Below, one piece after another: positions 1 through 64,000 of a stretch of DNA of 64,000 nt. Each line of letters starts with the position of its first letter. Within the stretch, counting starts at the first letter, position 1. The notes beneath the pieces were generated by a model that ran no database searches, had not been told where the DNA came from, and saw nothing but the letters and a program-made list of their open reading frames with translations. Source of the DNA: Bacteroidetes bacterium HGW-Bacteroidetes-4 (GTDB taxonomy: Bacteria > Bacteroidota > Bacteroidia > Bacteroidales > SZUA-534); NCBI GenBank assembly GCA_002840905.1, contig PHDD01000003.1, forward strand, positions 74,376 through 138,375. Direction: 5' to 3'. Made by a program: the position numbers and the translations under genes.

Positions 1-802
1 GTTTTTGCATTTCAACGGGCTTGTGCCGTAAGGCGTTTATTACCAGGGCAAAGCCGGCCAAAACAAACGGGATGCTAAGCATTTGTCCCATATTCAGTTG
101 CATGTTTTCCTCAAAGGCAACCTGGTTTTCTTTCACAAACTCAATAAGAAAACGAGCGGTGAACAACAGGATTAAGAAAATGCCAAAAATTAATCCGTGC
201 CGCTGACTTTGCCAGGTTTTCCGGAAAATGACCGAAAGCAATCCAAAAATAAACAGATAGCTCAGCGCTTCGTAAATTTGGGTCGGGTGTTTGGGAACTG
301 TTTCACCGCGTAATTCAAAAATAAAACCCCAGGGAAGGTTTGTTTCGTGTCCATAAATTTCAGAATTCATTAAATTTCCCATTCGGATGAAAAATCCTGC
401 CAAAGCTACTGCAATTACTACCCGGTCGAATATCCACAGGTAATTTTTTTTATGCTTGCGGACAAAAAAGTAAAGGGCAATTAAAATACCAATAGCCGCA
501 CCATGACTGGCCAGACCACCGTGCCAAACAAACAAAATCTCGAGCGGATTTTTTAAATAGTACGCCGGTTCATAAAAAAGGCAATGTCCCAAACGTGCGC
601 CAATAAGTGTCCCAATAAACATATACATAGTCAGGCTGTCGAGTACATCCTGTTTAATCCCTTCGCGCTTAAAATAGTTGAGTATAAGGTAATAACCGGC
701 AACAAACGAAAGAGCAAAAAACAGGCCGTACCAGCGGGGACCCCATCCGCCGATGGTGAAAATTTCGGGATTTACATTCCAATGGATATATTGAAGCATC
801 AT
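1..802 (-). CDS. lgt: Prolipoprotein diacylglyceryl transferase Lgt (3' end outside window)
   Basis: Lgt transfers diacylglycerol from phosphatidylglycerol to the lipobox cysteine of prolipoproteins in the inner membrane, the first step of lipoprotein maturation. The reverse strand reads open from an ATG at 802 to base 1, about 267 codons, so only the C-terminal tail is missing. The translation shows several hydrophobic segments and the family landmarks: GARLGH near residues 68-73, WHGGLASHG near 93-101, the Lgt signature RMGNLMNSEIYG near 140-151, and HPTQIYE near 172-178. Two ATGs are adjacent (802 and 799) and either could start translation. The lipoproteins in this window (GldK, the proteins at 27381 and 55406) would be substrates. 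No clear promoter was seen upstream. The identification is firm. Confidence 0.95.
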   Translation of the reverse strand, partial: MMLQYIHWNVNPEIFTIGGWGPRWYGLFFALSFVAGYYLILNYFKREGIKQDVLDSLTMYMFIGTLIGARLGHCLFYEPAYYLKNPLEILFVWHGGLASHGAAIGILIALYFFVRKHKKNYLWIFDRVVIAVALAGFFIRMGNLMNSEIYGHETNLPWGFIFELRGETVPKHPTQIYEALSYLFIFGLLSVIFRKTWQSQRHGLIFGIFLILLFTARFLIEFVKENQVAFEENMQLNMGQMLSIPFVLAGFALVINALRHKPVEMQK

Positions 803-1128
803 AATTCAAATGTTTTTATGCAAAGTAAGGAATTATAATACATATTTCAGCATAAAATACACGCTTACCTGCAATTTGTAAAAGTCGCTAAATAGCAAAC
901 TTCTGTTTATAAAGCAATATATAATCAAAGACTAAAAGCTATCGGTATAAAGGTTTTTAAACCAAAACAAAAACAGATTTTCAAAAAATAAATATTTGTA
1001 TTAGTTTTGGTTGTTCAACAAACAAGGGTTTAGAGCAATGCAAAGGGCATGCTCTTAGAAACTCAAATTAATTTTCGACCAGATTTAACTGAGAAAAACA
1101 GGGTTTGATTTGAACTAAACCTTTAATA
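803..1128. other. 326-bp AT-rich intergenic region
   Basis: Divergent spacer between lgt and the T9SS cargo gene. No ORF of credible length is present. TAGTTTTG at 1002-1009 matches the Bacteroidota -7 consensus TAnnTTTG for the rightward gene but has no clean -33 TTTG at the right distance. An imperfect hairpin at 1031-1057 (TAGAGC-A-ATGC pairing with GCATGCTCTTA) lies downstream of that site and would fall in the leader. No convincing promoter for lgt was found. Confidence 0.4.
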
Positions 1129-1917
1129 ATGAGAAAAATACTAATCATCATACTTTTAACTGCCGTTACACAACTGGTATCAGCATCGGGCGACATTGTA
1201 CTGAAAGGGGTATATCAGGGAAAAAATCTTTATGTGATGAACCCTTTTGCCTCATCAGGAGTAGGTTTTTGTGTAATTGAGGTAACCGTTAATGGTCAGT
1301 TGACAACCGACGAAATTAACTCCAGCGCGTTTGAAATCGATTTAAGTATTTTTCAATTTTCGGTTGGCGATAAGCTAATTGTTAGCATTAAGCATAAAGA
1401 TGGGTGCATACCTAAAGTTATTAATCCAGAAGTCTTAAAACCGCAAAGCACTTATAACGCAAGCAATTTAAAGGTTTCGAACGATGGAATCCTCACTTGG
1501 TCGACCAGTGGCGAGAGTGGTTCGCTTCCTTTTATTGTGGAACAATTCCGTTGGAACAAATGGGTAAAAGTTGCCGAAGTTGAAGGAAAAGGAACCGCAG
1601 GAACCAATACATACGCGGTTGCCGTGCAACCGCATAGTGGCAATAACCGTTTTCGTATAAAGCAAATCGATTATACCCGCAAACCTCGTTACAGTAAGGA
1701 AGTTAGGTATCGCTCCATGGAACCACCCGTAACGTTTTCGCCAGCAAAACCAACTATCGAGATTATCTTTTCACGCGAAACCATGTACGAAATTTACGAT
1801 TATTACGGAAATCTGGTTGAAAAAGGTTTTGCTGCCCGGGTCGACATAAGTAAATTACCTAAAGGCGATTACTTTTTGAATTATGGCATCAACACCGAAA
1901 CGTTCAAGAAAAAATAA
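1129..1917 (+). CDS. Exported protein with T9SS type A C-terminal sorting domain
   Basis: A 262-residue protein with an N-terminal signal peptide (about residues 1-20, hydrophobic ILIIILLTAV core, then SASG). I do not recognise the central beta-rich region, which resembles fibronectin/PKD-like modules, with a WSTSGESGSLPFIVEQF stretch around residues 123-139. The last 50 or so residues look like the type A Por secretion C-terminal domain: a strand pair MYEIYDYYGNLVEKG, then DISKLPKGDYFLNYG and a basic end (TFKKK). That pattern is known to direct proteins through T9SS, whose core is encoded at 35-41 kb. The inference is a small secreted or surface-anchored cargo of unknown function. It is not a lipoprotein, as no lipobox is present. 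Confidence 0.75.
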   Translation: MRKILIIILLTAVTQLVSASGDIVLKGVYQGKNLYVMNPFASSGVGFCVIEVTVNGQLTTDEINSSAFEIDLSIFQFSVGDKLIVSIKHKDGCIPKVINPEVLKPQSTYNASNLKVSNDGILTWSTSGESGSLPFIVEQFRWNKWVKVAEVEGKGTAGTNTYAVAVQPHSGNNRFRIKQIDYTRKPRYSKEVRYRSMEPPVTFSPAKPTIEIIFSRETMYEIYDYYGNLVEKGFAARVDISKLPKGDYFLNYGINTETFKKK

Positions 1918-1919
1918 AC

Positions 1920-1937
1920 AACACTTCGGGTGTTTTT
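1920..1937 (+). terminator. Short hairpin after the T9SS cargo gene
   Basis: AACAC (1920-1924) pairs with GTGTT (1930-1934) around a TTCGG loop and is followed by three T. It begins 3 bases after the stop codon and lies between two convergent genes. The short stem and T run make this a weak candidate. Confidence 0.4.
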
Positions 1938-1945
1938 CAGGAGGT

Positions 1946-2560
1946 TTAATAAAAATAATCGTAAAAATTACCGTTGCGCGGAATTACCAGCGTTTCAATA
2001 CCTAATGATGAAGCTGCAGCAGCATTTTCAAAGGAGTCTTCAATAAACAGTGTTTTTTCGGGGTCTAATTGTTGTTCAATCAAAACCTGGCGGAAAATTT
2101 CGACATCGGGTTTTATAAGTCCCATTTCGTGCGAAAGGTAGGTGTGATGAAATAAATCGGAAAAGCTTACGCCATATTCTTTTTCCAGTTTTTTACTGAA
2201 AAACGTAAAGTGTATTTCATTGGTATTGCTGAGCAAAAACAAACGATGACTTTTTTTTAGCCACTGAATACGTTCAATGCGTTTGGGTTTGTAATCAATT
2301 AACATGGCATTCCAGGCACGATCAAAAGTTGCATCATCAATTGTTTCGTCCAATTTTTGGTTGATAAGCCCTCGGAGTTCATTGGCCGTTATTTTTCCGG
2401 CTTCAAACGTTTCAAGCAAGCCGCTGTTGATAACCTGCTGAATTCGTTCTTTCGGGGCAAATTTGCCAAAAGCATTCCAGGTATGTTCCGGATTTATGTC
2501 AAGAATCACTCCGCCAAAATCAAAAATCAGCGAGTCGTAAGCCCTTAGGTTTTTCTTCAT
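1946..2560 (-). CDS. HAD-superfamily phosphatase (YihX-like)
   Basis: A 204-residue haloacid dehalogenase fold hydrolase, probably a phosphatase of a small sugar phosphate. The four HAD motifs are visible: motif I FDFGGVILD with nucleophile D14, motif II LLSNTNE with S111, motif III IKPD with K150, and motif IV IEDSFENA with E174/D175. The DFGGV form of motif I has glycine where many HAD phosphatases have the second aspartate, as in the YihX-like subgroup. The helical region between residues 25 and 95 is a C1-type cap. Length is normal for the group. The substrate cannot be read from sequence. A -7 promoter match lies just upstream at 2581-2588. Confidence 0.85.
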   Translation of the reverse strand: MKKNLRAYDSLIFDFGGVILDINPEHTWNAFGKFAPKERIQQVINSGLLETFEAGKITANELRGLINQKLDETIDDATFDRAWNAMLIDYKPKRIERIQWLKKSHRLFLLSNTNEIHFTFFSKKLEKEYGVSFSDLFHHTYLSHEMGLIKPDVEIFRQVLIEQQLDPEKTLFIEDSFENAAAASSLGIETLVIPRNGNFYDYFY

Positions 2561-2580
2561 CGAAAACTATGTTTAATTTG

Positions 2581-2588
2581 CAAATATA
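2581..2588 (-). promoter_or_regulatory. Candidate -7 element for the HAD phosphatase
   Basis: Reverse strand TATATTTG fits the Bacteroidota TAnnTTTG -7 consensus and lies 20 bases before the ATG. No TTG was found at the -33 spacing, so support is partial. Confidence 0.4.
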
Positions 2589-2681
2589 GGGAAAGAATTG
2601 ATTTTTAGAGAGGCTATTCATTCATGCCATTTTTTGCAATATTTTATCGAATCAGTTGTTTTTATTGAAGGTGATTACCTG

Positions 2682-2712
2682 TTTGATAAACTTATGAATT
2701 TCATTAAATTTG
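2682..2712 (+). promoter_or_regulatory. Bacteroidota-type promoter of pheS
   Basis: TTTG at 2682-2685, a 19-base spacer, then TAAATTTG at 2705-2712, matching both elements of the known Bacteroidota consensus exactly. Transcription would begin near 2718-2720, giving a leader of about 20 bases before the ATG at 2738. Confidence 0.7.
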
Positions 2713-2737
2713 CCCTCTGTAATAAAACTTTGTGATA

Positions 2738-3757
2738 ATGATTCAAAAAATAAAAGAACTGCTGGAACAAACCGAGTCATTTACCATTTCATCACTCGAT
2801 GAACTGGAGCAGTTCCGTTTAAAATACCTGAGCAAGAAAGGCGAGATAGCACAGTTATTTGCCGATTTTAAAAATGTACCCGCTGAATTGAAAAAAGAGG
2901 TGGGTTTTGAAATTAACCGGCTTAAGCAAAAAGCTCAGGAAAAATATGACCAATTAAAGGAGTCGTTCGAAGAAACGTCGGCAAGTTCCGATGGCAGTGA
3001 TTTAACCCGCCCGGGCGAGCCTCTTGAGTTAGGTTCTCGCCATCCAATTTCCCTGGTAAGGAACGAAATCATCAGCATTTTTAACCGCCTCGGATTTACC
3101 GTTGCCGAAGGCCCTGAAATTGAAGACGATTGGCACGTTTTTACCGCATTGAATTTTCCGCCGGAACATCCGGCACGCGATATGCAGGATACCTTTTTTA
3201 TCGATAAAGAAAACGAAATTGTTTTACGTACGCACACATCCAGCGTACAGGTTCGTGTAATGGAAAACACCCAACCTCCCATTCGGAGCATTTTCCCGGG
3301 AAGGGTATTTCGCAACGAGGCCATTTCGGCCCGGGCGCATTGTATCTTTCATCAGGTTGAAGGGCTTTATGTGGCCGAGAATGTTTCGTTTGCCGACTTA
3401 AAACAAACCCTGCTTTACTTTGCTAAAGAAATGTTTGGTGAGAAAACACAAATCCGCTTGCGGCCTTCTTATTTCCCTTTTACCGAACCTTCGGCCGAGC
3501 TCGATGTGTCGTGTTCTATTTGTGGAGGAAAAGGTTGTAATGTTTGTAAATATACCGGTTGGCTCGAGATACTGGGTTGTGGAATGGTCGATCCCAATGT
3601 GTTGGAACGTTGTGGCATAGATAATGAAAAATATACCGGTTTTGCCTTTGGAATGGGCATAGAGCGTATAGCCATGCTTAAATACCAGGTGAAAGATTTA
3701 CGGCTTTATTTTGAAAACGACATCCGGTTTTTACAGCAGTTTAAATCGGCTTATTAA
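2738..3757 (+). CDS. pheS: Phenylalanine--tRNA ligase alpha subunit
   Basis: PheS forms the catalytic half of the alpha2beta2 phenylalanyl-tRNA synthetase in the cytoplasm. The 339-residue product has the N-terminal coiled coil that contacts tRNA (about residues 1-85) and a class II synthetase core: ELGSRHPIS, HPARDMQDTFFI, RTHTSSVQ, the motif 2 region RVFRNEAISARAHCIFHQ, and motif 3 GFAFGMGIERIAML near the C terminus. Length is typical. The frame also has a GTG at 2732, but the ATG at 2738 lies at a natural distance from the strong promoter and is preferred. pheT is not adjacent. A strong terminator follows directly. Confidence 0.97.
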   Translation: MIQKIKELLEQTESFTISSLDELEQFRLKYLSKKGEIAQLFADFKNVPAELKKEVGFEINRLKQKAQEKYDQLKESFEETSASSDGSDLTRPGEPLELGSRHPISLVRNEIISIFNRLGFTVAEGPEIEDDWHVFTALNFPPEHPARDMQDTFFIDKENEIVLRTHTSSVQVRVMENTQPPIRSIFPGRVFRNEAISARAHCIFHQVEGLYVAENVSFADLKQTLLYFAKEMFGEKTQIRLRPSYFPFTEPSAELDVSCSICGGKGCNVCKYTGWLEILGCGMVDPNVLERCGIDNEKYTGFAFGMGIERIAMLKYQVKDLRLYFENDIRFLQQFKSAY

Positions 3758-3769
3758 TTAAACAGGCAT

Positions 3770-3807
3770 AAAAAAAGACCAGCTCTTTAAAAAGTCAGGT
3801 CTTTTTT
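3770..3807. terminator. Bidirectional terminator between pheS and superoxide dismutase
   Basis: AAAAAAAGACC (3770-3780) pairs with GGTCTTTTTT (3798-3807) around a 17-base loop. The stem runs from an A tract to a T tract, so it can end transcription from both convergent genes. Confidence 0.8.
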
Positions 3808-3829
3808 GTTGTCTAATAGTTGTTGTTGT

Positions 3830-4492
3830 TTATTTCGAACTGGATTTGAAACGCGCTTCAACTTTGTTCCAGTTTACTACCGACCAGAAATTATCTACAT
3901 AATCGGCACGTTTGTTCTGATACTTTAAATAATAAGCGTGTTCCCATACATCGATTCCCAACAAAGGGGTTCCACTTACTGATGTAACAGGCATCAGGGG
4001 ATTATCCTGATTTGGGGTCGATACAATGCTCAATTTTCCGTTGGCAATTACCAACCAGGCCCATCCTGAACCGAATTGTCCTAACGCGGCTTTTTTAAAC
4101 TCGGCTTTAAAAGCATCCAAACTACCCCATTGGGCAATAAGGGCTTTTCCTAAATTGCCACCAGGTTCGCCTCCTGCTTTGGGAGCCATGCTTTCCCAGA
4201 AAAAGGTGTGGTTCCAGGTACCTCCGGCGTTATTTCGAACACCAGCCGGTGTGTTGCCATCGATTTTGGTGATTAACTCATCGATACTCATTTTTTCGAT
4301 TGCGGTTCCTTTAGCGGCATTGTTTAAATTGGCTACATAGCCTGCATGGTGCTTGCTGTAATGGATTTCCATGGTTGCAGCATCAATATAAGGCTCCAAA
4401 TCACTATACTTATAAGGTAGTTCCGGTTGTGTAAATTGTGCTAAACTTGTCATACTTAATACGATTAAATAAATACTTACTATTGTTTTCAT
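3830..4492 (-). CDS. Exported Fe/Mn superoxide dismutase
   Basis: Converts superoxide to oxygen and hydrogen peroxide. The 220-residue product is a complete Fe/Mn-family SOD of about 200 residues preceded by a signal peptide (residues 1-19, IVSIYLIVLSMTSLAQ), so it probably works in the periplasm or outside the cell rather than in the cytoplasm. Metal ligands are H44 (EIHYSKHH), H95 (WNHTFFW), D181 and H185 (DVWEHAYYLKY). The GSGWAWLV and NFWSVVNW signatures are intact. Whether iron or manganese is used cannot be decided by eye. It is transcribed alone toward the terminator shared with pheS. Confidence 0.93.
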   Translation of the reverse strand: MKTIVSIYLIVLSMTSLAQFTQPELPYKYSDLEPYIDAATMEIHYSKHHAGYVANLNNAAKGTAIEKMSIDELITKIDGNTPAGVRNNAGGTWNHTFFWESMAPKAGGEPGGNLGKALIAQWGSLDAFKAEFKKAALGQFGSGWAWLVIANGKLSIVSTPNQDNPLMPVTSVSGTPLLGIDVWEHAYYLKYQNKRADYVDNFWSVVNWNKVEARFKSSSK

Positions 4493-4704
4493 AATTATTT
4501 CAGATAAAAAAATCGTTTAATATTGTTCTTCTGTGAACCAAAACGAATCAAGTCTTGAATTGTTCGAATAAAATTGTTAACGAAAAGTTAATGGGGTGAA
4601 CTATTATTATTCGGATGCTATTTCAAAACTTTTCAGACAAGGGGTGTAACGGAAAAAAATTCGATGCGTCTTTGAGTTGTTATAAACCCTTAAATTAATA
4701 CAAC

Positions 4705-7344
4705 ATGATGACAAAAGAAGCTACTTTATTGGCATTGGTATGCTTTGTATTTCAATTAAATGCAGCCAGTTTAAAGCGGGAATACGTAACTCAAAAAACC
4801 GAAAATGAAATACTTGTTGACGGTCAACTGAGTGATGATGCCTGGCAAATAGCCAATTGGAAAGAGGGATTTACCATGTATTATCCTTACGATAACAAAG
4901 CACCATCGCAAGCCACACAATTTGCCATTCTTTACGACGACAATTTTATATATGTGGCCATAAAGGCATTCGATAATGAACCCCAAAAAATAACCCGTCG
5001 TATCACCCGCCGCGACAATCTGGATGGAGATTACATGGGAATTCAGCTCGACAGTTACAACGACAAGCAAACCGCTTACTGTTTTAACGTAAGCGCTGCC
5101 GGAACCAAGCAGGATGTGTATATTTCGGGCGATGGCGACAGCAGCGACGATTCCTGGGATCCTATCTGGTGGGCCGAAACCCGGGTTGTGGAAGATGGTT
5201 GGACCGTTGAAATGAAGATTCCCTTTTCGCAATTGCGTTTTATTAATTCCTACGAACAAACCTGGGGAATTCAGATGGAGCGATACATTCACCGACTCGA
5301 AGAGCGTTCTATTTGGCAGCCAAAAAAGCGGAACGATCCGGGATGGGTTCACCATTTTGGACAAATGACAGGCTTAAATAATATCCAGCCAAAGCGGACT
5401 TTCGATTTGTATCCTTATGTGGTAGGAAGCATCTCGAGCTATGAAAAAGAAGAAGAAAATCCCTTTGCCGACGGTAGCGATTGGAAAGGAAACTTAGGGC
5501 TTGATGGAAAAGTGGGACTGACCAACAACCTTACTTTAGACTTTACCATTAACCCGGATTTTGGGCAGGTTGAAGCCGACCCATCAACAGTAAACCTTAG
5601 CGGGTTTGAACTCTTTTTTCAGGAAAAACGTCCTTTTTTTATCGAAGGAAGTAACATTATTAATTTCCCCTTGATGATTGGCGATGGCGACCTGGCTTTT
5701 GAAAACCTGTTTTACAGTCGGCGCATTGGCCGCAGACCTCATCACAGCATCGACTTAAACGATAATGAATTTGCAATGGTTCCCGATAACACCACCATTC
5801 TTGGAGCGGCTAAAATTACCGGACGAACCGAAAATGGCCTAAGTATTGGAATTATGGAGAGTTTTACTGCCAAAGAACGCGCCAAAATTCGTTACAACGA
5901 TACAGATACCCGCTATGAAACCGTAGAACCCGCCACCAATTATTCAGTGATAAGTCTGCAAAAAGATTTTGGCGGAGGAAACACTTTGCTGGGTGGTATG
6001 CTAACGGCTACAAACCGCTTAATTGATGATGAACACCTAAATTATCTTCATACCAATGCTTATTCGGGAGGAATAAACTTTACCAAATACTGGAAAGATA
6101 AAACCTGGTATGTAATGGCAAAAGGAGCATTCACCTATGTTGAGGGCAGTGCCGAATCCATTACCGAAACCCTGCTATCATCAACCCATTTATTTCAGCG
6201 CCCCGATGCCCAACACCTTACCGTGGACTCAACGCTTACCGCTCTTTCTGGATATGGAGGAAATGTGTTTATTGGAAAAAGCGGAGGGAATCGATTGAGT
6301 TTTATTGCAGGATTGTATTTTAAAAACCCCGGTTTTGAATTGAATGATATTGGCTATGTGCGACATGTTGACGATTTAATTTCCATTTTTTGGATGGGTT
6401 ATCGCATCAACGAGCCATTTTCGATATTTAAAAATGTTAGTATTAATCTGAATCATTGGTCTTCGTTCGATTTTGGAGGAACTTATCTGGGACAGGGTGG
6501 AAACATTAACGGAAATGCAACCTTTAAAAAAAACTTTTCGATGGGTGGTGGCTTTAATATAGAAGGTGAGCAAATTGCAACCTCTCATTTACGCGGTGGC
6601 CCTTCGTATCGCTTGCCGGGAAGCTATAATGCATGGCTTTGGGTGGAATCGGATTCGCGAAAAAAATTAATTGCATCGCTAAACACAACGTATGTATCAG
6701 GAAATGAGGACTATTACAGTCAGGTAAGACTTTCGGCCGGATTAACCTACAAACCCATGAAAAACATTGAGATAGAAGTAGAACCAAGTTATAGCAACAA
6801 GGAAGATCAACAGCAATATGTTGATGGTGTTGATTATAATGGAGGAACGCGCTATGTGTTGGGGACCATCAATCAAAAAGTACTGAGTACTTCGTTGCGT
6901 ATTAATTACAACATTACTCCCGACCTGTCGATTCAATACTGGGGGCAACCATTTTTTGCAACCGGAGCTTATACCAATTTTAAGTACGTAGCTGATGCGC
7001 ATAACGAGGTTTATAAAGACCGCTTTTATACTTATACAGCAGCTGAGATCAGCCGGAATATAAGCGATCCCGATGAAATTATTCTCGAAGTTGATGAGGG
7101 TGCCAATGGAAGTCTTGATTATACTTTTGAAAATCCGGACTTTAACACCAAAGTGTTTTTGTCGAATCTGGTTGCCCGCTGGGAATATCGTCCGGGATCG
7201 GTTTTGTTTTTTGTTTGGTCTCAAAACCGCGAACATTTTACCTCTGATCCAACACAATCGCTGGGAACCAGTATGAATAACCTGTTTGATTTTAAAGCGC
7301 GAAATACTTTTCTTATAAAATTATCGTACCGAATAGGCGTGTAA
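4705..7344 (+). CDS. DUF5916 protein with N-terminal CBM9-like domain
   Basis: An 879-residue exported protein (signal peptide about residues 1-20, ending NAAS). Residues of about 28-200 match the carbohydrate-binding-module-9-like fold often annotated at the start of DUF5916 proteins: VDGQLSDDAWQIANW, then FAILYDDNFIYVAIKAFDNEP, with EMKIPFSQLRF closing the domain. The rest (about 225-879) is a beta-rich region with many alternating aromatic strands and an FLIKLSYRIGV ending, consistent with an outer-membrane barrel. FFQEKRPFFIEGSNI near residue 305 is typical of the family. The function is unknown; members occur with peptidase or polysaccharide loci, but neither is adjacent here. The gene is monocistronic, and two ATGs (4705, 4708) are possible starts. 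Confidence 0.82.
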   Translation: MMTKEATLLALVCFVFQLNAASLKREYVTQKTENEILVDGQLSDDAWQIANWKEGFTMYYPYDNKAPSQATQFAILYDDNFIYVAIKAFDNEPQKITRRITRRDNLDGDYMGIQLDSYNDKQTAYCFNVSAAGTKQDVYISGDGDSSDDSWDPIWWAETRVVEDGWTVEMKIPFSQLRFINSYEQTWGIQMERYIHRLEERSIWQPKKRNDPGWVHHFGQMTGLNNIQPKRTFDLYPYVVGSISSYEKEEENPFADGSDWKGNLGLDGKVGLTNNLTLDFTINPDFGQVEADPSTVNLSGFELFFQEKRPFFIEGSNIINFPLMIGDGDLAFENLFYSRRIGRRPHHSIDLNDNEFAMVPDNTTILGAAKITGRTENGLSIGIMESFTAKERAKIRYNDTDTRYETVEPATNYSVISLQKDFGGGNTLLGGMLTATNRLIDDEHLNYLHTNAYSGGINFTKYWKDKTWYVMAKGAFTYVEGSAESITETLLSSTHLFQRPDAQHLTVDSTLTALSGYGGNVFIGKSGGNRLSFIAGLYFKNPGFELNDIGYVRHVDDLISIFWMGYRINEPFSIFKNVSINLNHWSSFDFGGTYLGQGGNINGNATFKKNFSMGGGFNIEGEQIATSHLRGGPSYRLPGSYNAWLWVESDSRKKLIASLNTTYVSGNEDYYSQVRLSAGLTYKPMKNIEIEVEPSYSNKEDQQQYVDGVDYNGGTRYVLGTINQKVLSTSLRINYNITPDLSIQYWGQPFFATGAYTNFKYVADAHNEVYKDRFYTYTAAEISRNISDPDEIILEVDEGANGSLDYTFENPDFNTKVFLSNLVARWEYRPGSVLFFVWSQNREHFTSDPTQSLGTSMNNLFDFKARNTFLIKLSYRIGV

Positions 7345-7374
7345 TAAGAAATTAGAATAAAAAGGGTTTCTTAT

Positions 7375-7410
7375 AAAAAAAACCTGCAAAAGTGTTTGTG
7401 CTTTGCAGGT
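7375..7410 (-). terminator. Terminator of the rfbB/PHP-phosphatase transcript
   Basis: ACCTGCAAA (7382-7390) and TTTGCAGGT (7402-7410) form a 9-bp stem. Read on the reverse strand the hairpin is followed by eight T (complement of 7375-7382), fitting an intrinsic terminator for the leftward gene pair. Confidence 0.65.
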
Positions 7411-7419
7411 CTTTGTTAT

Positions 7420-8169
7420 TTATAATAGAGTACGGTTTAATAAAAGAAGGTCTTCAATTTTTGATACCAGACTTTGTTTTAACTGGTAGTTTTTTAAGAG
7501 TTCCAAATGATTGGCGTGATGCATATCGGTACCCAGCCATTCCACCATTTTATTTTCAATAAGTAATTCACCTGCTTTTGCCACCTGTGGCCCATAATTC
7601 CCCATTAACGATAGCAGGTTTATCTGGAATAAAACATCGCGATCTTTTAATTCGAAAAGGGGTTTAGGGTTGTTGTGCCAGTACAAATACCTTTCGGGAT
7701 GTGCCAATACAGGTCGATATCCGTTGGTTTGCAGCTTAAAAAACACTTCGTTCATATTAACCGGAGGCTCAATAAAAGAGAATTCAACCAGCAGGTAATT
7801 ATTACCAAAAGTAAGCAGCGAATTGCTTTCAACCTTTTCCATAAATTCAAAGTCGATGTAATATTCTGCAGCGGCTTCAATGTTTAATGGTATTTCAGCC
7901 TGTTGAATTTTCTGTTTAAGTTGAATTAACCCGTTTTGAATGGTTTCCGGCGAATTTCGGTAAAAATCGCTCATTACGTGGGGTGTGGTAATGGCTTTCA
8001 GGTAACCCAAATCAACCAGTCCACGAGCCAGTTCCAGTGAATCTTTAAACGATGGAGAGCCATCGTCGATGCCGGGAATCAGGTGCGAGTGAATGTCGCA
8101 TCCCAATTTAGACAAGTCGAATGGAACCAGGTGATCTTTTTTCCCAAACAAACGGCCGAAACGTGACAT
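7420..8169 (-). CDS. PHP-type tyrosine-protein phosphatase (CpsB/YwqE-like)
   Basis: A 249-residue metal-dependent phosphatase of the PHP family that dephosphorylates the tyrosine kinases controlling capsule or exopolysaccharide export. PHP motifs are seen: CDIHSHLIPGIDDGS with H27, H29 and D35-D36, ITTPHVMSDFY, AAAEYYIDFEF, PVLAHPERY and WLGTDMHHANH. The frame stays open to 8289, but the extra 40 residues overlap the 3' end of rfbB and look like noise. The ATG at 8169 gives the family N terminus and leaves a 4-base gap from the rfbB stop, so the two are probably co-transcribed. No tyrosine kinase or Wza-like gene is adjacent. Confidence 0.88.
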   Translation of the reverse strand: MSRFGRLFGKKDHLVPFDLSKLGCDIHSHLIPGIDDGSPSFKDSLELARGLVDLGYLKAITTPHVMSDFYRNSPETIQNGLIQLKQKIQQAEIPLNIEAAAEYYIDFEFMEKVESNSLLTFGNNYLLVEFSFIEPPVNMNEVFFKLQTNGYRPVLAHPERYLYWHNNPKPLFELKDRDVLFQINLLSLMGNYGPQVAKAGELLIENKMVEWLGTDMHHANHLELLKNYQLKQSLVSKIEDLLLLNRTLL

Positions 8170-8173
8170 TGCT

Positions 8174-9229
8174 TTATCGGTTTGTGTACATGTGATCGTA
8201 ATATGCTTCGTAAGCACCCGAAACGATGCGGTCCATCCAATCCTGATTAGCCAGGTACCAATCCACCGTTTTTTCAAGGCCCGTTTCAAAAGTTAATGAG
8301 GGTAACCATCCCAATTCTTTTTCAATCAATGAAGCATCAATGGCGTAACGTAAATCGTGTCCGGCACGATCGGTAACATAGGTAATCAGTTTTTCCGATT
8401 CTCCGTTTGTCCGCCCCAGTTTTTTGTCCATTACAGCGCAAAGTAGTTTTATTAAATCAATGTTGGTCCATTCGTTATGTCCGCCAATATTGTAGGTTTT
8501 TCCGTTTTTGGCTTCATGGTAAATTAAATCGATGGCGCGAGCATGATCTTCTACATACAACCAATCGCGTATGTTTTCACCTTTCCCGTAAATAGGAATG
8601 GGCTTGTTGTTTTTAATATTATTGATGGCCAGGGGTAGCAATTTCTCGGGAAACTGGTTTGGGCCGTAGTTATTGGAACAGTTACTAATTACGATGGGAA
8701 GCTTGTACGTGTTTTTGTATGCCCGTACAAAGTGGTCGCTCGATGCTTTTGAGGCCGAATACGGACTTTTGGGATCGTAAGCGGTTTCTTCGGTAAAAAA
8801 GCCGGTATCGCCCAAAGCGCCATACACTTCGTCGGTTGAGATGTGATAAAACCGCTTGCCTTCAAACTGTCCTTTCCATTGTTCTTTGGCTGCATTCAGC
8901 AGGTTTACGGTTCCCAGCACATTGGTATTGATAAACGCCATGGGGTCGCTAATCGACCGATCAACATGACTTTCGGCAGCCAGGTGAATTACACCGTCGA
9001 AAGGATATTGTTTGAACAAGGAAAAAATAAAATCTGCATCCACAATATCGCCCTTAACAAAAGTGTAGTTGGGTTTTTTATCGATGTCGCTCAGATTTTC
9101 AAGGTTTCCGGCGTAAGTAAGTTTATCTAGATTTACAATGTGGTATTCGGGATATTTATTTACAAACAAACGCACGACATGCGAGCCAATAAATCCTGCT
9201 CCTCCGGTAATTAATAGGGTTTTGTTCAT
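8174..9229 (-). CDS. rfbB: dTDP-glucose 4,6-dehydratase
   Basis: Converts dTDP-glucose to dTDP-4-keto-6-deoxyglucose, an early step toward dTDP-rhamnose and related deoxysugars of surface polysaccharides. The 351-residue protein is an extended short-chain dehydrogenase: NAD-binding GGAGFIGSH (9-17), the dehydratase triad T132-D133-E134 in HISTDEVYG, and Y157/K161 in PYSASK. NCSNNYGPNQFPEKLLPL and GKGENIRDWLYVEDH are also typical. Length is normal. rfbA, rfbC and rfbD are not in the window. The gene leads a two-gene unit with the PHP phosphatase. Confidence 0.95.
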   Translation of the reverse strand: MNKTLLITGGAGFIGSHVVRLFVNKYPEYHIVNLDKLTYAGNLENLSDIDKKPNYTFVKGDIVDADFIFSLFKQYPFDGVIHLAAESHVDRSISDPMAFINTNVLGTVNLLNAAKEQWKGQFEGKRFYHISTDEVYGALGDTGFFTEETAYDPKSPYSASKASSDHFVRAYKNTYKLPIVISNCSNNYGPNQFPEKLLPLAINNIKNNKPIPIYGKGENIRDWLYVEDHARAIDLIYHEAKNGKTYNIGGHNEWTNIDLIKLLCAVMDKKLGRTNGESEKLITYVTDRAGHDLRYAIDASLIEKELGWLPSLTFETGLEKTVDWYLANQDWMDRIVSGAYEAYYDHMYTNR

Positions 9230-9284
9230 TTAGTTAAAAAATTCAATTATTTTAGATTCAATTACTTATATTTATACTGATTTG

Positions 9285-9292
9285 CAAACATA
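9285..9292 (-). promoter_or_regulatory. Candidate -7 element for rfbB
   Basis: Reverse-strand TATGTTTG fits TAnnTTTG and lies 55 bases upstream of the rfbB ATG. I found no TTG at the expected -33 distance. Confidence 0.4.
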
Positions 9293-9337
9293 CACAATTT
9301 TGAAAAGAGCCATAGTGAATGGCAGCAATAAAATTGT

Positions 9338-9345
9338 TAATTTTG
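9338..9345 (+). promoter_or_regulatory. Candidate -7 element for the HU-like/SPOR gene
   Basis: TAATTTTG fits TAnnTTTG and sits 18 bases before the preferred ATG at 9364, which supports that start over the upstream ATG at 9319. A -33 element is not obvious. Confidence 0.4.
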
Positions 9346-9363
9346 CAGCATAAAATACGATTC

Positions 9364-10350
9364 ATGCAAGATATTAACAAATACATCAGCGGTTTACTTT
9401 TTATTCACGACTGTGTTATTCTGCCGGGTTTTGGGGGTTTTGTAACGAACTACCATGCCGCCGAACACAACGAGAACAGTCATACCTTTCAGCCGCCCAA
9501 AAAAGATGTGTTGTTCAATAAAAATCTCACCTATAACGATGGTTTACTGCTGAATTATCTGGCAAAAAATCAGGGGGTCACTTATCAGGAGGCAAAAAGA
9601 CGCATTCAGGACGAAGTTCAACAAGCCTGGCTCCTGCTCGACAAAGGCGAAGCGGTTAGTTTTGATGGAGTAGGCACATTCCGACAAGACGAAAACAACA
9701 ACCTGCTTTTTGATCCGGCCGATACCGAGAATTTTTTGACTGATGCCTATGGTATGGCTTCGTTTCGTTTTCCTCCGCTACAATACCACAAAAATGCACG
9801 TGAAGTAGTTCCCATTTATAATGCCAATCAAAACATGAATCAGGGTATCAAACGAACGTTAAAAATTGCAGCAGTGGTGCTTCCCATTATCGGATTGCTG
9901 ACTTTAATCCCTTACACCAAAAGTATCAGGCAGCAGCAAACAGCCGGTTACGCTTTTGGCGACTCAAGTAGTGAACCCATTGAAGCAACCCACTCGGCCA
10001 TGCCGGTAAACGACGATATGGAGCAGGTGCTCGATATAGCCACCGATAAACGACAGGCTTTGTTTTATAGTGAGGAGCCTAAGCCGCTCATTAAAAAACC
10101 AGAGACAATTGAAAAGGTATATTATATTATTGGAGCCAGTTATAAAGAAGAAGCCAATGCAAAGTATCATGCTACTCAGTTTAAAAAGATTGGTTTTGAT
10201 GCCGAAGTAATTTTTGCCGACGATTTATACCGCGTATCACTTAATTCGTTCGACAGCAAAGTAAACGCCCTGCACGAGCTTCGCCGCATCCGCAATACAC
10301 CAAACAACGATAAGGTTTGGCTTTACGCAAGGCAAAACTCGCCGGAATAA
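9364..10350 (+). CDS. Membrane protein with N-terminal HU-like domains and C-terminal SPOR domain
   Basis: A 328-residue single-pass membrane protein. Residues of about 1-140 resemble the paired prokaryotic HU/CCDC81-like domains seen in Bacteroidota, with ILPGFGGFVTNYHAAEH and FDGVGTFRQDENNNLLFDP. One transmembrane helix follows at about 166-184 (TLKIAAVVLPIIGLLTLIP). Residues of about 250-325 form a SPOR-like repeat (YYIIGASYKEEANA, then GFDAEVIF and YRVSLNSF), a fold known to bind denuded peptidoglycan at division sites. By topology the HU-like part would be cytoplasmic and SPOR periplasmic. A link between chromosome or cytoplasmic partners and septal wall is a guess. The frame opens at 9319, but the ATG at 9364 starts the conserved N terminus. 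Confidence 0.78.
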   Translation: MQDINKYISGLLFIHDCVILPGFGGFVTNYHAAEHNENSHTFQPPKKDVLFNKNLTYNDGLLLNYLAKNQGVTYQEAKRRIQDEVQQAWLLLDKGEAVSFDGVGTFRQDENNNLLFDPADTENFLTDAYGMASFRFPPLQYHKNAREVVPIYNANQNMNQGIKRTLKIAAVVLPIIGLLTLIPYTKSIRQQQTAGYAFGDSSSEPIEATHSAMPVNDDMEQVLDIATDKRQALFYSEEPKPLIKKPETIEKVYYIIGASYKEEANAKYHATQFKKIGFDAEVIFADDLYRVSLNSFDSKVNALHELRRIRNTPNNDKVWLYARQNSPE

Positions 10351-10457
10351 GCTGTTTACCAGCCGGGGTTTTAAAGGACTGCTCATGAAATAGCATAAAA
10401 AAACGGTATTTAATTCACACCCTATTAAAAAGGCTTTTCAAAAGGAGCAGTTATTCT

Positions 10458-10490
10458 TTTTTCGTATTATAAATTAAAATTATACCTTTG
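10458..10490 (+). promoter_or_regulatory. Promoter of metK
   Basis: TACCTTTG at 10483-10490 matches the -7 consensus. A T-rich TTTTTTCG ending at 10464, 18 bases upstream, is an imperfect -33. Transcription would start about 10496-10498, directly before the SAM-II-like aptamer at 10499. Confidence 0.5.
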
Positions 10491-10498
10491 AGCACTCA

Positions 10499-10552
10499 AT
10501 TGTGGAAAGATTTGAACGGATTGCAACCACAGAAAAAAATGCTAAAATGTAT
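10499..10552 (+). promoter_or_regulatory. Probable SAM-II riboswitch in the metK leader
   Basis: The segment has the layout of the SAM-II (metA) H-type pseudoknot. P1 is TGTGG (10501-10505) with CCACA (10527-10531). Its loop begins with the conserved GATTTGA block (10509-10515) and ends with TTGCA (10521-10525). After P1 comes an A-rich linker (10533-10539) and then GCTAAA (10541-10546), the conserved 3' strand. The ATT at 10520-10522 can pair with AAT at 10546-10548, as the pseudoknot helix requires. SAM-II elements are known from alphaproteobacteria and Bacteroidota upstream of methionine/SAM genes, and the next gene makes SAM. Feedback repression of metK by SAM is therefore likely. A covariance-model search was not run. 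Confidence 0.75.
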
Positions 10553-10615
10553 TGCTTTCTGCGTAACATTCATTGGCTTTCCCTGTTATAGTTTACAATT
10601 TTAAAAAGTATTGTT

Positions 10616-11866
10616 ATGGGATATTTATTTACGTCCGAATCGGTATCAGAAGGCCATCCTGATAAAGTAGCTGACCAAATTTCTGACGCCTTATTAGATA
10701 ATTTTTTAGCATTTGATGCACAATCGAAAGTGGCCTGCGAAACCCTGGTTACTACCGGACAGGTTGTACTGGCAGGTGAAGTGCGTTCACAAACCTATGT
10801 CGACGTGCAGGAAGTGGCACGTAAAGTAATTAACGCTATTGGTTATACCAAAGGAGAATACCGTTTTGAGGGAGACTCGTGTGGAGTACTTTCAGCTATT
10901 CATGAACAAAGTGCCGATATTAACCGGGGTGTTGAGCGCGAAGATCGCATGAATCAGGGAGCGGGGGATCAGGGAATGATGTTTGGATACGCTTGTCGCG
11001 AAACAGATGATTACATGCCTTTGGCATTGGAATTGTCACATCGTTTATTGCTCGATTTGGCTGCTATTCGCCGCGAAGGAAAGGAAATGACTTATTTACG
11101 TCCCGACTCAAAAAGCCAGGTAACCATTGAATATGGCGACGACAATCAACCCAAACGGGTGCATACCATTGTGGTTTCGACCCAACATGATGAGTTTGAT
11201 GCCGATGAGCCCATGCTGGCAAAAATTAAAGAAGACGTTCGAAAGATATTAATTCCTCGTACCGTTGCCCAATTGCCTGAACGTTTAAAGCGCCTATTCG
11301 ACAACGATTATATTCTCCATGTGAATCCAACCGGAAAATTTGTTATTGGGGGTCCCCATGGTGACACCGGGTTAACCGGACGTAAAATTATTGTTGATAC
11401 ATATGGAGGAAAAGGTGCTCATGGAGGCGGTGCTTTTTCAGGAAAAGACCCTTCTAAAGTTGACCGTTCGGCAGCTTATGCCGCCCGCCACATTGCTAAA
11501 AACATGGTTGCTGCCGGAATAGCCAACGAAGTTTTGGTACAGTTAGCCTACGCTATTGGTGTAGCCAAACCTGTGGGGGTTTTTGTAAACACTTATGGAA
11601 CGGCAAAAGTTAATTTAAACGATGGTGAGATAGCTCAAAAAATTGAATCCATTTTCGATTTGCGCCCTGCTGCTATTGAAGACCGATTAAAACTTCGCAA
11701 CCCAATTTATCAGGAAACCGCGGCATACGGACACATGGGCAGAACCCCACGAGTAGTTACAAAAACTTTTGAATCGCCTTATTCAGGTAAAAAAACGTTC
11801 GAAGTTGAATTATTCACCTGGGAAAAGCTGGATTATGTAGAAGCAATTAAAAAAGCGTTTGCTTAA
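10616..11866 (+). CDS. metK: S-adenosylmethionine synthetase
   Basis: Makes S-adenosylmethionine from methionine and ATP in the cytoplasm. The 416-residue protein has the MetK signatures: [21 protein letters not shown] at the N terminus, [12 protein letters not shown] in the ATP-binding motif, and [19 protein letters not shown] near residue 270. [20 protein letters not shown] is intact. The length suits the Bacteroidota form, which is longer than the roughly 385-residue enterobacterial enzyme. A SAM-II-like riboswitch occupies the leader, and metF and metH lie 50 kb away in the same window. The gene ends at a strong terminator. Confidence 0.97.
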
Positions 11867-11891
11867 CCCATCACTTCCAGAATATAATATT

Positions 11892-11923
11892 AAAAGCCGC
11901 AAGATTATACTTGTGGCTTTTTT
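11892..11923. terminator. Terminator between metK and the convergent RemB-like gene
   Basis: AAAAGCCGCAAG (11892-11903) pairs with CTTGTGGCTTTT (from 11910) with one G-T wobble and a 6-base loop, followed by further T to 11923. The A/T flanks make it usable in both directions. Confidence 0.8.
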
Positions 11924-11974
11924 ATAGAACGGTATTTATTCTAAAAAACCGACAAAGTATTTTTGATGAGGTAA

Positions 11975-13651
11975 TCAGAAGTCGTAGTAAAAATTTTGTA
12001 GTGAGGTGCGAATTCCAAAAGTGATTAACGATTGTTTGTTACTGATTGAATTAATTTGCTCGTTTCGCTGGGTGTATGATACATACACATTTAAATTGGT
12101 GCGTGGGTTAACCAGGTAAGCGAGCATTAACGAAGTGTACGAAAGATTTATGGTTTGGGCCTGCCCCAGATAATTATTGTATTCCTTAGCTCTTGTGTCG
12201 TATGACTTGTAAATGTCGTTACCATAATTCATCCCGGCGGTATCACTTCCATGGCGGGCATATGAAAAGCGTCCTTCAACAAAAATTCGTTTGTGCTGGT
12301 ATTGTAAAAATGTAAGCGATTCCCAGAAATTCGAACCCAAAGGATGAGCCAGAGGCTGGTTGTGATGTCCGTAGTTCTGTAGCGTACTGTAATGCGAGTA
12401 CATAAAAGGGCGCACATAATTAAATTCAGTTTGCACATCGAGGTGTTGCCAGTCAAATAAATCAAAAGTTTTATAACCGACCTGAAAAGCCCACTTGTTT
12501 GCCCACCAGCCATTGCCGGCTTTAATCTCGCTCAGTTTAAACTCATCAATCATGGCCTGACCATAAAACACATGGTTTTTAAACAGCGTCAGTTTTCCGC
12601 TTACGCCCATCAGCGCATTGTCGGGCGAACCAACAGAAAATTCAACCGGTCGCAAAAAGATTACCGGGTTGGCATAATTCATATCGAAACCTCGCACTCC
12701 GCTGGTATCGGCATGTTGCCAAATAATGGCTTCAAAAAAACCAATGTTTAACCAGGGTGTTACACTCCAATCGAGGTAATGCATCGACGCCCATTTTTTA
12801 TTGTAGGGTGATTCAAACTGAGGTTTATTGCGAATATCCTGTAACTGCATCCAAAGGTTTACATATTTAATATTCCAAAAATCAGTAGTAATGCGCAAAA
12901 AAGGATAATTAAATGCATTATCCGATAATAGTAAAGAACGGTAGCCATCGCCAATAAAATTTTTGCCGTGCCCGAATGTAAAGTTGAAATGTGCATTGGG
13001 GGAAAATGAAACCCAGGCTTCGGCAAATCCATAATCGTAGTTATGTTGGGTTGAATCGCCAAAACTTTTACCCGCACCTTGTCCGGGAATTACCCGCTGT
13101 CCGATATCCTGAATGCGGTCGTGTCGGTAATCGAAAAACGAGGCTTGGTTTTCGTAAAACGATGTGCTGACAGCAACTTTTTTTCCTAATTGCGCATTTA
13201 CCATGATGCCACGGGTATTTATCCAGCTTTTTTCGCCGTATGTTTTGTCGCGCCCCAGTTCAAACTGAAAAAGAGGATCGATGGTAAAAGAAAAATCATT
13301 CTTTTTATATTGAATCAGGCTGCGGTTAAAAAATATATCGGCAAACTTTGTGTTTACAGGTTTGGAATAGATGCTGTTGAGCGAAACAATGGAATCGGTT
13401 TGTGTTTTTAAATAGGGTTTTACCGAAGTGTGAAAGCGTTCCGACGATTGATACACATAACGATCGTAATGCCGAAACGAATGATTTTGATACAGGGAAT
13501 GAGACTCCTGAGCCTGAAGCGAACCGGAAATCATATGAATTAAAAAGATAAATGGGATTAGCAGCCGCTGAATTTTATCTTTTTTATTTGTGAGGTGTTT
13601 TTTATTGCTTGCCAAAATTTTGATTTTATGCTTAAGCCTGGTGTTTATCAT
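11975..13651 (-). CDS. Outer-membrane beta-barrel protein, RemB/Wzi-like
   Basis: A 558-residue exported protein, with a basic N-terminal stretch of about 28 residues before a hydrophobic signal (LLIPFIFLIHMISGSLQAQ). The body alternates aromatic beta strands typical of a barrel. AWVSFSPNAHFNFTFGHGKN, GDGYRSLLLSDNAFNYPFLR and PVIFLRPVEFSVGSPDNAL resemble the group annotated in Bacteroidota as gliding motility protein RemB, which falls in the Wzi capsule-assembly barrel family. In Flavobacterium johnsoniae RemB is a mobile cell-surface protein. Here a capsule-assembly role is an equal alternative. The long n-region suggests the true start could be an internal TTG, but no better ATG exists. The gene stands alone, convergent with metK. 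Confidence 0.72.
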   Translation of the reverse strand: MINTRLKHKIKILASNKKHLTNKKDKIQRLLIPFIFLIHMISGSLQAQESHSLYQNHSFRHYDRYVYQSSERFHTSVKPYLKTQTDSIVSLNSIYSKPVNTKFADIFFNRSLIQYKKNDFSFTIDPLFQFELGRDKTYGEKSWINTRGIMVNAQLGKKVAVSTSFYENQASFFDYRHDRIQDIGQRVIPGQGAGKSFGDSTQHNYDYGFAEAWVSFSPNAHFNFTFGHGKNFIGDGYRSLLLSDNAFNYPFLRITTDFWNIKYVNLWMQLQDIRNKPQFESPYNKKWASMHYLDWSVTPWLNIGFFEAIIWQHADTSGVRGFDMNYANPVIFLRPVEFSVGSPDNALMGVSGKLTLFKNHVFYGQAMIDEFKLSEIKAGNGWWANKWAFQVGYKTFDLFDWQHLDVQTEFNYVRPFMYSHYSTLQNYGHHNQPLAHPLGSNFWESLTFLQYQHKRIFVEGRFSYARHGSDTAGMNYGNDIYKSYDTRAKEYNNYLGQAQTINLSYTSLMLAYLVNPRTNLNVYVSYTQRNEQINSISNKQSLITFGIRTSLQNFYYDF

Positions 13652-13789
13652 ATTATCATTATTTAAAAAGTAAAAATAGAAATAAATTTACCACCAATAG
13701 AATCAATTCCATGAATGGATGAGAATATTTGGTTTGAAGCCGTTTCTTTTTTTAATCTGTCGGGAAAAATGAGTGTCGACAGGCAAGTA

Positions 13790-14503
13790 TTATTGGCTTG
13801 CGTAACCTAAGGTTACCACGCTGATTTTTACCCGGGCCGCTTTATGTAGCATCTGGGCACAACCTTCTATGGTGGCTCCGGTTGTTAGTATGTCGTCGAC
13901 CAAAAGAATGTGTTTGTCATTCAATTCATCGGTATGGTTAACGCCAAAAACCTCTTCCACATTTTCCCAGCGCTCGTAACGGCCTTTTCGGGTTTGGGTT
14001 TGGGTAAAGGTTTTTCGAATCAGCATATCGGAACGCACTTTTGCCGGCAGGAATGACGCCAATCCATCGGCAATGGTTTTGCTTTGATTATATCCCCGTT
14101 TAAACTCCTTTTTGGGGTGTAAAGGCACCGGCAAAATATATTCAGGCTCAAGAAAAGCGGGTTCAGAAATTAGCTCTGAGCCAAATAATCGACCCAATTC
14201 CACACCAATATCGGGACGATTCTGGTATTTCAACTGATGAATGAGTTTTCGGTATTTGCTTCCTTTTACAAAGAAAAAGAACGAAGTAACCCGTTCCAGG
14301 GGAACACGCCCCCAAAAGATTTGCTCCAGCGGGTTTCCGGGAACTTTATGATAATTGGTGCGGGGTAATTCGTAAAGGCATTTGGAACAAAGCACTTTTT
14401 CCTGGTTTAACAGGCTCGATTTACACGCAGCACAAAGTTCGGGATAAAAAAGGCTGACAAAATCCCAGAAATATTGTGATATTAATGGAACCCGGTTTTT
14501 CAT
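13790..14503 (-). CDS. ComF-family phosphoribosyltransferase-like protein
   Basis: A 237-residue ComF-family protein, related to the competence factor of Gram-positive bacteria and Haemophilus, where it is needed for handling imported single-stranded DNA. It has an N-terminal zinc ribbon (C24, C27, C39, C42) and a PRTase fold with the PRPP loop VDDILTTGAT at about 202-211 and PVPLHPKKEFKRGYNQS upstream. Length is normal. It is the third gene of an ldcA-yraN-comF run on the reverse strand. Its biochemical role remains unclear in the literature. Confidence 0.88.
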   Translation of the reverse strand: MKNRVPLISQYFWDFVSLFYPELCAACKSSLLNQEKVLCSKCLYELPRTNYHKVPGNPLEQIFWGRVPLERVTSFFFFVKGSKYRKLIHQLKYQNRPDIGVELGRLFGSELISEPAFLEPEYILPVPLHPKKEFKRGYNQSKTIADGLASFLPAKVRSDMLIRKTFTQTQTRKGRYERWENVEEVFGVNHTDELNDKHILLVDDILTTGATIEGCAQMLHKAARVKISVVTLGYASQ

Positions 14504-14555
14504 AGGTAGATTTGATGTGCTTTAAACAGGCGGTTTACAAATTTATTGGTTGTTT

Positions 14556-14924
14556 TTATAGTAGTTCGTTTGCTTTAAAAGCATCTTCAAGGTGTTCCAG
14601 TATTTGATAAGGCTCGCCTTTTAATACTGAAATAATATCGAAACGGCATTCCAAATCAATGTTTTTCTGAATCAGGTAAGCATCAGCGGCATATACCAGG
14701 TTACGCATCTTTTTCTTGGTTACCGCTTCCTGGGGCAATTCAAAAGCCAGAGTGGCACGGGTTTTTACTTCAACAAAAACTATGACATTATTGTGTTGCG
14801 CTACAATATCAATCTCTTTGTGATTAAAAAACCAGTTTGCATGGAGAATACGGTAGCCCTTTTTAATTAAGTAATTACGCGCCACCTCTTCACCAGTTCT
14901 ACCGGTCGTATTGTGTTGCGACAT
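14556..14924 (-). CDS. yraN: YraN/UPF0102 family nuclease-like protein
   Basis: A 122-residue protein of the UPF0102 family, whose fold belongs to the restriction-endonuclease-like superfamily. Active-site-like residues are present: GRTGEEVARNYL near the start, E37-x-D39 in HKEIDIVA, and E52-x-K54 in VFVEVKTR. Its cellular substrate is not established; involvement in DNA repair or recombination is suggested by fold only. The start codon lies one base after the stop of ldcA, so the two are co-transcribed. Confidence 0.9.
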   Translation of the reverse strand: MSQHNTTGRTGEEVARNYLIKKGYRILHANWFFNHKEIDIVAQHNNVIVFVEVKTRATLAFELPQEAVTKKKMRNLVYAADAYLIQKNIDLECRFDIISVLKGEPYQILEHLEDAFKANELL

Positions 14925-14925
14925 G

Positions 14926-15819
14926 TTATTTAAAATTCAGCTCAGTTTCGCTGGTTGTTACTTTTAATACCACTTCACGCCCAAAAATAAGCGGTTGATT
15001 GTTCTCAATATGTCCCGAAGGAAATCCAAAGCAAACCGGATAATCGTAGTCTTTCTGTAAATCAAAAACCAGTTCTTCAGCATTGCGACCGAAAGAGGGA
15101 AAATTGTCTTCCATCGACGACAAACCGCCAACAATTAAGCCCTTCAGGTTTTTTAAAACTCCGGCCAGTTTTAGTTGATAAAGCATTCTGTCGAATCGAT
15201 ACAGGTATTCACCCACTTCCTCAATAAACAGAATTTTTCCGGCTAACTTTGGTGCGTAAGGTGTTCCGAGTAAACTTGCCAAAATGGCCAAATTTCCTCC
15301 TATTAATTCACCTGAAGCCTTGCCCGTTTTATTTAATGTATGGCCTTCAATCTGATAGCTCAGTGGGTCGCCCTTTAAAACCGAAAAAAGCCTGCGCAAA
15401 CCCCGGGCTCCCGAATTAAAATGTACGGGCATTTGACCATGAATGGATTCAACACCCAGATTATTCAATTGAGCATGTAAAACGGTAATGTCACTAAAAC
15501 CAATCAGCCATTTGGGGTGTTCGGTAAATTGCTGAAAATTTAGCTGGTCAATAATTCGGATGGTTCCATAACCCCCGCGCAAACAAAACAAGGCTTTTAA
15601 ATTTGTATTATCCAGCATTTGTTGCAGGTCGTTTAGCCTTGCCTGATCTGTTCCGGCAAAAGAGCCATGTTCCAGATACGTAGTTTTTCCCCGCACGGGT
15701 TCAAACCCCTGTTGACTTATAAATTCCAGAATTTCAGGATATCGTTCTTGCGGTACAAATTTGGCCGGAGCTACAATGCCAATCGGGTCGCCTTTTTTAA
15801 GTGGAGGAGGTGTTTTCAT
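14926..15819 (-). CDS. ldcA: LD-carboxypeptidase (peptidase family S66)
   Basis: Cleaves the terminal D-alanine from L,D bonds of muropeptide tetrapeptides during peptidoglycan recycling, normally in the cytoplasm. The 297-residue protein has no signal peptide. The catalytic Ser-Glu-His set is visible: S109 in the nucleophile elbow IGFSDIT, E200 or E201 in ILFIEEVGEY, and H270 in GFPSGHIENNQPL. The CLRGGYGTIRI motif at about 79-89 is also conserved. Length fits the family. It heads the ldcA-yraN-comF operon. Confidence 0.92.
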   Translation of the reverse strand: MKTPPPLKKGDPIGIVAPAKFVPQERYPEILEFISQQGFEPVRGKTTYLEHGSFAGTDQARLNDLQQMLDNTNLKALFCLRGGYGTIRIIDQLNFQQFTEHPKWLIGFSDITVLHAQLNNLGVESIHGQMPVHFNSGARGLRRLFSVLKGDPLSYQIEGHTLNKTGKASGELIGGNLAILASLLGTPYAPKLAGKILFIEEVGEYLYRFDRMLYQLKLAGVLKNLKGLIVGGLSSMEDNFPSFGRNAEELVFDLQKDYDYPVCFGFPSGHIENNQPLIFGREVVLKVTTSETELNFK

Positions 15820-15844
15820 AACCTTTTGTTCAACTCAGTTTATT

Positions 15845-15852
15845 CAAAAGTA
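15845..15852 (-). promoter_or_regulatory. Candidate -7 element for ldcA
   Basis: Reverse-strand TACTTTTG fits TAnnTTTG and lies 25 bases upstream of the ldcA ATG. No TTG was seen at -33. Confidence 0.4.
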
Positions 15853-15928
15853 ATTAATTTTAACGGCTTTCGATAAAATATTAAGCAAAATCGCTTGCAT
15901 TTTCTGGCCGCAACTTGCGGCTAAATTA

Positions 15929-15936
15929 TATCTTTG
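15929..15936 (+). promoter_or_regulatory. Candidate -7 element for metG
   Basis: TATCTTTG fits TAnnTTTG 38 bases upstream of the GTG start, giving a leader of about 30 bases. The -33 region lacks a clean TTG. Confidence 0.45.
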
Positions 15937-15974
15937 CAGCAGTTTTAAATATGCACCACAAAACAAAATAGAAC

Positions 15975-18017
15975 GTGAAAAATTTTAAACGATACACCGT
16001 AACTTCAGCCTTGCCGTATGCAAACGGACCTGTTCACATCGGTCACCTGGCGGGTGTTTACATTCCTGCCGACATTTATGCCCGCTACCTGCGCTTAAGA
16101 GGAAACGACGTGGTATTTATTGGCGGTTCCGATGAACACGGTGTTCCTATTACTATAAAAGCACGTAACGAGGGAGTTACTCCGCAGGATGTGGTAGATA
16201 AGTACCATACAATAATTAAAAAATCGTTCGAAGATTTGGGTATCTCATTCGATGTTTATTCACGCACCAGTTCAAAAACGCATCATAAAACAGCTTCCGA
16301 CTTTTTCAGGAAACTTTACGACGAAGGCAAATTCATTGAGAAAACCTCGGAACAATATTTCGATGCGGAAGCGGGTCAGTTTTTGGCCGATCGCTACATT
16401 AAAGGAACTTGCCCGCATTGTGCCAACGAAGAAGCTTACGGCGATCAGTGTGAGAAATGCGGAACTTCGTTAAGTCCAATGGATTTGATTAATCCCAAAT
16501 CGACATTAAGCGGAAACCAGCCGGTTTTAAAAGAAACCCGCCATTGGTATTTGCCACTCGACAAGCACGAACCCTTTCTGAAAAAATGGATATTGGAAGA
16601 TCATAAGGAGTGGAAAGCTAATGTTTACGGGCAATGTAAGTCGTGGCTCGATGCCGGATTGCAGCCCAGAGCGGTGAGCCGCGATTTGGATTGGGGCGTT
16701 CCCGTTCCGGTTGACGGCGCCGAAGGAAAAGTACTTTATGTTTGGTTCGATGCGCCCATTGGTTACATCTCGAACACCATTGAATGGGCTGAGCAAAACG
16801 GCAAAGACTGGAAAAAATACTGGCAGGATGAAGATGCAAAACTGGTTCATTTTATCGGAAAAGATAATATAGTATTCCACTGCATTATTTTTCCGGCTAT
16901 GTTAAAATCGCATGGCAATTACATTTTACCCGAAAATGTTCCGGGAAATGAGTTCCTGAACCTCGAAGGCGATAAAATTTCTACCTCACGAAACTGGGCG
17001 GTTTGGTTGCATGAATATTTAGTAGAATTTCCCGGTAAGCAGGATGTGTTGCGCTACGTTTTGGCGGCTAACATGCCTGAAACCAAAGACAACGATTTTA
17101 CCTGGAAAGATTTTCAGGCACGCAATAACAACGAATTGGTAGCTATTTTAGGTAATTTTATTAACCGCACAGCGGTTTTAACTCAAAAATATTACGACAG
17201 AAAAGTTCCATCGCTGGGAGAATTGCAGCCCATCGATCAGGAAACCATTGCCGAAATGGCACAACACAAAGAGCGAATTGAATCGTCGCTTGAAAATTAC
17301 CGCTTTCGCGAAGCGTTAAAAGAAGCCATGAATTTGGCACGCCTGGGCAACAAATACCTGGCTGATACCGAACCCTGGAAATTGATTAAAACCGATGAAG
17401 CCCGGGTAGAAACCATCATGAATATCTGTATTCAGCTAACAGCAAACCTGTCGATAGTGTTTGAGCCTTTTATGCCCTTTACAGCGCAAAAGATTCGACA
17501 ATTGCTCCATATTGAATCGTTGGGCTGGGAAAAATTAGGACAAATGAATTTGCTTGCTGCAGGACACCTTTTGGATGAGCCGTTTTTATTATTCGATAAG
17601 ATTGAAGATGAGGCAATTGAAGCACAGGTGCAAAAACTCGAAGCAACCCGTCAATCGAAAATCGACAGCACTCCGGCCGTTGAGGCTAAAGAATTAGTTT
17701 CATACGACGATTTTACAAAGCTCGATATCCGAACGGGAACTATTTTAGAAGCGGAGAAAGTGGCCAAAACAAAAAAACTGCTCAAATTGCTGGTCGACAC
17801 GGGAATTGATAAACGTACGGTGGTTTCGGGAATAGCCGAATACTATAATCCTGAAGAGTTAAAAGGGAAAAAGGTAAGCATTTTGGTTAACCTTGCACCA
17901 CGCAGCATCAAAGGGATTGAATCGCAGGGAATGATTCTGATGGCTGAGAACGCCGATGGAAGCCTGAGTTTTGTGTCGAGCGAGAAAGAAGTAAACAACG
18001 GTTCTGAAATTAAATAG
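15975..18017 (+). CDS. metG: Methionine--tRNA ligase with C-terminal tRNA-binding domain
   Basis: Charges tRNA-Met, including the initiator. The 680-residue product is a class I synthetase: HIGH at 21-24, KISTS (the KMSKS loop) at 334-338, and a zinc knuckle with C146, C149, C159 and C162. The anticodon-binding helical domain follows. Residues of about 575-680 form the EMAP/Trbp111-type OB fold that dimerises the enzyme and binds tRNA ([24 protein letters not shown]). Full length is typical. The start is GTG at 15975; no ATG occurs nearby upstream in frame and the N terminus matches the family, so GTG is accepted. Confidence 0.97.
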
Positions 18018-18110
18018 CACAACTATTTTTTGTTTTATCGGTAATTGACTTTTGATTTTTACCCTTTTACCGTTGCTTACCGAAAAAAAGCATCAGTTTA
18101 CCGATTCCTT

Positions 18111-18142
18111 TTTGATTGGTTCTTTGGTTCAAGTTATTTTTG
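18111..18142 (+). promoter_or_regulatory. Promoter of the LiaF-like/LytTR operon
   Basis: TTTG at 18111-18114, a 20-base spacer, then TATTTTTG at 18135-18142: both elements match the Bacteroidota consensus. Transcription would begin near 18149, about 29 bases before the ATG at 18178. This also excludes the longer frame that opens at 18052. Confidence 0.68.
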
Positions 18143-18177
18143 GCGTAGATTTTAAAACGAAACTAAAACCTAAAGCA

Positions 18178-18927
18178 ATGGATTATACAAAAAACGATAA
18201 AATGAACCGGAAGCCTCACTGTTCAAAGAACGATGGACTTCCTTTTATGGGGATTTTTCTCATTGTGCTTGGCGTAATATTTCTGCTCGATAGAATTGGA
18301 ATTATACCCCATGAATACCGGAAGTTTTTGTTTAGCTGGCAATCGTTACTTATTTTTGTTGGCTTAATCAGTATGTTTAAATCACACGCCCGTTTCCCTG
18401 GTTTAATTCTGATATTGGTTGGTAGCGGTTTTATGATCCCTTCACTTTTCAATTTGCCTTTTAATGTTACTCGTCTTGTTTTTCCTGTTATCTTAATAAT
18501 GGTCGGAATAGCCCTTGTATTTAAAGCCCGAAACCTTAAACACCCGCATGTTTTTTTCTCCGACACCGAAACCCTAAGCAACAGCGAGCGAATTGATGAA
18601 GTAGCAATTTTTGGTGGAGGAAAACGGGTGGTTTCGAATCAGAACATTAAAGGAGGCCAGATAACAGCAATTTTTGGCGGCGTAGAACTCGACATGTCTG
18701 ATGCCGATTTAAGCGACGAAGGTGCTGTAATTGAAATTGCCTGTATATTTGGCGGAGCTACCATAATTGTGAATCCCGAATGGGATGTTCAGGTACAGGT
18801 AACTTCAATTTTAGGCGGTTTTTCTGACCAACGCAAAGTTTACAAACGAACCGAACCCAACACCGGGAAAAAGCTTATTATTAAAGGAGCGGCTATTTTT
18901 GGCGGAGGCGAACTAAAATCGTTTTAA
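18178..18927 (+). CDS. LiaF-like multi-pass membrane protein
   Basis: A 249-residue protein with about four hydrophobic helices in its first half (for example MGIFLIVLGVIFLL and FPVILIMVGIALVF). A soluble beta-rich C-terminal half repeats AIFGG/CIFGG/AAIFGGGELKSF blades, the mark of the LiaF/cell-wall-active antibiotic response C-terminal domain. In Firmicutes LiaF inhibits the LiaS kinase in response to envelope damage. Here a LytS-type kinase and LytTR regulator follow two genes later on the same strand, so a sensory or regulatory role in envelope stress is a reasonable inference. The ORF opens at 18052, but the promoter and family N terminus favour ATG 18178. Confidence 0.8.
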   Translation: MDYTKNDKMNRKPHCSKNDGLPFMGIFLIVLGVIFLLDRIGIIPHEYRKFLFSWQSLLIFVGLISMFKSHARFPGLILILVGSGFMIPSLFNLPFNVTRLVFPVILIMVGIALVFKARNLKHPHVFFSDTETLSNSERIDEVAIFGGGKRVVSNQNIKGGQITAIFGGVELDMSDADLSDEGAVIEIACIFGGATIIVNPEWDVQVQVTSILGGFSDQRKVYKRTEPNTGKKLIIKGAAIFGGGELKSF

Positions 18928-18975
18928 AGCGCAACGTATATAAAAAAAACAACATCTAAGGGCTTTTATTAACCC

Positions 18976-18995
18976 AGCCTGCCCCATAGCAGGCT
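18976..18995 (+). terminator. Hairpin between the LiaF-like gene and the next gene
   Basis: AGCCTGC (18976-18982) pairs with GCAGGCT (18989-18995) around a 6-base loop. A T-rich stretch with six T appears only 9 bases later, ending just before the next ATG. It may partly terminate or set the ratio within the operon rather than end it. Confidence 0.4.
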
Positions 18996-19012
18996 TTAAA
19001 TCCTTTTTTGAC

Positions 19013-19597
19013 ATGAAAAAAAGTATTGTTGTTTTGTTTCTTTTTATTTCTGCCGCATTGTATTCGCAGGATAAAGATGAGTTTCAGACCATATTTGGTG
19101 ATAGTAAAGTATGCGTTTCCGGAATGGGCGGTTTTGAGATGCATTTCTCATCGCTCGGTGGGTATTATGCCTATGGTGCGGGCGGTGGAGGAGGAGCAAT
19201 CATTAACCGGAGTGTTCTATTGGGAGGCTATGGCACCGGTTATTCTATTGACCGCACATTTACTATAAATAACACCACAATTAACAATTTGGGAATTGGA
19301 CATGGCGGGTTTTGGTTTGGATACATTCATAAAGGTAACAAACCCGTTCATCCCGCAGCATTTTTACAAATTGGCTGGGGTGAGTTGGAATCTTTACAGC
19401 CGGATACCCGAATTTCTGACAATTTTATGGTTTTAAATCCATCAGTTGAGGTGGAGATTAATGTGACCCGCTATTTCAGAATTGCTGTAGCAGGGCATTA
19501 CCAAATGGTAAGCGGAATCAATAATTATCCCGAACTTAGCAATTCCGATTTTAGCGGACCAGGCGGAAAACTGGCCTTTCGCTTTGGTTGGTTTTAA
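19013..19597 (+). CDS. Small exported protein of unknown function
   Basis: A 194-residue protein with a signal peptide (residues 1-19, SIVVLFLFISAALYSQ). I do not recognise a named family. The mature part is glycine rich (YAYGAGGGGGAIINRS) and made of short amphipathic strands, ending in FRFGWF, an aromatic C terminus like that of small outer-membrane barrels. It lies 85 bases after the LiaF-like gene and 11 bases before the kinase gene, so it is probably in the same operon. It may be a surface or periplasmic component of that sensing unit. Function is unassigned. Confidence 0.75.
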   Translation: MKKSIVVLFLFISAALYSQDKDEFQTIFGDSKVCVSGMGGFEMHFSSLGGYYAYGAGGGGGAIINRSVLLGGYGTGYSIDRTFTINNTTINNLGIGHGGFWFGYIHKGNKPVHPAAFLQIGWGELESLQPDTRISDNFMVLNPSVEVEINVTRYFRIAVAGHYQMVSGINNYPELSNSDFSGPGGKLAFRFGWF

Positions 19598-19608
19598 ATA
19601 AACATTAA

Positions 19609-20688
19609 ATGAAACACCCCATTACGCAAAAGTTACGGTTTTTACTTATTTATGCCCTGATTTGGCTATTTATAATGGGAATACATATGGGAACCCTTAC
19701 CTTTATGTATGAAATTAACGTTTGGTTCGCCATGGCCGACGGCTTGATTTTTAACACGCTTTATGCCTTTCTGGGTGTGGCTTTATGGTATCCGGTATTT
19801 TACAATAACCCAGAAAAGCAGAGTTTTTCAAATCTGATTATTAATCACCTCAGTATAATGTCGCTTTCGCTGGCATTTTGGATTAGCCTGGGCATATTTA
19901 TTTGTAAACTGATATTTAATGAAACAGATGCTTACCTGGAATTTGTAGAGGACGGGATAAGCTGGAGGATTTTTACCGGCGTTTTTTTTTATTTTATCAT
20001 TGTAATGCTCTATTACCTTTATATTTATGGCCAAAACCTTAAAGAACACATGTTTCAGGAATCCCGTTTGCGGGAAAAAATTAATGAGGCGGAGTTGCAA
20101 ACATTAAAGTCGCAGATAAATCCGCATTTTTTATTTAACAGCTTAAACTCGCTTAGTTCGCTTACCCTTACCAATCCGGAAAAAGCACACGAGATGATAA
20201 TTAAACTTTCCGGTTTTTTGCGTTATTCATTGGCTCACGATCCCAATAAACTAATTCCATTGCGGAAGGAAATCGAAAATGTGGAATCGTATATTGCCGT
20301 TGAGAAAATTCGGTTTGGCGAGAAGCTTATATTTGAAAAAGAAATTAACCAGGCGTGTTACGAGCAGAAAGTTCCGTTTTTAATATTGCAACCCTTAATC
20401 GAGAATGCCATTAAGCACGGCGTTTATGAAAGTACAGAACCCATTACTTTGAAAATAAGTTGTAAACCGCAAACAGACAATAGCATTCAGATTACAATCA
20501 GCAATAATTTCGATCCCGAGGCACTTCCACGAAAAGGAACCGGAACCGGAATAAAAAATATTATTGAACGCTTACGGATAATTTACCAGTTAAACGATTT
20601 GTTTACCTATCAAAAAACAGAAAATAGTTTTGAGGTTCAGATAATTATACCTTCAAAGCCGGCATTTAATGAATCAATTGATATATAA
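19609..20688 (+). CDS. LytS/YehU-type sensor histidine kinase
   Basis: A 359-residue kinase of the His_kinase (LytS) family. Four hydrophobic segments fill residues of about 10-140 with no large periplasmic sensor, so the membrane part itself or a partner must sense the signal. The phosphoacceptor box is LKSQINPHFLFNSLNSL with H173. The ATPase part has LIENAIKHGVYES (N box) and GTGTGIKNIIERL (G box). The response regulator follows 68 bases later. Together with the LiaF-like membrane protein this forms a probable envelope-responsive two-component system. Signal and targets are unknown. Confidence 0.9.
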   Translation: MKHPITQKLRFLLIYALIWLFIMGIHMGTLTFMYEINVWFAMADGLIFNTLYAFLGVALWYPVFYNNPEKQSFSNLIINHLSIMSLSLAFWISLGIFICKLIFNETDAYLEFVEDGISWRIFTGVFFYFIIVMLYYLYIYGQNLKEHMFQESRLREKINEAELQTLKSQINPHFLFNSLNSLSSLTLTNPEKAHEMIIKLSGFLRYSLAHDPNKLIPLRKEIENVESYIAVEKIRFGEKLIFEKEINQACYEQKVPFLILQPLIENAIKHGVYESTEPITLKISCKPQTDNSIQITISNNFDPEALPRKGTGTGIKNIIERLRIIYQLNDLFTYQKTENSFEVQIIIPSKPAFNESIDI

Positions 20689-20756
20689 GGCAAAACATGC
20701 TTTTTGTGAGCGCGGTGGTTTTATTGAAAAAAAACGAACACAATAAATATTAGAGA

Positions 20757-21497
20757 ATGAAGGTATTAATTATTGAAGATGAGGCTCCGGCCCGCGAAAT
20801 AGTAAAGACTTTTTTAAAAGATTACCCCAATGCCGAATTGGTTGGAGAGTGCGAAGATGGTTTTTCTGGTTTGAAAGCCATAAAGGAAATGCAACCCGAT
20901 TTGGTTTTTCTCGATGTGCAAATGCCAAAAATTACCGGTTTCGAGATGCTTGAACTGCTCGACGAACAACCTCAGATTATTTTTACTACTGCTTACGATC
21001 AATATGCCATTAAAGCATTTGAGATGAATGCAATTGATTACCTTCTTAAGCCTTTTTCAAAAGAACGGTTTAATCAGGCCATGCAGAAAGTGCAAGCCAA
21101 TGAGGAGGTGTTTGAAACGGGTGAAAAACTACAGAAGGTAATTCAAACCCTCGACGATAAGTCAGAAAAACTGTTTCGAATTGCAGTAAAAAAAGGAGGC
21201 GACATTCATATGATTCCCGTTGAAGAGCTGCTTTATATTGAAGCCAAAGACGATTATGTGATGCTTTACACCCCAAAGGGTCGTTACCTTAAGGAAAAAA
21301 CCATGAAGTATTACGAGAACCATTTGGATGAACAGGAATTTGTTAGGGTGCATCGTTCCTATATTGTTCGTGTTGATCAGGTTAAACGACTTGAACCCTA
21401 TGGAAAATCATCGTATCTGGCCATTTTGGGGCAAGGCCAGAAAATTAACGTGAGCCTTTCGGGTTACCGTAAATTGAAAGACGTATTGAGTTTCTAA
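20757..21497 (+). CDS. LytTR-family response regulator
   Basis: A 246-residue transcription regulator: CheY-like receiver (residues 1-120) with D8, phosphoacceptor D53 in VFLDVQMP, T78 region FTTAYDQ and K98 in LLKPF, then a LytTR DNA-binding domain (about 142-244) with YIEAKDDYVMLYTPKGRY and FVRVHRSYIVR. It is the output partner of the LytS-type kinase upstream. The last 4 bases overlap, tail to tail, with the end of gldA on the other strand. Target promoters are not visible. Confidence 0.92.
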   Translation: MKVLIIEDEAPAREIVKTFLKDYPNAELVGECEDGFSGLKAIKEMQPDLVFLDVQMPKITGFEMLELLDEQPQIIFTTAYDQYAIKAFEMNAIDYLLKPFSKERFNQAMQKVQANEEVFETGEKLQKVIQTLDDKSEKLFRIAVKKGGDIHMIPVEELLYIEAKDDYVMLYTPKGRYLKEKTMKYYENHLDEQEFVRVHRSYIVRVDQVKRLEPYGKSSYLAILGQGQKINVSLSGYRKLKDVLSF

Positions 21498-22405
21498 TTT
21501 TTGGTTAATTCCTGAAACACTTCTTCGAGCGATTTTTCCTTTTTTTGCATCGACAGAATGGGAATATTTTGTTTTACAGCAAACTGAAACAAGTCGTAGC
21601 GGATGTCTTTTTCTGAAGCCGCTTCAACCATCCAATAGCGAGTGTCTGCATCTACCACGGTCAACACACCGGGAATAGCCAGTATTTCTTCCCGATTAAT
21701 TTTTTCTGCAAATTCAATAAGAATTACTTGTTTTTCAGCTTCCCAGTTTTCCTGAATTTCCCGGGTCGAATTGTCTGCCACCAGGGTTCCCTGTTTAAGT
21801 ATTATAATTCGGTCGCAAATGGCTTCTACTTCTTGCATGATGTGAGTCGATAACAGGATGGTTTTTTCTTTTCCAAGTTCTGAAATCAGGTTGCGTATTT
21901 CAATAATCTGATTTGGATCCAAACCTGAGGTAGGCTCATCAAGAATTAATACTTTGGGGTCGTGTATCAGAGCCTGAGCAAGCCCTACCCTTTGCCGGTA
22001 ACCTTTCGACAGGGCTCCTATAATTTTGTGTTGTTCGTGGGTTAAGCCTGTTTTCTCAACCATCTCCTGCACTTTGGATTTAAGGTTTTTGGTTTTATAA
22101 GTTTGTCCTACATATTCCAGATACTCTTTTACATACATTTCGAGGTAGAGCGGGTTGTTTTCGGGCAGGTACCCAATTATTTTTTTAACTGCCATGGATT
22201 GATTCATCACATTTAATCCCTCTACGAAAACTTCACCTTGGCTTGCGGGAATTACACCGGTAATAATTTTCATCATGGTTGATTTTCCTGCACCATTGGG
22301 GCCTAAAAATCCAACGATTTCTCCGGTGTTTATCTTAAAGCTGACCTGGTTTAATGCGCGTTGTTCTCCGTAAAGTTTAGTTACGTTTGAAACTTCAATT
22401 GCCAT
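21494..22405 (-). CDS. gldA: ABC transporter ATP-binding protein, GldA-like
   Basis: A 303-residue ATPase subunit. Walker A is GPNGAGKST (35-43), the signature is LSKGYRQRVGLAQAL (from 132) and Walker B is VLILDEPTSGLDP (from 152). The overall pattern (GYLPENNPLYLEMYVKEYL, IGALSKGYRQRV, LLSTHIMQEVEAICDR) is that of GldA, the ATPase of the GldA-GldF-GldG transporter needed for gliding in Flavobacterium johnsoniae. gldF and gldG are not in the window. The frame extends to 22480, but MAIEVSNVTKLYG at 22405 is the family start. A generic ABC-2 ATPase is the alternative. Confidence 0.82.
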   Translation of the reverse strand: MAIEVSNVTKLYGEQRALNQVSFKINTGEIVGFLGPNGAGKSTMMKIITGVIPASQGEVFVEGLNVMNQSMAVKKIIGYLPENNPLYLEMYVKEYLEYVGQTYKTKNLKSKVQEMVEKTGLTHEQHKIIGALSKGYRQRVGLAQALIHDPKVLILDEPTSGLDPNQIIEIRNLISELGKEKTILLSTHIMQEVEAICDRIIILKQGTLVADNSTREIQENWEAEKQVILIEFAEKINREEILAIPGVLTVVDADTRYWMVEAASEKDIRYDLFQFAVKQNIPILSMQKKEKSLEEVFQELTKN

Positions 22406-22441
22406 GGTTTCTAATTTTGGCTTAAATGTACAAATTATGAC

Positions 22442-22484
22442 GAAAAAAAATAAAAAGAAAGGTTGTCTGTGATTGGACAACCTT
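22442..22484 (-). terminator. Terminator of glmS
   Basis: AAGGTTGTC (22459-22467) pairs with GACAACCTT (22476-22484). On the reverse strand the hairpin runs into a T-rich tract (complement of 22442-22458), so it ends glmS before gldA. Confidence 0.65.
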
Positions 22485-22508
22485 AATCTTATTTAATGAA
22501 AATTAAAT

Positions 22509-24344
22509 TTATTCAACAGTAACCGATTTTGCGAGATTCCTTGGTTGATCAACATTGCATCCACGCATCACAGCAATGTGATACGACAAAAGCTGGAGTG
22601 GAATCACCGACATTAAAGGAGCCAGGTGTTCAGGTGTTTCCGGAACTTCAATCACATGGTCGGCCATTTTGCGTATGGTGTCATCGCCTTCGGTAACTAC
22701 AGCTATAACTACTCCGTTGCGGGCTTTAACTTCCTGAATGTTCGAAACAATTTTTTCATACGAACTGTCTTTGGTTGCAACTACTACAACAGGCATATTT
22801 TTGTCGATAAGAGCAATGGGACCGTGTTTCATTTCTGCTGCGGGGTAACCTTCAGCATGAATGTATGAAATCTCCTTTAGTTTTAATGCGCCTTCCAAAG
22901 CTACCGGGAACAGAAATCCGCGGCCCAGGTAAATGGCATTGGTACTGTCTTTATATAATTCAGCAATTTTTTTGATGTGGTTATTTGCCAACAGTCCTTT
23001 TTCAATTTTGTCGGGAATCAGCGTTAGCTCATTTATTAAATGATGGTACTGATCCAGGCTTATTTGGTATTTGCGGTGTGCCAGCTTCAAAGCCATCATG
23101 GTGAGCACGGTAACCTGAGCGGTAAATGCTTTGGTCGATGCCACGCCAATTTCCGGTCCGGCATGGGTGTAAACTCCGGCGTCGGTTTCGCGGGGAATGC
23201 TGCTACCAACCACATTGCAAATTCCCAGAACCATAGCTCCGGCTTCTTTGGCAATTTTTATGGCAGCTAACGTATCGGCTGTTTCACCACTTTGACTTAT
23301 GGCAATAACAATATCGTCGGCATAAATAATTGGTTTGCGGTACCTGAATTCCGAACTGTATTCCACTTCAACAGGAACGCGGGCAAATTCTTCAAAAAGG
23401 TATTCACCAACCAATCCCGCATGCCACGAGGTCCCACAGGCAACAATAATAATACGACGGGCTTTTTCAAGGTTGGGCCAAACCGCATGCAAACCGCCCA
23501 AATGGATGTTGGTATGCTCGGCGTTGATTCTTCCGCGAAAAGTATCGGCAATAGCCCGGGGTTGTTCGTAAATCTCCTTCAGCATGAAATGGTCGTAACC
23601 GCCTTTGTCGATTTCTCCAATATCGAGCGAAAGTTCCTGAATGTTAGGGGTTAAAGCTTCGTTGTCGACGGTTTTTAATAGCAGTTCATTTTTGCTGATA
23701 ACTGCCACGTCGTTGTCATTCATGTAGATTACGCTTTTGGTATATTCTACAATCGGTGTTGCATCAGAGGCTAAAAAGTATTCACCTTGTCCAATACCAA
23801 TAACCAACGGACTTCCTTTACGGGCGGCTATTAATTTATCGGGTTCGTCTTTACACATAACCACCAATCCGTAAGCTCCAACCACTTTCGAAAGGGCAAG
23901 ACGAACAGCCATTTCGGCGGTAATATCACCTTTCATGTAAATAAATTCAATCAGGTTGGCCAATACTTCGGTATCGGTTTCGCTTTTAAACTCATATCCG
24001 CGGTGGATTAATTTTTCTTTTAAGCGGCTGTAGTTTTCAATAATTCCGTTGTGAATTACAATAAATTTATTGTGAAACGATGCGTGTGGGTGGGCATTTA
24101 TGTCGTTGGGTTCACCGTGGGTAGCCCAACGGGTATGTCCCATTCCAATATTTCCAAGTACCGATTTGGTTCCAATAAATTCCTCTAAATCCGAAACTTT
24201 ACCTTTGCGTTTATACAAATAGGTTTCTCCGTTAAGCAGGGCAACTCCGGCCGAATCGTATCCGCGGTATTCCAATCGCTTTAAGCCGTTAATTAAAATG
24301 GGGAAGGCTTCTTTGTCGCCAATGTATCCAACAATTCCGCACAT
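22509..24344 (-). CDS. glmS: Glutamine--fructose-6-phosphate aminotransferase (isomerizing)
   Basis: Makes glucosamine-6-phosphate from fructose-6-phosphate and glutamine, the entry to peptidoglycan and lipopolysaccharide amino sugars. The 611-residue protein has the N-terminal class II glutaminase domain with nucleophile C2 (MCGIVGYIG) and GHTRWATHG, followed by two SIS isomerase domains (ISQSGETADTLAAI; KLKEISYIHAEGYPAAEMKHG) and the C-terminal PRNLAKSVTVE. Length is standard. No glmS ribozyme is expected in this phylum, and none was recognised in the 208-base upstream region. Confidence 0.97.
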   Translation of the reverse strand: MCGIVGYIGDKEAFPILINGLKRLEYRGYDSAGVALLNGETYLYKRKGKVSDLEEFIGTKSVLGNIGMGHTRWATHGEPNDINAHPHASFHNKFIVIHNGIIENYSRLKEKLIHRGYEFKSETDTEVLANLIEFIYMKGDITAEMAVRLALSKVVGAYGLVVMCKDEPDKLIAARKGSPLVIGIGQGEYFLASDATPIVEYTKSVIYMNDNDVAVISKNELLLKTVDNEALTPNIQELSLDIGEIDKGGYDHFMLKEIYEQPRAIADTFRGRINAEHTNIHLGGLHAVWPNLEKARRIIIVACGTSWHAGLVGEYLFEEFARVPVEVEYSSEFRYRKPIIYADDIVIAISQSGETADTLAAIKIAKEAGAMVLGICNVVGSSIPRETDAGVYTHAGPEIGVASTKAFTAQVTVLTMMALKLAHRKYQISLDQYHHLINELTLIPDKIEKGLLANNHIKKIAELYKDSTNAIYLGRGFLFPVALEGALKLKEISYIHAEGYPAAEMKHGPIALIDKNMPVVVVATKDSSYEKIVSNIQEVKARNGVVIAVVTEGDDTIRKMADHVIEVPETPEHLAPLMSVIPLQLLSYHIAVMRGCNVDQPRNLAKSVTVE

Positions 24345-24385
24345 AATTTTTTTTAGTTTAGTGTATTAGTAGTGTAATTCTTTTT

Positions 24386-24393
24386 CAAAGCTA
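24386..24393 (-). promoter_or_regulatory. Candidate -7 element for glmS
   Basis: Reverse-strand TAGCTTTG fits TAnnTTTG, 41 bases upstream of the glmS ATG. A -33 TTG was not found. Confidence 0.4.
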
Positions 24394-24460
24394 ATGATTT
24401 AAACACAGTCGTTAACCCTATTCCCCTACTTTTTGATAAAACGTAATCAGGTGTGGATAA

Positions 24461-24508
24461 ATATAAAAAAAGAAAAATGAATCTTTTTTTTGATAAAGAA
24501 TTCATTTT
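24461..24508 (-). terminator. Candidate terminator after the glycogen-synthase-like gene
   Basis: AAAATGAAT (24474-24482) pairs with ATTCATTTT (24500-24508). On the reverse strand it is followed by a T-rich tract (complement of 24463-24473). The stem is almost all A-T, so strength is uncertain. Confidence 0.5.
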
Positions 24509-24552
24509 CCAGCTTAATATTATGGTTTTATATCCCAACCTAAGGATTTGTT

Positions 24553-25359
24553 TTATTGAAGCAACTGGTCGTAAAAATCAGAATAAGCGTCAACATATTC
24601 GTCCGAATTTTTATAAGCCAGGGTAGGTTTTGCGGCACTATCGACCATTTGCTGTATTTCAGGAGCTAGTTTTTCACTTCCGAAAACAAGCGCATCTGCA
24701 TGATTAATAGCCAGTTTGGTCAGATTCTCATAATTAGGCGTATTTAAAATTTCTACGTCTTTTTTGGTAATTCCATCGTAAATAAGCTTGGAATTGAATT
24801 TTTTATCCAGGTCTTTTTCAAAATGGTCGTTGTAAAGCGAATAAATTACTTTTGCATCAGAAAAGAGCGGATTGTCTTTGAACGTCTTTTTTATATATAA
24901 GGGTACTAAAGAGGTAAACCACCCATGACAATGAATAATGTCGGGGGCCCAACGCAATTTCTGAACGGTTTCGAGTACACCCCGCGCAAAAAAGATAGCC
25001 CGCTCATCATTATCTTTAAATGGAAGCCCACTTTTATCGGTTAATACATATTTACGCTGGAAATAATCTTCGTTGTCAATAAAATACACCTGCATACGGG
25101 CAGCCTGAATGGACGCAACTTTAATGATAAGTGGATGATCTGTATCGTCAATTATCAGGTTCATACCTGATAAGCGGATCACTTCATGCAACTGATTTCT
25201 TCGCTCGTTCACACAACCAAAACGCGGCATAAACGTCCTGATTTCTTTTCCTCTTTCCTGAATTCCTTGGGGTAGCTCTCGTCCAATTTTTGCAATCTCG
25301 CTTTCGGGTAGATAAGGGGTGATTTCCTGAGAAATAAACAAAACCTTCTTCTTTTCCAT
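24553..25359 (-). CDS. Half-length glycogen/starch synthase-like protein (GT5 N-terminal domain only)
   Basis: A 268-residue protein matching only the N-terminal Rossmann domain of GT5 glycogen synthases: VLFISQEITPYLPESEIAKI at the start, then DNDERAIFFARGVLETVQKL and PDIIHCHGWFTSLVPLYIK. Full enzymes are about 480 residues; the C-terminal GT-B domain that binds ADP-glucose is absent, and the usual K-x-G-G-L motif reads AKIGREL. Neither frameshift remnants nor the missing half are visible downstream, so this looks like a stable short form. Such proteins are often annotated as glycogen/starch synthase next to panC in Bacteroidota, as here. It is probably not a glycogen synthase on its own; its role is unknown. 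Confidence 0.72.
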   Translation of the reverse strand: MEKKKVLFISQEITPYLPESEIAKIGRELPQGIQERGKEIRTFMPRFGCVNERRNQLHEVIRLSGMNLIIDDTDHPLIIKVASIQAARMQVYFIDNEDYFQRKYVLTDKSGLPFKDNDERAIFFARGVLETVQKLRWAPDIIHCHGWFTSLVPLYIKKTFKDNPLFSDAKVIYSLYNDHFEKDLDKKFNSKLIYDGITKKDVEILNTPNYENLTKLAINHADALVFGSEKLAPEIQQMVDSAAKPTLAYKNSDEYVDAYSDFYDQLLQ

Positions 25360-25384
25360 CTAATATATGATTGTTTTAACGCAG

Positions 25385-25415
25385 CAAAGGTAGTAAAAAT
25401 ATTGCAGAATCTCAA
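25385..25415 (-). promoter_or_regulatory. Promoter of the glycogen-synthase-like gene
   Basis: On the reverse strand TTG (complement of 25413-25415), a 20-base spacer, then TACCTTTG (complement of 25385-25392). Both elements fit the Bacteroidota consensus, about 25 bases before the ATG. Confidence 0.55.
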
Positions 25416-25478
25416 CGCACAAAATGTTATCCCATGATATTTAGGTGGTTATATAAGGTGCTTTTTTTGCTGTTTTTC

Positions 25479-25509
25479 TTTGATATAAGGCTTTTTTCAA
25501 TTTCTTTTG
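25479..25509 (+). promoter_or_regulatory. Candidate promoter of the panC operon
   Basis: TTTG at 25479-25482, a 19-base spacer, then TTCTTTTG at 25502-25509, which has one mismatch to TAnnTTTG. Spacing is ideal and a start near 25515 leaves a leader of about 25 bases. Confidence 0.5.
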
Positions 25510-25540
25510 CACCCTATTTTGGTTGAATTATTATTAAACC

Positions 25541-26386
25541 ATGCAAGTTTTTAAAACAAAAATCGAACTGGGTGTTTTTATTGCAAGTTGCAAAACCCGG
25601 TCAAAAACCATTGGATTTGTTCCCACCATGGGAGCTCTGCACCAGGGACACTTATCACTGATAGCTTTTGCTAAAAAAGAATCGGATGTTACATTAGCCA
25701 GCATCTTTGTAAACCCAACACAGTTTAATGATCCCAACGATCTAAAAAATTATCCCCGAAACGAAGCGAAAGATTTGGAGATGCTTTTGGAAGCGGGTTG
25801 TGATGCGGTTTTTATGCCCAACGAGGCTGAAATGTATCCTGAAAAAGATACCCGAATTTTTGATTTTGACGGACTGGATCAGCAAATGGAAGGAGCTCAT
25901 CGGCCCGGACATTTTAATGGTGTTGCACAAATTGTAAGCAAACTTTTTGACGCCGTTCAACCACACAAAGCTTTTTTTGGACAGAAGGATTTTCAGCAGG
26001 TAGCCATCATTCGCAAAATGACTCAATCACTGAATTTACCAATTGATATTATAGCTTGTCCTATTGTACGCGAAGACGACGGATTGGCCATGAGTTCGCG
26101 GAATCAGTTACTATCATCGGAACACCGTAAAGCAGTACCCCTTATTTATAAAACCCTGCAAAAAGCGAGAACACTTGCTTATGAAAAATCAGTGGGCCAA
26201 TTGCAGGAATGGGTTGAAGAAACAATAAACGATTCGGGATTATTGCGTGTTGAATATTTTGAAATTGTTGATGAGCAAACCTTGCTCCCCATAAGTTCTT
26301 TTACGGCGGGTAAAAACAATGTGGGGTGTATAGCTGTTTGGGCTGGTAAGGTGAGGTTAATAGATAATGTCACAATTAATTTGTAA
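25541..26386 (+). CDS. panC: Pantothenate synthetase
   Basis: Joins pantoate and beta-alanine with ATP to make pantothenate (vitamin B5). The 281-residue protein has the nucleotidyltransferase HxGH form LHQGHLSL (H34, H37), PTMGALH, FGQKDFQQVAIIRKM and the KMSKS-like DGLAMSSRNQLL. Length is standard. It heads panC-panD, with panD 25 bases downstream, so both halves of beta-alanine use are co-expressed. Confidence 0.96.
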   Translation: MQVFKTKIELGVFIASCKTRSKTIGFVPTMGALHQGHLSLIAFAKKESDVTLASIFVNPTQFNDPNDLKNYPRNEAKDLEMLLEAGCDAVFMPNEAEMYPEKDTRIFDFDGLDQQMEGAHRPGHFNGVAQIVSKLFDAVQPHKAFFGQKDFQQVAIIRKMTQSLNLPIDIIACPIVREDDGLAMSSRNQLLSSEHRKAVPLIYKTLQKARTLAYEKSVGQLQEWVEETINDSGLLRVEYFEIVDEQTLLPISSFTAGKNNVGCIAVWAGKVRLIDNVTINL

Positions 26387-26411
26387 TTTTGTAGCGTAAA
26401 AAGATAGTGCA

Positions 26412-26762
26412 ATGAATATAGAAGTTGTAAAATCAAAGATTCACAAAGTCAGGGTAACCGAGGCAAACCTTCAATATGTAGGGAGCATTACCATTGACGA
26501 AGATTTAATGGATGCCGCCAATATAATTGAGAACGAAAAAGTGCAGGTGGTGAATATTAATAACGGAGAACGCCTTGAAACATATGTTATTAAAGGGGAA
26601 CGGGGCAGCGGCGATATTTGCCTGAATGGTCCCGCAGCCCGTAAAGTTGAGATTGGCGACATTGTAATTATTATATCATACGCCAGCATGGACTTTGAGG
26701 AAGCAAAAACCTTTAAACCCACCTTTATATTTCCGGATACGACTACCAATTCGGTAGTATAA
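26412..26762 (+). CDS. panD: Aspartate 1-decarboxylase proenzyme
   Basis: Produces beta-alanine from aspartate for pantothenate synthesis. The 116-residue proenzyme self-cleaves between G24 and S25 ([10 protein letters not shown]) to create the pyruvoyl cofactor on S25. K9, R54 and Y58 are at the positions used by the Escherichia coli enzyme, and the NGPAAR motif follows. It is the second gene of the panC operon. Confidence 0.96.
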
Positions 26763-26770
26763 AAAGAGTT

Positions 26771-27262
26771 ATGGATTATCTTAAACATATTGAGAATAAA
26801 ATTATTGAGCCGGAACATTTGAACCGGCTTCTTTCGTTGTGGCGGTTTTCTGATGAAAAAATTGTTTTTACCAACGGATGCTTTGACGTTTTACATTTAG
26901 GACATTTAAAATACCTGGCAACTGCAGCCGGTTTGGGCACAAAACTAATTATCGGACTCAATACCGATGAGTCGGTTCGTAAATTAAAAGGAGCCGAACG
27001 GCCGGTAAATCCTCAGAAAGCACGTGCTCTTTTGCTCGCAGGGTTTCAATTTGTTGATGCTATAATTTATTTTGGTGAAGACACCCCCATTGATCTTATA
27101 AAAACTATAGAACCCGATGTTTTGGTTAAGGGAGGCGATTATAAAGCTGAAGAAGTAGTGGGATACCATGTGGTTACCGAAAAAGGAGGACAGGTTGTTA
27201 TCATCGATTTTGTCGATGGTTTTTCATCGACCGCCATCATAAAAAAAAGCGGGTTAGTGTAA
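26771..27262 (+). CDS. rfaE2: D-glycero-beta-D-manno-heptose 1-phosphate adenylyltransferase-like
   Basis: A 163-residue stand-alone nucleotidyltransferase equal to the C-terminal half of HldE. FTNGCFDVLHLGHLKYL with H42 and H45 is the nucleotide-binding HxGH motif; LNTDESVRKLKG, VLVKGGDYK and DGFSSTAII are conserved. HldE-C activates heptose-1-phosphate with ATP for lipopolysaccharide core synthesis. The kinase half (rfaE1) is not nearby. It starts 8 bases after panD, so it is probably in the panC operon. Confidence 0.88.
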   Translation: MDYLKHIENKIIEPEHLNRLLSLWRFSDEKIVFTNGCFDVLHLGHLKYLATAAGLGTKLIIGLNTDESVRKLKGAERPVNPQKARALLLAGFQFVDAIIYFGEDTPIDLIKTIEPDVLVKGGDYKAEEVVGYHVVTEKGGQVVIIDFVDGFSSTAIIKKSGLV

Positions 27263-27380
27263 AAATTTTTCAGTCAACCGGTTAATTGTTAATTTTGTTT
27301 TTGATTAAATGGTAATTTACACTTACAATCGACATCAAAAAATTAACAAAACCTAAAAGTTTAATTAATTCATTTTGAAC

Positions 27381-27812
27381 ATGAAAACACAACGAATTTT
27401 TAAAGTTCTGATTTTAATTCTGGTTGTTTTTTTTACTTCGTGCCGGGGTAGTCAGCAAACAAAGCTGATAAGTATTTGGGAACAAATGACTTTTAGGGAA
27501 CCAACAGAGAAAAAGACCTATTGGCAATTTTATGCCGGCGACCTGCTTGAAATATATCAGCTTGACGAGAGCAAAACACCTGCCGACACCTTGAGCATTA
27601 AAACGTATCAGTACGATATTGATGGAATAAGTTTTAATATTTTTCCACCCGATGGTGCAGATAATAGTAATTATGGTATAGCAACCGGCGATGTTCGCGG
27701 GGAATATTGGGTTGATGAACTTTCATCGGACTATTTTAAAGCTACCCGCACAAAACACCCCGATGGTTCAACCGAAGCGGCATATTTGAGAATAGAGTTG
27801 GTTAAACGCTAA
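27381..27812 (+). CDS. Small lipoprotein of unknown function
   Basis: A 143-residue predicted lipoprotein: hydrophobic signal ILILVVFFTS then C21 in an FTSC lipobox. The mature part (YWQFYAGDLLEIYQLD, TYQYDIDGISFNIFPPDG) alternates strands and resembles small lipocalin-like or copper-resistance-like proteins, but I cannot name a family. The ATG at 27381 is preferred over an in-frame TTG at 27375. It is followed after 3 bases by radA and probably shares its transcript. TAATTTTG at 27290-27297 could be its -7 element. Function is unassigned. Confidence 0.72.
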   Translation: MKTQRIFKVLILILVVFFTSCRGSQQTKLISIWEQMTFREPTEKKTYWQFYAGDLLEIYQLDESKTPADTLSIKTYQYDIDGISFNIFPPDGADNSNYGIATGDVRGEYWVDELSSDYFKATRTKHPDGSTEAAYLRIELVKR

Positions 27813-27815
27813 GGC

Positions 27816-29171
27816 ATGGCCAAGGCAAAAACCGTTTATATTTGTCAGAATTGTGGAGCACAATCACCTAAATGGACAGGTAAATGCAATTCGTGCGACC
27901 AATGGAATACTTTTGTTGAAGAAGTTGTTATTCCTTCGGCTAAAAGCCCGGCTTTACTTTCGCAAAATGCAACCGGAAACAAACCCGTTCTTTTAAAGGA
28001 GGTAAACGAAGCAAATCAGGTGCGTATTTCTACCATGAACACTGAGTTCGACAGGGTTCTTGGTGGTGGTTTGGTTCCGGGTTCTGTTACTTTAATCGGC
28101 GGTGAACCAGGCATTGGAAAATCGACACTTTTGCTTCAAATATCCCAACAGTTTTCAGGTACAGTACTTTATGTATCGGGCGAAGAAAGTGCCGACCAAA
28201 TAAAGTTAAGGGCAAATCGTCTGGGAAAACTTACCGAATCCTTGTTTTTTCTGGCCGAAGTAAGCACCGAAGCCATTGTTGCTCAATGCAAACAATTATC
28301 ACCCGGGCTGGTGATTATTGACTCCATACAAACCCTACGAACCAGCTACATTGAATCATCGCCGGGAACGATTACACAAATCCGCGAAAGCGCAACCCAA
28401 TTAATTCAATACGCAAAAGAATACAGTGTTCCGATTATTTTGGTAGGGCATATTACCAAAGATGGTAGTCTGGCCGGGCCAAAAATATTGGAGCATGTGG
28501 TTGATACGGTATTGCAGTTCGAAGGCGACAACCATTTTATGTATCGAATTCTTCGGGCTCATAAGAACCGTTTTGGTTCAACCTCAGAAATAGGAATTTT
28601 TGAGATGAGTGAATCGGGATTACGTGAAGTGACCAATCCTTCCGAATTCTTGTTATTTGCCAACAGTTACCAGTATTCGGGTATTTCGGCCTGTGCTACG
28701 GTTGAGGGAATTCGGCCGTTTATAATTGAGGTTCAGGCTTTGGTTAGTACGGCTGTTTATGGTACACCGCAGCGTTCAGCCACCGGATTTGATACCCGAA
28801 GATTGAATATGTTGTTGGCTGTACTCGAAAAAAGGGTAGGATTCCGGCTTTCAAGTAAAGACGTGTTCTTAAATATTGCCGGAGGTATTAAGGTAACCGA
28901 TACAGCCATTGATTTAGCCGTGATTTGCGCAATTTTATCCTCCGATGTAGACCGGCCCATTCCCAAAGGAACCTGTTTTAGTGGTGAAGTTGGGTTGTCG
29001 GGTGAAATACGTCCGGCTGGACGAATGGAACAACGCATAGCTGAAGCCGCGAAGTTAGGATATCGTCGGATTTTTGTTCCAAAAGTTAAAAACAAAACCT
29101 CAATAAAGTCGGATATCGAAATTATTGAGGTTCAGAAGGTAGAACAGGTTTTTTCAAAGCTGTTTTCTTAA
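27816..29171 (+). CDS. radA: DNA repair protein RadA
   Basis: RadA (Sms) is a RecA-like hexameric ATPase that promotes branch migration in recombinational repair. The 451-residue protein has an N-terminal zinc finger (C10, C13, C24, C27), Walker A GGEPGIGKST (95-104), the RadA-specific KNRFG motif (250-254) and a C-terminal Lon-protease-like domain without the proteolytic role (SGEVGLSGEIRPAGRMEQRI). Length is standard. It is preceded at 3 bases by the lipoprotein gene and ends 10 bases from the convergent penicillin-binding protein gene. Confidence 0.97.
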   Translation: MAKAKTVYICQNCGAQSPKWTGKCNSCDQWNTFVEEVVIPSAKSPALLSQNATGNKPVLLKEVNEANQVRISTMNTEFDRVLGGGLVPGSVTLIGGEPGIGKSTLLLQISQQFSGTVLYVSGEESADQIKLRANRLGKLTESLFFLAEVSTEAIVAQCKQLSPGLVIIDSIQTLRTSYIESSPGTITQIRESATQLIQYAKEYSVPIILVGHITKDGSLAGPKILEHVVDTVLQFEGDNHFMYRILRAHKNRFGSTSEIGIFEMSESGLREVTNPSEFLLFANSYQYSGISACATVEGIRPFIIEVQALVSTAVYGTPQRSATGFDTRRLNMLLAVLEKRVGFRLSSKDVFLNIAGGIKVTDTAIDLAVICAILSSDVDRPIPKGTCFSGEVGLSGEIRPAGRMEQRIAEAAKLGYRRIFVPKVKNKTSIKSDIEIIEVQKVEQVFSKLFS

Positions 29172-29181
29172 TTCTTGTCTT

Positions 29182-31539
29182 TTAGTAAATCTCATCGTCT
29201 ATTACATGCGAGTTGCTTTCCGATTCGCTGGTATCCGAAATATCAATACAATCTGATTCGCCGGTATAGTCAGCAGGTTTTTCAAATCTGTCTTCTTTAG
29301 TAATGCCTAAAGTTCCGTCTTCGTATATTTTATTCATAAATATGGCCCATATAGGTAGCGCCATGTTTGCTCCCTGTCCAAGCGAAATGCCGTCGAAATG
29401 GGTGGCACGGTCTTCGGCACCCGTCCATACACCCGCAACCAGGTTGGGAGTTATTCCCATAAACCAGCCATCCGATTGGTTTTGTGTGGTTCCGGTTTTT
29501 GCTGCAATTTCAGCGTGTATTTGGTAGGGATAGTTTTCTGACCAAAGGCGAACAGCAGTTCCTTTTTTTACTACTCCTTGTAACATTTCAAGCATCAAAA
29601 AGGCGGTTTTTTCGTTTATTGCTTCATTGCGCTTTGGCGTAAATGTTGCCAGCAAGTTTCCATTCTTATCTTCGATACGGGAAACAAATATGGGTTGGGT
29701 GTAAACACCTTTATTGGCATAGGTTCCATAAGCACCAACCATTTCGTAAAGCGATAAATCGGCAGTTCCCAATGCAATAGAGAACACCTCGGGGATTTCG
29801 CTTCGAACGCCCATATTTCTGGCCATTTCAATAACCGCTTTGGGACGGAATTGATTCATTAGCCAGGCAGTTACATTATTGAGCGACTGGCGCAAACCAA
29901 AACGGAGAGACACCATTTTGCGTTCATATTCTGCCCTTCCACCACCTTTGGGAGTCCAGGTTACACCGGTTGTTGGATCGGTTATGGTTACCGGAACATT
30001 GGGTACCGGGTAACAGGGCGAATAGCCGTCGCGCATGGCTAAGGTGTATAAAAAAGGTTTAAACGTTGAGCCGATTTGTCGTTTGGCCTGCGTTACGTGG
30101 TCGTATTGAAAATGTTTGTAGTTTATTCCACCCACATAAGCTTTTACATTGCCGGTATGGGGATCCATTGCCATAACTCCCGACAGCAGAAAATGTTTGT
30201 AATACCTGATGGAATCCATGGGGGTTAACACCGTATCTTTTTCTCCTTGCCAGCTAAAAACGGTCATAGGTGTGGGCGTATTGAAATTTTCTTCAATAGA
30301 ATCCATGGAAAGGTTCTGAAGCCTTAAAACCCTGTAACGCTCGCTGCGTTTCATAGCCAGTGTTAATATCTGCGCCACCTGTTCGTCGGTTAGTTCAGCA
30401 GAAAAGGGGGCCGTTTTTTGATAGGTTTTTTCTTTATCAAAAGCAAGCTGTAAATCGAGCGAAAGGTGCTCTCGCACAGCTTCTTCGGCATAAGTCTGCA
30501 TTTTTGAATTCAACGTTGTGTAAATCCGAAGGCCGTCTTTATAAATGTCATACGATTCACCATTAGGCTTAAAATTTTTGTTGCACCAGCCGTAAAGTGG
30601 ATTGGTAGCCCATTCGATGGAATCTTCTTTATACGAAGAAAAGAGACTGTACTCTTTACGATTGGGTTTGGTTTTATTTAAAGTAGTTCGCAGGTATTCC
30701 CTAAAATAAGTAGCAGAGCCTTCGGCGTGATGCACTTTTTGATAATTTAATTCCAATGGAATATTTTTAAGTGAATCGAAAGTAGCCCGGTCAATTTTTT
30801 GGTTGCGAAGCATCTGAGCCAGCACTACATTTCTTCTGCCTTCTGTTTCTTCAGGGCGGCGCAGTGGATTAAAGAGCGATGGGTTTTTTGCCATCCCCAC
30901 CAGCATGGCTGCTTGCTCAATTTTTAATTCATTGGGATTGCATCCAAAATATACTTTTGAGGCCGATTTAATGCCAACAGCAAGATTTAAAAAATCGAAC
31001 TGGTTGAAATACATGGCAATTATTTCCTCCTTGGTATAGCTTCGTTCCAATTTAATGGCAATAACCCATTCGCGAAATTTTCGCAACACAATCTGTACCG
31101 GATTGCTAAAATTTTCGCGCGGGAAAAGATTCTTTGCCAGTTGCTGGGTAATGGTACTTCCCCCACCAGCGTTCTCGTCGCCCGACAAGACGGTTTTAAT
31201 GGCAACCCTTGCCAATCCTCTAAAATCGATACCCGAATGGCTGTAAAACCGTTCGTCTTCTGTAGCTACCAGCGCATCAACCAGGTAGGGCGAAAGCTCA
31301 GCGAATTCAGTTCGTGAGCGGTTATCCCTGAAATATGTTCCCAATATTACATTATCTTCGCTATAAACTTCGGTAGCCAGGTTAATATTTGGGTTCTCAA
31401 GTTCTTCAAACGAAGGCATAAAACCCAGGTGACCAACTGAAATCTGATAGAAAAGAAGCGACAAAAACAATAAAGGCAAAATAATTATCGCCCAGCTAAG
31501 AATCTGTCTTTTAAAATAAACGGTGGTTGTTTTTTCCAT
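29182..31539 (-). CDS. mrcA: Class A penicillin-binding protein (bifunctional PBP1a-like)
   Basis: Polymerises glycan strands and crosslinks peptides of peptidoglycan at the inner membrane. The 785-residue protein has one N-terminal transmembrane helix (about 14-31), a GT51 glycosyltransferase domain (catalytic E94 in ATEDERFYSH, then GGGSTITQQLAKNLFP) and a transpeptidase domain with S491-x-x-K (GSTFKPF), SLN in RQSLNNVTAW and KTG in AAKTGTTQNQSDGW. The acidic serine-rich tail (SDTSESESNSH) is not part of a known domain. It is monocistronic and divergent from topA. Confidence 0.95.
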   Translation of the reverse strand: MEKTTTVYFKRQILSWAIIILPLLFLSLLFYQISVGHLGFMPSFEELENPNINLATEVYSEDNVILGTYFRDNRSRTEFAELSPYLVDALVATEDERFYSHSGIDFRGLARVAIKTVLSGDENAGGGSTITQQLAKNLFPRENFSNPVQIVLRKFREWVIAIKLERSYTKEEIIAMYFNQFDFLNLAVGIKSASKVYFGCNPNELKIEQAAMLVGMAKNPSLFNPLRRPEETEGRRNVVLAQMLRNQKIDRATFDSLKNIPLELNYQKVHHAEGSATYFREYLRTTLNKTKPNRKEYSLFSSYKEDSIEWATNPLYGWCNKNFKPNGESYDIYKDGLRIYTTLNSKMQTYAEEAVREHLSLDLQLAFDKEKTYQKTAPFSAELTDEQVAQILTLAMKRSERYRVLRLQNLSMDSIEENFNTPTPMTVFSWQGEKDTVLTPMDSIRYYKHFLLSGVMAMDPHTGNVKAYVGGINYKHFQYDHVTQAKRQIGSTFKPFLYTLAMRDGYSPCYPVPNVPVTITDPTTGVTWTPKGGGRAEYERKMVSLRFGLRQSLNNVTAWLMNQFRPKAVIEMARNMGVRSEIPEVFSIALGTADLSLYEMVGAYGTYANKGVYTQPIFVSRIEDKNGNLLATFTPKRNEAINEKTAFLMLEMLQGVVKKGTAVRLWSENYPYQIHAEIAAKTGTTQNQSDGWFMGITPNLVAGVWTGAEDRATHFDGISLGQGANMALPIWAIFMNKIYEDGTLGITKEDRFEKPADYTGESDCIDISDTSESESNSHVIDDEIY

Positions 31540-31713
31540 CTAATCGTTTTTGCAGTTTAAGGTGATAAAAGTACAAATACTCAGCTAATTTATACGAATT
31601 CAATAAAAATAATTTATTTTTTTAATAAGCCGCAAGACGCCAAAATCATTGATTAACAACTTTTATCAGGCGGAGTAAAAAAGGGTCTTTTCGGGGGACT
31701 TTACAAAAAAAGA

Positions 31714-31745
31714 TTTGAACATCTATACTTAATTGATTTATTTTG
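31714..31745 (+). promoter_or_regulatory. Candidate promoter of topA
   Basis: TTTG at 31714-31717, a 20-base spacer and TTATTTTG at 31738-31745, one mismatch from TAnnTTTG, 34 bases before the ATG. Confidence 0.5.
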
Positions 31746-31779
31746 CGAAAATTTAAAAGTAACAAACACCCGTTTACAC

Positions 31780-34107
31780 ATGCAAGAAAATCTGGTTATA
31801 GTTGAGTCGCCGGCAAAAGCAAAAACCATAGAAAAGTTTTTAGGTAAGGGATATATAGTAACGTCAAGTTTCGGTCATATCCGCGATTTGTCGAAAAAGG
31901 ATTTTGGTATTGACATAGCCAATAATTTTACTCCAAATTATCAAATTGCTGCAGACAAAAAGAAAGTAGTTTCGGAATTAAAAAAGCTGGCAAAAGAAGC
32001 TAAGACCGTTTGGTTAGCATCGGATGAGGACCGCGAGGGAGAAGCCATAGCCTGGCATTTATTCGAAGTTTTACAACTTAAACCTGAAAATACCAAGCGA
32101 ATTGTTTTTCACGAAATTACCAAAGAGGCTATTTTAAAAGCCATTGAAAATCCGCGTGACATCGACACCAATCTGGTGAATGCTCAGCAAGCCCGAAGGG
32201 TTCTTGACCGTTTGGTTGGGTTTGAACTTTCACCTGTTTTATGGAAAAAAGTGAAACCATCGCTCTCGGCAGGTCGTGTTCAATCGGTGGCCGTTCGTCT
32301 TTTGGTTGAGCGTGAACGGGAAATAATGAATTTTAATCCGCAATCGGCCTTTCGGGTTATTTCGCATTTTACTCAAGCCGACGACCTGGCTGTTGATTTG
32401 CGTGCCGAATTGAATACCCGATTCGATAAAGCTAAAGATGCAGAAGCTTTTCTGAATCATTGTGCAAAAGCTGCTTTTACAGTTAGCGATATTTCAAAAA
32501 AACCCACAAAACGTTCACCGGCACCTCCTTTTACCACATCAACCTTACAGCAGGAAGCCAGTCGCAAGTTTGGTTTTTCTGTTTCGCAAACCATGACCAT
32601 TGCTCAGCGTTTGTACGAGGCCGGAAAAATAACTTACATGAGAACTGACTCGGTTAACCTGTCGGATGCTGCCGTTGGTGCTGCCGCCAGTGAAATTAAA
32701 TCGCTGTTTGGTGAGAAATACCTGCAAATAAGAAAATACAAAACCAAGAGTAAAGGAGCACAAGAAGCTCACGAAGCCATTCGTCCGACATATATTAATA
32801 AAGACGCTGTTTCGGGTAATGCTAATGAGAAAAAACTCTATGAGCTTATTTGGAAACGAACCATTGCATCGCAAATGAGTGATGCCGAATTGGAAAAAAC
32901 GATTATAAATATAGATGTAGAAAACAGCAAACACCGATTTATTGCCCAGGGTGAGATGATAAAATTCGATGGTTTTCTGAAAGTTTACCTCGAATCGACC
33001 GACGATGAAGACGAAGAAAGCGGAAAAGTTCTTTTACCAGCTATAAAAGCCGGTCAAAAGCTGCAATCGTCTGAGATTACCGCAACAGAAAGATTTTCAC
33101 AGCATCCGCCCCGATATACTGAAGCCAGCCTGGTTCGCAAACTCGAGGAGTTGGGAATTGGACGGCCATCAACTTATGCACCCACTATCTCAACCATCCA
33201 AAACCGGGGTTATGTTATTAAGGAAGACCGGCCGGGAAAAGAGCGCAGTTTTATTTTAATAAAGCTTAAAAACGGAAAAGTTACCACTACCAATAAAACG
33301 GAAACTTTTGGAAGTGAGAAAAGTAAAATGTTTCCTACCGATATTGGAATGGTGGTAAACGATTATTTGTTGGAGCAGTTTCCAAGTATTTTGGACTTTA
33401 ACTTTACCGCCGATGTAGAAAAGAAATTCGACGATATTGCCGAAGGAGCTATTGAGTGGCAGAAAATGATTGGAAGTTTTTATCATCCGTTCCACGAAAG
33501 GATTGAAGGAGCTCTTGAAATAGTTGGCCGGAAAAGCGGTGAACGCATTTTAGGTGACGACCCTAAAACAGGAAAACCGGTGCTTGTAAAAATTGGACGC
33601 TATGGGCCAATGGCACAGATAGGAGATAACGACAACGAAGAAAAACCGCAATATGCAGCACTTCGCCGCGATCAACACATTGAAACCATCACACTCGACG
33701 AAGCCCTTGAGCTGTTTAAATTACCCCGCGACCTGGGACTGTTCGAAGATAAAAAAGTGGTTGCTGCCATCGGACGCTTTGGCCCCTATGTGCGGCACGA
33801 CAATAAATTCTACTCCCTTAAAAAAGAGGTGGACGATCCTTTTTCTGTTTCGCTCGACAGAGCCATTGAATTGATCGAGGAAAAACGTTTGGCCGATAAG
33901 AATAAAACCATCAATACTTTTGAAACCGAAGAGGGTGAGATTCAGGTGTTGAACGGACGGTATGGGCCTTACATCGCTTTTAATAAACAGAACTACCGCT
34001 TACCGAAAGGGAAAGAAGCTAAAGAAGCTAAGGATTTGTCGCTCGATGATTGTCTTGAAATCATTAAAAAGACACCCGTAAAACCAACCCGAAAAAAAGG
34101 GAAATAG
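31780..34107 (+). CDS. topA: DNA topoisomerase I
   Basis: Relaxes negative supercoils. The 775-residue type IA enzyme has the Toprim domain (VESPAKAKTIEKFLG at 8-22, acidic SDEDREGEAIAWHL at 81-94), SAGRVQSVAVRLL, and catalytic Y286 in KITYMRTDSVNLS. The C terminus consists of topoisomerase C-terminal repeats (GRYGPMAQIGD, GRFGPYVRHDNKFYSL, GRYGPYIAF) and a basic KPTRKKGK end. No four-cysteine zinc finger is visible, unlike Escherichia coli TopA. One base after its stop begins the ureohydrolase-like gene, suggesting co-transcription toward the T9SS operon. Confidence 0.96.
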   Translation: MQENLVIVESPAKAKTIEKFLGKGYIVTSSFGHIRDLSKKDFGIDIANNFTPNYQIAADKKKVVSELKKLAKEAKTVWLASDEDREGEAIAWHLFEVLQLKPENTKRIVFHEITKEAILKAIENPRDIDTNLVNAQQARRVLDRLVGFELSPVLWKKVKPSLSAGRVQSVAVRLLVEREREIMNFNPQSAFRVISHFTQADDLAVDLRAELNTRFDKAKDAEAFLNHCAKAAFTVSDISKKPTKRSPAPPFTTSTLQQEASRKFGFSVSQTMTIAQRLYEAGKITYMRTDSVNLSDAAVGAAASEIKSLFGEKYLQIRKYKTKSKGAQEAHEAIRPTYINKDAVSGNANEKKLYELIWKRTIASQMSDAELEKTIINIDVENSKHRFIAQGEMIKFDGFLKVYLESTDDEDEESGKVLLPAIKAGQKLQSSEITATERFSQHPPRYTEASLVRKLEELGIGRPSTYAPTISTIQNRGYVIKEDRPGKERSFILIKLKNGKVTTTNKTETFGSEKSKMFPTDIGMVVNDYLLEQFPSILDFNFTADVEKKFDDIAEGAIEWQKMIGSFYHPFHERIEGALEIVGRKSGERILGDDPKTGKPVLVKIGRYGPMAQIGDNDNEEKPQYAALRRDQHIETITLDEALELFKLPRDLGLFEDKKVVAAIGRFGPYVRHDNKFYSLKKEVDDPFSVSLDRAIELIEEKRLADKNKTINTFETEEGEIQVLNGRYGPYIAFNKQNYRLPKGKEAKEAKDLSLDDCLEIIKKTPVKPTRKKGK

Positions 34108-34108
34108 T

Positions 34109-35251
34109 ATGGAAGAGCTAGCTGGATATTTTGAAGCGGTTAATGAAAAAAAATACAAATCGATTGCACAACGCGAAGGTTTTTATGGCTCAGTTTTAAG
34201 CAAACACAGCATTAAGAAACTTGCCGACACTACAAAACTTGTGCTTATTGGACTTAGTGAAACACGAAATGCTTTTGAAACAAACGTTCCGGGCAATAGC
34301 GAGATTGTTCGTGAATACTTTTACCAGCTGGCCTCCATTAATCGGGTAGAAATAGTTGATTTAGGAAACTTAAAATCAGGGAAAAAAGTGCAGGATACGT
34401 ATGCTGCACTAAAACACATTACCAGTTATTTTATTAACCGGAATATTATACCTGTTTTTTTTGGGGGCACTCAGGATTTAACATTGCCAATGGTTCAGGG
34501 AGTTTTTAATCAACAATCCAGTTGTGAACTGGTTATTGCCGATGCTCTCGTTGATTTAAGCAATGATGTGGAATTACATTCAAAAAACTATATTGAAAAA
34601 CTACACCAATTGTATCCCCAAAACCTCGAACAATCAGTGGTGGCATATCAAACCTACCTTACCAGCAGTCAACAGCAGCGGTTTTTAAGCGACAACTCAA
34701 TTAATACCATGCGGCTTGGTTTGATCCGAAATGGATGGTCGCAGGTTGAACCCTTATTACGCGATGCGGATTTACTTTCGTTCGACTTATCGAGCATCCG
34801 TTTTTCCGATTGCCCCGGAGCCCTATCAACCGGGCCCAATGGTTTATATGCAGAAGAGGCTTGTCAATTGGTTCATCTGGCAGGAATAAGTGACAAATTA
34901 AAAGCGGTAGGAATTTTCGATTTTCAACCGGAACGCGATATCCACAATCAGACAGCTCAGCTGATAGCCCAGCTTATCTGGCATTTTATTCAGGGAGTAA
35001 GCCAACGCAAAGGCGATTGGCCGGCAAAACCCATTAGTCAGTATAAAAAAATTTATGTGAAGATTGAAAAAACGGAATCCGATTTGGTTTTTTATCAAAA
35101 CGCACAAAACAATCGCTACTGGATTGAATTACCCACAGAACAAGAGAACGAAACGCGAATTGTGTCCTGTTCCGAAAAAGATTATAAAGACATTTGTAAC
35201 AACGAAATTCCCGAAAGAATTTGGAAAAGCATTAGCCGCTTATTAAAATAA
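34109..35251 (+). CDS. Ureohydrolase-like protein with degenerate metal site
   Basis: A 380-residue protein with the arginase/agmatinase/formimidoylglutamase fold. All three metal-binding motifs are recognisable but altered: GGTQDL (119-124) replaces GGDHS, IADALVDL (143-150) replaces the DAHxD motif, and SFDLSSIRFSDCPG (224-237) replaces SxDxDxxDP. Thus the histidine of the first motif, the histidine of DAHxD and one aspartate of the third are missing, while D146, D149 and D226 remain. Many Bacteroidota annotate this gene as formimidoylglutamase or arginase. Loss of ligands suggests a changed or absent hydrolase activity. It lies directly after topA (1-base gap) and 130 bases before porP, so its role may be tied to that locus; this is inference. 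Confidence 0.78.
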   Translation: MEELAGYFEAVNEKKYKSIAQREGFYGSVLSKHSIKKLADTTKLVLIGLSETRNAFETNVPGNSEIVREYFYQLASINRVEIVDLGNLKSGKKVQDTYAALKHITSYFINRNIIPVFFGGTQDLTLPMVQGVFNQQSSCELVIADALVDLSNDVELHSKNYIEKLHQLYPQNLEQSVVAYQTYLTSSQQQRFLSDNSINTMRLGLIRNGWSQVEPLLRDADLLSFDLSSIRFSDCPGALSTGPNGLYAEEACQLVHLAGISDKLKAVGIFDFQPERDIHNQTAQLIAQLIWHFIQGVSQRKGDWPAKPISQYKKIYVKIEKTESDLVFYQNAQNNRYWIELPTEQENETRIVSCSEKDYKDICNNEIPERIWKSISRLLK

Positions 35252-35381
35252 ATTTGTGCAGATATAATTCCTTTAGTGTATCGGCGTTTATTAATTGCAA
35301 ATTATTTACTAAACTTGCTTCACGATTTAATTTTTATTTATTTTACCAAAAACCACATAAAAAAGAATTGCAATAAGTCAG

Positions 35382-36341
35382 ATGCGGCATAATTACATAG
35401 CAATCATACTATTTCTTATAATTTCCTTGAAAGGGTTCGGTCAAAATGCGAATTATTCAAGTTTGTACATGTTTAACCAAATGTATTATAATCCGGGTTA
35501 TGCAGGCGATGGAAACGACATTGAATTCAAAGGACTAATCCGGAATCAGTGGATGGGTTTCCCCGGGGCGCCTAATACCCAAACATTTAATATCGACGCT
35601 CCGTTTAAGCTTTTTCACCAGCAACACGGTGCCGCAATTTCAATTATTATTGACGAATTTGGAAATTTCAGAAACACTGGTTTAAATATTTCGTATGCAT
35701 ACAGACGTTCATTGATTCAGGGTGATTTGGGTATTGGTGTTGGCCTAAGTATGTTAAACCATGCTATTGACGGAGAGTGGATTAGAAACGAGGGGTCGGT
35801 TGATCCTTCCATACCGGAACCCGGAGCCACCGCACCTTTAATATTTGACCTGAACCTTGGATTGTATTATCGATCAGACAATTTATTTATGAGTGTTTCT
35901 ATGATGAATGCCATGAGTAGTCATGTAAAGTATATAAACGAAGGAGATGCAAACAATGTGTCGACCAACAACAGCACGTTTTTTGGTCGGCAGATTTTTT
36001 TTAGCACCGGCTACGATTACCAGTTGGCTAATCCTTTGTTTGCTATTCAGCCAGGAGCTTTTGTTGCTACTGATTTTGCATCAACTCAGGTTACTGTATC
36101 AGGAATCGTTACGTATAGCCGAAAAGTGTTTGCCGGGTTAAGCTATAAGCAAACCGATGCCGTAACCGTTTTAGCAGGTATTGATTTGCCAAGTGGAATT
36201 AATGTTGCCGTTTCCTATGGTTTAAATACTTCAAGGATAATAAGAAGTAGCACCGGTTCGTTTGAATTTATGGTGGGTTATTCGTTCAATTTAGATATTG
36301 ATAAAGATAACCGGAAGTTTAAAAGCGTGCGTTTTCTTTAA
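35382..36341 (+). CDS. porP: PorP/SprF-family T9SS outer-membrane protein
   Basis: A 319-residue protein with a signal peptide (about 1-20, IAIILFLIISLKGFGQ), then the family opening YMFNQMYYNPGYAGDGND and NQWMGFPGAPNTQTFNIDAPF, followed by barrel strands and an FEFMVGYSFNLDID end. PorP is an outer-membrane component needed for type IX secretion; in Porphyromonas gingivalis porP directly precedes porK-L-M-N, and the same order is seen here. A second paralogue sits after the giant adhesin at 54420. It probably starts the T9SS operon, since 60 bases separate it from gldK. Confidence 0.92.
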   Translation: MRHNYIAIILFLIISLKGFGQNANYSSLYMFNQMYYNPGYAGDGNDIEFKGLIRNQWMGFPGAPNTQTFNIDAPFKLFHQQHGAAISIIIDEFGNFRNTGLNISYAYRRSLIQGDLGIGVGLSMLNHAIDGEWIRNEGSVDPSIPEPGATAPLIFDLNLGLYYRSDNLFMSVSMMNAMSSHVKYINEGDANNVSTNNSTFFGRQIFFSTGYDYQLANPLFAIQPGAFVATDFASTQVTVSGIVTYSRKVFAGLSYKQTDAVTVLAGIDLPSGINVAVSYGLNTSRIIRSSTGSFEFMVGYSFNLDIDKDNRKFKSVRFL

Positions 36342-36401
36342 TTTGGTTTTTTAATTTATTTTGTTCATTTTTATATTTCTAAAAATACATATCGATAGAC
36401 T

Positions 36402-37778
36402 ATGAAAAATCTAGCAATTTTGAGTGTCGCCCTTTTAATTTTTGCCGGTTGTGCAAATTACGACAATGGAGAACTGGTTGGTGTTCAAGACAGAGCGTCA
36501 TGGTATAACGCTCCACCGCTCGGAATGGTTGTTGTTCCCAAAGGAAGTTTCCGTATGGGTCCTAACGATCAGGATGTTCCCTGGGCAAGCACTTCACAAT
36601 CAAAAAATGTTTCAATTGCTGCTTTCTATATGGATGAAACCGAAATAACCAATAACGAATACCGACAATTTGTTTTTTGGGTTAGAGATTCGTTGGCATA
36701 CCGTATGTTGGGCGAGCAAATTGATGAATACCTTATTTCTGAAGATCAATACGGAGAAGAGATTGACCCACCCTTCATTAACTGGAATCAGGAAATTATT
36801 TGGGACGATCAGGAGCAAAATGAAATTCTTGAAGACATGTTTTATCCTGAGCACGAGCGATTCTACCGTCAAAAAAATATCGATCCCCGTAAGTTAAACT
36901 ACGAGTATTTTTGGATTGATTACAAACAAGCCGCTCAAAAATTTACCTTTGAAAACGAAAACCGGCGCCATTACAATTATAAAACTGGTCAGTACGATGG
37001 TGAAATTGTAGATTTAGACGGGAAAAGAGTTCCGATAAAAGACAGGAGTTCTTTTATAATGCGAGATATGGTCAATGTTTATCCTGACACATTGTGTTGG
37101 ATAAGTGATTTTTCATACAGCTATAACGAGCCCATGGCAAACATGTATTTTTGGCATGCTGCTTACGATAATTACCCGGTAGTTGGCGTAAGTTGGAAAC
37201 AAGCTTCTGCATTTGCAATTTGGAGAACATCCTATATGAATGCTTATTTGTCTTCGGTAGGTCAGTTTTTTGTACAGGATTATCGTTTACCGATGGAATC
37301 GGAGTGGGAATATGCTTCACGGGGAGGACTTGATTTAGCTGTTTATCCTTGGGGAGGACCATATACCAGAAACGACAAAGGTTGTTTCCTGGCTAACTTT
37401 AAACCCATGCGCGGCGATTATGTTGACGATGGTGGTTTACACACGGTAGAGGTTGCAATTTATGAAGCTAACGATTACGGTTTGTACGATATGGCCGGGA
37501 ATGTTGCTGAATGGACAGCAAACGCTTTCGATGAAAGTGCCTATAGTTTTACCCACGATATGAATCCTTATTATAAATACCACGCTTTATCAGATGATCC
37601 TCCAGCAATGAAACGAAAAGTTGTTCGTGGTGGTTCATGGAAAGATATCGGTTACTATTTACAGAATGCCGTACGTACTTACGAATACCAGGATACAGCA
37701 AAAGCGTATATTGGATTTCGTTGTGTACGTTCTTATATGGGCCCCGATGAAACCGGAGCCAAATCGAATGTTTATTAG
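36402..37778 (+). CDS. gldK: GldK/PorK, T9SS outer-membrane ring lipoprotein
   Basis: GldK (PorK) forms, with GldN, the ring on the periplasmic face of the outer membrane in T9SS. The 458-residue protein is a lipoprotein (lipobox FAGC, C17) with a formylglycine-generating-enzyme/sulfatase-modifying-factor fold: MVVVPKGSFRMGPNDQDVP, YPVVGVSWKQASAFAIW, LPMESEWEYASRGG, YDMAGNVAEWTANAF and VVRGGSWKD. The enzymatic cysteines of true FGE are not expected in GldK. It is the first of the tight gldK-L-M-N run. Confidence 0.95.
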   Translation: MKNLAILSVALLIFAGCANYDNGELVGVQDRASWYNAPPLGMVVVPKGSFRMGPNDQDVPWASTSQSKNVSIAAFYMDETEITNNEYRQFVFWVRDSLAYRMLGEQIDEYLISEDQYGEEIDPPFINWNQEIIWDDQEQNEILEDMFYPEHERFYRQKNIDPRKLNYEYFWIDYKQAAQKFTFENENRRHYNYKTGQYDGEIVDLDGKRVPIKDRSSFIMRDMVNVYPDTLCWISDFSYSYNEPMANMYFWHAAYDNYPVVGVSWKQASAFAIWRTSYMNAYLSSVGQFFVQDYRLPMESEWEYASRGGLDLAVYPWGGPYTRNDKGCFLANFKPMRGDYVDDGGLHTVEVAIYEANDYGLYDMAGNVAEWTANAFDESAYSFTHDMNPYYKYHALSDDPPAMKRKVVRGGSWKDIGYYLQNAVRTYEYQDTAKAYIGFRCVRSYMGPDETGAKSNVY

Positions 37779-37800
37779 TGTATCATAAATAGCTTAAGCC

Positions 37801-38877
37801 ATGTTAAGTATAAACGAATTAGTAGAGAGTAAAGGCTATAAAAACTTTATGAAGTACGTGTATGGATGGGGAGCCTCTGTCGTATTGGTTGGAGCGCTTT
37901 TTAAAATCCTTCACTTACCAGGTTCTTCACTGATGCTTACCGTAGGTTTGTTGGTTGAAGCCCTTATTTTCTTTTTCTCCGGATTTGAACCTTTGCACGA
38001 GGAATTAGACTGGACCTTGGTTTATCCTGAACTAGCAGGATTATCCGATGAATTTGATGACGACGAAGCTCAGGTAAGAAGTTTTGAACGCGTACACGAT
38101 ATTCCTCAGGTAATTGGTGTTCCTGTTGGAGGCGGAGGCGGAGGTTTTGTTGGCGGCACCTTTGAAGGAACCCCGGCCCAAAGTCATGCTGGTGGAGCTG
38201 TTTCAGGAGGCGGTGGCGTTAGTTATGTGGGTGGAGGAAGTCCTTCAGCATTGGCACGATTCGATGAACTATTGGAAAAAGCAGAAATTGGACCCGAAAT
38301 ATTCGATAAACTAGGGCAGGGTTTGAATAATCTAAGCAAAACGGCCGAAAAATTAGCTGATATTTCAGAGGCAGGTGTAGCTGTAAATGCTTTTACAACT
38401 TCAATGAAATCAGCTTCGGAGTCAGTTGGTAAATTCGACGAGGTTTATCAAAAATCAGGAGAAGCATTAAAGGAATCGGTGAATAATTTATCGGAATCGT
38501 ACGTTCACACCGCTCAAACATTTAAAGAGTCGAGCAATCAGCTTACTGAAGCTTATGCAAATTTTGCTAATAAATTAACCGCCGAAATTGATAATGTTGG
38601 AACCGAAGGATCGAATTATACACAAAAACTTGGGTCATTAAATTCGAATCTATCAGCGTTGAATGCTGTTTACGAACTTCAGGTTCAAAACATGAACCAG
38701 CAAATTAATGCCTCGCAGGAGTACTTTAAAGAAATGAATCAGGTTGTGGGGAACATTCACCAAACGGTTGATCACACCAATAAATTAAATCAAGGCGTAG
38801 TTGAACTTGAGAAAAACATAGCCTCCCTAAACAGTATATATGGGAATATGTTATCGTCAGTAAACCTTAACAAGTAA
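37801..38877 (+). CDS. gldL: GldL/PorL, T9SS inner-membrane motor subunit
   Basis: GldL with GldM is the proton-driven inner-membrane motor of T9SS. The 358-residue protein has two transmembrane helices (about 19-37 and 43-60); K35 lies at the end of the first and E53 within the second (LLVEALIFFF), the kind of charged residues the family uses for proton flow. A glycine-rich linker follows at 106-147. After it comes a long Ala/Ser/Asn-rich helical region (about 150-358) of coiled-coil character. It is longer than the roughly 215-residue Flavobacterium johnsoniae GldL and somewhat longer than PorL. gldM begins 18 bases later. Confidence 0.95.
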   Translation: MLSINELVESKGYKNFMKYVYGWGASVVLVGALFKILHLPGSSLMLTVGLLVEALIFFFSGFEPLHEELDWTLVYPELAGLSDEFDDDEAQVRSFERVHDIPQVIGVPVGGGGGGFVGGTFEGTPAQSHAGGAVSGGGGVSYVGGGSPSALARFDELLEKAEIGPEIFDKLGQGLNNLSKTAEKLADISEAGVAVNAFTTSMKSASESVGKFDEVYQKSGEALKESVNNLSESYVHTAQTFKESSNQLTEAYANFANKLTAEIDNVGTEGSNYTQKLGSLNSNLSALNAVYELQVQNMNQQINASQEYFKEMNQVVGNIHQTVDHTNKLNQGVVELEKNIASLNSIYGNMLSSVNLNK

Positions 38878-38895
38878 CATAGAATCAGTTGATAT

Positions 38896-40506
38896 ATGGG
38901 TCACGGTAAGGAAACCCCCAGGCAAAAGATGATAGGTCTGATGTACCTATTCCTGACAGCTTTGATGGCATTAAACGTGTCGAAAGATGTTTTGAACTCG
39001 TTTATACTCGTGGGTGAAAGTCTGGAAAAGACAATTGTAAATTACAAATCGAAAAATGACAAGCTTTATGAGGAATTTGCCAAACAACATGCAATAAACC
39101 CCGATAAAGTAGGACAATGGAAAACCTTATCGGATGAGGTACAAAAAAATGCAAACGTTTTGTTCGAGATGCTGGAGGGTCATAAAATTGGTTTGGCAAA
39201 ATATGCTGAGGGAGAAGAAACACCTGCTGTTGTGAATGGAAAGTTTGATATAAACCTATTAGAGCAAAAAGACAATATTGATAAAGGGGGTGAGTATTTT
39301 GGAGAGAAGGGAAAAAAACACGGAGTTGCGATTCGCGAAGGCATTAACGAATACCGCGAATTATTGTTGAAGATTGTTCCTCCAAACGAAACCGAGTTAA
39401 TTTCAAACATTGAAAAAACCCTTGACACACACGACCGTCCCGGAAAAGAAGGAGAATCACCTCATAGTTGGGTAAGTGTTACCTTTGAATATATTCCACT
39501 TATTGCCGATTTTGTAATGTTAACAAAATTGCAAACCGACGTTAAAAACATGGAAACCGACGTGGTTAATTTTTTATTTAACCAAATAACCGCCGGTGAC
39601 TTTAAAGTTAATGCCATGGAAGCAACCGTTATTCCTAACTCAAGTTATGTGATGCGGGGAGGTGAATACAATGCCAAGGTTTTTCTTGCCGCTTATGATT
39701 CTACTCAGGCTCCACGAATTCTAATTGGTGATTATCGGGAAACCAGCGAGGGCAAATACGAAATGTTAGGAGCTTACGATTCGTTGCCGGTAAAGCAGGG
39801 AAAAGGAATTTATAAAAAAACAGCCACATCGGTTGGTGATAAAAAGTGGGGAGGCCTCATTGTGGTTAAATCACCCGATGGTCAAGAAGCCATGTATCCA
39901 TTCAAGGTTGATTATCAGGTTGCAGAACCGAATTTGGTTGTTTCTCCTACTAAAATGAACGTGTTTTACTATGGAATCGAAAACCCGGTGGCAATTTCTG
40001 TTCCCGGTATACCTTCCGATAAAATTATTCCAACGATTCCATCGGGAGCAACCATTCGTAAAGTAAAAGATGGTTACGAAGTTAAACCTACCAAAAGGAA
40101 TGGGACAGTTGCCGTTCAGGTTTTTGCCGAAATTGACGGAGCCCGTAAATCGATGGGTAGTATGGAATTTCGTATCAGAACCATTCCATCTCCGGTAGCA
40201 AAAGTTATGGGGCAGGCAAGCGGTTCTATTTCTAAAGCTATGTTAAGCAATGCACCTGGAGTCTATGCTGAACTGGAAGACTTTGTTTTTGACTTAAAGT
40301 TTGTTATAACCCAGTTTACCCTTGTTTCGCAAGATGGTATTTATACCAAAGAACTTAATGTTAAAGGAAATTCATTCTCGAAAGAACAACAAGATGCAAT
40401 AAAAGGAGCAAAAACTGGCTCGCGTATTACCATTGAAAATATTGAAGCACGAGGACCAGACGGGCAGGTTAAACCGTTAGCTCCCATTGTATTTAAATTA
40501 AAATAA
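38896..40506 (+). CDS. gldM: GldM/PorM, T9SS periplasm-spanning motor subunit
   Basis: GldM inserts one helix in the inner membrane next to GldL and spans the periplasm to the GldK/GldN ring, passing motor torque outward. The 536-residue product has a short cytoplasmic start with the family motif RQKMIGLMYLFLTALMALNVS (helix about 12-28), a helical first periplasmic domain (about 35-225), then successive beta domains (about 230-536; for example GGLIVVKSPDGQEAMYPFKV). Length is typical (about 515-540). It is in the gldK-L-M-N operon. Confidence 0.96.
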   Translation: MGHGKETPRQKMIGLMYLFLTALMALNVSKDVLNSFILVGESLEKTIVNYKSKNDKLYEEFAKQHAINPDKVGQWKTLSDEVQKNANVLFEMLEGHKIGLAKYAEGEETPAVVNGKFDINLLEQKDNIDKGGEYFGEKGKKHGVAIREGINEYRELLLKIVPPNETELISNIEKTLDTHDRPGKEGESPHSWVSVTFEYIPLIADFVMLTKLQTDVKNMETDVVNFLFNQITAGDFKVNAMEATVIPNSSYVMRGGEYNAKVFLAAYDSTQAPRILIGDYRETSEGKYEMLGAYDSLPVKQGKGIYKKTATSVGDKKWGGLIVVKSPDGQEAMYPFKVDYQVAEPNLVVSPTKMNVFYYGIENPVAISVPGIPSDKIIPTIPSGATIRKVKDGYEVKPTKRNGTVAVQVFAEIDGARKSMGSMEFRIRTIPSPVAKVMGQASGSISKAMLSNAPGVYAELEDFVFDLKFVITQFTLVSQDGIYTKELNVKGNSFSKEQQDAIKGAKTGSRITIENIEARGPDGQVKPLAPIVFKLK

Positions 40507-40518
40507 AAAAAAAATGAT

Positions 40519-41379
40519 ATGAAGAAGTTTATTGTAGTTTCATTTATCGCATTTGCTTTTATTTGTGCTCCAAACCAGGAAAGTCAGGCACAAGTATTGG
40601 ATGGCATTTATGTAAAAGAGCATGTACCTGCCAGAAAACCTGCACCCTATAAATTTTTACGTGAAAGCGATGTAATGTGGTCAAAGCGTGTTTGGCGGGT
40701 AATCGATCTTCGCGAAAAAATTAATCATCCTTTGTATTATCCAACTACTCAGATTGGCGACCGAATGAGTTTGGTCGATTTAATGATTTGGGGCATCAAC
40801 AACGAAGGGATTACTCCTTACGCTACTGATGATGACCGCTTTACTCAGCCCATTACCCGAAGCCAGATAGATGTGGCTTTTGGAGCTGTTCCAAAAACGA
40901 TTACATTTACCGACGAGAATGGAAATGAAGTTTCAAAAACCATTACTGAAGAGAAAAACACTTCCGAAGTAAAACAATTTATTGTAAAAGAAGATTGGTT
41001 TTTTGATCGCCAACATTCCATAATGGATGCCCGCATTATAGGGTTATGTCCTGTTCGCTGGTATACCGTAGAAAGCCAGACCGGTGATGTTGACGAAGAT
41101 GCCACCATAAGAATTCAGCAGGTGTTCTGGATATATTTTCCCGAAGCCCGGCGAATTTTTTCCAATCACGAGGTGTTTAATCAGTTTAATGATGCTGAAC
41201 GCAGAACTTTTGATGACATATTCTTTAAAAGAAAATTTAACAGCTTTATTGTTCGCGAATCGAACGTTCAAGACGATAGGGGTATTAGTGAATATACACT
41301 GGGCTTGCAAAGCCTGCTTGAGGCAGAGCGCATAAAAAAACGCATTTCTGATTACGAACAGGATTTATGGAACTACTAA
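40519..41379 (+). CDS. gldN: GldN/PorN, T9SS ring protein
   Basis: GldN (PorN) is a periplasmic protein that binds GldK in the T9SS outer-membrane ring and contacts GldM. The 286-residue product has a signal peptide (about 1-25, ending ESQAQ) and the family features SDVMWSKRVWRVIDLREKIN, NHPLYYP, VKEDWFFDRQHS, CPVRWYTVES and VFWIYFPEARRIF. It ends the operon 10 bases before a strong terminator. Confidence 0.95.
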   Translation: MKKFIVVSFIAFAFICAPNQESQAQVLDGIYVKEHVPARKPAPYKFLRESDVMWSKRVWRVIDLREKINHPLYYPTTQIGDRMSLVDLMIWGINNEGITPYATDDDRFTQPITRSQIDVAFGAVPKTITFTDENGNEVSKTITEEKNTSEVKQFIVKEDWFFDRQHSIMDARIIGLCPVRWYTVESQTGDVDEDATIRIQQVFWIYFPEARRIFSNHEVFNQFNDAERRTFDDIFFKRKFNSFIVRESNVQDDRGISEYTLGLQSLLEAERIKKRISDYEQDLWNY

Positions 41380-41388
41380 AAACGATAT

Positions 41389-41417
41389 AAAAAAAGCCTC
41401 TTTAAGAGGCTTTTTTT
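41389..41417. terminator. Bidirectional terminator ending the gldKLMN operon and manC
   Basis: AAAAAAAGCCTC (41389-41400), loop TTTAA, GAGGC plus seven T (41406-41417). The manC stop codon on the other strand lies inside the T tract, so one hairpin serves both convergent genes. Confidence 0.82.
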
Positions 41418-42507
41418 ATATGAATTTTTCTCCTTTTTTAACCTTTATATCGTTTACAAAGAGCCGGATTTGCTGCTCGTCTTTTTTATTACATATAAGC
41501 AAAGCGTCTGGAGTATCAATTACAATGTAATCGCTTAAACCCTGAACTACCATTAGTTTGCCCTCGTTCGACTTGATAATTGAGTTTGTAGTATTGTAAG
41601 TTAAAATATGACTTCCGTTCAGAGCATTGTTTTCTTCATTCTTCTCGGCATGATCGAATAGTGAGGTCCAGGTCCCCAAATCGGACCAGCCAAAACTGGC
41701 AATCAGCACAAACACATTCGAGGCTTTTTCCATAATCCCATAATCGATGGAAATATTTCGGCAAGCCGGATAAATTTCCTCAATGGCTTTTACCTCTTCC
41801 ATCGTTCCAAAAACAGACGCTTTTTCGTTAAAGGCATTGTAAACATCTTCGAGGTATTTTGAAAAAGAATCCTGGATGGATTTGAGCGACCAAAGAAAAA
41901 TTCCACTATTCCAGAAAAACTCGCCGCTTTCGACAAAGAATTTTGCCAATTCAAGATCGGGTTTTTCGGTAAAGGTTTTTACCTTTTTAATATCAGAACC
42001 CATTTCAGATTTTTTGTCTTTGTTAATTTGAATGTAACCGTAACCGGTATCCGGTCGGGTGGGCTCAATCCCTAGTGTTAATAAGGCATCGTTATTACTC
42101 ACATAATCAAAACCTTTTTGAAGCGTCTCAATAAAAGCGGTTTCGTTCAATATTAAATGATCCGACGGCGCCACTACAATACTCGCGTTGGGATTAACGT
42201 TCTGGATTCGGAAATTTGCATATGCAATACAAGGTGCAGTATTTCTCCGTGCGGGTTCCAGCAATACCTGCGAAGCATTGATTTGAGGCAACTGCTCTAA
42301 GGTAATTTGCTGATATTCGGCACTGGTTACAATATAGATGTTTTCGAGGGGGCAAATCTTTAGGAATCGGTCGAATGTTTGCTGTAATAAAGTTTTTCCG
42401 GTTCCAAGAATATCAATAAACTGTTTTGGAAGTGACGATCTGCTGATGGGCCAAAACCTTGTGCCTGCACCTCCAGCCATAATAACACAAAAATTATTTG
42501 TATTCAT
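41416..42507 (-). CDS. manC: Mannose-1-phosphate guanylyltransferase
   Basis: Makes GDP-mannose from mannose-1-phosphate and GTP for capsule, lipopolysaccharide or glycoprotein sugars. The 363-residue protein has the nucleotidyltransferase signature MAGGAGTRFWPISRSSLPKQF (10-30; GGxGTRxWPxSR and PKQF) and TFTEKPD in the sugar-binding region. The C-terminal isomerase domain of type II PMI enzymes is absent, so it is the single-function form. The frame opens at 42579, but ATG 42507 starts the conserved N terminus. It is convergent with gldN. Confidence 0.92.
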   Translation of the reverse strand: MNTNNFCVIMAGGAGTRFWPISRSSLPKQFIDILGTGKTLLQQTFDRFLKICPLENIYIVTSAEYQQITLEQLPQINASQVLLEPARRNTAPCIAYANFRIQNVNPNASIVVAPSDHLILNETAFIETLQKGFDYVSNNDALLTLGIEPTRPDTGYGYIQINKDKKSEMGSDIKKVKTFTEKPDLELAKFFVESGEFFWNSGIFLWSLKSIQDSFSKYLEDVYNAFNEKASVFGTMEEVKAIEEIYPACRNISIDYGIMEKASNVFVLIASFGWSDLGTWTSLFDHAEKNEENNALNGSHILTYNTTNSIIKSNEGKLMVVQGLSDYIVIDTPDALLICNKKDEQQIRLFVNDIKVKKGEKFI

Positions 42508-42650
42508 GATATAATAGTTTGAATGTTTTGGGTTTTTCCAATTCTTTTTCGCTTCAAAAAGAGCTGCTAATATAAGCATTTTATTTAGGGTTTCTTTTTT
42601 TGAAAATTGCTAAGGTTTTTAATACTTTGCATAACATTAAATAACGACGA

Positions 42651-43391
42651 ATGAAAACCATGTTTCACATAGGCCGGTACTTTGTATTTATGTTTCAGGT
42701 TTTTTCAAAACCCGAAAAACATAAAATCTGGTTCAGGCAATTTTTCAGAGAAGTTCAAAGTCTAGGATTAAGTTCTACAGGAATAATAATACTTGTTTCT
42801 CTATTTATTGGAGCAGCCATAACCATTCAGATGGCATACAATATTACAAGCCCGTTGGTACCCGATTATGTTATAAGTCTAACCACCCGCGATACCATGT
42901 TGCTCGAATTTTCGTCAACCATCATTTCGCTGGTACTGGCTGGAAAAGTAGGTTCAAATATTGCTTCTGAGATTGGTACCATGCGGGTTTCGGAACAGAT
43001 TGATGCATTGGAAATTATGGGAATTAATCCAGCATCGTTTTTGGTTTCACCAAAAATTTTAGCGTTTATGTTTTTTATTCCCTTTTTGGTAATTATAAGT
43101 ATGTTTGTTGGCATTGCCGGCGGATGGTTATCGGCTGTTTTTGTGGGAGTTATTTCGCCACAGGATTACATTACCGGAATTCAACTTTACTTTATTCCTT
43201 ATTATGTGACTTATTCTATTATAAAATCGCTTTTTTATGCTTTTCTTATAGTTTCCATATCATCATATCAGGGATATTATGTTAGCGGAGGAGCTTTGGA
43301 AGTTGGACGGGCCAGCACACGCGCTGTGGTTTATAGCATTGTTTTGATTCTTACTTTCGATTTAATTTTAACCCAACTCTTGTTGTCATGA
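42651..43391 (+). CDS. MlaE-type lipid ABC transporter permease
   Basis: A 246-residue inner-membrane protein of the MlaE/TTG2B permease family, with about five hydrophobic segments and landmarks LEFSSTIISLVLAGKVGSNI, EIGTMRVSEQIDALEIMGIN and FYAFLIVSISSYQGYYVSGG. The family moves phospholipids or sterols between membranes with an MCE-domain partner (MlaD). The ATPase gene overlaps its end by 4 bases. No mlaD-like gene is in the window. Substrate specificity is unknown. Confidence 0.88.
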   Translation: MKTMFHIGRYFVFMFQVFSKPEKHKIWFRQFFREVQSLGLSSTGIIILVSLFIGAAITIQMAYNITSPLVPDYVISLTTRDTMLLEFSSTIISLVLAGKVGSNIASEIGTMRVSEQIDALEIMGINPASFLVSPKILAFMFFIPFLVIISMFVGIAGGWLSAVFVGVISPQDYITGIQLYFIPYYVTYSIIKSLFYAFLIVSISSYQGYYVSGGALEVGRASTRAVVYSIVLILTFDLILTQLLLS

Positions 43392-44149
43392 TTGTAGTTG
43401 AAGGGGTAAATAAAACATTTAATGAAGCTCAGATACTTAAAAATGTTGAGGCTAAGTTCCATCCCGGAAAAGTGAATATGGTAATTGGTAAAAGCGGTTC
43501 CGGAAAAACGGTATTGCTTAAATCGCTGGTTGGCCTCCATAAAATCGACTCAGGTTCCATAACTTTCGATGGACGCGATTTTACCAAAATGCGAACCAAA
43601 GAAAAGATAGCTATACGCAAGGAGGTGGGAATGCTTTTTCAGGGTGGTGCGCTGTTCGACAGTTCAACCATCGAAGAGAATGTAATTTATCCGCTCGACA
43701 TGTTTACCAATTTTACGAAAGCAGAAAAACTGAAACGAGCAAATTTTTGTCTCGAACGCGTAAATCTTACGGGCGTTAACAAGCAGTTTCCTTCGGAGTT
43801 AAGCGGAGGTATGCAAAAACGCGCAGCCATTGCGCGGGCTATTGCACTAAACCCCAAATACCTTTTTTGTGACGAACCCAATTCGGGTCTCGACCCACAA
43901 ACCGCTATTGTTATCGATAAATTAATTCAGGAGATTACCAAGGAATATGGCATTACTACGGTGGTTAATACGCACGACATGAATTCGGTACTGGCCGGTG
44001 CCGATAGTGTGGTGTTTATTTTTGAAGGACATTCGTGGTGGCATGGTTCACGTACCGATTTACTCGACTCGGGCAATCCCGAACTCGACGATTTTTTGTT
44101 CTCGTCGGAACTCATGCGTCGCATCAGGCCAACCAAGCAACACAAGTAA
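43388..44149 (+). CDS. MlaF-type lipid ABC transporter ATP-binding protein
   Basis: A 253-residue ATPase with Walker A GKSGSGKT (34-41), signature ELSGGMQKRAAIARAI and Walker B YLFCDEPNSGLDP. The DEPNSGLDP form and the QKRA signature are typical of MlaF-like subunits. The gene overlaps the permease by ATGA, which implies translational coupling. Together they make the inner-membrane part of a lipid transporter, with the MCE component expected elsewhere. Confidence 0.9.
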   Translation: MIVVEGVNKTFNEAQILKNVEAKFHPGKVNMVIGKSGSGKTVLLKSLVGLHKIDSGSITFDGRDFTKMRTKEKIAIRKEVGMLFQGGALFDSSTIEENVIYPLDMFTNFTKAEKLKRANFCLERVNLTGVNKQFPSELSGGMQKRAAIARAIALNPKYLFCDEPNSGLDPQTAIVIDKLIQEITKEYGITTVVNTHDMNSVLAGADSVVFIFEGHSWWHGSRTDLLDSGNPELDDFLFSSELMRRIRPTKQHK

Positions 44150-44370
44150 TTTTGATAATAAAAAAAATTATAGCAACTTAGCGTTCGAAAAAAACGCATT
44201 AAATCAACCAATTTAGCGATCTAAATATTTTATTTTCAAAACACTTAAGAAAAACTTGCGTATGAATGGGTATGTTTTGACAAAATAAATGTTTAATCTA
44301 CATATGCTGACATTTAACCAACATATCTGTCGAATTATCAAAAGCAGCGCACTGCGTATGGTTTTTATGT

Positions 44371-44378
44371 TATATTTG
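44371..44378 (+). promoter_or_regulatory. Candidate -7 element of the SprB-like gene
   Basis: TATATTTG fits TAnnTTTG exactly, 77 bases before the ATG. A -33 TTTG is not evident at the usual distance. Confidence 0.4.
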
Positions 44379-44390
44379 TATGGTATGTTG

Positions 44391-44414
44391 ATAAATTATG
44401 ATAATTTATTTTTT
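44391..44414 (+). promoter_or_regulatory. A-T hairpin with T tract in the SprB-like leader
   Basis: ATAAATTA (44391-44398), loop TGA, TAATTTAT (44402-44409), running into six T (44409-44414). It lies just after the predicted transcription start, the position of an attenuator, but the all A-T stem is weak. Confidence 0.35.
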
Positions 44415-44455
44415 AAGATAACACGACACTTTTTGAATATTCAATAATTATTGTT

Positions 44456-47400
44456 ATGAGGAAGCCGATACTTTTAATTATCCTGTTAAGTATATTTTTT
44501 ACCCGGTTAGAGGCACAAGAAGCCCGTTTTTGGGTAAATGGTTCTGGTAACTGGCACGACACATCACACTGGTCAACCGTCAGTGGTGGAGATGCCGGAG
44601 CCAGTGTTCCAACTGCAGAAAACCCGGTGTTTTTTGATGATAATTCCGTTATCGGCAATCAAATACAGGTTTTAATTAAACAGGAAGCATATACCAATCA
44701 CCTGAATATTAACACCGCAAAAGTTGTTTTAAAGGGGAAAGCCCCGCTTACTATATCAGGTTCCGTATCGGTGAACCCTAATGTTGACTTGTCTAAATAC
44801 AAAGGCGATATTGCTTTTAATTCAAAGCAAAACACTACTATACAGATGTCCAATGAGCTAAACAGCAATTTGGTTTTTAATGGTTCAGGGGTTTTTAATG
44901 TTAAAGAAAGTATAAATACCCGCAAAGGAATATTAGTTAAACAAGGTGAAATAAACGCCAGCGGTATTCAAATATACAGCAGTTCGATAGTAAAAGAAGG
45001 AAATGCTGCATCAAAAATTAACCTGGAAAATGCTGAGGTTAATGTAAAGGATTGGAATATGTTGAATCAAAGCAATCTGGAGTTGCTAACTGAAAACTCA
45101 AGAATTTATGTACCCAACATAAAAAAAGATTTTACGCCAGGAAATTATAGTTATAATCTAGTGGGAGCCAGTTCAAGTAAAGCTATTGGTACTATAACCG
45201 TTACCATTACCGATGCTTTATGTTCGCCCGGAACCGATCCGGTTGGTGGTGATCCCAAAGAAAAAGGAACATTAAATGTTTTGGTAAGTCCGGCAGGTAA
45301 TTATTACATTACCGTTTTCAGTCAGGGCGACGGTTTGGAAAAAGGCCGTGCCTTTGGAAACAACATTGATTTTACCCTTCCTGTCGGAACATATCTGGTA
45401 CAGGGAAGTGAAACCGGATACAATCAAAATTATGCCACTGCAGGCGAAAATATAATAGGTTATCCTCCCGCTTTTAGTGTGGCTATCAGTGTTGAAAACG
45501 ATGTAAGCTGTTTTGGCGGAGATGACCTGCAATTGCGTGCCGACGCTACCGGCGGAACCAATCCCATAAGTTCTTACGATTGGGAAAACAATACTGCCAA
45601 TGAAGGAGTGATATTTTATACAGGGCAAATTACCAATGCCGATTTGGGCGAAGGATATTATATTGTTTACGCCAACGATGCCAACGGATGCCAGGCATCC
45701 AATTATTTTGAGTATTACCCCTCTTTTCCACAATTTGATGACTATACCACGGGTCCTAATCAAATTGGAGTATCGGGAATAATTACTACAGCTTCCTGTG
45801 CCTCAGGTACCACCGGCGTTATTGATGTGGAAACTACCACTGGAGGAACTCCCAATATGGGAATGTATCCCACAACGGGCTACGGATATTTTGCTTCAAC
45901 TAATGGAGCCTATAATCCGGTTCCTGGTGATTTTACCGATGGAAATGTTCTTTCCGGACTTGCTGCCGGAACGTATTATCTTTGGATAATTGATGGAAAC
46001 GCTTGTATTGAAGAGCACAACTCAACAATTAGTGTAGCATCTGTTCCTGCTCCAACAGCCGATGCCGGAACAGATGCTGAAGTTTGCGACGGAGATTCGT
46101 TCGATTTAAGTGGAGCAAGTGCCACCAATGCAGATACTTACTTATGGACTATTACAGCAGGCGGTACCGGAACCTTTAGTCCAAGTAATACCGCTTTAAA
46201 TCCTACATTTACTCCAACCGGAGGTGTGGGAACTTATACCTTGCAATTACAAACATCTCAATCCTCAGGAGCCTGCCCTCCGGCAACCAATAGCATGGAT
46301 TTGGATGTAATACCCAATCCGGTGGTGAATGCAGGAACCGATGCAGATATTTGTGGCAGTTCGTATACCATTGCCGACGCAAGTAGCGACGGAACCACGC
46401 ATTTATGGACCGTAGTTGCCGGAAATGCAGCCAATGTTATCTTTACGCCAAACAATACCGTAGTAAACCCACAAATTGATGTTACTGCTTTTGGAACTTA
46501 TACCCTTCAATTGGAATCGACCAATGGAACTTTGGTATCATGCAGTAGCAATGCTACTGTTGATCTGACTTTTGTCGATAATCCAACCGCTGATGCCGGA
46601 ACCGATGCTGAGGTTTGCAATGGAAATACATACGCTTTAACCGGAGCAAGTGCCACCAATGCCGACACCTATTTATGGACCATTACAGCAGGTGGCACCG
46701 GAACTTTTAGCCCAAGTAATACAGCATTAAACCCAACATTTACGCCAACCGGAGGTGTTGGAACCTATACTTTACAATTGCTAACTTCACAATCTTCTGG
46801 TACTTGTCCGCCGGCTACAAATTCAATGGATTTAAGTGTTCTGGCCATTCCGGTTGTTGATGCAGGAAATGACATGACCACCTGCGGAACTTCCTACACC
46901 CTAGCCGATGCCAGCAGCGATGGGTCTTCTCATTTATGGACCGTAGTTGCCGGAAATGCAGCCAATGTAAGCTTTGCGCCAAACAATACCGTGGTAAACC
47001 CCCAAATTAATGTTACTGCTTTTGGAACTTATACCCTTCAATTGGAATCGACCAATGGAACTTTGGTGTCATGCAGTAGCAGTGCTACGGTTGATCTCAC
47101 TTTTGTTGATAATCCAACAGCCGATGCCGGAATTGATGCTGAAGTTTGCGATGGAGCTACTTATGATTTATCCGGAGCAAGTGCAACTAATTCCGATACT
47201 TATTTATGGACCATTACCGCCGGAGGTACAGGAACATTTAGCCCAAATAATACCGTCTTAAATCCAACATTTACACCTACCGGTGGCGTGGGAACCTATA
47301 CGCTTCAACTGAGAGCATCCCAATCGGCAGGTACTTGCCCGCCGGTAACTAACAGCATGAATCTGGACGTAATATCACTTCCTGTTGTTAATGCTGGAAC

Positions 47401-50400
47401 CGATACTGATATTTGTGGCACGTCCTATACCATTGCTGATGCCAGCAGTAATGGAACCACGCATTTATGGACCGTAGTTGCCGGAAATGCAGCCAATGTT
47501 TCCTTTACACCAAACAATACGGTTGTAAATCCACAAATTGATGTTACCGCTTTTGGTACTTATACATTACAGTTAGCATCGAGCAATGGAACTTCAGTTT
47601 CATGCAGCAGCAGCGCAACCGTCAACCTTAATTTTGTTGATAACCCAACCGCCGATGCCGGAGCCGATGCTGAGGTCTGTGACGGAGCAAGTTTTGATTT
47701 AACCGGAGCAAGTGCTACCAATGCCGACACCTATCTTTGGACCGTAACGCCCGTTGGCGGAGGAACTTTTAGTCCTAACAACACGGTTCTAAACCCAACT
47801 TTTACTCCGACAGCAGGAGTCGGAACTTACACATTGCAGTTACAGGCTTCACAGTCATCTGCAACCTGTCCTCCTGCAATTAACAGCATGGATTTGGATG
47901 TAATTGCCAATCCTGTGGTGAATGCCGGAGCCGATGCTGATGTTTGCGGAACCACTTACACTTTAGCAGATGCCAGTAGTACCGGAGCTTCACATGTTTG
48001 GAGCGTAGTAGTGGGAAATGCGGCAAACATTACTTTTACACCAAACAATACGGTAGTAAACCCACAAATTGATGTTACTGGTTTTGGTACCTATACTCTT
48101 CAGTTGGAATCGAGCAACGGAACATTGGTTACATGCAGCAGCAGCGCTACGGTAACTATTAATTTTCATGAATCTCCTTCAGTTAATGCGGGAGTTGATA
48201 ATACCGTTTGTTACGATGCCATTGACTATGAGTTGATTGATGCAATGGCATTAAACTATACAGCCATCTCATGGAAAAATCTGACATCGGGTGATGCTAC
48301 GGGTTTTGACGACGCCTTTGCTTTGAATCCTACCTATGCATTTTCAGCAACTGATAAAGTTCAGGGTTATGTCGATTTGGTACTAACCGCATCCAGTCTA
48401 TACTGTCCGGATGTTACGGATACCATTCGCGTGAATATTTCACCTGAAATGGTGGTATCAGTTGGTTCTGTATCACCTTATTTAATTGGAGCCAGTACAC
48501 AAATAAATGTTGCTTTCTGGGGCGAACATGAAAATATAGGACAGCTTGGATTTTATTTAGTAGCTCCCGATGGAACAACCAAAATTAGGCTGTACCAACA
48601 TAATTTGGATGGATCGGCTTGTATTTTCCCGATAAACCAGCAGTTTGACAGCCTGGCATTTTCAACGTCCAGTGCAACCAGTCTGGATTTCTGTGGATAC
48701 AATACTAATCCGGTTTTAAGTGGAAATTTTGATGCTGCCGAAGATTGGAGCAAAATATATACAATGGATCCGGCACAGGGAGGTTGGTCATTAATGATAA
48801 AGGATCGTACAACAGGAAAAACAGGAACCCTAAGCAGAGCAATGATATCTTTTACCGATATGAATATCCAGGGGATTATGCAAACCATTTTTTACGACTC
48901 GAAAGTCTTGAGTCCTGCTTCTCCGATTATCGATAAAGATTCAACCATATATTATGTCCCCATGGGCTTAAGAACCAGTTGTAATGGAGCTTGTGATGCC
49001 CGCGCCATTGTTTCTGTTATTGGAGGTACTCCTCCTTATGCCAGCTATGAATGGAGCACCGGTGATTCAGGTACTGAAGTTGATTTGTGTGGCGGCGACC
49101 ATACCGTTACAGTAACCGATGCCAATGGTTGTACCGCAATTGCCATGGTTGAAGTGCTGGAACCCGATCCCATTGAATTAGCTGTTGACTCAACAAACAT
49201 TGCCTGTTTTGGTGGTGCAAACGGAATGGTAAAAGTTACCCCATCGAATGGTGTGCCTCCTTACAATTACCTTTGGGACGATGCCAATGCTTCTACAACG
49301 GCTCAGGTAAATGGATTAACTGTCGGAACCTATACAGTAACAATTACTGACCAGAATTTATGTACTACAATTCGCAGCATTACTATTACCGAGCCTGCTT
49401 CTGCACTCGATCTAACTTATGTTGTGGATCCCACAGGTTGTAATACTTCAACCGGAACCATTACCCTATCGCCCAATGGAGGAACTCCATACATAGTGGG
49501 AGATGCTTACAATTATACCTGGGCACACGATGCTTTGCTAACCGGAAATATAGCTACCGGACTTGGTGTTGGCACCTACAATGTGTTAATTCAGGATTCC
49601 TTGGGTTGTATCCTCGATACCACCATTACCATGACAGATAACGGCGATATGGATATCACCGGATTTACTATGGTAAACAATGTGAGCTGTGCCGGAAGTT
49701 GCGATGCTGAAGTTCAGGTCGATTTTACCGGAGGAACTGGTGATTATACTTTCAACTGGAGTGGTGCGGGATTAACCGGAACCAATGTTTCGCTGCCAAA
49801 TGTTTGTGGCGATAGTACGTATTATGTTACAGTTACCGATGTTAACACTTCATGCAGCACCTCCGATTTCTTTAAAATTCCACAACCCGATTCACTAAAA
49901 GTCAATATTGTTTCGCAAACCGATGTACTTTGTTTTGGCGACAGTACAGGAACCGCTGAAGCAATTGGAATTGGAGGAACAGGAGCGTATTCTTATGCCT
50001 GGTTTACCACAACAAACGACACCTTAAGCCGGACAGCAACAGCCAATAACCTTCCTTATGGAAAAATATATATTGAAATTATAGATGCAAATCTTTGCTC
50101 TGTTATTGATAGTATCTTTATTAATCAACCAACAGAATTAACTGCAACAACTGCATCAACAAACACTTCATGTGGAGTTGCTACCGGTACCGTGTCAGTT
50201 ACTCCTGCCGGAGGCACGGCACCCTACACCTATTTGTGGGATGATGTCTCGAATGCAACAACAACACTGGTCGAAGATTTGCCGGTTGGAATTTATAATG
50301 TTACCATAACCGATTTTAATGGTTGTGAACTGCTTGAGTCGGTTTCAGTAATCGACGATTCCGATATGGTTATTAGCATTGATTATGTGGTTGATGTACT

Positions 50401-53400
50401 TTGTGCTGGTGAAGCTAGTGGTGAAATTAACATTAGTGTTACCGATGCTGTTGCGCCTGTCGCTTACAATTGGAGCAATGGTGAAATAACTGAAGACCTT
50501 ACCGATTTAGCAGCAGGAACTTACCGGGTTACTGTAACCGATGCGAACTTGTGTTCACGGGTGGCTGAGGTAGAAATTACTGAACCCGCATTTTTATCGG
50601 CTGCTGTAACCATAGTAAACCAACCACTTTGTTTTGGAGCAGCAGACGGAGAAGCCATGGTGATTCCTCAGGGTGGCGTGGCTCCTTATTCTTATCTATG
50701 GAGCAATGGACAAACCTCTGCAACAGCAACCAACCTGATGGCTGGAGTATATGAAGTTAGCCTTACCGATTTTAATGGTTGCGAAGCTACCGCAACAGTT
50801 ACTTTAACCGACCCAAATCCGGTAACTTTCGATTTTGAATTTACCCGCACCACCTGTGGCGACAGTGTTGGAACCATGAATGTGGCTAACCTTGCCGGTG
50901 GAACCGGTGCCGGAACCTATACCGTTTCATGGGCATCGCCCGACTGGGCTTCGTACCCGGCTCCCGACTCTTTAAATACCGAAAGCATAAGTAATTTATG
51001 GGTAGCCTCTTATGTAGCTATAGTAACCGATGCCAATGGTTGCGAGTTCCGCGACTCCATGAACCTGACCGACGATTCAGACTTGACAATTATTGTTGAT
51101 TCTATGACAATGGTAAGCTGTAATGGCGGAACCAACGGAGCCATTCTGGTAAGTGCCGTAAATGGTACCGAACCTTATACTTACCTTTGGGACTCGGGCG
51201 ACACTGATTCCCTGCTTAATGATGCGGTTGCCGGAACCTATCATTTGCGAGTTACCGATGTGAACTTATGCCGTCGCGATACCGCTTTTGTGATTACCGA
51301 ACCCGATGCTTTGGACAATACCTTTGTATTTACACAACCCATTATTTGCCATGGCGACACGGAAGCCAGCTTTAATGCCGAGATTAGTGGCGGTGTAGCT
51401 CCTTATACCTATTTATGGGAAAACAGTGCAGGCGACAACCTGGGCCAGACAGCCGCGTTGGAAAATGTAACCGCCGACAGGTATTACCTAACTGTTGTTG
51501 ATGCCAACAATTGTATTTATGAAGATAGTATAGAGCTAATTGAGCCCGACGACGCACTTACTTTAAGCATTTCAATAACCGAAACCCAGTGTACCGACTC
51601 TACAGGAACAGCTACAGCCACAGTAAACGGTGGAGTAAAACCTTATACCTATAGTTGGTATCAACTTTCGAACCCGGCCACGGCTTTAACCGGCCAGGGA
51701 ACCATCGCCCTTTCTGACCTTTGGGTCGATGTGTTTGTTGTAGAGGTTAGCGATGCTTTAGGCTGCATGGTTACCGATACTTTCGAAATGAAAGACGTGA
51801 GCGATATTGATTTTACCTTGGTTGTGCATAATCAGGTTTCTTGTGTCGATAAATGTGATGCCAGGGCTGAGGTTGTTTTACCAACAGGTGGAACTCAACT
51901 CCCAACAGGCTTTGGTTATAATGTTATCTGGAGCAACGGGGAAACAACTCCTGAGGCCGATAGTCTATGTTTGGGAAATAACCTGGTTCGCATCATCGAT
52001 GCCAACGGTTGTCAGGCGGTAAAATCGGTAACCATTACCGACAATGAAGCTTTAAAAGTTAAGATTATCCATTTTAACGATATTAGCCAGGGAGGCGAAG
52101 ATTGTAACGGTTATGCTGAAGCTGTGGTCTCGGGCGGAACGGAACCCTACACTTACCTTTGGTCTACTGCTGATAATAATACATCCGATAATATACCTGA
52201 TTTATGTGAAGGTTGGTACTACCTAACCGTAACCGACGCGTCTGTAGATCCTGTTTGTGAGGTAATTGACAGTGTATTTATCAGCGATGATCCTTTACGT
52301 TACGACACCTTGCTGCTTCAGCACATCACTTGCTATGGAGATAGTTCAGGAGCAATCTCCGTTCAGGGAATGGGAGGCTATCCTGATGGTTACAACTATT
52401 TCTGGGCAAACGAGAACTGGAGCTCTTATCCGGCTTATGATTCAACAGGTAATTCACTTACAAATCTGGTTGCGGGAACCTATTTCTTAACCATAACAAA
52501 TCGCAGCGAACTGGATACCCTGGTTGCCAGTATTGAAATTACGCAACCCGAGCCCTTTATTCCTGATTATACCATTAGTCCGACCAATTGTAGTGATTCG
52601 TCGGGTGTAATATCCGTGAATTTAGCGCTTATTCAGGGAGGAACGGCTCCATTTACCTTTGAGTGGGCTCACGAGTCCTGGAGCTCTTATCCAGCAGCCG
52701 ATAGTTCCGGATTAACCTTAAGTAACCTTTGGGTCGATGATTATTATGTTACCATTACCGATGCCGGTGGATGTACTTATACAGATACTGTGAGCATGGA
52801 GGATAATTCACCCTTTGTAATTAATCCGGTTTTATCTCCAATACGTTGTTTTAGCTGGACCAATGGTGGCATTGATGTAAATCCTACAAATGGTATTGAG
52901 CCTTACGTTTTTACATGGGACAGCGGTCAGACAACACAGGAAATTACTGGCTTGGGAGCTGGTTTATATTTTGTTACGGTAACTGACGATGATGGCTGTG
53001 TACGCTCAAGAAGTATTGAACTTACACAACCCGATTCCATAACCTTTACGTTGAAAGACACTTTACCCTTGCTTTGTTATACCGACTGTGATGGTGGCAT
53101 TACCATCGATAATATTCAGGGAGGTAATGCAGGTGTTTGGAATTATATTATAAGAGAAAGCGGTCGAATTGTTAGCGAAGGAACCGATGCAATTATTAAT
53201 AGCCTGTGTCCGGGCGATTACCAGATACGGGTAGAAGATGAACTGGGATGTTTAAGTGAAACTTATCCGTTTGTATACTTATCGCGTTCTCCACAAATGT
53301 TACCGGAGTTTGAGATTATCGATACCGCCAGTTGTAATAATAATACCAGCGATGGAATTCTTGCTGTTAATGTAAAAATGGGGTATTTTGATCAGATTTC

Positions 53401-54418
53401 TCCAATCTTAGTAACTGAGACCATTACATATAGCTACCGTTGGGATGGAAATCCGGCATTAGCGAACGACACCTTAACTCAAGCTTTAGGTGGCTCGCAT
53501 TCTGTCCGTATTACCGACAATCTGGGTTGTCAAAATAGCTTTAACATTATAATGCCTTCAAAAACCGTAATCTGGATTGATGATGCCTATATTATAGGTT
53601 CTCAGTTGAAAGAAGATTATTTCTGTCCTGGAGATACAGTGCAATTGTTTGCCAGTGTGGTTGAGGCCGATTCTATTCTATGGAGTAACTCTGATTATAT
53701 AATTGGCGATTCCACAGGACCAATGGTTACTGTTTTGGCAGCTACCAACAAGATTTTCTATGTTACTGCATACAATAACAATTGTTACGACGAGGATACA
53801 ATTATTGTTGGCCGCTATGTAATAGAACCATTAATTGCATCAGTTGATGGCGATAGCATAGTTGCAGCCGGTAGCGAAGTGAAGTTGTTTGCGAACAGTC
53901 CTGAGGTGAGTTATGCTAAAGAGGATGATTTTACCACCACGCACAGCTATACCTGGGCATCAGACTTTGCCGGTGCTACCTGGTTACCAGCACCTCCCGA
54001 TACCATTGCACCAACACTTATAGCTGGTGAATCGGGAATAATAACGGTTTACGATACCATAAAAATCTTTAACCCGACCTATTCGAACCAGGTTTGTATA
54101 GTGTCCGACACCTTAAATTTAAAAGTATTGTCGAGTGTTGAAGCATCAAGCGGATTTACACCCAATGGGGATGGTAATTATGACACCTGGGATATTTCGG
54201 GCATTAATGGATGGGCCGAAGTAGAGGTTCAGATTTTTAACCGCTGGGGCGGATTGATTTGGGAACACAGCGGAGCCTATGATGGCAATAATAAGTGGGA
54301 TGGAACCAATGCCAAAGGAAATCCGGTTCCGTCGGGCACCTATTATTATGTAATAACTTATGGAAATAATCAGGGAGTAAGCAAAACATTAACCGGACCT
54401 GTAACAATATTGAGATAA
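44456..54418 (+). CDS. Giant SprB-like adhesin with T9SS type B sorting domain
   Basis: A 3,320-residue secreted surface protein. Order: signal peptide (1-21, ending LEAQ); a head with FWVNGSGNWHDTSHWS (about 24-260); two early SprB-like modules (about 350-530); four 177-residue repeats of paired PKD-like domains (533-1240) and a ninth single one (1241-1330). Next come a P-domain-like segment (about 1331-1472; LGFYLVAPDGTTKIRL, GGWSLMIKDRTTGKTGTLS) and about 19 SprB repeats (1509 to about 3038; PYTYLWDDVSNATTT, AGTYRVTVTDANLC types). The C-terminal gliding-motility/type B domain is at 3232-3320 (SGFTPNGDGNYDTWDI, VQIFNRWGGLIWE, VPSGTYYYVITY). SprB of Flavobacterium johnsoniae is the mobile gliding adhesin exported by T9SS. 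The SprF-family gene starts one base later. Adhesion is inferred; ligand unknown. Confidence 0.93.
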   Translation: MRKPILLIILLSIFFTRLEAQEARFWVNGSGNWHDTSHWSTVSGGDAGASVPTAENPVFFDDNSVIGNQIQVLIKQEAYTNHLNINTAKVVLKGKAPLTISGSVSVNPNVDLSKYKGDIAFNSKQNTTIQMSNELNSNLVFNGSGVFNVKESINTRKGILVKQGEINASGIQIYSSSIVKEGNAASKINLENAEVNVKDWNMLNQSNLELLTENSRIYVPNIKKDFTPGNYSYNLVGASSSKAIGTITVTITDALCSPGTDPVGGDPKEKGTLNVLVSPAGNYYITVFSQGDGLEKGRAFGNNIDFTLPVGTYLVQGSETGYNQNYATAGENIIGYPPAFSVAISVENDVSCFGGDDLQLRADATGGTNPISSYDWENNTANEGVIFYTGQITNADLGEGYYIVYANDANGCQASNYFEYYPSFPQFDDYTTGPNQIGVSGIITTASCASGTTGVIDVETTTGGTPNMGMYPTTGYGYFASTNGAYNPVPGDFTDGNVLSGLAAGTYYLWIIDGNACIEEHNSTISVASVPAPTADAGTDAEVCDGDSFDLSGASATNADTYLWTITAGGTGTFSPSNTALNPTFTPTGGVGTYTLQLQTSQSSGACPPATNSMDLDVIPNPVVNAGTDADICGSSYTIADASSDGTTHLWTVVAGNAANVIFTPNNTVVNPQIDVTAFGTYTLQLESTNGTLVSCSSNATVDLTFVDNPTADAGTDAEVCNGNTYALTGASATNADTYLWTITAGGTGTFSPSNTALNPTFTPTGGVGTYTLQLLTSQSSGTCPPATNSMDLSVLAIPVVDAGNDMTTCGTSYTLADASSDGSSHLWTVVAGNAANVSFAPNNTVVNPQINVTAFGTYTLQLESTNGTLVSCSSSATVDLTFVDNPTADAGIDAEVCDGATYDLSGASATNSDTYLWTITAGGTGTFSPNNTVLNPTFTPTGGVGTYTLQLRASQSAGTCPPVTNSMNLDVISLPVVNAGTDTDICGTSYTIADASSNGTTHLWTVVAGNAANVSFTPNNTVVNPQIDVTAFGTYTLQLASSNGTSVSCSSSATVNLNFVDNPTADAGADAEVCDGASFDLTGASATNADTYLWTVTPVGGGTFSPNNTVLNPTFTPTAGVGTYTLQLQASQSSATCPPAINSMDLDVIANPVVNAGADADVCGTTYTLADASSTGASHVWSVVVGNAANITFTPNNTVVNPQIDVTGFGTYTLQLESSNGTLVTCSSSATVTINFHESPSVNAGVDNTVCYDAIDYELIDAMALNYTAISWKNLTSGDATGFDDAFALNPTYAFSATDKVQGYVDLVLTASSLYCPDVTDTIRVNISPEMVVSVGSVSPYLIGASTQINVAFWGEHENIGQLGFYLVAPDGTTKIRLYQHNLDGSACIFPINQQFDSLAFSTSSATSLDFCGYNTNPVLSGNFDAAEDWSKIYTMDPAQGGWSLMIKDRTTGKTGTLSRAMISFTDMNIQGIMQTIFYDSKVLSPASPIIDKDSTIYYVPMGLRTSCNGACDARAIVSVIGGTPPYASYEWSTGDSGTEVDLCGGDHTVTVTDANGCTAIAMVEVLEPDPIELAVDSTNIACFGGANGMVKVTPSNGVPPYNYLWDDANASTTAQVNGLTVGTYTVTITDQNLCTTIRSITITEPASALDLTYVVDPTGCNTSTGTITLSPNGGTPYIVGDAYNYTWAHDALLTGNIATGLGVGTYNVLIQDSLGCILDTTITMTDNGDMDITGFTMVNNVSCAGSCDAEVQVDFTGGTGDYTFNWSGAGLTGTNVSLPNVCGDSTYYVTVTDVNTSCSTSDFFKIPQPDSLKVNIVSQTDVLCFGDSTGTAEAIGIGGTGAYSYAWFTTTNDTLSRTATANNLPYGKIYIEIIDANLCSVIDSIFINQPTELTATTASTNTSCGVATGTVSVTPAGGTAPYTYLWDDVSNATTTLVEDLPVGIYNVTITDFNGCELLESVSVIDDSDMVISIDYVVDVLCAGEASGEINISVTDAVAPVAYNWSNGEITEDLTDLAAGTYRVTVTDANLCSRVAEVEITEPAFLSAAVTIVNQPLCFGAADGEAMVIPQGGVAPYSYLWSNGQTSATATNLMAGVYEVSLTDFNGCEATATVTLTDPNPVTFDFEFTRTTCGDSVGTMNVANLAGGTGAGTYTVSWASPDWASYPAPDSLNTESISNLWVASYVAIVTDANGCEFRDSMNLTDDSDLTIIVDSMTMVSCNGGTNGAILVSAVNGTEPYTYLWDSGDTDSLLNDAVAGTYHLRVTDVNLCRRDTAFVITEPDALDNTFVFTQPIICHGDTEASFNAEISGGVAPYTYLWENSAGDNLGQTAALENVTADRYYLTVVDANNCIYEDSIELIEPDDALTLSISITETQCTDSTGTATATVNGGVKPYTYSWYQLSNPATALTGQGTIALSDLWVDVFVVEVSDALGCMVTDTFEMKDVSDIDFTLVVHNQVSCVDKCDARAEVVLPTGGTQLPTGFGYNVIWSNGETTPEADSLCLGNNLVRIIDANGCQAVKSVTITDNEALKVKIIHFNDISQGGEDCNGYAEAVVSGGTEPYTYLWSTADNNTSDNIPDLCEGWYYLTVTDASVDPVCEVIDSVFISDDPLRYDTLLLQHITCYGDSSGAISVQGMGGYPDGYNYFWANENWSSYPAYDSTGNSLTNLVAGTYFLTITNRSELDTLVASIEITQPEPFIPDYTISPTNCSDSSGVISVNLALIQGGTAPFTFEWAHESWSSYPAADSSGLTLSNLWVDDYYVTITDAGGCTYTDTVSMEDNSPFVINPVLSPIRCFSWTNGGIDVNPTNGIEPYVFTWDSGQTTQEITGLGAGLYFVTVTDDDGCVRSRSIELTQPDSITFTLKDTLPLLCYTDCDGGITIDNIQGGNAGVWNYIIRESGRIVSEGTDAIINSLCPGDYQIRVEDELGCLSETYPFVYLSRSPQMLPEFEIIDTASCNNNTSDGILAVNVKMGYFDQISPILVTETITYSYRWDGNPALANDTLTQALGGSHSVRITDNLGCQNSFNIIMPSKTVIWIDDAYIIGSQLKEDYFCPGDTVQLFASVVEADSILWSNSDYIIGDSTGPMVTVLAATNKIFYVTAYNNNCYDEDTIIVGRYVIEPLIASVDGDSIVAAGSEVKLFANSPEVSYAKEDDFTTTHSYTWASDFAGATWLPAPPDTIAPTLIAGESGIITVYDTIKIFNPTYSNQVCIVSDTLNLKVLSSVEASSGFTPNGDGNYDTWDISGINGWAEVEVQIFNRWGGLIWEHSGAYDGNNKWDGTNAKGNPVPSGTYYYVITYGNNQGVSKTLTGPVTILR
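46052..48175 (+). repeat. Four tandem 531-bp repeats inside the SprB-like gene
   Basis: Units start at 46052, 46583, 47114 and 47645, each exactly 531 bases (177 codons) apart; the next homologous domain starts at 48176. Each unit encodes two different PKD-like domains: one opening PTADAGTDAEVC, one opening NPVVNAGTDADICG. Some stretches are identical or nearly so between the first three units, such as the segment coding LWTVVAGNAANV, while the fourth has diverged more. Confidence 0.9.
48980..53570 (+). repeat. About 19 SprB-type repeat modules
   Basis: Degenerate protein-level repeats of about 70-90 residues, each starting with a cysteine motif (CFGGANG, CAGSCDA, CGVATGT and similar), then a GG-x-x-PY-x-Y-x-W core, then AGTY-x-VTVTD and a second cysteine. 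Nucleotide identity between modules is low, so these are old duplications compared with the 531-bp repeats. Confidence 0.85.
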
Positions 54419-54419
54419 T

Positions 54420-55370
54420 ATGAAGCGTACAATGAAAAAATACATCGGAATAGCATGGGCGCTCCTGCTTGCTGTGCAAGTGGGGCATGCGCAACCCATG
54501 TTTCAGTTTTCGCAATACATGTTTAACGATTATGCCATAAATCCTGCCATTGGCGGAACCAACGATTATTGGCAAATACGTTCCAATTACCGTTTACAGT
54601 ATGCCGGCTTAAACGATGGGCCACAAACATATATGCTGGGAGCCTATGGCCCGCACAAAACCATGCCAATGGGTTATGGGGGTTTTATTTTTAACGACAT
54701 TGTTGGGCCCATTTCTTATCTTGGGATGTATGGCTCATACGCCTATAACATTCAAATATCGGGCGACATCCGCTTGTCGATGGGTTTGCTCGCAGGTGTA
54801 GTTCAGCAAAAAATTGATATGGCAGCCATCTCGCCCGAAGATCCGGTATTTTTAGAAGCTACACCCAACAAGTTTATACCCGATGGAACCCTTGGGGTGT
54901 ATCTCTACACATCGCAGTATTTTTTTGGCGTAAGCATGAGCCACCTGTTTTTTAATAATATGTCGCTATTAAGTGAATACGACGAAGGATTTAACATAGC
55001 CGATGCCCGCTTAAAACCCTATTTCAACATTCAGGGAGGGTATAAATACAATATTGACCGGAATTTTGATTTGGAACCTTCAGTATTAATGAAAGCGTCG
55101 CCCAATTTTGATTTTATAACCGACATTAACATTCGCACCATTTACCAAAAAATGGTTTGGGGCGGATTGGGAGTTCGTTATAATTTTAAAAACATGGAAT
55201 CCATTATTGTTTTTCTGGGTTACAACTACAACGACATGATAAACATAGGATATTCCTACGATATTGGTTTATCAACGCTGGCAAAAACAACCTATGGGTC
55301 ACATGAGATAATGATTGGTGTTAAGTTTAACGATATCCGTAAATCAAAATCGAGAAGAAAAATACGTTAA
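54420..55370 (+). CDS. sprF: SprF/PorP-family outer-membrane partner of the SprB-like adhesin
   Basis: A 316-residue PorP/SprF protein with a signal peptide (about 5-24, IGIAWALLLAVQVGHAQ), the opening FQFSQYMFNDYAINPAIGGT and barrel strands ending EIMIGVKFND with a basic tail KSKSRRKIR. In Flavobacterium johnsoniae sprF follows sprB and is needed to export or anchor SprB. Here it starts one base after the adhesin stop codon, the same arrangement, so it is probably the dedicated partner of this type B cargo. It differs from the paralogue at 35382 that accompanies gldKLMN. Confidence 0.92.
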   Translation: MKRTMKKYIGIAWALLLAVQVGHAQPMFQFSQYMFNDYAINPAIGGTNDYWQIRSNYRLQYAGLNDGPQTYMLGAYGPHKTMPMGYGGFIFNDIVGPISYLGMYGSYAYNIQISGDIRLSMGLLAGVVQQKIDMAAISPEDPVFLEATPNKFIPDGTLGVYLYTSQYFFGVSMSHLFFNNMSLLSEYDEGFNIADARLKPYFNIQGGYKYNIDRNFDLEPSVLMKASPNFDFITDINIRTIYQKMVWGGLGVRYNFKNMESIIVFLGYNYNDMINIGYSYDIGLSTLAKTTYGSHEIMIGVKFNDIRKSKSRRKIR

Positions 55371-55405
55371 GAGATTTATCATTACCAATTTATTAAGAAT
55401 AGTTA

Positions 55406-55804
55406 ATGCGTTTTTTAAGAATAAGTGCCTGGTTTTTTTTGTGTGCATTGGCTTTAGCTGCTTGCAATTCAAAAAATCCGGATGAAAAAATAATTGGACG
55501 TGAAAAATTTGCGTTGGTTCTTGCTGATTTGCATATGGCCGACGCTACGCTGGCTGTTGCTGGGTTAAATGTAAGTAAAGATACCACCGAAATAGAGTTG
55601 TATTATCAGGCCATTATGGCAAAGCACGGGGTAACCCAAAAGCAAATCGATAATTCGTTTAAGCATTATGCCAAAAAACCCCGGATTCTCGAGAAAATTT
55701 ACGATGAGGTTTCGGAGAATCTGGCAAAACAGGAAGAGAATTTCGAAGAACAAAGAAAAGAAGTTCCTTTGGATGATAATATGCAAAAACCCAAGCAGAA
55801 TTGA
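55406..55804 (+). CDS. DUF4296 lipoprotein
   Basis: A 132-residue predicted lipoprotein (signal with LALAAC, lipidated C20) of the DUF4296 group: FALVLADLHMADATLA, YYQAIMAKHGVTQKQIDNSF and KPRILEKIYDEV are the conserved helical segments, followed by a charged coil. Its function is not known. It lies 35 bases after sprF on the same strand and may share its transcript, so a role alongside the adhesin system cannot be excluded. The gene starts at ATG 55406. Confidence 0.8.
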   Translation: MRFLRISAWFFLCALALAACNSKNPDEKIIGREKFALVLADLHMADATLAVAGLNVSKDTTEIELYYQAIMAKHGVTQKQIDNSFKHYAKKPRILEKIYDEVSENLAKQEENFEEQRKEVPLDDNMQKPKQN

Positions 55805-55926
55805 TAACATACCCAAACGGAATTCGTTTTTTAAGCAATTAAAACCATTATTAAAAGGAGTGCTTCCATAAAGAACGATAGAAAATTTTTAAACAAATAA
55901 AACCCCCATTTTTTTGTAATATTGTT

Positions 55927-55950
55927 TCCCGATAGATATCGGGATTTTTT
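55927..55950 (+). terminator. Terminator-like hairpin directly abutting the ruvB start codon
   Basis: TCCCGATA (55927-55934) pairs with TATCGGGA (55937-55944) around a 2-base loop drawn tight, followed by six T (55945-55950). The ATG of ruvB is the very next base. This hairpin type is a common Bacteroidota terminator. Here it may end the sprF transcript or limit read-through and translation of ruvB. Confidence 0.55.
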
Positions 55951-56973
55951 ATGACAGATAATTTTAACATACGCGAAGATGCTGAGTTTTCAAACGATAA
56001 AGAGTTTGAACAAAAGCTCCGGCCATTAACGTTTAACGACTTTAGCGGACAGGATAAGATTGTTGAAAACCTGAAAGTGTTTGTAGCAGCAGCCAAAATG
56101 CGACTCGAAGCCCTCGACCATGTGCTTTTGCACGGCCCTCCCGGATTGGGAAAAACCACCTTGTCGAATATTATTGCCAACGAACTGGGCGTGGGTTTTA
56201 AACTAACTTCGGGTCCGGTGCTCGATAAGCCTGGCGATTTAGCCGGTTTATTAACCAATCTGGAAGCAAACGATGTGTTGTTTATCGACGAAATTCACCG
56301 TCTGAATCCGGTAGTCGAAGAATACCTGTACTCAGCCATGGAAGATTTTCGTATCGACATTATGATTGATAAAGGGCCCAGTGCACGTTCGGTGCAATTA
56401 TCTTTAAATCCGTTTACTTTAATTGGAGCAACTACGCGATCCGGTTTACTTACCAGTCCACTGCGTGCACGCTTTGGAATTAACTCGCACCTGGAATATT
56501 ACGATGCCGAAACTCTGAAAAAAATTATCAAACGTTCAGCTGGCATTTTAAAAGTTCCTATAACAGACGATGCGGCTCATGAAATTTCATCGCGGAGCCG
56601 GGGAACACCACGTATTTCGAATGCCCTGCTGCGGAGAGTACGCGATTTTGCTCAGGTGAAAGGCGACGGACAAATTGATTTGGCTATAGCCAAATATTCG
56701 CTTGAGGCTTTAAATATTGACACCTACGGACTGGACCAAATGGACAATAAAATTTTATCGACCATTATCGATAAATTTAAAGGCGGTCCGGTTGGGCTTA
56801 CAACCATTGCTACCGCAGTGGGCGAAGACAGTGGCACACTTGAAGAAGTGTACGAACCTTTTCTGATTATGGAAGGTTTTATAAAACGAACACCACGTGG
56901 CCGCGAAGCTACAGAAAAAGCCTATTTGCATTTGGGAAAAATACCATCAGGTAATCAGGGACGTTTGTTTTAA
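55951..56973 (+). CDS. ruvB: Holliday junction branch migration helicase RuvB
   Basis: RuvB is the hexameric motor that, with RuvA, drives branch migration of Holliday junctions. The 340-residue AAA+ protein shows Walker [10 protein letters not shown] (62-70), Walker [10 protein letters not shown], sensor [18 protein letters not shown] with the arginine finger, and the winged-helix C terminus ending [17 protein letters not shown]. The N terminus ([13 protein letters not shown]) matches Bacteroidota homologues, so the ATG at 55951 is right even though it directly follows a terminator-like hairpin. queG follows after 12 bases. Confidence 0.97.
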
Positions 56974-56985
56974 TGCAGAATTGAT

Positions 56986-57921
56986 TTGAATCTGGCAAAA
57001 ACCAATATCACCCAAAAAATTAAAGAAAAAGCTCTTGAGCTTGGTTTTAATGGCGTGGGTATAGCCCGGGCTGAAAAACTGAATGGTTTTGCCGAAGCCT
57101 TAAAAGCCTGGCTTGCCAAAGGTTACCACGCCGAAATGGATTATATGGCCCGCAATCAGGAAAAACGCAGCGATCCTACCGAATTGGTTCCCGGCGTAAA
57201 ATCGGTAATATCTCTTATCACCTCTTATTATCCGGCACCGTTGCAAAATCCCGGGTATCCTCAAATTGCCAAATATGCCTACGGAACCGATTATCATTTT
57301 GTATTAAAAGATCGGATGAAAGAGCTCTGGAAGTATCTTGAAGTGATGTTTCCCGATTTGGATGGCCGTATTTTTGTTGATTCTGCTCCGGTTTCTGATA
57401 AACTGTGGGCTGTAAAAGCCGGACTGGGCTGGCTCGGAAAAAACAGTTGCCTGATAAATAAAGAAATAGGTTCTTTTGTTTTTATCAGCGAAATGCTGGT
57501 AAACGTTGAGTTGGCGTATGATGAACCTTATGCTTCGAATTTTTGCGGAAGCTGTACTTTATGTATCGATGCCTGTCCCACGCAGGCAATTGTTCAACCC
57601 GGAGTTATCGACAGCAGGCGATGCATTTCGTATCAAACCATCGAAAACAAGACTGACAGTATCGATGAACGTTTAAAAGGAACTTTTAGCAACCGTATTT
57701 TTGGTTGCGACATTTGTCAGGATGTTTGTCCCTGGAATAAAAAACCCATAATTACCTCAGTTGAGGAGTTTAAGCCATCTGATAGTTTTTTAATGCTCGA
57801 CAGCGATGCGTGGAATACCATGGATGAGTCGGCCTTTAATCAGTTGTTTAAGAAATCGGCCTTGAAACGGGCAAAACTGAAAGGAATGCAGCGTAATCTG
57901 CGTTTTGTTCAATCAGAATAA
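56986..57921 (+). CDS. queG: Epoxyqueuosine reductase
   Basis: QueG carries out the last step of queuosine synthesis, reducing epoxyqueuosine in tRNA with a cobalamin cofactor and two 4Fe-4S clusters. The 311-residue protein has MARNQEKRSDPTELVPG and VISLITSYYPAP in the cobalamin domain, AVKAGLGWLGKNSCLI, then the ferredoxin-like cysteines CGSCTLCIDACPTQA and GCDICQDVCPWNKK. The start is TTG at 56986: no ATG or GTG fits better and the N terminus is complete. It is probably co-transcribed with ruvB. The 3' end overlaps the convergent gene by 9 bases. Confidence 0.93.
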   Translation: MNLAKTNITQKIKEKALELGFNGVGIARAEKLNGFAEALKAWLAKGYHAEMDYMARNQEKRSDPTELVPGVKSVISLITSYYPAPLQNPGYPQIAKYAYGTDYHFVLKDRMKELWKYLEVMFPDLDGRIFVDSAPVSDKLWAVKAGLGWLGKNSCLINKEIGSFVFISEMLVNVELAYDEPYASNFCGSCTLCIDACPTQAIVQPGVIDSRRCISYQTIENKTDSIDERLKGTFSNRIFGCDICQDVCPWNKKPIITSVEEFKPSDSFLMLDSDAWNTMDESAFNQLFKKSALKRAKLKGMQRNLRFVQSE

Positions 57922-58608
57922 AACAATCGAAAGACCTAACTCATAAGTATTAATTGGTATAAGTATCTCTGAATCGAAAAGATTTGACAGGGAATAATAA
58001 CCGTGTACCATCAGTTTACCATATCCCAAACGAATGGTAGGTCCATAGCTGAATGGATTTAACTTTTTGATATGGTATTCTTTAATCTTAATATATTCTC
58101 CGGTTTCCGGACTGTCGCCCATATACTTGGTGTGCACATTTATAATGTATCCGGCACGAAACCCGGGATATATTTTAAAACTTCGGCGGTACTGTGCATC
58201 AGGGTTGGTTCTTATCCGCAGCTCAATGGGTAAAGTCAGATAATTGGTGGTAAGCTTGTATTTGCTGTACTCCAAATCTTCAGGAATGGGTGTAAACCAG
58301 GCATCATCAGCGGTGGTGTGTAAAAAGTGATCGAGGTAATAATTTTGCACGGCATAGCCAAAACCCAGTGCAAAAGCTACATTCGACCGGTTTCCCAGAA
58401 TGGGATACATCATTTGCAGGTTTACTCCACGCGAAAAAACTGAGGGGCGGGGTACCGCATCGGTGGCCAGCCATTGTGCTCCGGTTAACGTAAAAGTTAA
58501 CTGGTCTTTTCGAAAATACCGGTTGTATTTGTCGTTGCCCGATTGGCCAAAAACCGTATTGAACCCTAATGTCAGAAAAACAAGCCCGATTATTGAAAAT
58601 TGTTTCAC
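57913..58608 (-). CDS. Small outer-membrane beta-barrel protein
   Basis: A 231-residue protein with a signal peptide (about 1-21, SIIGLVFLTLGFNTVFG) and amphipathic strands ending in YELGLSIVLF, the aromatic C terminus of outer-membrane barrels. It resembles the PorT-like/OMP_b-brl_2 group (LPIELRIRTNPDAQYRRSF, FRAGYIINVHTKYMG), but I cannot assign a function. The only start that keeps the signal peptide is GTG at 58608. A TAAATTTG -7 match on the reverse strand (58613-58620) ends just 4 bases before it, so the transcript would be nearly leaderless if that promoter is used. Confidence 0.75.
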   Translation of the reverse strand: MKQFSIIGLVFLTLGFNTVFGQSGNDKYNRYFRKDQLTFTLTGAQWLATDAVPRPSVFSRGVNLQMMYPILGNRSNVAFALGFGYAVQNYYLDHFLHTTADDAWFTPIPEDLEYSKYKLTTNYLTLPIELRIRTNPDAQYRRSFKIYPGFRAGYIINVHTKYMGDSPETGEYIKIKEYHIKKLNPFSYGPTIRLGYGKLMVHGYYSLSNLFDSEILIPINTYELGLSIVLF

Positions 58609-58664
58609 GGTGCAAATTTAATTAATCTGACGGAAACCAGGGTTCAATATGCAGAAATTATCAA

Positions 58665-60335
58665 TTATTCACATTCGCGATGCGAGGTAACATGTGGTTC
58701 TTCTACCAAATTTGCTTTGGCTGCTTTTACCGCATCATCAAAGGAGTCGAAAATATGTTCGGGACCTACCATTTGGGCAATATTTCCCTTAACCAATTCT
58801 TTACGTACTTCAGGGTTTACACCCGAAAGATAGATTTTTATGTGTGCTCCCAGCAACAAACACAAGGTTCCTCTAAAATTATGAACTCCTGTGGCATCGA
58901 TAAAGGGCACGTGGCGCATACGGATAATTAAAATCTTACTCTTAAAGCCGGTTTCGCGTATCAGTTCACCGTAATGTTTGGCCGAGCCAAAGAAGAACGG
59001 ACCACTAATTTCGTAAACACCAATTTCTTTGGGAATCTCGGTGTATTCATTAATAACATCACTGTCAACGGAGAACAGGCCTTTGGTTCCGGAATCGGCC
59101 ATACGTTTCATAAACAATAGTGCCGAAAGTACGACACCAATTTCAATGGCAATGGTCAAATCAACCAGAACGGTTAATAAAAATGTGGTGAGCAATACAA
59201 TGATATCGAAAACCGAACCTTTAAGTATGGTTAGAAACGAGCGCCATTCACTCATGTTATATGCCACCACAATAAGAATACCGGCCAATACCGACATAGG
59301 AATCAGTTTGGCCCATTTGCCTACAAAAAGCATGATAACCAACAGGGTAACTGCGTGCATCATTCCTGAGATGGGTGTGCGTCCGCCGTTTTTAACATTG
59401 GTAGCTGTTCGGGCAATGGCTCCGGTGGCGGGAATTCCTCCAAAAAAAGGAGTAACCATATTGGCAATTCCCTGGGCTATTAGTTCCGTATTTGAGCGAT
59501 GGTTTCCACCAATCATACCATCGGAAACAACAGCCGACAGCAAACTTTCAATTCCGCCCAACAATGCTATGGTTAAGGCAGGAGCCAGATACAAACTCAA
59601 CTCACTCCATTCAATGGCCGGCCATTCAAGTGAAAATTTATTGGGAATTTCACCAAAAAAAGTTTCGATGGTACTTACCGGAATATCGAAAAGCTGAACA
59701 GCCAGCGTAATCAGAACGATAGCCACAAACGAGCCAGGAATTTTTTGAGTTATCTTTTTAAAATAGATGGTGATAAATATGGTTACTAAAGTTATTATTA
59801 AGGCAGTGGGGTTAAATTCCGAAAGATGAGAAAAATAAAGACTCCATTTTTCTGTAAATTCTGAGGGTACTTTTTCAATGGGAAGTCCAAAAGCATCTTT
59901 AATCTGGGTTGAAAAAATTACCAGCGCAATACCACTGGTAAAACCAACAATTAGCGGATGCGGGAAAAATTTAAGCAAATTACCCAGACGTAGCAAACCA
60001 AAAGCAATCAGGATTATACCCGCCATTACGGTTGAAATCATCAATCCGTTTATGCCATATTGTTCAACAATGGCGTAAATAATTACAATAAACGCACCGG
60101 TAGGTCCGCCAATTTGAACACGGCTTCCTCCTAAAAGTGAAATCAGGAATCCGGCAATTACAGCAGTAATAAGCCCCTTTTCGGGTGAAACTCCCGAGGC
60201 TACAGCAAAGGCAATAGCCAGGGGCAATGCCACAATGCCAACCACCACGCCGGAAAGCATATCCTGCGATACCTGTTTTTTGGTAAACCCTTTTTTCAGC
60301 AAGCTGAAAAACTTGGGTTTAAAGAGATTTGCCAT
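58665..60335 (-). CDS. SulP-family anion transporter with STAS domain
   Basis: A 556-residue inner-membrane permease of the SulP (SLC26) family, exchanging or importing anions such as sulfate or bicarbonate. There are 12-14 hydrophobic segments; LSGVVVGIVALPLAIAFA and RVQIGGPTGAFIVIIYAIV are the family start, and GGIPATGAIARTATNVKNGG is the conserved loop. A cytosolic STAS domain fills about 440-545 (GVYEISGPFFFGSAKHYGEL, MRHVPFIDATGVHNFRG). No carbonic anhydrase or sulfur-assimilation gene is adjacent, so the substrate is open. Length is normal. Confidence 0.92.
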   Translation of the reverse strand: MANLFKPKFFSLLKKGFTKKQVSQDMLSGVVVGIVALPLAIAFAVASGVSPEKGLITAVIAGFLISLLGGSRVQIGGPTGAFIVIIYAIVEQYGINGLMISTVMAGIILIAFGLLRLGNLLKFFPHPLIVGFTSGIALVIFSTQIKDAFGLPIEKVPSEFTEKWSLYFSHLSEFNPTALIITLVTIFITIYFKKITQKIPGSFVAIVLITLAVQLFDIPVSTIETFFGEIPNKFSLEWPAIEWSELSLYLAPALTIALLGGIESLLSAVVSDGMIGGNHRSNTELIAQGIANMVTPFFGGIPATGAIARTATNVKNGGRTPISGMMHAVTLLVIMLFVGKWAKLIPMSVLAGILIVVAYNMSEWRSFLTILKGSVFDIIVLLTTFLLTVLVDLTIAIEIGVVLSALLFMKRMADSGTKGLFSVDSDVINEYTEIPKEIGVYEISGPFFFGSAKHYGELIRETGFKSKILIIRMRHVPFIDATGVHNFRGTLCLLLGAHIKIYLSGVNPEVRKELVKGNIAQMVGPEHIFDSFDDAVKAAKANLVEEPHVTSHRECE

Positions 60336-60361
60336 GATAAAAAGCTTTTGATTTGAGGGGG

Positions 60362-60369
60362 CAAATTTA
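60362..60369 (-). promoter_or_regulatory. Candidate -7 element for the SulP gene
   Basis: Reverse-strand TAAATTTG fits TAnnTTTG, 26 bases before the ATG. No -33 TTG at the right spacing was seen. Confidence 0.4.
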
Positions 60370-60523
60370 GAAGCAAAAGCAATACATTATTCCCTAAAGC
60401 TCAATTATTTTTTGTTTTATTTTAAATAACGGCTAAACACGCTTCAATAGCCGGAGAGGCCCTTTTTAAAAACTTCCTGTTCAACAAATCAGTATACTTT
60501 AATTTGTTAATATAATGGCTGAT

Positions 60524-61477
60524 CTAAAAAATCTCTTTTACAATTTTACGAATGCTGCTGCCAGCTCCCAGGGTATAAAAATGCAATACGGGAGCTCCGT
60601 TTTTCATCAGGTCGCGGGCCTGTTCAATGGTCCAGCGGGTTCCAATTTCCAATGCTTCTTTGTTATCGCGGCATTTACGAATTTCATTGGTTAGCGCTTC
60701 GGGAATATCGGTATGGAAGATTTTTGGAAGTACATCTACCTGGTTTATCAAAGCAATGGGTTTTAAACCGGGAATAATTGGAACATCAATTCCTTCGGCA
60801 CGGCATCTGGCTACAAAATCGTAGTAATATTTGTTATCGAAAAACATTTGTGTTACAATATAATCGGCACCGGCCAGCACTTTGGCTTTCAGGTATTGAA
60901 TGTCGGAATCGAGACTTGCTGCTGCATAGTGTTTTTCAGGATAGCCGGCAACTCCCACACAAAAATTTGAGGGATTTCCCTGTTCAAGGTTTTCATCGAG
61001 GTATTTTCCCTTGTTCATATTTACAACCTGTTCAACCAGTTGCACTGCATAGCGATGGCCATCGGGTTCGGGAATAAAAACATCCTGCCCGCGTCCGGCA
61101 TCGCCCTGCAAAACCAAAAGGTTTTCAATCCCCAAAAAGTTAAAGTCTATAAGGGCGTTTTCGGCCTGATCGCGTGTAAAACCTCCGCAGGTAAGGTGAG
61201 GAACCACTTCAACCTTATATTTATTCATTATTGATGCAGTAAGCGCTACCGTTCCTGGGCGTTTTGAGATGGTGCGTTTTACAATTTTCCCGTTCTTTAA
61301 CTGGGTGTAAGTGGCTTCATCCTTGTGATAGGTAATGTTGATAAACGCCGGATCAAATTCTATAACCTGATCAATACGTTGGTAAATACCTTCAATATTG
61401 TTTCCCCGCAAAGGCGGAACTATCTCGATAGAAAAAAGTGTTTTTTTTCGATCATTAATTAGGTCAATTACTTTCAC
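60524..61477 (-). CDS. metF: 5,10-Methylenetetrahydrofolate reductase
   Basis: Reduces methylene-tetrahydrofolate to methyl-tetrahydrofolate, the methyl donor for methionine synthase. The 317-residue TIM-barrel flavoprotein has the catalytic glutamate E18 in LFSIEIVPP, FINITYHKDEATY, VVPHLTCGGFTRDQ, NLLVLQGDAGRG, VGVAGYPEKHY and ADYIVTQMFFD. Length is normal. It lies 99 bases downstream of metH on the same strand, so the two successive steps of methyl transfer are encoded together. Confidence 0.95.
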   Translation of the reverse strand: MKVIDLINDRKKTLFSIEIVPPLRGNNIEGIYQRIDQVIEFDPAFINITYHKDEATYTQLKNGKIVKRTISKRPGTVALTASIMNKYKVEVVPHLTCGGFTRDQAENALIDFNFLGIENLLVLQGDAGRGQDVFIPEPDGHRYAVQLVEQVVNMNKGKYLDENLEQGNPSNFCVGVAGYPEKHYAAASLDSDIQYLKAKVLAGADYIVTQMFFDNKYYYDFVARCRAEGIDVPIIPGLKPIALINQVDVLPKIFHTDIPEALTNEIRKCRDNKEALEIGTRWTIEQARDLMKNGAPVLHFYTLGAGSSIRKIVKEIF

Positions 61478-61576
61478 GATTTATTGCATATGGTTGTTTT
61501 GCTACGAATGTCACGAATTTTTATGAAAGAAAAAAATGGTGAACTTAGCGTAACATTCGTTGCGTTCTGATTTTGG

Positions 61577-64000
61577 TTAATAGTTTAATAAAGTTCCAAG
61601 CCATTTTTCGGCGGTGGCTATATCCCAACCTTTGCGCCTGGCATAATCTTCCACCTGGTCGCGGCCAATTTTTCCCACGCCAAAATAGTGCGATTTGGGA
61701 TGTGCAAAAACCAATCCCGATACGGCAGCATTAGGATACATGGCATAGTTTTCGGTTAGTGTGATGCCGGCTTTATCAGCCTGGATCAATTGAAATAACA
61801 TGCCCTTTTCTGTGTGTTCAGGGCAGGCCGGGTAGCCAATAGCCGGACGGATTCCCTGGTATTTCATAGCCAGTAGGTCATCAAAACTGATTTCTTCCTG
61901 CGGAACATAACCCCACCATTCGCGACGAATTTTTATATGCAGCAATTCGGTAAATGCTTCAGCCAGGCGGTCGGCAACGTATTTTAAAAGAATAGCCTGG
62001 TAATCATCGTTCTTTGCTTTGTATTCCTCCAGTTTTTTCTCAATGTTGATGCCAGCCGTGGCGGCAAAAGCACCTACATAATCTTTAACACCCGATGCAA
62101 CCGGTGCAATATAATCGGCCAGTGCGTAACAGTATTCACTGTTTGGTGCCGGGTTTTGTTGACGAAGGCTGTGGTAACGGGCAATCTCTTTGGTGTCGTC
62201 TACCGGATCGTAAATAATAATATCGTCGCCCTGACTGTTGGCTGGATACAAACCAACCATAGCATTGGCACGCAGCGATTTTTCGGCAATTATCTCATCA
62301 ATCATTTGATTGGCTTCGTTGTATAGCTTCCGTGCTTCTTCTCCTTTTTCCGAATCTTCGAGTAATTGTGGAAATTTCCCTTTAAGGTCCCACGAGATAA
62401 AGAAGAAGGTCCAGTCGATGTATTGTCGGATTGCTGATAAATCGAAGTCGTCAATTTGCATTAACCCAAGTTTATTAGGCTTTACAATAGCCGATTCCAT
62501 TAGGTTAAACGGCATCTTTTTAGCCCGGGCTTCGGGCAGGCTTAATAAGGGTTTGGTGTTTTTTCCATAATTGCGACGGATTTTTGCGTATTCTTCTTTA
62601 ATCGATTGACAAAAAACGGCACCGGTGGTCTTATTCATTACTTCGTTCATCATTTTTACCGCTTCCGAAGCGTCTTTTGAATGAATTACCGGACCACTGT
62701 AGTGGGGATCGATTTTGAGCGCAGTATGAATCTTCGATGTGGTTGCTCCACCAACAAACAGCGGAATGGTAAAGCCCGCTTTTTCCATCTCTTTGGCTAC
62801 ATGAACCATTTCGTCTAACGATGGAGTTATTAAACCGCTGCACGCAATAATGTCCACTTTGTTTTCGAGGGCACTTTTTAAAATGGTATCGCAGGGAGTC
62901 ATTACTCCAAGGTCGATGGTGTCGTAATTGTTACAGGCCAAAACCACGTTGACAATATTTTTTCCAATATCGTGTACGTCGCCTTTTACGGTAGCCAGTT
63001 GTACTTTTCCCACGTAGGTTCGTTCACCGCTGGTTCCGCCTTCCTGTTCGGACTCAATATAAGGTTGCAGAAATGCAACGGCCTGTTTCATTACCCGGGC
63101 CGTTTTTACTACCTGTGGCAAAAACATTTTGCCTTCGCCAAACAAGTCGCCAACCAGGTTCATGCCATCCATTAACGGGCCTTCAATAATCTTAAGTGTG
63201 GGCGAATATTTTTCCAACGCTTCATTCAAATCCTGATGCAGAAATTCGTTTATCCCTTTCATTAAGGAATAGGATAGCCGTTCTTCGAGCGGTTTCTCTC
63301 GCCAGACTTCTGTTTTTACGACTTCTTTCCCGTCGTTTTTTACGGTTTCGGCAAATTCAATCAGCTTTTCGCCGGCATTGGGTTTGCGGTTCAGTACAAC
63401 ATCTTCGACCAGAGTAAGCAAATCTTTTGGAATGTCATCATAAATCTGAATCATTCCGGGATTAAGGATGGCCATGTCCAAACCTTCTTTAATGGCGTAG
63501 TACAGGAACACCGAGTGCATGGCCTCGCGCACGGTGTTGTTTCCGCGAAAGCTGAACGAAAGGTTGCTCAGGCCTCCGCTGATTTTAGCATGAGGCAGGT
63601 TCTTTTTTATCCAGGTAACTGTTTTAATGAATTCTACCGCGTAATTGTCGTGTTCCTCCATTCCGGTGGCAATGGCCAGAATGTTTGGGTCAAAAATAAT
63701 ATCCTCAGGTGGAAATCCCAGTTGATGCACCCAAATATCGTAAGCCCGTTTACAGATGGCATTTTTTCGCTCGGAACTTACGGCCTGGCCATCTTCGTCG
63801 AAGGCCATAATTACCGCAGCAGCACCGTATCTGCGAACCAGTTTTGCTTTCTTAATAAAATCGGCTTCACCATCTTTTAAGCTAATGGAATTTACAATGG
63901 CTTTTCCCTGCAAAACTTTTAATCCGGCTTCAAGAGCTTCCCATTTCGAAGAATCGATCATGATAGGCAGCCGCGAAATTTCAGGTTCTGATACAATATA
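61577..64000 (-). CDS. metH: Cobalamin-dependent methionine synthase MetH (5' part outside window)
   Basis: MetH methylates homocysteine with methyl-tetrahydrofolate through cobalamin. The reverse strand is open from 61577 through the window end, 807 residues of the C-terminal two thirds. Visible are the end of the pterin-binding domain ([35 protein letters not shown]), the helical cap, the cobalamin-binding domain with lower ligand in [11 protein letters not shown] and [17 protein letters not shown], and the SAM-dependent reactivation domain ([29 protein letters not shown]). The homocysteine-binding domain lies beyond the window. The ATG at 63961 is internal, not the start. Confidence 0.96.

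Follow-up and report, generated by a model that had tools for sequence, protein, structure and literature searches.

SprB-type adhesins of Bacteroidota bear mechanical load at the cell surface, and in the open-licence literature, at the level of titles and abstracts, we found no publication that treats their SprB modules as other than alike. A long adhesin gene of Bacteroidetes bacterium HGW-Bacteroidetes-4 raises the question of whether the modules of one array are of different kinds, in what order they stand, and what this order may mean for the fibre. In the stretch of 64,000 nucleotides that was analysed (the window), an open reading frame on the + strand (44456..54418) encodes a surface protein of 3320 amino acids with an Ig/PKD-like N-terminal half, an SprB array and a type B T9SS sorting domain. 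The array of 19 modules (residues 1509-3040, 48980..53575, + strand; residue 1509 corresponds to nucleotide 48980 and residue 3038 ends at 53569) was recognised by the PF13573 (SprB) profile, which scored 261.3 bits against a gathering threshold of 28 with 14 significant stretches, and by its opening cysteines, from which the module bounds were set by eye. These cysteines are residues 1509, 1584, 1662, 1745, 1826, 1906, 1983, 2059, 2134 and 2222 for M01-M10, and 2298, 2379, 2463, 2550, 2626, 2712, 2798, 2874 and 2960 for M11-M19. Among named relatives of the array, the nearest three come from metagenome-assembled genomes labelled Marinilabiliales or Salinivirgaceae.

The first-pass annotation had proposed that a module with a special opening at cysteines 1662, 1906, 2134, 2379 and 2712 recurs every third module with one four-module step. 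This opening is indeed present, as C-x4-G, in M03 (residues 1662-1744, CNTSTGT ... TDNGD, 49439..49687), M06 (residues 1906-1982, CGVATGT ... IDDSD, 50171..50401), M09 (residues 2134-2221, CGDSVGT ... TDDSD, 50855..51118), M12 (residues 2379-2462, CTDSTGT ... KDVSD, 51590..51841) and M16 (residues 2712-2797, CSDSSGV ... EDNSP, 52589..52846), all on the + strand and hereafter called C modules, and the steps of 244, 228, 245 and 333 residues correspond to 3, 3, 3 and 4 modules. Most other modules open with C-x5-[GA] and end with [EQ]P, whereas the five end with D-x-[SG]. The acidic end D-x-[SG]-D ascribed to the special type is found in four of the five (DNGD, DDSD, DDSD and DVSD) and fails in M16 (DNSP). 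A second opening had been described as C-x-x-C, with the wrong spacing, and actually reads C-x3-C-[DN]-[AG] (CNGAC, CAGSC, CVDKC, CYTDC). Its placement at the starts of some triplets is supported, as C-x3-C openings are about twice as frequent after C modules (34/193) as after b modules (131/1435) in the order-level set, this count leaving out L194, L166, L181 and the class-level loci.

Grouping of every third module by sequence, which the first-pass annotation had named as its own point of refutation, was found in lag-3 identity, in profiles and in the rank of the C quartet given below. Within M01-M12, mean identity is 34.6% at lag 3 against 28.3% at lag 1 and 28.2% at lag 2, and the excess at lags divisible by 3 amounts to 5.4 points (p=6e-4 by shuffling of the module order); over all 19 modules, where the register slips after module 12, the same excess is weaker (p=0.02). 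By position alone, at least three of the four steps are equal to 3 in 159 of the 11,628 placements of five special modules among 19 (1.4%), and at least three share any one value in 972 placements (8.4%); the evidence against chance from the positions of the C modules alone is modest. Profiles were then trained on 42 C and 150 B modules from other SprB proteins, with the window protein, L063-L078, the class-level loci L138-L157, L194, L166 and L181 excluded from the training, and the C versus B scores of the five C modules were +8.5 to +12.8 bits against -30.5 to -1.1 for the other 14. With the same profiles, C was assigned at positions 3, 6, 9 and 12 of the orthologues L063, L064 and L065, and extra positive scores appeared at positions 16 and 17 of L065, in the second module of a second run of L063 and in the fourth module of the fragment L066. 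The period observation is confirmed, because the independently trained profiles pick exactly these five of the 19 modules and a lag-3 excess accompanies them. As far as sequence can tell, every third module of M01-M12, and then M16 after one four-module step, clearly forms a distinct class C.

To see in what the class differs, 191 C modules were compared with 1471 b modules. Divergence is highest in 14 columns (1, 2, 4, 5, 37, 38 and 58-65), which fall in the opening loop, in the E-F loop and in the exit strand with the joint, the opening and joint being divergent partly by definition of the class. The test on the next module (i+1), which is not circular, was made with b-labelled modules only, 139 after C versus 1106 after b in 82 proteins, under shuffling of labels within proteins; both of these tests left out L194, L166, L181, L073, L074, L075 and L077 and retained L106. 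After a C module, the strongest shifts of module i+1 are in the F-G loop (z 12.6), the B-C loop (z 10.6) and the B strand (z 10.3), and weaker ones are in C-E (5.7), the F strand (4.8), the E-F loop (3.5), the C strand (3.2) and the G strand (2.5), with no shift in the A-B loop (z -0.1) or the joint (z 1.1). In module i+2, no such shift was seen in the B-C loop (z -1.4) or the F-G loop (z -0.8), and the A-B loop gave z 3.0; ahead of a C module, the joint by which the preceding module runs into it gave z up to 5. In Ig domains, the C-terminal pole is made up of the A-B and E-F loops with the exit strand, and the opposite, N-terminal pole holds the B-C and F-G loops. Because the divergent places would be the two faces of one junction by this general topology, we infer that class C is a junction type, with a shorter opening loop, a D-x-[GS] joint that has no proline and altered loops in the next module.

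How the junctions may be held together is suggested by cysteines. In 2146 modules with both neighbours, loss of the opening cysteine (C1) in module i goes together with loss of the F-G ("NGC") cysteine in module i+1 (66 double losses, OR 18, p 1e-35; here and throughout, the p values do not come from independent events, because the proteins and modules are related by descent), and no association of the two cysteines was seen within the same module (11 double losses, OR 0.81, p 0.64). Among lags -4 to +4, only +1 was strong (OR 17, p 2e-38). Under a looser definition of the cysteines, which recovers openings missed in C modules, the odds ratio rose to 40 (p 7e-55), the double losses numbered 68 (34 loci) between modules and 4 (3 loci) within one, and a weak signal appeared between C1 of module i and the F-G cysteine of module i-2 (OR 2.7, p 7e-4). 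Shuffling within proteins gave 31.9 (sd 4.4) against 88 observed. No rows were dropped from these tests and near-duplicates were included, the exception being a clustering at 50% identity, by which 81 modules without the F-G cysteine fell into 51 clusters; 41 of the 51 follow a module without C1, against a base rate of 22%, and 11 of the 51 are without their own C1. As a positive control, the extra pair of A-type modules (C2 of C-x3-C and the E-F cysteine of L-C-x-G) pairs within the module with an odds ratio of 6127, and the odds ratio of about 10 at neighbouring modules arises because A-type modules cluster.

A bond within the module, from the opening cysteine to its own NGC cysteine, was rejected by these results. 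Covariation of C1 with the F-G cysteine of the next module, in place of the one in its own module, implies that disulfides link the modules in a chain; the joint presence and absence of the two cysteines, by which such a bond would be recognised, has odds ratios of 17-40. In the mechanism that we propose from this covariation, each junction would be closed by a disulfide from the opening cysteine of module i to the F-G cysteine of module i+1, the fibre would consist of a chain of stapled links that bear force, and every third link would have a different geometry, giving a super-repeat of about 240 residues. We regard it as fairly probable that the protein forms a T9SS-exported, Ig-like SprB fibre with disulfide staples between its modules, in which every third junction is of the C type.

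In the window, both candidate staple cysteines are present in 17 of the 18 junctions of M01-M19 (one cysteine scan flags M19 as without an opening cysteine, yet C2960 is present). The sole junction without either is that of M14 and M15 (52091..52588, + strand), which is also the place where the triplet register gains an extra module. A double-loss junction lies 775-954 residues from the end in 12 of the 18 family ORFs (the window, L065-L071, L073 and L076-L078), near-duplicates being included in this listing, and at 1527-1528 residues from the end in L072, L074 and L075, L074 having another at 1852. None was found in L063, which is unsegmented there, in L064, which is cut by the contig end, or in the second ORF of L067. 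The M14/M15 junction would thus be a softer point of the fibre, at a similar C-terminal distance in most of the family ORFs examined, and it is possible that the double-loss junction acts as a hinge. Twelve double-loss junctions were also observed in L160, a 63-module array with unclassified modules at regular places.

The interval between C modules was followed further in a sample of 103 sources, namely the window and 102 loci, which is not random because most loci were chosen for strong SprB matches. From the spacing and homogeneity tests, L194 was dropped since nearly all of its modules are C by motif, L166, L181, L073, L074, L075 and L077 were dropped as near-duplicates, and L106 was also left out; the last is an array of more than 30 modules, mostly with C-x3-C or similar openings, on a contig labelled as a Chryseobacterium gleum metagenome-assembled genome, a label that may be wrong. 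With profile labels in 42 order-level runs outside the orthologues (152 C modules, only runs with at least two), lag 4 is enriched (26 vs 10.9 expected), lags 2 and 3 occur about as often as expected (21 vs 17.9 and 13 vs 13.7), and lag 1 is avoided (13 vs 24.2). With motif labels, again in runs with at least two C modules, lag 3 is slightly raised (18 vs 11.7, P 0.04) and lag 1 is again avoided (4 vs 17.7). In the class-level sample, the spacing test of C modules shows nothing. A universal three-module pitch was rejected on the profile labels. A period near 3.4 was also dropped, as L084 and L086, two arrays that resemble each other, account for five of the nine spacings of seven and all four spacings of ten; their C spacings are 7, 10, 7, 10, 7 and 10, 19, 7, 10, 7, perhaps a 17-module super-block.

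On the other hand, successive C spacings in one protein are equal in 26 of 81 cases against 10.8 expected (33 proteins, orthologues included), and in 18 of 71 against 8.8 among non-orthologues (P 0.0012). Because spacings tend to be equal within a protein, many fibres have their own interval, which is three in the orthologue family of the window. The coupling of opening and joint is also seen at the order level outside the orthologues, where joints of C-x4-G modules are 47 D-x-[GSTA], 9 EP and 48 other, against 15, 480 and 152 for A and b modules. This coupling is absent from the class-level sample, with a D-x-G joint in 0 of 29 C-x4-G modules, and only 70 of 182 non-orthologue C modules have the D-x-[GSTA] joint in a count from which L194 and the class-level loci were left out. 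Tentatively, and with less confidence than we place in the stapled fibre of the window, SprB-type fibres in general might be disulfide daisy chains, in which the superhelical pitch follows from a second junction at a protein-specific interval (3 here; 4, 5 or 7/10 elsewhere) and a single conserved junction without a staple serves as a hinge.

With regard to the origin of the period, the array had been thought to have grown by triplication of a three-module block, which is not supported in that form. The 12-module region aligns end to end and module for module with L063, L064 and L065 at 61, 52 and 38% identity. Modules of the same position have 45.6% mean identity across species against 20-36% between positions, so the array was already in place when the four sampled orthologues diverged. 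A recent triplication was rejected by this positional alignment, by the mean lag-3 identity of 35% and by the lack of any direct DNA repeat over 46 bases within the array; TRF was uninformative here, its longest period being 500 bases against a unit of about 720. The array thus appears to be old and fixed among the sampled orthologues. It is rather unlikely, in our estimate, that the C period is a growth record with no structural role, left by several old rounds of copying of an ancestral A-B-C block whose copies then diverged. The lag-3 excess in M01-M12 would agree with such copying, as would the three-phase statistic, which has p=0.001 on the whole module and is still raised in the core (p=0.007). 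Equal successive spacings within a protein would be given by block copying, and the variation of the spacing between proteins also fits. Moreover, the N-terminal half of the same gene contains a true block repeat, four two-module units of 531 bases (residues ~540-1320, 46073..48415, + strand) that are 73-88% identical to the reference copies. However, the A and B phases, which a block should have left, are not separable (their split ranks 7/35), and the similarity of the C quartet drops from rank 3/495 on the whole module to rank 53/495 in the core without module edges, so that C modules seem distinct mainly at their edges. The array DNA, as said, holds no repeat over 46 bases. The opening loop, the joint and the loops of the next module change together, which is better explained by selection on the junction. 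As to the N-terminal Ig/PKD-like modules themselves, they alternate between two forms, and PF22352 scored 20.1 bits on them, below its cut-off of 27.

Two other explanations accept a role for the C modules and place it elsewhere. Regular spacing within a protein and avoidance of adjacent C modules, with either kind of label, would also be expected if C modules bear a surface for ligand binding or lateral assembly that points the same way along a twisted fibre, but the most divergent columns lie in loops and the joint at the pole that, by the inferred topology, faces the next module, and the interval varies between proteins; we consider this explanation improbable. Still further from likely is a Ca2+ site in the acidic D-x-[SG]-D joint, by which every third joint of the fibre would be made stiff or bent. 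Joints of cadherins are stiffened or bent by Ca2+ in such a way, and the ion site suggested earlier for the third module retains in its favour the two acidic residues in four of the five C joints of the window. It is only partly shared by relatives: among D-x-[GSTA] joints, the second acid is found in 9 of 18 from orthologues and in 10 of 70 from other proteins, 28 of these 70 having a proline no more than two residues away in its place (L194 and the class-level loci were left out of these counts too). The junction type with disulfide staples is the reading that we favour.

For M02-M07, AlphaFold2 with 13 aligned rows gave a mean pLDDT of 88.6 and a pTM of 0.51 with about six strands per module, and the modules are predicted to be Ig-like. 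Among known systems, proteins of the SprB family PF13573 share the profile match, the type B sorting domain and the adjacent PorP/SprF, but for the periodic C junctions and the covariation of cysteines between modules we found no published counterpart. Titles and abstracts of the open-licence literature mention no inter-module bond or junction class for SprB, and the accessible parts of PMC12635249, PMC9870892 and PMC8078820 contain neither periodic junctions nor inter-module cysteine covariation. The nearest structures are those of GhpA from Aureispira (PDB 9flp, 9flw, 9fly and others), which came first to third and fifth in Foldseek (best E 6.6e-16) and held the top eight places in VIA-align (Z 9.7-10.9, 16-20% identity), and which match the sequence profile at E 4e-56 in 15 stretches; in the stretch 1175-1502, cysteines can be read by eye at both positions. 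By fold alone GhpA is not singled out, because human Robo2 stands fourth in Foldseek (E 9.1e-12) and phage Hoc comes next after the GhpA rows of VIA-align, at Z 9.6. In 9flp, residues 1924-2554 and 3173-3750, profile hits of the same phase were observed at 1924, 2174 and 2423 and at 3173 and 3422, and this recurrence of 249-250 residues may be a three-module period, though tiling of the query can mimic it. The Ig-like and FN3 arrays of the titin I-band (3b43, Z 8.6) and fibronectin type III (1fnf, Z 8.8) were matched by fold, and their likeness is one of common arrangement only. Super-repeats are also a feature of titin.

Concerning export, the C-terminal end of the protein carries a CHU_C / T9SS type B sorting domain (residues 3230-3311, 54143..54388, + strand) with 72.8 bits against a cut-off of 27 for CHU_C and 59.3 against 35 for TIGR04131. 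One base after the adhesin ORF starts a gene for a PorP/SprF-family outer-membrane protein (54420..55370, + strand; 215 bits vs 90.55), and such a neighbour is a mark of type B substrates. The T9SS ring and motor genes gldK-gldL-gldM-gldN lie upstream of the adhesin gene (36402..41379, + strand), and a second PorP/SprF-family gene was noticed before them at 35382-36341. From family knowledge, export of the fibre by T9SS as a type B substrate is probable, with the adjacent PorP/SprF-like protein as its likely carrier and anchor. The repeat family, the type B export, the PorP/SprF neighbour, and GldJ (464.7 bits vs a cut-off of 458.2) and GldK (590.7 vs 350) in the genome are all shared with SprB/SprF of Flavobacterium johnsoniae. 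In the accessible text of PMC12635249, the C-tail of F. johnsoniae SprF is described to carry a Cys-x-Cys that is invariant in close homologues and bonds to GldK. Such a carrier tail would mark a gliding adhesin, but the protein encoded at 54420-55370 has no cysteine, so the adhesin is not called a gliding adhesin despite GldJ and GldK. Our best guess is that it is a static, load-bearing adhesive fibre.

Finally, staples between neighbouring modules, if the cysteines form them, would make the fibre a covalent chain and so account for its resistance to force. One would then have to ask at what point relative to T9SS export the bonds arise. The shape of the fibre can be approached directly through a junction class that returns at regular intervals. 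The sequence rule, which joins the opening cysteine of module i with the NGC cysteine of module i+1, should aid the reading of many large unannotated surface proteins.
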